Assembly: GCA_031268615.1 (NCBI GenBank)
Contig: JAIRWZ010000157.1
Coordinates: 1-10,664, forward strand
DNA length: 10,664 nucleotides
Direction: 5' to 3'
Source of the DNA: Actinomycetes bacterium
GTDB taxonomy: Bacteria; Actinomycetota; Coriobacteriia; WRKU01; WQUG01
A program made the position numbers and the translations under genes. Shown here piece by piece: positions 1-10,664 of the stretch; within the stretch, counting starts at the first letter, position 1; every line of letters starts with the position of its first letter. The notes beneath the pieces are model-generated. The model worked only from the letters and a program-made list of their open reading frames with translations. It was not told the DNA's origin and did not search any database.

Positions 1-19
1 CCGACGACCTATTTTGCCA

Positions 20-31
20 CCCCCCCCCCCC
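20..31. repeat. Homopolymer run of 12 C
   Basis: Twelve consecutive C bases lie about 90 bp upstream of the transporter gene. Runs this long are prone to slippage in the cell and to miscounting in sequencing. It is outside any gene I can support, so a phase-variation role would have to act on promoter spacing or on a gene that ends off the left edge of the window. Confidence 0.9.
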
Positions 32-84
32 GTGAAGAGACGTCAGCCAGAGCAGAGTGTTGTCACGAAATCCCAAAGCAAGCA

Positions 85-104
85 GTCAATCCGCGTCAAT
101 CCGT
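85..104 (+). repeat. 10-bp tandem duplication upstream of the EamA gene
   Basis: The 9-mer GTCAATCCG occurs twice with a period of 10 (85-94 and 95-104; the tenth base is C then T). It ends just before the -10-like hexamer at 107-112. It could be a chance duplication or a regulator half-site pair. No known operator is recognised. Confidence 0.6.
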
Positions 105-106
105 GA

Positions 107-118
107 TACACTGGCCCG
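107..118 (+). promoter_or_regulatory. Possible -10 box for leaderless transcription of the EamA gene
   Basis: TACACT (107-112) lies 6 nt before the ATG at 119 and no purine-rich ribosome site precedes that ATG. A -10 box at this distance would start the mRNA at or next to the start codon. The same layout (TAYACTGG, then 4 nt, then ATG) is found before the LysR gene starting at 5829. No convincing -35 element is seen, so this is tentative. Confidence 0.3.
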
Positions 119-1123
119 ATGAAATCTGCCGTCAAAGGGCATATCGCCGCCGCAGCCGTCATGATAATCTGGGGCTTGACCTTCGTCTCGTCCGACTTAG
201 TGCTGGTCGCGGGCGTGAACACCGTAGAGCTTCTGTTGGTCCGTTTCGGCCTGGGCTGGTTGCTGCTACTGGTCCTGCGCCCGAAAATCCCCGCGTTCCG
301 CTCCATCCGCGCCGAGGCCCCGTTCGCGCTCTGCGGACTGTTCGGCGTCGTCCTCTACTACGCGGGCGAATACACGGCGCTGCGCCTGACGCTGGTCTCG
401 ACGGTTGGCATACTGGTCGCCACCGCGCCGCTGTTTACCGCCTTCCTGTCCTGGGCCGTGTACAAAAAGAAGCCGACCAAGCTCTTCCTCGCCGGTTTTG
501 TCCTGGCGCTTGCCGGTATCGTGTTGGTTGGCGTTTCCGGTTCTGCCGGTGGAGGAGAAGTGAGTACGTCCACTCCAGCGATACGCTTATTAGGAGACCT
601 GCTCGCACTTCTGGCAGCTTTTACCTGGGCCGTCTATAGCGTCGTATACCTAAAGATTGGTAATCCGAACCCAGACTCACCCTCAAATCCGAACCCGAAC
701 CCGAACCCAGACTCACCCTCAGACCCAAACCCGAATCCGGACAACTCCGTTAAAGCACACGCCGCGTCAGGCGACCCCGTGCTGGCGACCCGCCGTATCT
801 TTTTCTATGGCGTAATCATGCTGCTTGCGGGTCTCCCTTTTCTGGGCATTCATCCGAATTGGGCGCTCTATGCTCGCCCGGTGGTGTGGGGCAACCTGCT
901 TTTTCTGGCGTGTATCGCAACGGCGCTCGGGTATGTCGCCTGGAATTACGCCATTAACCAGCTGGGTGAATTGCGCAGCAGCGCCTACTTGTACGGTATC
1001 CCTGTGGTGACGCTCCTCGGTTCGGTTGTCGTACTGCACGAACCGTTTACCTGGCCCGCTGCTGTCGGCATTATCCTCATCACCATAGGCCTCATTCTAT
1101 CCGAACGCAGCCACCGAACATAG
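119..1123 (+). CDS. EamA/DMT-superfamily transporter with Asn-Pro-rich central loop
   Basis: This is a 334-residue polytopic membrane protein of the drug/metabolite transporter type, with two EamA halves (about residues 8-140 and 157-327). Each half contains about five hydrophobic segments. Typical family features are the early WGLTFV segment and the C-terminal part with GYVAWNYAI (271-279), SSAYLYGIPVVTLL (287-300), LHEP (306-309) and the closing hydrophobic helix before LSERSHRT. The family exports amino acids, metabolites or drugs; the substrate cannot be read from sequence. The loop around residues 181-208 is unusual: it is built of NP/NPD/DSPS repeats that ordinary EamA proteins (about 290-310 residues) lack, and it accounts for the extra length. 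Residues 147-150 (EVST) are encoded by a copy of the dispersed 16-bp motif. The ATG at 119 has no Shine-Dalgarno sequence but has a -10-like box immediately upstream, suggesting a leaderless message. The gene appears to be monocistronic. Confidence 0.9.
   Translation: MKSAVKGHIAAAAVMIIWGLTFVSSDLVLVAGVNTVELLLVRFGLGWLLLLVLRPKIPAFRSIRAEAPFALCGLFGVVLYYAGEYTALRLTLVSTVGILVATAPLFTAFLSWAVYKKKPTKLFLAGFVLALAGIVLVGVSGSAGGGEVSTSTPAIRLLGDLLALLAAFTWAVYSVVYLKIGNPNPDSPSNPNPNPNPDSPSDPNPNPDNSVKAHAASGDPVLATRRIFFYGVIMLLAGLPFLGIHPNWALYARPVVWGNLLFLACIATALGYVAWNYAINQLGELRSSAYLYGIPVVTLLGSVVVLHEPFTWPAAVGIILITIGLILSERSHRT
557..572 (+). repeat. Dispersed 16-bp motif, copy 1 (inside the EamA gene)
   Basis: GAAGTGAGTACGTCCA, a perfect match to the consensus of this window. 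It encodes Glu-Val-Ser-Thr-Ser at residues 147-151, in the loop joining the two EamA halves. It is flanked by GGAG (554-557) and CTCC (573-576), giving a short inverted repeat around it. Confidence 0.8.
662..741 (+). repeat. Intragenic hexamer-based minisatellite
   Basis: Six-base units of the type AACCCG/AATCCG/AACCCA are strung together here. An 18-bp block (AACCCAGACTCACCCTCA) occurs exactly twice, at 668-685 and 704-721, 36 bp apart. All periods are multiples of three, so gain or loss of units would change the length of the NPNPD loop of the transporter without a frameshift. Likely produced by replication slippage or unequal recombination. Confidence 0.9.
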
Positions 1124-1146
1124 CGCGCTCACAAGCGATCCGCCTG

Positions 1147-1524
1147 TTATAGTCTCGCAAGATTACCAGATGCAATAAGTGCAGCGGTAACGGGAGCAAA
1201 GTCGGTCGGTTGCAATCGACCCAATGGTTCGCTACGCAGGATATCTCGTGTATTTAGTATGATTATCTGGTCACACCGCGCCGTTGTTGGAGCGACTAGT
1301 CCCGACTCTTTCCATCTTGAAAGAGGAATATCAAAGGTATCAGGTCGTACGCTTACAGTAGTGAGTTTTACGACAGCGCAAGCTTGTTCACGCACTGCCA
1401 CAAGCAGCACGGGCCGCACTTTGCCAACTTTTGGCTTGTCCTCAAAATGGATATAGGCAAGCCATATATCCCAAACAGAGAGACCTTTATTCATGCTGGG
1501 CATATTCTGCATAAAGTTTGTCAT
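1147..1524 (-). CDS. PemK/MazF-like type II toxin
   Basis: This is a protein of 125 residues with the PemK/MazF fold signature: an early strand VWDIWLAYI (17-25), the loop K-V-G-K-V-R-P-V-L-L-V (32-42) whose Arg-Pro is the family's hallmark, a central strand VVKLTTVS (51-58), then DIPL (65-68), APTTARCDQIIIL (78-90) and the closing helix region PVTAALIA. Members are mRNA-cleaving endoribonucleases held in check by the adjacent antitoxin. I chose the ATG at 1524 because GGAGG (1534-1538 on this strand) sits 9 nt before it. An ATG at 1494 (MNKGLSVWD) would start nearer the conserved domain but lacks a ribosome site, and the longer open frame back to 1632 has no support. The gene overlaps the 3' end of the antitoxin gene by 38 bp, which implies translational coupling. 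The family call is firm; the activity is inferred. Confidence 0.88.
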   Translation of the reverse strand: MTNFMQNMPSMNKGLSVWDIWLAYIHFEDKPKVGKVRPVLLVAVREQACAVVKLTTVSVRPDTFDIPLSRWKESGLVAPTTARCDQIIILNTRDILRSEPLGRLQPTDFAPVTAALIASGNLARL

Positions 1525-1789
1525 ACACAGAATCCTCCGGAGCATCTTCTGCGGCGGAAAGCACTGGATATCCAAAACGTGGGTCTGCACGAACAAAAGC
1601 CGGATTGTCCCAGTTAAATTGACGATTATCAACGGATAAACGAAAAGGGATTTCCCGGCGCAAAGCTACTTGGCGCAAGAAAAGAGTAATCGCAGCGCTT
1701 AAGCTCAGACCTAGACTGTCAATTACGTCCGTTGCGTCAGCTTTAATTTGTTTGTCGATGCGGATGGTAATACTATCTTCACGTGCCAT
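1487..1789 (-). CDS. RelB/DinJ-like antitoxin
   Basis: This is a 100-residue protein. Its N-terminal part, SITIRIDKQIKADATDVIDS followed by LGLSLSAAITLFLRQ, is the ribbon-helix-helix DNA-binding domain typical of RelB/DinJ antitoxins (roughly residues 6-50), with the customary IPFRLS stretch after it. The acidic C-terminal tail (AEDAPEDSVYDKLYAEY) would be the toxin-binding segment. The ATG at 1789 is preceded by AAAGGAGGT on the same strand, an almost perfect ribosome site. The open frame extends upstream to 1945, but that part lies across the operator-like repeats and is not protein-like. Antitoxins of this type usually repress their own operon; the tandem 9-bp repeat upstream fits that. 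Pairing of a RelB/DinJ-type antitoxin with a PemK/MazF-type toxin is a mixed but known kind of combination. Confidence 0.9.
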   Translation of the reverse strand: MAREDSITIRIDKQIKADATDVIDSLGLSLSAAITLFLRQVALRREIPFRLSVDNRQFNWDNPAFVRADPRFGYPVLSAAEDAPEDSVYDKLYAEYAQHE

Positions 1790-1827
1790 CAACCAACCTC
1801 CTTTGTGTTTGGACTCAATGCAATCAC

Positions 1828-1870
1828 ATTGTACTGATTTTGTCAATAAAATGTATAACATGTATAACAT
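1828..1870 (-). promoter_or_regulatory. Antitoxin-toxin promoter and tandem operator-like repeat
   Basis: On the plus strand TGTATAACA is repeated head-to-tail at 1852-1860 and 1861-1869 (period-9 identity from 1851 to 1870). Read on the minus strand, TACAAT (1833-1828) resembles a -10 box. TATACA (1857-1852), 18 bp upstream of it and inside the repeat, is a 4-of-6 match to a -35 box. A consensus TTGACA also occurs at 1846-1841 but lacks a good -10 at standard spacing. Repeated sites overlapping the promoter would suit autorepression by a ribbon-helix-helix antitoxin. The repeats are seen; the function is inferred. Confidence 0.4.
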
Positions 1871-1932
1871 CCCGGCACGACGGCAAACATGACTGATGCG
1901 GTGAAATTGCAAGTACACTTCAATTGCAGGTC

Positions 1933-1948
1933 TGGACGCGCTCACTTC
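1933..1948 (-). repeat. Dispersed 16-bp motif, copy 2
   Basis: Minus-strand GAAGTGAGCGCGTCCA differs from the consensus at two positions (TA replaced by CG). It lies between the toxin-antitoxin operon and tyrS, about 60 bp before the tyrS start. Confidence 0.6.
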
Positions 1949-2010
1949 GCATGCGTTATTCTAAAAGGGATATATGCACGGTACTCAATCTGTAGGAAAG
2001 GGTTGATTTT

Positions 2011-3228
2011 TTGACCGTTGACGAACAACTGGATATTTTGCAATCTGGCACGGCTGACATTGTGCCGCTGGCTGACTTGAAGACAAAACTACAGCGAGGC
2101 GTGCCGCTGCGCGTGAAGCTGGGGGTTGACCCGACAGCGCCCGACCTGCATTTGGGCCACGCTGTGCCGCTGCGCAAGCTGCGCCAATTCCAGGATTGCG
2201 GCCACACCGTAACGCTCATCATTGGCGATTTTACCGCGCTCATCGGCGACCCTTCCGGTCGCAATACCACCCGTCCGCCCCTGACGCCCCAGCAGGTTAA
2301 CGACAACGCCCAGACCTACGTCACCCAGGCCTTTCGCATTCTTGACCCCGACCGCACGCAGCTGCGCCGCAACTCTGAATGGCTGGGCTCTCTGGACTTC
2401 AGGCAGGTTCTGCAGCTGACGGCACAGTTCACGGTGGCGCGCATTCTGGAGCGTGACGACTTTCAGCAACGCTATCGCGACCAAAAACCCATCTCTCTGC
2501 ATGAATTCCTCTACCCCGTCGCGCAGGCCTACGACTCGGTCGCGATACAGGCCGATGTCGAGCTGGGCGGCACCGATCAGCTGTTCAACCTGTTGGCCGG
2601 TCGGGAACTGATGGAAAAAAGCGGTCTGGAGCCGCAGGTCTGTCTCACCCTGCCCTTGCTGGAAGGTATTGACGGCGTGCGCAAAATGTCGAAATCCTAC
2701 GGCAACTACGTCGGGCTGACCGATGAGGCGGCCGATATGTTCGGCAAAGTCATGTCAATCCCTGACACGCTGATGCCCGCTTGGTTCACGCTGGCTTCAG
2801 GTCTGCCCCTGCCAGATATCCGCACCATACGGGCAGGTCTGACCGATGGCACGGCTGACCCGAACGCGACCAAGCGGCGTCTGGCACGCGCCATCGTCGC
2901 GCTCTATCACGGCGAAGCCGCCGCTCTGGAAGCCGAAGCCGCCTTCGACCGCGTCTTCAAACGACACGAAGTCCCCGACGACATTCCCTCCTTCCAATTA
3001 TCTGAAGTGAGTACGCCCAATCCTGAAGGACTCGTGTATGTGCCAGCGGTTATGGTGGCGGTCGGTCTGTCTGCTTCTGCCGGCGAAGCACGACGTCTGA
3101 TTGACGGTGGCGGAGTCAAAGTTGACGGCTCTGCTCTGCCCGCGAAGACCTATCAGCTGGAGACTTCGCTTGTGGAAAACTCTGTCATTCAGGTCGGCAA
3201 GCGTAAATTCGCGCGTCTCGTCGCGTAA
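2011..3228 (+). CDS. tyrS: Tyrosyl-tRNA synthetase, KMSKS (TyrZ-like) type
   Basis: A complete 405-residue class Ic aminoacyl-tRNA synthetase that charges tRNA-Tyr in the cytoplasm. The Rossmann-fold catalytic domain contains VDPTAPDLHLGHAVPLRK (39-56, HIGH motif as HLGH 47-50), IGDFTALIGDPSGR (71-84), LYPVAQAYDS (167-176), ELGGTDQLFNLLAGREL (184-200) and KMSKS (225-229). KMSKS rather than KFGKS marks the TyrZ-like subgroup. The anticodon-binding region follows, and an S4 RNA-binding domain ends the protein (about 343-400). The start is TTG at 2011, preceded by AGGAAAGGG (1994-2002) at 8 nt; no in-frame ATG offers a better alternative. No T-box leader is visible in the short upstream region. 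Oddity: the linker before the S4 domain (residues 332-336) is encoded by a copy of the dispersed 16-bp motif. The gene stands alone. Confidence 0.97.
   Translation: MTVDEQLDILQSGTADIVPLADLKTKLQRGVPLRVKLGVDPTAPDLHLGHAVPLRKLRQFQDCGHTVTLIIGDFTALIGDPSGRNTTRPPLTPQQVNDNAQTYVTQAFRILDPDRTQLRRNSEWLGSLDFRQVLQLTAQFTVARILERDDFQQRYRDQKPISLHEFLYPVAQAYDSVAIQADVELGGTDQLFNLLAGRELMEKSGLEPQVCLTLPLLEGIDGVRKMSKSYGNYVGLTDEAADMFGKVMSIPDTLMPAWFTLASGLPLPDIRTIRAGLTDGTADPNATKRRLARAIVALYHGEAAALEAEAAFDRVFKRHEVPDDIPSFQLSEVSTPNPEGLVYVPAVMVAVGLSASAGEARRLIDGGGVKVDGSALPAKTYQLETSLVENSVIQVGKRKFARLVA
3004..3019 (+). repeat. Dispersed 16-bp motif, copy 3 (inside tyrS)
   Basis: GAAGTGAGTACGCCCA, one mismatch to the consensus. It encodes Glu-Val-Ser-Thr-Pro at residues 332-336, in the linker between the anticodon-binding region and the S4 domain. 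The reading frame is the same as in the EamA gene copy. Confidence 0.8.
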
Positions 3229-3401
3229 TTTCCTAAAGAACAATCGCTGACGGGACCGACGTTGTCTCTGCATAGCGCTGTGTTTAAGAATTACTTAAGA
3301 TACTCGTTAGATTGGTATCAGGAAAAGTATAGAACGCGTTAAGGTCTGCTTCTCCAGAATTGCGAAAGTCCTGTTGATTCCGCAAAAAGAGGGGAGTAGT
3401 A

Positions 3402-4838
3402 ATGAACAGAAAGACTTTGGTAGGAATTGCGGTAGTGCTGGGTGGGGTTGTTCTGTCGTGGGCGCTCCCGGTATTTTCGGCATGTGCGGCAAGCTATGGT
3501 GATATTCGCTATACCCTTGAGGACGCGAAAGGAGCGGTGGGCGCCGGTGTGTACATTACTTCCTATAAGGGTAAAGCCACCGCGCTGACTATTCCGAAAG
3601 TTATTCTGGGCGAGCCAGTAGTTAGCGTGAAACTGACGGGGCTGAAAAAGAAACTCAAAAATCTTACGGTCACGTCAACAGGATCTCTGCGGGCTCTTGA
3701 CGTTCATGGCAACGCGCTGACAACGCTGAATTTGGGGTCTAACGCACAACTGCGCAGCGTGAACTGCGACAAGAATAAACTGAAAGTATTGACCTTAGGT
3801 TCAAAACCGCAGCTAAGTCAGCTCAGTTGCGAAAAGAATGTGTTAACCGCGCTGGATACCAGTGGCTGTCCGCGTCTGAATGTGTTGCATGTCAGTTCTA
3901 ATAAACTCATTCGACTTCCCCTGGGTAGCAACACCCAACTAACCGAGCTGTTGTGTCCTAAAAACCAGCTGCCCATTCTGAACGTGTCGCCACTTGTCAA
4001 GTTGCAGACTTTGGATTGCTCTGTCAATAAGTTGAAGATTTTGGCAATAGCGAACAATCCTGCATTGACTACGTTGAACTGTTCGGATAACAAGCTGACG
4101 GCGTTGGTATTACTATACAATACGCGGCTGAAGACCTTGCGCTGTGCAAAAAATAAGCTGACGGTGCTGCCGCTCGTGACCAATACGGCGCTTACTTATC
4201 TGGATTGTTCGCACAATAAAATAACGGTACTGCCCTTGACAACACAGAGCCGACTGGAACACCTGGCTTGTACCAGCAATAAACTGAGCGTTCTGAACTT
4301 TGCGAACAACCTGCGTCTGAAGTATTTGAGTTGTGGCAGCAACAAACTGACGGCGCTCAATGTCAGTATCTTGAAGCAGCTGGACTATCTGGCGGTTTCG
4401 GGCAATAAGCTGCTTGTTCTCAATATTTCTTCCAATCCGGCCTTGACCTATCTGTCCTGTGCCAGCAATAAACTGGTCGTTCTGGATTTGAGAGCCAATC
4501 CAAAGTTAAAAACCTTGTACTGTGGCAACAATAAGCTGATTGACCTGATTCTCAAGAGGCAAAGTGAGATAAAGGAACTGCATGCCGAAAAGAATTTACT
4601 GGGCTTACTGCCGACAAACTGTACGCCAAAACTGGAAATCCTGCAGTGCAATAACAACCTGTTGAAAAATCTGGCCCTAGGACCCAACGGTCGGGTCAAA
4701 AAGGTTCTCTGCGAGAAAAACCTCTTCACGATTTTGGACGTAACAAAACATCCCGCTTTGCGCACGCTGCGCGTCAGCAAAGGTGTGAGAGTGGATAAAG
4801 ATAAAGGCGCCAATATCGCCATCAGCTATGTGAAATAA
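3402..4838 (+). CDS. Secreted leucine-rich-repeat protein with cysteine ladder (InlJ-like repeats)
   Basis: A 478-residue protein that begins with a Sec signal peptide: Lys near the N-terminus, a hydrophobic core at about 6-24 and a likely cut after the Ala-Cys-Ala segment near 27-29. A short domain (30-94) rich in beta-forming residues follows. From residue 95 comes an unbroken array of 21-residue leucine-rich repeats of the form (x)LxxLxCxxNxLxxLxLxxNx. The repeats start at 95, 116, 137 and so on to 452: 17 full units plus a last partial one, with no length deviation. The sixth core position is Cys in 13 of 18 units (122, 143, 185, 206, 227, 248, 269, 290, 311, 353, 374, 416, 437). This is the 'cysteine ladder' described for Listeria internalin J. 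There is no LPXTG anchor, C-terminal helix or extra domain, so the protein is probably released or bound by partners. A role in adhesion or protein-protein contact is inferred from the family only. GAGGGGAG (3389-3396) is the ribosome site, 5 nt before the ATG. The gene is monocistronic and convergent with the next gene. Confidence 0.92.
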   Translation: MNRKTLVGIAVVLGGVVLSWALPVFSACAASYGDIRYTLEDAKGAVGAGVYITSYKGKATALTIPKVILGEPVVSVKLTGLKKKLKNLTVTSTGSLRALDVHGNALTTLNLGSNAQLRSVNCDKNKLKVLTLGSKPQLSQLSCEKNVLTALDTSGCPRLNVLHVSSNKLIRLPLGSNTQLTELLCPKNQLPILNVSPLVKLQTLDCSVNKLKILAIANNPALTTLNCSDNKLTALVLLYNTRLKTLRCAKNKLTVLPLVTNTALTYLDCSHNKITVLPLTTQSRLEHLACTSNKLSVLNFANNLRLKYLSCGSNKLTALNVSILKQLDYLAVSGNKLLVLNISSNPALTYLSCASNKLVVLDLRANPKLKTLYCGNNKLIDLILKRQSEIKELHAEKNLLGLLPTNCTPKLEILQCNNNLLKNLALGPNGRVKKVLCEKNLFTILDVTKHPALRTLRVSKGVRVDKDKGANIAISYVK

Positions 4839-4895
4839 ACAAACTGATTGCTGCCGCTTCGCCATCAAGCAATTCCCGAAAATGTCGAGGGGCGT

Positions 4896-4954
4896 GCCGC
4901 TACGTTGCCCGCCCCCCGCACTACACGCTACCGCACTACACGCCGCTACGTTGC
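4896..4954. repeat. Short direct-repeat cluster at the LysR gene 3' end
   Basis: GCCGCTACGTTGC occurs at 4896-4908 and again at 4942-4954. Between them a 15-bp unit containing GCACTACACGC is duplicated in tandem (4916-4930 and 4931-4945). The repeats run across the minus-strand stop codon (4936-4938) of the LysR gene, so its last codons may have been altered by the duplication. The stretch lies in the convergent gap after the LRR gene; no clear terminator was found there. Confidence 0.75.
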
Positions 4955-5829
4955 GTGCAGAAGGCGTCAATGAGGGCGCGAATCGCATCGCTTTGCTCGA
5001 AATCGCGCCGATGGACCAGCGCCAGGTCCGCCATAATCTGCTCTTTCAGCGGTACGCAGACCACCAAATCCTTGTAGTAAGCATCGGCCTGGACCAGCTT
5101 TTTGGGCAGAGCTGAAATTCCGATACCCTTACTGACCGAGGACAGTAACAGTTCGTGGCGCTTGTGATACAGGCGGACATTGGGCATAATCCTTTGTCGG
5201 GCGCAGGCAGCCAGAAATGTCTGTGACAAGGTGGATTCCTGATGAATCAGGACAAATCGCTCGTCAGCAATTTCTGACAGAGATACTTCGGTGCATCCAG
5301 CCAGAGGATGGCTCTTATTGACGATGATATGCAGATAATCGGTAATCAGCATAAACCATTCATAAATGTCAGCGTTCAGCAACGAGGGCCGCATTATCGC
5401 AAGGTCCAGCTGGTACAGGCGTAGTTTTTGCTCCAGTTCACTTTGGTTACGTTCGCACAGGTCTACCTGAATATTGGGGTTCGTAGCATGAAAATCACCT
5501 AACAGGGCGACAAAATTATGTTCAGCCAGCAGGGGTAGGGTCCCCAGGCGCACATGAGCTTTGCGGCTGTCGGCATACGCCGCCAGTCTTGTCAGAGTTT
5601 GCTCCCGATTACGAATGGCTTTTTGAGCAAAAATCTGGAAGGCGGTGCCCGCGGGTGTCAGCCGCACACCATTGGGATTGCGAAAAAACAGGCTGACGCC
5701 CAGCTCTCGTTCCAGCGCGCTAATTTGTTTGGAAACCCATGACGGGGAAACCAAAATCAGTTCAGAAGCATCGGCAAAATTGCGACATTCAGCCGCCGCG
5801 CAGAAGTATGTGAGCTGGTCAAAGTTCAT
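4936..5829 (-). CDS. LysR-family transcriptional regulator (divergent from the decarboxylase gene)
   Basis: A 297-residue regulator of normal family length. Residues 1-60 form the winged helix-turn-helix: MNFDQLTYFCAAAE, NFADASELILVSPSWVSKQI (recognition region), LERELGVSLFFR and LTPAG. A linker helix and a periplasmic-binding-protein-like effector domain (about 90-297) follow, including VRLGTLPLL, LAIMRP, HPLAG and GIGISALP. Such proteins bind T-N11-A sites and activate a divergent gene when an aromatic or organic acid binds. The position back-to-back with the UbiD-family gene, with three such sites in between, makes it the likely regulator of that gene. The ATG at 5829 has a -10-like TATACT 6 nt upstream and only a GGAG at 2 nt, so translation may be leaderless. 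It is related to the second LysR protein of the window. The inducer is unknown, plausibly the decarboxylase substrate. Confidence 0.93.
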   Translation of the reverse strand: MNFDQLTYFCAAAECRNFADASELILVSPSWVSKQISALERELGVSLFFRNPNGVRLTPAGTAFQIFAQKAIRNREQTLTRLAAYADSRKAHVRLGTLPLLAEHNFVALLGDFHATNPNIQVDLCERNQSELEQKLRLYQLDLAIMRPSLLNADIYEWFMLITDYLHIIVNKSHPLAGCTEVSLSEIADERFVLIHQESTLSQTFLAACARQRIMPNVRLYHKRHELLLSSVSKGIGISALPKKLVQADAYYKDLVVCVPLKEQIMADLALVHRRDFEQSDAIRALIDAFCTQRSGV

Positions 5830-5841
5830 AACTCCAGTATA
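5830..5841 (-). promoter_or_regulatory. Possible -10 box for leaderless transcription of the first LysR gene
   Basis: On the minus strand TATACT (5841-5836) is followed by GGAGTT and the ATG at 5829. A -10 box here would place the transcript start at the initiation codon. A -35 box at 17-18 bp upstream is poor. GGAG within the 6-nt gap is too close to be a usual ribosome site. Confidence 0.3.
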
Positions 5842-5862
5842 GCGGAGAAGACTGGCGGGGAA

Positions 5863-5878
5863 TGGACGTACTCACTTC
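5863..5878 (-). repeat. Dispersed 16-bp motif, copy 4
   Basis: Minus-strand GAAGTGAGTACGTCCA, identical to copy 1. It lies in the divergent region between the first LysR gene and the decarboxylase gene, 34 bp upstream of the LysR start and adjacent to the operator array. Confidence 0.8.
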
Positions 5879-5885
5879 GGCTCCT

Positions 5886-5957
5886 TGCAAATTTGGCATG
5901 ATATTTTTCCAAATTGGAAAAGCACAAGCACCCTCCTTCCGTACTGACAAATTGGAA
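5886..5957. promoter_or_regulatory. LysR-type operator array between the LysR and ubiD-like genes
   Basis: Three T-N11-A sites share the core CAAATTTGG/CAAATTGG: TGCAAATTTGGCA (5886-5898), TTCCAAATTGGAA (5907-5919) and TGACAAATTGGAA (5945-5957). The middle one sits inside a perfect 17-bp palindrome with one central base (5905-5921). The spacing between the first two centres is 21 bp, two helical turns; the third lies 38 bp further on, nearer the decarboxylase gene. This matches the recognition-site/activation-site layout known for LysR regulators. Which of the two LysR proteins binds is an inference from position. Confidence 0.65.
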
Positions 5958-5982
5958 AACTAAACTGCCAAAACACCGCTTG

Positions 5983-6000
5983 CGCCCCTGAACTGGGGCG
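5983..6000 (+). other. Small GC-rich hairpin upstream of the decarboxylase gene
   Basis: CGCCCC (5983-5988) and GGGGCG (5995-6000) form a perfect 6-bp stem with a 6-nt loop, about 85 nt before the start codon. No U-run follows, so it is not a standard terminator. It could be an mRNA leader structure or chance. Confidence 0.3.
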
Positions 6001-6083
6001 GTGAAGATAAAGTTGCGACCCCATATCGCAAAGGTCTCACCGAACGAAAAGGAAGTAGTGAAAGCTTTACGAAAGGAGATAAG

Positions 6084-7562
6084 ATGGCTAACAATAAGTA
6101 TGACCTGCGTCACATCATCGAGCTGCTCAAAAAATATCCGGGGCAGCTGATTGAAACCGACACCGAGGTCGATCCGCATGCCGAGCTGGCGGGGGTCTAT
6201 CGCTACATCGGCGCCTGGGGCACGGTCGAGCGGCCGACCAAGGTGGGTCCCGCGATGATTTTTAACAAGGTAAAGGGGCATCCCGACGCGCGCGTAATCA
6301 TTGGTCTGCTGGCCAGCCGCGAACGCGTTGGCATTATGCTGGACACCGAGCCGAAAAAACTGGGCTTTCTGCTGAAAGAGGCCGTGGCGAACCCCATTGA
6401 CCCGGTAACCATTCCGCAGGCAGAAGCAGTCTGCCAGGAGGTTGTGCATACCGCCGACGAGCCGGGCTTTGACATTCGCAAGCTGATTCCGGCGCCGACG
6501 AACACCTCCGAGGACGCCGGCCCCTATATCACGATGGGCATGTGTTATGCGACTGACCCGGAAAACGGCGAGACCGACGTGACCATTCACCGGCTGTGCC
6601 TGCAATCGGCTGACGAGATTTCGATGTACTTTGTGCCGGGAGGCCGTCACCTGACCGTCTTTCGCGAGAAAGCAGAAAAGGCCGGCAAACCGCTGCCGAT
6701 TTCCATCAGTATCGGTGTTGACCCCGCCATCGAAATCGCGGCTTGCTTCGAGCCGCCGACCACGCCGCTGGGTTATGACGAGTTGAGCGTCGCTGGCGCT
6801 ATCCGGGGCATACCGGTCGAGCTGGCCGACTGCGTTTCAGTCAAGGAAAAGGCCATCGCGAACGCGGAATACGTGGTGGAAGGCGAACTGCTGCCCGACG
6901 TGCGCATCCGCGAAGACATCAACACCGACACCGGCAAAGCCATGCCCGAATTTCCAGGCTACACCGGTCGCGCCAACCCCGAACTGCCCGTCATCAAGGT
7001 CAAAGCGGTCACGCACCGCAAGAATCCTATTATGCAGACGGTTATCGGACCTTCCGAGGAACATGTCTCGATGGCAGGCATTCCGACCGAGGCCAGCATT
7101 CTGTCTATGGTTGACCGTGCCATGCCGGGCAAACTGCTGAACGTCTATTGCCACAGCGCGGGCGGCGGCAAATACATGGCTATCCTGCAGTTTAAGAAAG
7201 GCATTCCGTCCGACCAGGGGCGCGAACGTCAGGCGGCGCTGCTGGCTTTCAGCGCGTTCAGCGAGCTGAAACACGTCGTTCTGGTCGATGAAGACGTCGA
7301 TCCCTTCGACAGCAGCGATGTTTTGTGGGCGCTGAATACGCGCTTCCAGGGCGACATCGACACCATCTTCATCCCAGGCGTGCGCTGTCATCCCCTCGAC
7401 CCGTCGCAGCGCGTCGAATACAACAATAACCTGCGCGATTTCGGGATTTCCTGCAAGACGATATTCGACTGCACCGTGCCCTTCGCGCTGAAGGACAACT
7501 TCAAACGGGCGCAGTTCCAAAAGCTGGATCCGACGAAATGGGTGCCGGACTATAAGGCCTAG
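6084..7562 (+). CDS. UbiD-family prenyl-FMN-dependent phenolic acid decarboxylase
   Basis: A 492-residue UbiD-superfamily enzyme that removes CO2 from an aromatic acid using prenylated FMN made by a UbiX partner. It has the complete family layout: N-terminal domain, prFMN-binding middle domain with DVTIHR (165-170) and GGRH (186-189), then SIGVDPAIEIAA (209-220), the acidic loop ending in MPEFPGYTG (287-295) and C-terminal VDEDVDPFD (401-409) and CKTIFDCT (457-464). By spacing, D165, H189 and E233 would be the metal ligands, R170 the catalytic Arg and E289 the catalytic Glu; these assignments are my alignment from memory of fungal Fdc1. Conserved passages (REDINTDTG, AMPEFPGYTG, GIPTEASI, RCHPLDPSQ) recall gallate (LpdC), protocatechuate, vanillate and 4-hydroxybenzoate decarboxylases rather than cinnamate or polyprenyl-benzoate enzymes, but the exact substrate cannot be told. 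AAAGGAG (6072-6078) sits 5 nt before the ATG. The gene is divergent from a LysR gene and probably under its control. Confidence 0.93.
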   Translation: MANNKYDLRHIIELLKKYPGQLIETDTEVDPHAELAGVYRYIGAWGTVERPTKVGPAMIFNKVKGHPDARVIIGLLASRERVGIMLDTEPKKLGFLLKEAVANPIDPVTIPQAEAVCQEVVHTADEPGFDIRKLIPAPTNTSEDAGPYITMGMCYATDPENGETDVTIHRLCLQSADEISMYFVPGGRHLTVFREKAEKAGKPLPISISIGVDPAIEIAACFEPPTTPLGYDELSVAGAIRGIPVELADCVSVKEKAIANAEYVVEGELLPDVRIREDINTDTGKAMPEFPGYTGRANPELPVIKVKAVTHRKNPIMQTVIGPSEEHVSMAGIPTEASILSMVDRAMPGKLLNVYCHSAGGGKYMAILQFKKGIPSDQGRERQAALLAFSAFSELKHVVLVDEDVDPFDSSDVLWALNTRFQGDIDTIFIPGVRCHPLDPSQRVEYNNNLRDFGISCKTIFDCTVPFALKDNFKRAQFQKLDPTKWVPDYKA

Positions 7563-7582
7563 CCGTCGGATAGGGCAGAGAA

Positions 7583-7598
7583 GGAGTGAGTACGTCCA
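7583..7598 (+). repeat. Dispersed 16-bp motif, copy 5
   Basis: GGAGTGAGTACGTCCA, with the 14-base core perfect and one mismatch in the two outer bases. It starts 20 bp after the decarboxylase stop codon and is flanked by GGAG and CTCC, as for copy 1, giving a weak inverted repeat. Confidence 0.8.
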
Positions 7599-7657
7599 TC
7601 CTCCGAACCGGTCATGAACGTGGAGGGGGATAAGGGGGGCACCTTCCGGGGTGTGAG

Positions 7658-7849
7658 TGTAGGGACACCTTCCGACCCGCAAGGGTCGGTTGGTGTCCGC
7701 TCATATTCCATGCCGGACACACCCGAACGGACAAGGTGTAGGGCGGGCATTGGGCGGGCATTGTATGCCCGCCGCCTCCGTCAGCAACCGAACGGACAGC
7801 TGGCGGACAGCAATCCGCCCGCTCACGCGTACGGAGAGCTGTCCCTACA
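7658..7849. repeat. Nested-palindrome element (MITE-like or REP-like) between ubiD-like and second LysR genes
   Basis: The ends are an inverted 10-mer: TGTAGGGACA (7658-7667) and TGTCCCTACA (7840-7849). Inside are (a) a long hairpin, 7663-7678 with 7683-7698, 7-bp and 7-bp stems separated by a TT/TT mismatch and closed by a GCAA tetraloop; (b) GGGCGGGCATT duplicated in tandem (7741-7751, 7752-7762), the second copy pairing with TGCCCGCC (7766-7773); (c) GGACAGCT (7794-7801) pairing with AGCTGTCC (7837-7844) around GGCGGA/TCCGCC (7802-7807, 7814-7819); (d) CCGAACGGACA twice (7723-7733, 7788-7798). No transposase and no clear target-site duplication is seen. The right end contains the LysR gene's stop codon. 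No U-run follows the hairpins, though they may still end or protect transcripts. This fills the 282-bp intergenic stretch. Confidence 0.75.
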
Positions 7850-8750
7850 GGGTGTTATCGGTGTAATCTAAAATATGGGGTGTGAGGAAATCAAGTAACA
7901 GCGTCTCATTGGCGTTCAAGCTACGGTTGCGCAGGGACACCAGGCCAATCTCGGAATAGACGGGCGTTGGCAGTTCGGCCGCAACGACCGTATCGTCGGC
8001 ATGACCGAGCATACCGGCGGGTATCAACGCGATGCCGATGCCTTTTCTGACAGCGCAGAGTACCAGGTCGTGGCGCGAATAAGAGGCGACTACGTTAGGC
8101 TCAAATCCGCTGTGCTGTGCCATTTGCAGAAAGCTGTCATACAGGTTAGAATCCGGGTCAAAGGTCACCCAGCGTTCTCCTTGCAGCTGCGACAGCGCTA
8201 CCGGTTTGCCGCCTGCCAGGGGATGGGTACTGCGCAAAGCGACGACCAGACGGTCCTGTATCAGTGGCTTCCAACTGTATTTGAGTGGAGAGAGGTTGTT
8301 GGTGCGCATGATGGCGAAACTGACCTGTCCAAAGTCCAATCGTCGTGTCAGATTGGCTTGCTCGCGTTCATACACCTCCAGCTTGATACCCGTATGGGCG
8401 GTCTGGAAATCAGTGAGAGCCGACGCCAAACCATAGCAGCCCACCAGGGGCAAACTGCCGACGCGCAGCGTCGAGTAGCGCTTTGACCCATATTGCTGCA
8501 TGAGGCGTATCGCTGCTTTTTGGTCATCAAACAGCTCGGTGGCGAAATCATAGAATACCTCACCGGCTGGCGTCAGTGACACGTCGCGTTTTCCGCGATG
8601 GCGCTCAAAGAGGGTGGCGTTCAGCTCGCCTTCCAGCTTGTGAATTTGTTTCGACAAGGACGACACCGAAGCATGCTCACTTTCGGCCGCCGCCGTCAGC
8701 GTTCCCATTCGCGCCACGGCAAGGAAATACTCTATCTGACTCATGTTCAC
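7845..8750 (-). CDS. LysR-family transcriptional regulator (divergent from the permease gene)
   Basis: A 301-residue regulator with the standard N-terminal winged helix-turn-helix (IEYFLAVARMGTLTAAAE, SVSSLSKQIHKLEGELNATLFER, LTPAGE; residues 5-65) and an effector-binding domain (about 94-301) containing LRVGSLPLV, FAIMRT, HPLAGG and RKGIGIALIP. Its effector domain shares many positions with that of the other LysR protein (GSLPL/GTLPL, FAIMR/LAIMR, SRHDLVL/KRHELLL, KGIGI), so the two look like paralogues. I kept the GTG at 8750 because AAGGGAG on the minus strand (8763-8757) is 6 nt away and the resulting MNMSQIEYF aligns with MNFDQLTYF of the other protein; the ATG at 8744 is the alternative. 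The stop codon lies in the end of the palindromic element. It is divergent from the DASS-like permease gene and probably controls it, perhaps with the phenolic acid or its product as signal. Confidence 0.93.
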   Translation of the reverse strand: MNMSQIEYFLAVARMGTLTAAAESEHASVSSLSKQIHKLEGELNATLFERHRGKRDVSLTPAGEVFYDFATELFDDQKAAIRLMQQYGSKRYSTLRVGSLPLVGCYGLASALTDFQTAHTGIKLEVYEREQANLTRRLDFGQVSFAIMRTNNLSPLKYSWKPLIQDRLVVALRSTHPLAGGKPVALSQLQGERWVTFDPDSNLYDSFLQMAQHSGFEPNVVASYSRHDLVLCAVRKGIGIALIPAGMLGHADDTVVAAELPTPVYSEIGLVSLRNRSLNANETLLLDFLTPHILDYTDNTL

Positions 8751-8787
8751 CGCATGCTCCCTTGTCGGCTATCAGTGTAGCATGCGG
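8750..8787. promoter_or_regulatory. Inverted repeat at the start of the second LysR gene
   Basis: CCGCATGC (8750-8757) and GCATGCGG (8780-8787) are a perfect 8-bp inverted repeat with a 22-bp spacer. They enclose the ribosome site, start just at the GTG codon, and bracket TACACT (minus strand, 8779-8774 region), a possible -10. It could be an autoregulatory operator or an mRNA hairpin masking the ribosome site. Function is inferred. Confidence 0.45.
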
Positions 8788-8959
8788 GATTACTTCCAAA
8801 CCCGGTCTCTATTTGCGTATTTTGGCACGTTAATTGTCTGAACTGGAATAGCTGCAGGAAACCAGAGCCCCTTTCCATTTCGGACTAATTACCCCCCGAA
8901 TTCATCATTGCTCCCGCGCGCTTGAGTGAACAAAATGGGAGTTAAGAAAGAAAAGGCGA

Positions 8960-8990
8960 GGCTTAACGCGTCTGTGGGGTCGCGTAAGCC
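8960..8990 (+). other. Leader hairpin before the permease gene
   Basis: GGCTTAACGCG (8960-8970) pairs with CGCGTAAGCC (8981-8990), ten pairs with one bulged A and a 10-nt loop. It ends 27 nt before the permease ATG and 12 nt before its ribosome site. No U-run follows. It may be a stabilising 5' leader structure or a regulator-binding inverted repeat. Confidence 0.5.
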
Positions 8991-9017
8991 ACTACAAACG
9001 TCGGAGGGAGCAAAAAT

Positions 9018-10508
9018 ATGGCGGAAGAGAAAAAGAAATTAATAACGAAGCGTGAAATAGGACTGGTGGTCGGCATTTTGGTCGGCATTATCGTCTATCT
9101 CATTCCCATCAGCGCCGAGGCCTTAAGCAAAGGCGGTCACATCACCTTGGCTCTGACGCTGATGACGGTGGTATGGTGGGCCTTCCAAATCGCGCAGCCC
9201 GCCTATGTGTCGGGCGTATTTCTTGCGCTTTTGGTTATTTTCGGGGTGGTACCACTGGACCCGGCAACTTTGGCGCCCGATGCGGTCGTGCCAGCCGGAG
9301 TCGGACTGATTACCGCCAACGCCACCGAAACGGCAAAAATTGTGTTTCGTTCCTGGACTACCCAAAATCTTTGGCTCATCATCGGCGCCTACTTAATTGC
9401 GGCGGCGGTGGAAAGCTCTGGCTTGGGCAAGAGAATCGCCTACAGCTACATGTTGCGTTTTGTGAAAGACTACAAGTCCATCATCGTCGGCATCTTCGTG
9501 TTGACGCTGATTTTGAGCCTGCTGATTCCGCACCCTTGGCCACGCGCTCTGATGATTATGTCGGTTATGCACGTCATTATCAAAGCGTCTGACGTGTCCA
9601 AAGAGGACGCGGTAAAAATCGGCTTCACCGTGTTTGCCGCGTCCGTTCCGGTCAGCCTGATTTTCCTGACCGGTGACGCGACCATCAACATTTTGGCCGC
9701 TGACTATGCCGGAGGCCTTAGCTTCGTGCAGTGGTTTCTGAACATGGGTGTCCCGGCGCTAGTCGCCTCCATCCTGGCGATGGTTCTGATTTTCGTGTTG
9801 TTCAAACCGAAAAAGGAAGTCGTCATCAACAAAGAGGACGTCCGCGCAAACCTGGCCTCGCTGGGCAACATGTCCAGCAAAGAAATCAAAACCTTGGCGT
9901 GGATTATCATCGCCATCGCGCTGTGGATGACCGACAGCTTGCACGGCATCAGCACAGGCTGGGTCGCGCTGATTGTCGGCGTGTTGCTGGCCTTCCCGAT
10001 TGTTGGCGGTATCCTGACCCCGAAGGACTGGGGTACCGTTCCGGTTCAGACGCTGGTATTTTTGACGGCGGCTATGGCCATCGGCAGCGTCGGCGGCGCC
10101 ACCGGCATGAACGACTGGATTGCCACCACGTTCTTTGGCGGTATTTCCAGCTCGGCCCTGGCCAACCCCTTTGTACTCGCGTTCATCGTGACCGTTATCG
10201 CGATGATTCTGCACATGTTACTTGGCAGCGTCATCGCTGTCATGGGGGTTGCGGTCCCGGCTATTCTGGCCATGACCGGTCCGCTGGGTATCAGCCCAAT
10301 CGTCCCGACTCTGATTGCGTACATGGCCATCAGTTCGCACTACATCTTCCCCTTCCAGCACCTCAACATGTTGGTTGGTTCCGCTGAAGAAACCGGCGGC
10401 TACACTCAAAAAGAGACCATCAAGATGGGTATTCCGCTCATTGCGGTGGTATTCATTGTGACGGTTGTCGTCATGGTTCCCTGGTTCAAGATTACGGGGG
10501 CTCTGTAA
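9018..10508 (+). CDS. DASS/SLC13-like permease, probable aromatic acid transporter
   Basis: A 496-residue membrane protein with about 12 or more hydrophobic segments. Family-like features are WTTQNLWLIIGAYLIAAAVESSGLGKRIA (112-140 region), the first re-entrant-type loop FLTGDATINILA (216-227), and the second-half counterpart LMILH-like segment MILHMLLGSVIAVMGVAVPAI (396-416) with SSHYIFPFQHLNMLVG (439-454). The usual SNT sodium-dicarboxylate motifs of the divalent-anion symporter family are not present in recognisable form, so the substrate is probably not an ordinary dicarboxylate. Neighbouring UbiD- and UbiX-like genes point to import of a phenolic acid such as gallate, or exchange with the decarboxylated product; a comparable permease gene accompanies gallate decarboxylase in Lactobacillus plantarum (from memory). 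GGAGGGAG (9003-9010) is 7 nt before the ATG. The next gene follows after 66 bp containing a long hairpin, so the two are probably one operon. Confidence 0.82.
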   Translation: MAEEKKKLITKREIGLVVGILVGIIVYLIPISAEALSKGGHITLALTLMTVVWWAFQIAQPAYVSGVFLALLVIFGVVPLDPATLAPDAVVPAGVGLITANATETAKIVFRSWTTQNLWLIIGAYLIAAAVESSGLGKRIAYSYMLRFVKDYKSIIVGIFVLTLILSLLIPHPWPRALMIMSVMHVIIKASDVSKEDAVKIGFTVFAASVPVSLIFLTGDATINILAADYAGGLSFVQWFLNMGVPALVASILAMVLIFVLFKPKKEVVINKEDVRANLASLGNMSSKEIKTLAWIIIAIALWMTDSLHGISTGWVALIVGVLLAFPIVGGILTPKDWGTVPVQTLVFLTAAMAIGSVGGATGMNDWIATTFFGGISSSALANPFVLAFIVTVIAMILHMLLGSVIAVMGVAVPAILAMTGPLGISPIVPTLIAYMAISSHYIFPFQHLNMLVGSAEETGGYTQKETIKMGIPLIAVVFIVTVVVMVPWFKITGAL

Positions 10509-10517
10509 ATTCAAGCA

Positions 10518-10553
10518 ATTGAGTGAGTGCGTCCATGGGCGCACTCGCTCAAT
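10518..10553. repeat. Head-to-head pair of the dispersed motif forming a hairpin (copies 6 and 7)
   Basis: Plus-strand 10520-10535 (core AGTGAGTGCGTCCA, one mismatch) and minus-strand 10551-10536 (core AGCGAGTGCGCCCA, three mismatches) meet at a central CCATGG. The RNA can form a stem of 14 pairs (10518-10531 with 10540-10553, one G-U), extendable by two more pairs to a 4-nt CAUG loop. It starts 10 nt after the permease stop. What follows (TCTTGTGAAGG) has no U-run, so full termination is doubtful; partial termination or 3'-end protection of the permease message is possible. Confidence 0.8.
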
Positions 10554-10574
10554 CTTGTGAAGGAGCGCAGCAAC

Positions 10575-10664
10575 ATGAAACGTATCATTGTGGGAATTTC
10601 AGGCGCCAGCGGCGTTCAGCTGGGGTATGCCGGGTTAAAAGCTCTGTCTGCTCTGGACGGTGTC
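10575..10664 (+). CDS. UbiX-like flavin prenyltransferase, N-terminal part (cut by window end)
   Basis: Only the first 30 codons are in the window. They read MKRIIVGISGASGVQLGYAG and onward; VGISGASG is the hallmark FMN-phosphate-binding start of UbiX/Pad1-type flavin prenyltransferases, which join a dimethylallyl group to FMN to make the prenyl-FMN cofactor needed by UbiD enzymes. In the family the stretch is usually GISGASGV followed by a small set of variable residues. GAAGGAG (10559-10565) lies 9 nt before the ATG. Its place downstream of the permease and near the UbiD-family gene supports a role in activating that decarboxylase. Completeness and any following genes cannot be judged. Confidence 0.88.
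   Translation, partial: MKRIIVGISGASGVQLGYAGLKALSALDGV

Follow-up and report, generated by a model that had tools for sequence, protein, structure and literature searches.

A dispersed motif with related dialects, a putative DNA uptake sequence, in a family of Coriobacteriia

The window (the whole stretch of DNA analysed, 10,664 nt) contains seven copies of a 14-nucleotide motif, scattered within and between genes for transporters, a tyrosyl-tRNA synthetase, and UbiD- and LysR-family proteins (Table 1). All seven, three exact and four near-exact, occur at the coordinates and on the strands that had been claimed from the sequence alone, and their low probability of chance occurrence was borne out: with at most three mismatches, chance predicts 0.56 matches in the window, and seven were reached in none of 200 shuffles. 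The last two copies form an inverted pair (10522-10549), for which a hairpin after a gene had been proposed; it does fold, with a predicted energy of -29 kcal/mol for the region 10505-10560 (z = -7.0 against shuffles), and no clear T-run comes after it. At gathering thresholds, Rfam gave no matches in the window. The stretch surrounding the copy in the tyrosyl-tRNA synthetase gene is gapped in an aligned relative (L041).

Table 1. Copies of the 14-mer and the hairpin in the window
Feature	Position	Strand	Context
Exact copy	559..572	+	within EamA-family transporter gene (119-1123, +; Pfam EamA)
Copy, 2 mismatches (AGTGAGCGCGTCCA)	1933..1946	-	gap separating RelB-like gene from tyrS
Copy, 1 mismatch	3006..3019	+	within tyrosyl-tRNA synthetase gene (2011-3228, +)
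Exact copy	5863..5876	-	upstream of LysR-family gene (4936-5829, -)
Exact copy	7585..7598	+	23 bases past UbiD-family gene (6084-7562, +)
Copy, 1 mismatch	10522..10535	+	left arm of inverted pair, after Na_sulph_symp transporter gene (9018-10508, +)
Copy, 3 mismatches	10536..10549	-	right arm of inverted pair
Inverted-pair hairpin	10518..10553	.	16-bp stem, loop of 4

The draft genome to which the window belongs (G000; 1.07 Mb, 62% complete) holds far more than a few copies: 431 were counted with at most two mismatches versus 2 for the reversed control, and 325 versus 0 with at most one mismatch. These whole-genome counts are free of contig-choice bias, and the density is about one copy per 2.5 kb. 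No strand bias was observed, 216 copies being forward and 215 reverse at up to two mismatches. In a 231-kb sample of the same genome, 82 copies with at most two mismatches far exceed what 200 letter-permuted, and thus composition-matched, 14-mers produce (mean 1.12, maximum 7); densities in this sample are biased upwards, because 18 of its 20 contigs were chosen for carrying exact copies. Motif matches also guided the choice of 5 of the 15 contigs in the sample of G001 and 5 of the 12 in that of G006.

The full motif is approximately GAAGTGAGTACGTCCATACCtGC, in which the core is preceded by G/T and A/G and followed by T, CC and G. The conserved motif is longer than the 14-16 bp given by the sequence-only reading and extends to both sides, with about 20 informative positions in the profile and 20-28 bits of information per site. 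The single motif is not palindromic, and single copies have no longer common flank. An exact 17-base form gave no matches in viral_contigs, a negative of little weight, as this set may omit records near the window's genome.

Gene calls by a home-made ORF scorer assigned 46 sites of the G000 sample to coding regions and 44 to gaps, with 7 edge sites, in agreement with the earlier observation that copies sit in unrelated genes and gaps. Genes contain roughly half of the sites or more (46/97, 74/122, and 141/190), and the motif is enriched 2-4 fold in gaps, which contain 44/90, 43/117, 44/185, and 12/36 sites in four genomes after 7, 5, 5, and 1 edge sites, respectively, were left out. Pairs of sites within 80 bp of each other in the four genomes comprise 15 convergent, 3 divergent and 2 same-direction pairs, and 9 of the 15 convergent pairs are intergenic according to the same gene calls.

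Relatives in the same family have different spellings of one layout, GAGNNYGTCCA. Dialect PWMs sharing this layout were found in G000, G006, G001, and G004, and weakly in G005 and G008. The layout occurs 419 times in G000 (15 for the reversed control), 512 times in G001 (22), 528 times in G006 (39), 244 times in G005 (56), and 160 times in G004 (24); it is at background level in G002 and G007, and G003, which shares a genus label with G006, has 71 occurrences. A conserved inner core with dialects is present among the relatives. Outside the family, GAGTRCGTCCA never exceeded 14 copies per genome in 387 genomes of the class. A search for hidden dialects with four seeds found nothing above threshold in G003, G002, G007, and G005, and one weak form in G008 (54 sites versus 5.3 expected).

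The sequence-only reading had pointed to competence genes, and genes for ComEC, ComEA, and the Tad pilus do occur in the family, motif-free members included. ComEC was identified in 18 of 19 genomes, among them G000, where its frame begins at a contig edge. An HHH_3 match is present in 12 of 13 genomes (a strong ComEA-type match in 11), T2SSF in 12 of 13, and a T2SSE or TadA-type ATPase in all 13, again including G000; searches of G000, a genome 62% complete, found neither HHH_3 (ComEA) nor T2SSF. A run of Tad genes was found in G006, whose pilus is of the Tad/Flp type. ComEC and Tad- or pilus-type ATPases are also present in the motif-free G002, G007, and G009-G013, and the competence and pilus machinery fails to separate motif-bearing from motif-free members. 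Loss of the SLBB domain of ComEA was rejected as a marker of motif loss. This domain has a Pfam match in G006 and none in G002 and G007; by eye, G010 lacks it as well, and G001, G003, G004, G009, G011, G012, and G013 have it. It is not a clean marker, because several SLBB-bearing genomes are motif-free.

Uptake sequences are described as known only in Neisseriaceae and Pasteurellaceae (PMC12616744, 2025). Like the motif found here, the DUS of Neisseriaceae, whose receptor is ComP, is scattered in hundreds of copies over both strands, has dialects that keep a conserved core, and forms inverted pairs; it also occupies permissive positions, as may be the case here (PMC3630211, PMC2397512); inverted pairs are given as a known DUS trait, and intergenic regions of Neisseria as particularly permissive (PMC3630211). 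However, the phylum and the sequence are different, the motif here is longer (about 20 informative positions), the pilus of G006 is of the Tad/Flp type, and the 5'-CTG-3' core described for the DUS (PMC3630211) is missing from both strands of the 14-mer. Similarly, the USS of Pasteurellaceae (Hin-USS and Apl-USS) are abundant, occur on both strands and form more than one type per family, whereas their 5'-GCGG-3' core (PMC12616744) is missing from either strand of the 14-mer, and the organisms and the envelope type differ. A further likeness is to Micrococcus luteus, an actinobacterium with ComEA, ComEC, and Tad genes in which Flp pili serve transformation; the term 'uptake sequence' is absent from the main text of that report (PMC4322843). 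Literature searches in open-licence PMC gave no title or abstract reporting an uptake sequence in Coriobacteriia.

The motif is probably a DNA uptake sequence, that is, a putative self-DNA tag of a naturally competent Coriobacteriia lineage. Among the readings proposed from the sequence alone, the resemblance to uptake sequences of Haemophilus and Neisseria fits best, judging by the density, the equal strands, the inverted pairs, the dialects, and the competence and pilus genes. We infer preferential uptake, a receptor, and recombination as the driver. A surface receptor, probably within the Tad/Flp pilus or at the ComEA step, would bind the motif in free DNA, and motif-bearing DNA would be preferentially taken up, pass through ComEC and recombine. 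Such biased import and recombination could spread and maintain hundreds of copies where genes and gaps tolerate them, and the receptor and the motif may drift together, so that each species would acquire its own dialect of the GAG..YGTCCA layout. It also appears likely, with slightly lower confidence, that a dialect tag of about 20 bp, read by the Tad/Flp pilus or ComEA, has evolved independently in the transformation of Actinomycetota, where a single uncultured Coriobacteriia family would comprise members rich in the motif, members in which it has decayed, and motif-free ones.

The motif could instead be bound by an abundant protein of the chromosome (a nucleoid organiser, condensin loader, or global regulator), the two diverging together from species to species. 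This would also account for the hundreds of well-spaced sites, genic and intergenic, and for their co-varying dialects, and counts per contig indeed vary less than Poisson counts in G001 (lower-tail p 0.005) and, less clearly, in G000 (0.07) and G006 (0.16). We nevertheless consider it unlikely, since convergent inverted pairs are over-represented (15 vs 3), and a site of 20-28 bits drifting in hundreds of copies within one family is, to our knowledge, unusual for chromosomal binding proteins. Polar chromosome signals, such as Chi, KOPS, or other segregation and repair sites, are typically short words that are abundant and dispersed, but the equal strands and the common inverted pairs make such a signal very improbable here. 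The orientation of the motif, moreover, shows no clear bias with local GC skew, which in these drafts stands in for the true replichore (agreement/disagreement 43/54 in G000, 102/88 in G001, and 50/72 in G006, p 0.06); Chi and KOPS were set aside because neither strand counts nor this proxy revealed a clear polarity. A role solely as a transcription terminator or RNA element would explain the enrichment in gaps and the strong folding of inverted pairs (-27.7 kcal/mol and z = -7.5 for a second pair, besides that of the window). It is hardly credible for a motif whose sites are mostly single and in large part genic; a single site folds no better than shuffles (z 0.78).

Alternatively, a transposase could have spread a mobile short repeat (REP, MITE, or similar), of which the 14-mer would be the remnant or the target. 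About 29 sampled motif copies in G000 are split by a hairpin element that has one motif half on either side, the left half lying upstream in 28 of 29, and thus mobile elements interact with the motif; the core of this element has 33 exact copies in the G000 genome. Furthermore, coding motif sites are gapped against relatives in 8/17, 8/40, and 18/72 cases, exceeding the rates at control positions (0.135, 0.070, and 0.064, respectively), which means that insertions or deletions accompanied some copies. The orthologs in these alignments are best tblastn matches among the fetched loci, and coding sites without one (29/46, 34/74, and 69/141) were dropped. Yet the majority of alignable coding copies (9/17, 32/40, and 54/72) have no gap and are located at less conserved protein positions, single copies lack a longer common flank, and none of 12 further genomes searched, including the motif-rich G001 and G006, contains the exact hairpin core. 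Together these findings render this origin improbable. A search limited to the Y1_Tnp family (Y1/RAYT transposase) detected it in 2 of 13 genomes, G007 and G009 (G008 being outside the search), and in none of G000-G006, with G000 an incomplete draft. REP/RAYT elements are alike in their short, dispersed copies, some in hairpins, and differ from the non-palindromic, often genic motif; they were rejected on the lack of a Y1_Tnp match in G000-G006, and with most alignable coding copies gap-free the REP-type alternative of the sequence-only reading is not supported.

If true, the putative uptake sequence would be the first uptake-tag system outside Neisseriaceae and Pasteurellaceae. Its confirmation would add a third, unrelated case from a different phylum, with a different envelope and probably a different class of pilus, implying that sequence-tagged sex evolves repeatedly. 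The long-standing choice between molecular drive and selection for conspecific DNA would become testable, since members rich and poor in the motif belong to one family and even to one genus label (G006 and G003). The tag, added to donor DNA, could help to transform such bacteria. In a phylogenetic tree of ComEC from 10 genomes, G000 and the outgroups form long unresolved branches, G002 pairs with G007, and G006, G001, G004, G003, and G008 cluster together.

The seven motif copies that the sequence-only reading had located in the window proved to be real and correctly placed, and the genome-wide count it proposed confirmed their abundance: allowing up to two mismatches, the 14-mer occurs 431 times in the window's own genome (G000; a 62%-complete draft with 1,067,089 bases on 157 contigs), 216 times on the forward and 215 times on the reverse strand, versus 2 occurrences of a reversed control (325 versus 0 at up to one mismatch). 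The density is approximately one copy per 2.5 kb. The tyrosyl-tRNA synthetase of the window, one of the genes carrying a copy, has as its top matches Coriobacteriia proteins of 58-70% identity (named genomes, among the best 80 loci). In a 231-kb sample of G000, comprising the window and 20 of the 156 other contigs, the consensus of 82 copies lengthens to GAAGTGAGTACGTCCATACCtGC, preceded by A-rich sequence, and single copies have no longer flank in common. An iterative positional weight matrix (PWM), with the cut-off set at a false rate below 5% against first-order shuffles, recognized 97 sites and contains 28.2 bits. Most variation in the core is by transition: positions 2, 6, and 10 alternate between T and C, and position 7 between A and G.

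In relatives of the same family, k-mer counts to which the motif was not supplied recovered related yet different words; the PWM search yielded no motif in G003. We counted GAGNNYGTCCA in 13 whole genomes, each against its own reversed control, and GAGTRCGTCCA in 396 genomes of the class; G000, G001, and G006 are motif-rich, and the 387 class genomes outside G000-G008 have at most 14 copies of the latter word each. G006 is Coriobacteriia bacterium Lab288P1bin96, its contig 5 having a 390-base stretch identical to one in WRBW01000005.1; Lab288 refers to the termite Labiotermes labralis, according to a passage of PMC7024585. Two motif-free relatives have repeats of their own, AGACAGGGGGACGGTTC-like in G007 (L156, L222-L228) and a separate GCAGCTTTAACAC-like one in G002 (L158, L215-L221).

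Motif dialects and placement by genome (samples of G000, G001, and G006 were partly chosen by motif-bearing contigs, which biases their densities upwards)
Genome	PWM consensus	Sites in sample	GAGNNYGTCCA/control	GAGTRCGTCCA	Coding/intergenic/edge	Coding fraction	Sense/antisense
G000			419/15	333	46/44/7	0.873	25/21
G001	tGG.gGAGT.tGTCCAg	190 in 220 kb	512/22	115	141/44/5	0.873	91/50
G006	tGG.GGAGTgCGTCCAt	122 in 235 kb	528/39	311	74/43/5	0.882	37/37
G004	gGCAGAGtgCGTCCA	37 in 220 kb	160/24	46	24/12/1	0.911	15/9
G005		10 in 41 kb	244/56	64			
G008		14 in 145 kb		25			
G003			71/31	10			
G002			34/47	2			
G007			33/71	2			
G009-G013			16-29/15-44				

With edge sites dropped, the motif is enriched approximately 2-4 fold in intergenic regions of G000, G006, G001, and G004 (p 4e-5 to 9e-17). 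An intragenic orientation bias is likewise reported for known uptake sequences (PMC2346458); orientation had no clear relation to GC skew. Motif pairs at most 80 bp apart in these four genomes are convergent in 15 cases, divergent in 3, and same-direction in 2. Of the convergent pairs, 9 lie between genes, including all 5 in G006 and 2 of 7 in G001. The inverted pair of the window folds at -29 kcal/mol (z -7.0) and one in G006 at -27.7 kcal/mol (z -7.5); a single site shows no comparable folding (z 0.78).

Coding sites could be aligned to a relative among the fetched loci in 17 of 46 cases in G000, 40 of 74 in G006, and 72 of 141 in G001. Since 9, 32, and 54 of these, respectively, align across the motif without a gap, and protein identity is lower there (0.39 versus 0.55, 0.51 versus 0.64, and 0.50 versus 0.64), most alignable copies look like substitutions within permissive stretches, a pattern known in Neisseria (PMC2397512). 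Gaps are nevertheless commoner at the motif than at control positions (control rates 0.135, 0.070, and 0.064; p 0.0009, 0.006, and 5e-7), which suggests that a minority, including the copy in the tyrosyl-tRNA synthetase of the window, arrived with indels.

The layout had been likened to the DNA uptake sequences of Haemophilus and Neisseria. We consider the motif most likely, and with good probability, to work as an uptake sequence with dialects, falling outside the sequence families of both Neisseriaceae (DUS) and Pasteurellaceae (USS). ComEC (PF03772) was found in 18 of 19 genomes, among them G000, where its frame starts at a contig edge. HHH_3 matched in 12 of 13 genomes (strong ComEA-type in 11, weak only in G005) and T2SSF in 12 of 13; neither was found in the 62% complete draft of G000. 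T2SSE is present in all 13, in G000 next to a CbiA-type ATPase frame resembling TadZ. In the Tad run of G006, Pfam assigned no family to the two submitted frames that look like Flp and TadE; transformation of Micrococcus luteus requires Flp pili, as a passage of PMC4322843 states. Because motif-free relatives possess this machinery too, it is necessary background and not proof of an uptake role. By Pfam, the ComEA proteins of G002 (L252) and G007 (L253) have no SLBB domain, and by eye it is apparently missing in G010 (L254) too; G006 and several other genomes have it.

The alternative of a REP-type repeat mobilized by a RAYT transposase found no support, with zero Y1_Tnp matches across G000-G006. 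A site bound by a chromosomal protein is a possible reading of the same dispersed copies.

A hairpin in G000, CCCCCGG-CTT(T)GA-CCGGGGG, splits the motif between GTAC and GTCC, giving GAGTAY-TGAGCCTG-CCCCCGGCTT(T)GACCGGGGG-TCCATACCTG. The G000 sample contains 29 such elements, 25 of them intergenic, and 28 have the left motif half upstream (control rate 0.029). Among 81 RAGTGAGT words in G000, 57 lead into the complete motif; of the remaining 24, 20 lead into the hairpin form. The exact hairpin core occurs 33 times in G000 and is absent from the 12 other genomes searched. In L127 and L139 the hairpin and a second TCCATACCTG come after a full motif, resembling a short duplication, and a 10-base direct repeat flanks the element. 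This suggests a tiny element that inserted into the motif when the motif was already abundant. A loose hairpin scan revealed further short repeats in G000, GGATTCCCGC...GCGGGAATGACC-like and TTCTC-GGGCTTGACCC-GAGAATCCAG-like.

Coordinates of features in the window and in fetched loci
Location	Coordinates	Feature
L150 (G006)	7704-16689	Tad run: T2SSE, T2SSF by Pfam; Flp, TadE-like parts by eye
L123 (G000)	927-985	Hairpin element
L128 (G000)	1620-1690	Hairpin element
L139 (G000)	6985-7050	Hairpin element
L125 (G000)	6515-7046	Further hairpin repeat
L136 (G000)	4176	Further hairpin repeat
L124 (G000)	6734	Further hairpin repeat
Window	660-750	EamA transporter loop with tandem Asn-Pro-rich insert (NPNPDSPS)
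Window	1147-1789 (-)	Frames for a PemK/MazF-like toxin and a RelB-like antitoxin
Window	6084-10664	UbiD-family decarboxylase, two LysR regulators, Na_sulph_symp transporter
Window	from 10575	Frame resembling UbiX (by eye)

Among other features of the window, the PemK/MazF-like and RelB-like frames likely form a toxin-antitoxin pair, and the region encoding the UbiD-family decarboxylase, with the UbiX-like frame, is perhaps an aromatic-acid decarboxylation module. G001 has a coding repeat with a period of approximately 153 bases (GTCCCCATGCCCAGAG... AAGGGAGTG) in at least 19 copies in its sample (L145, L169, L173-L177).
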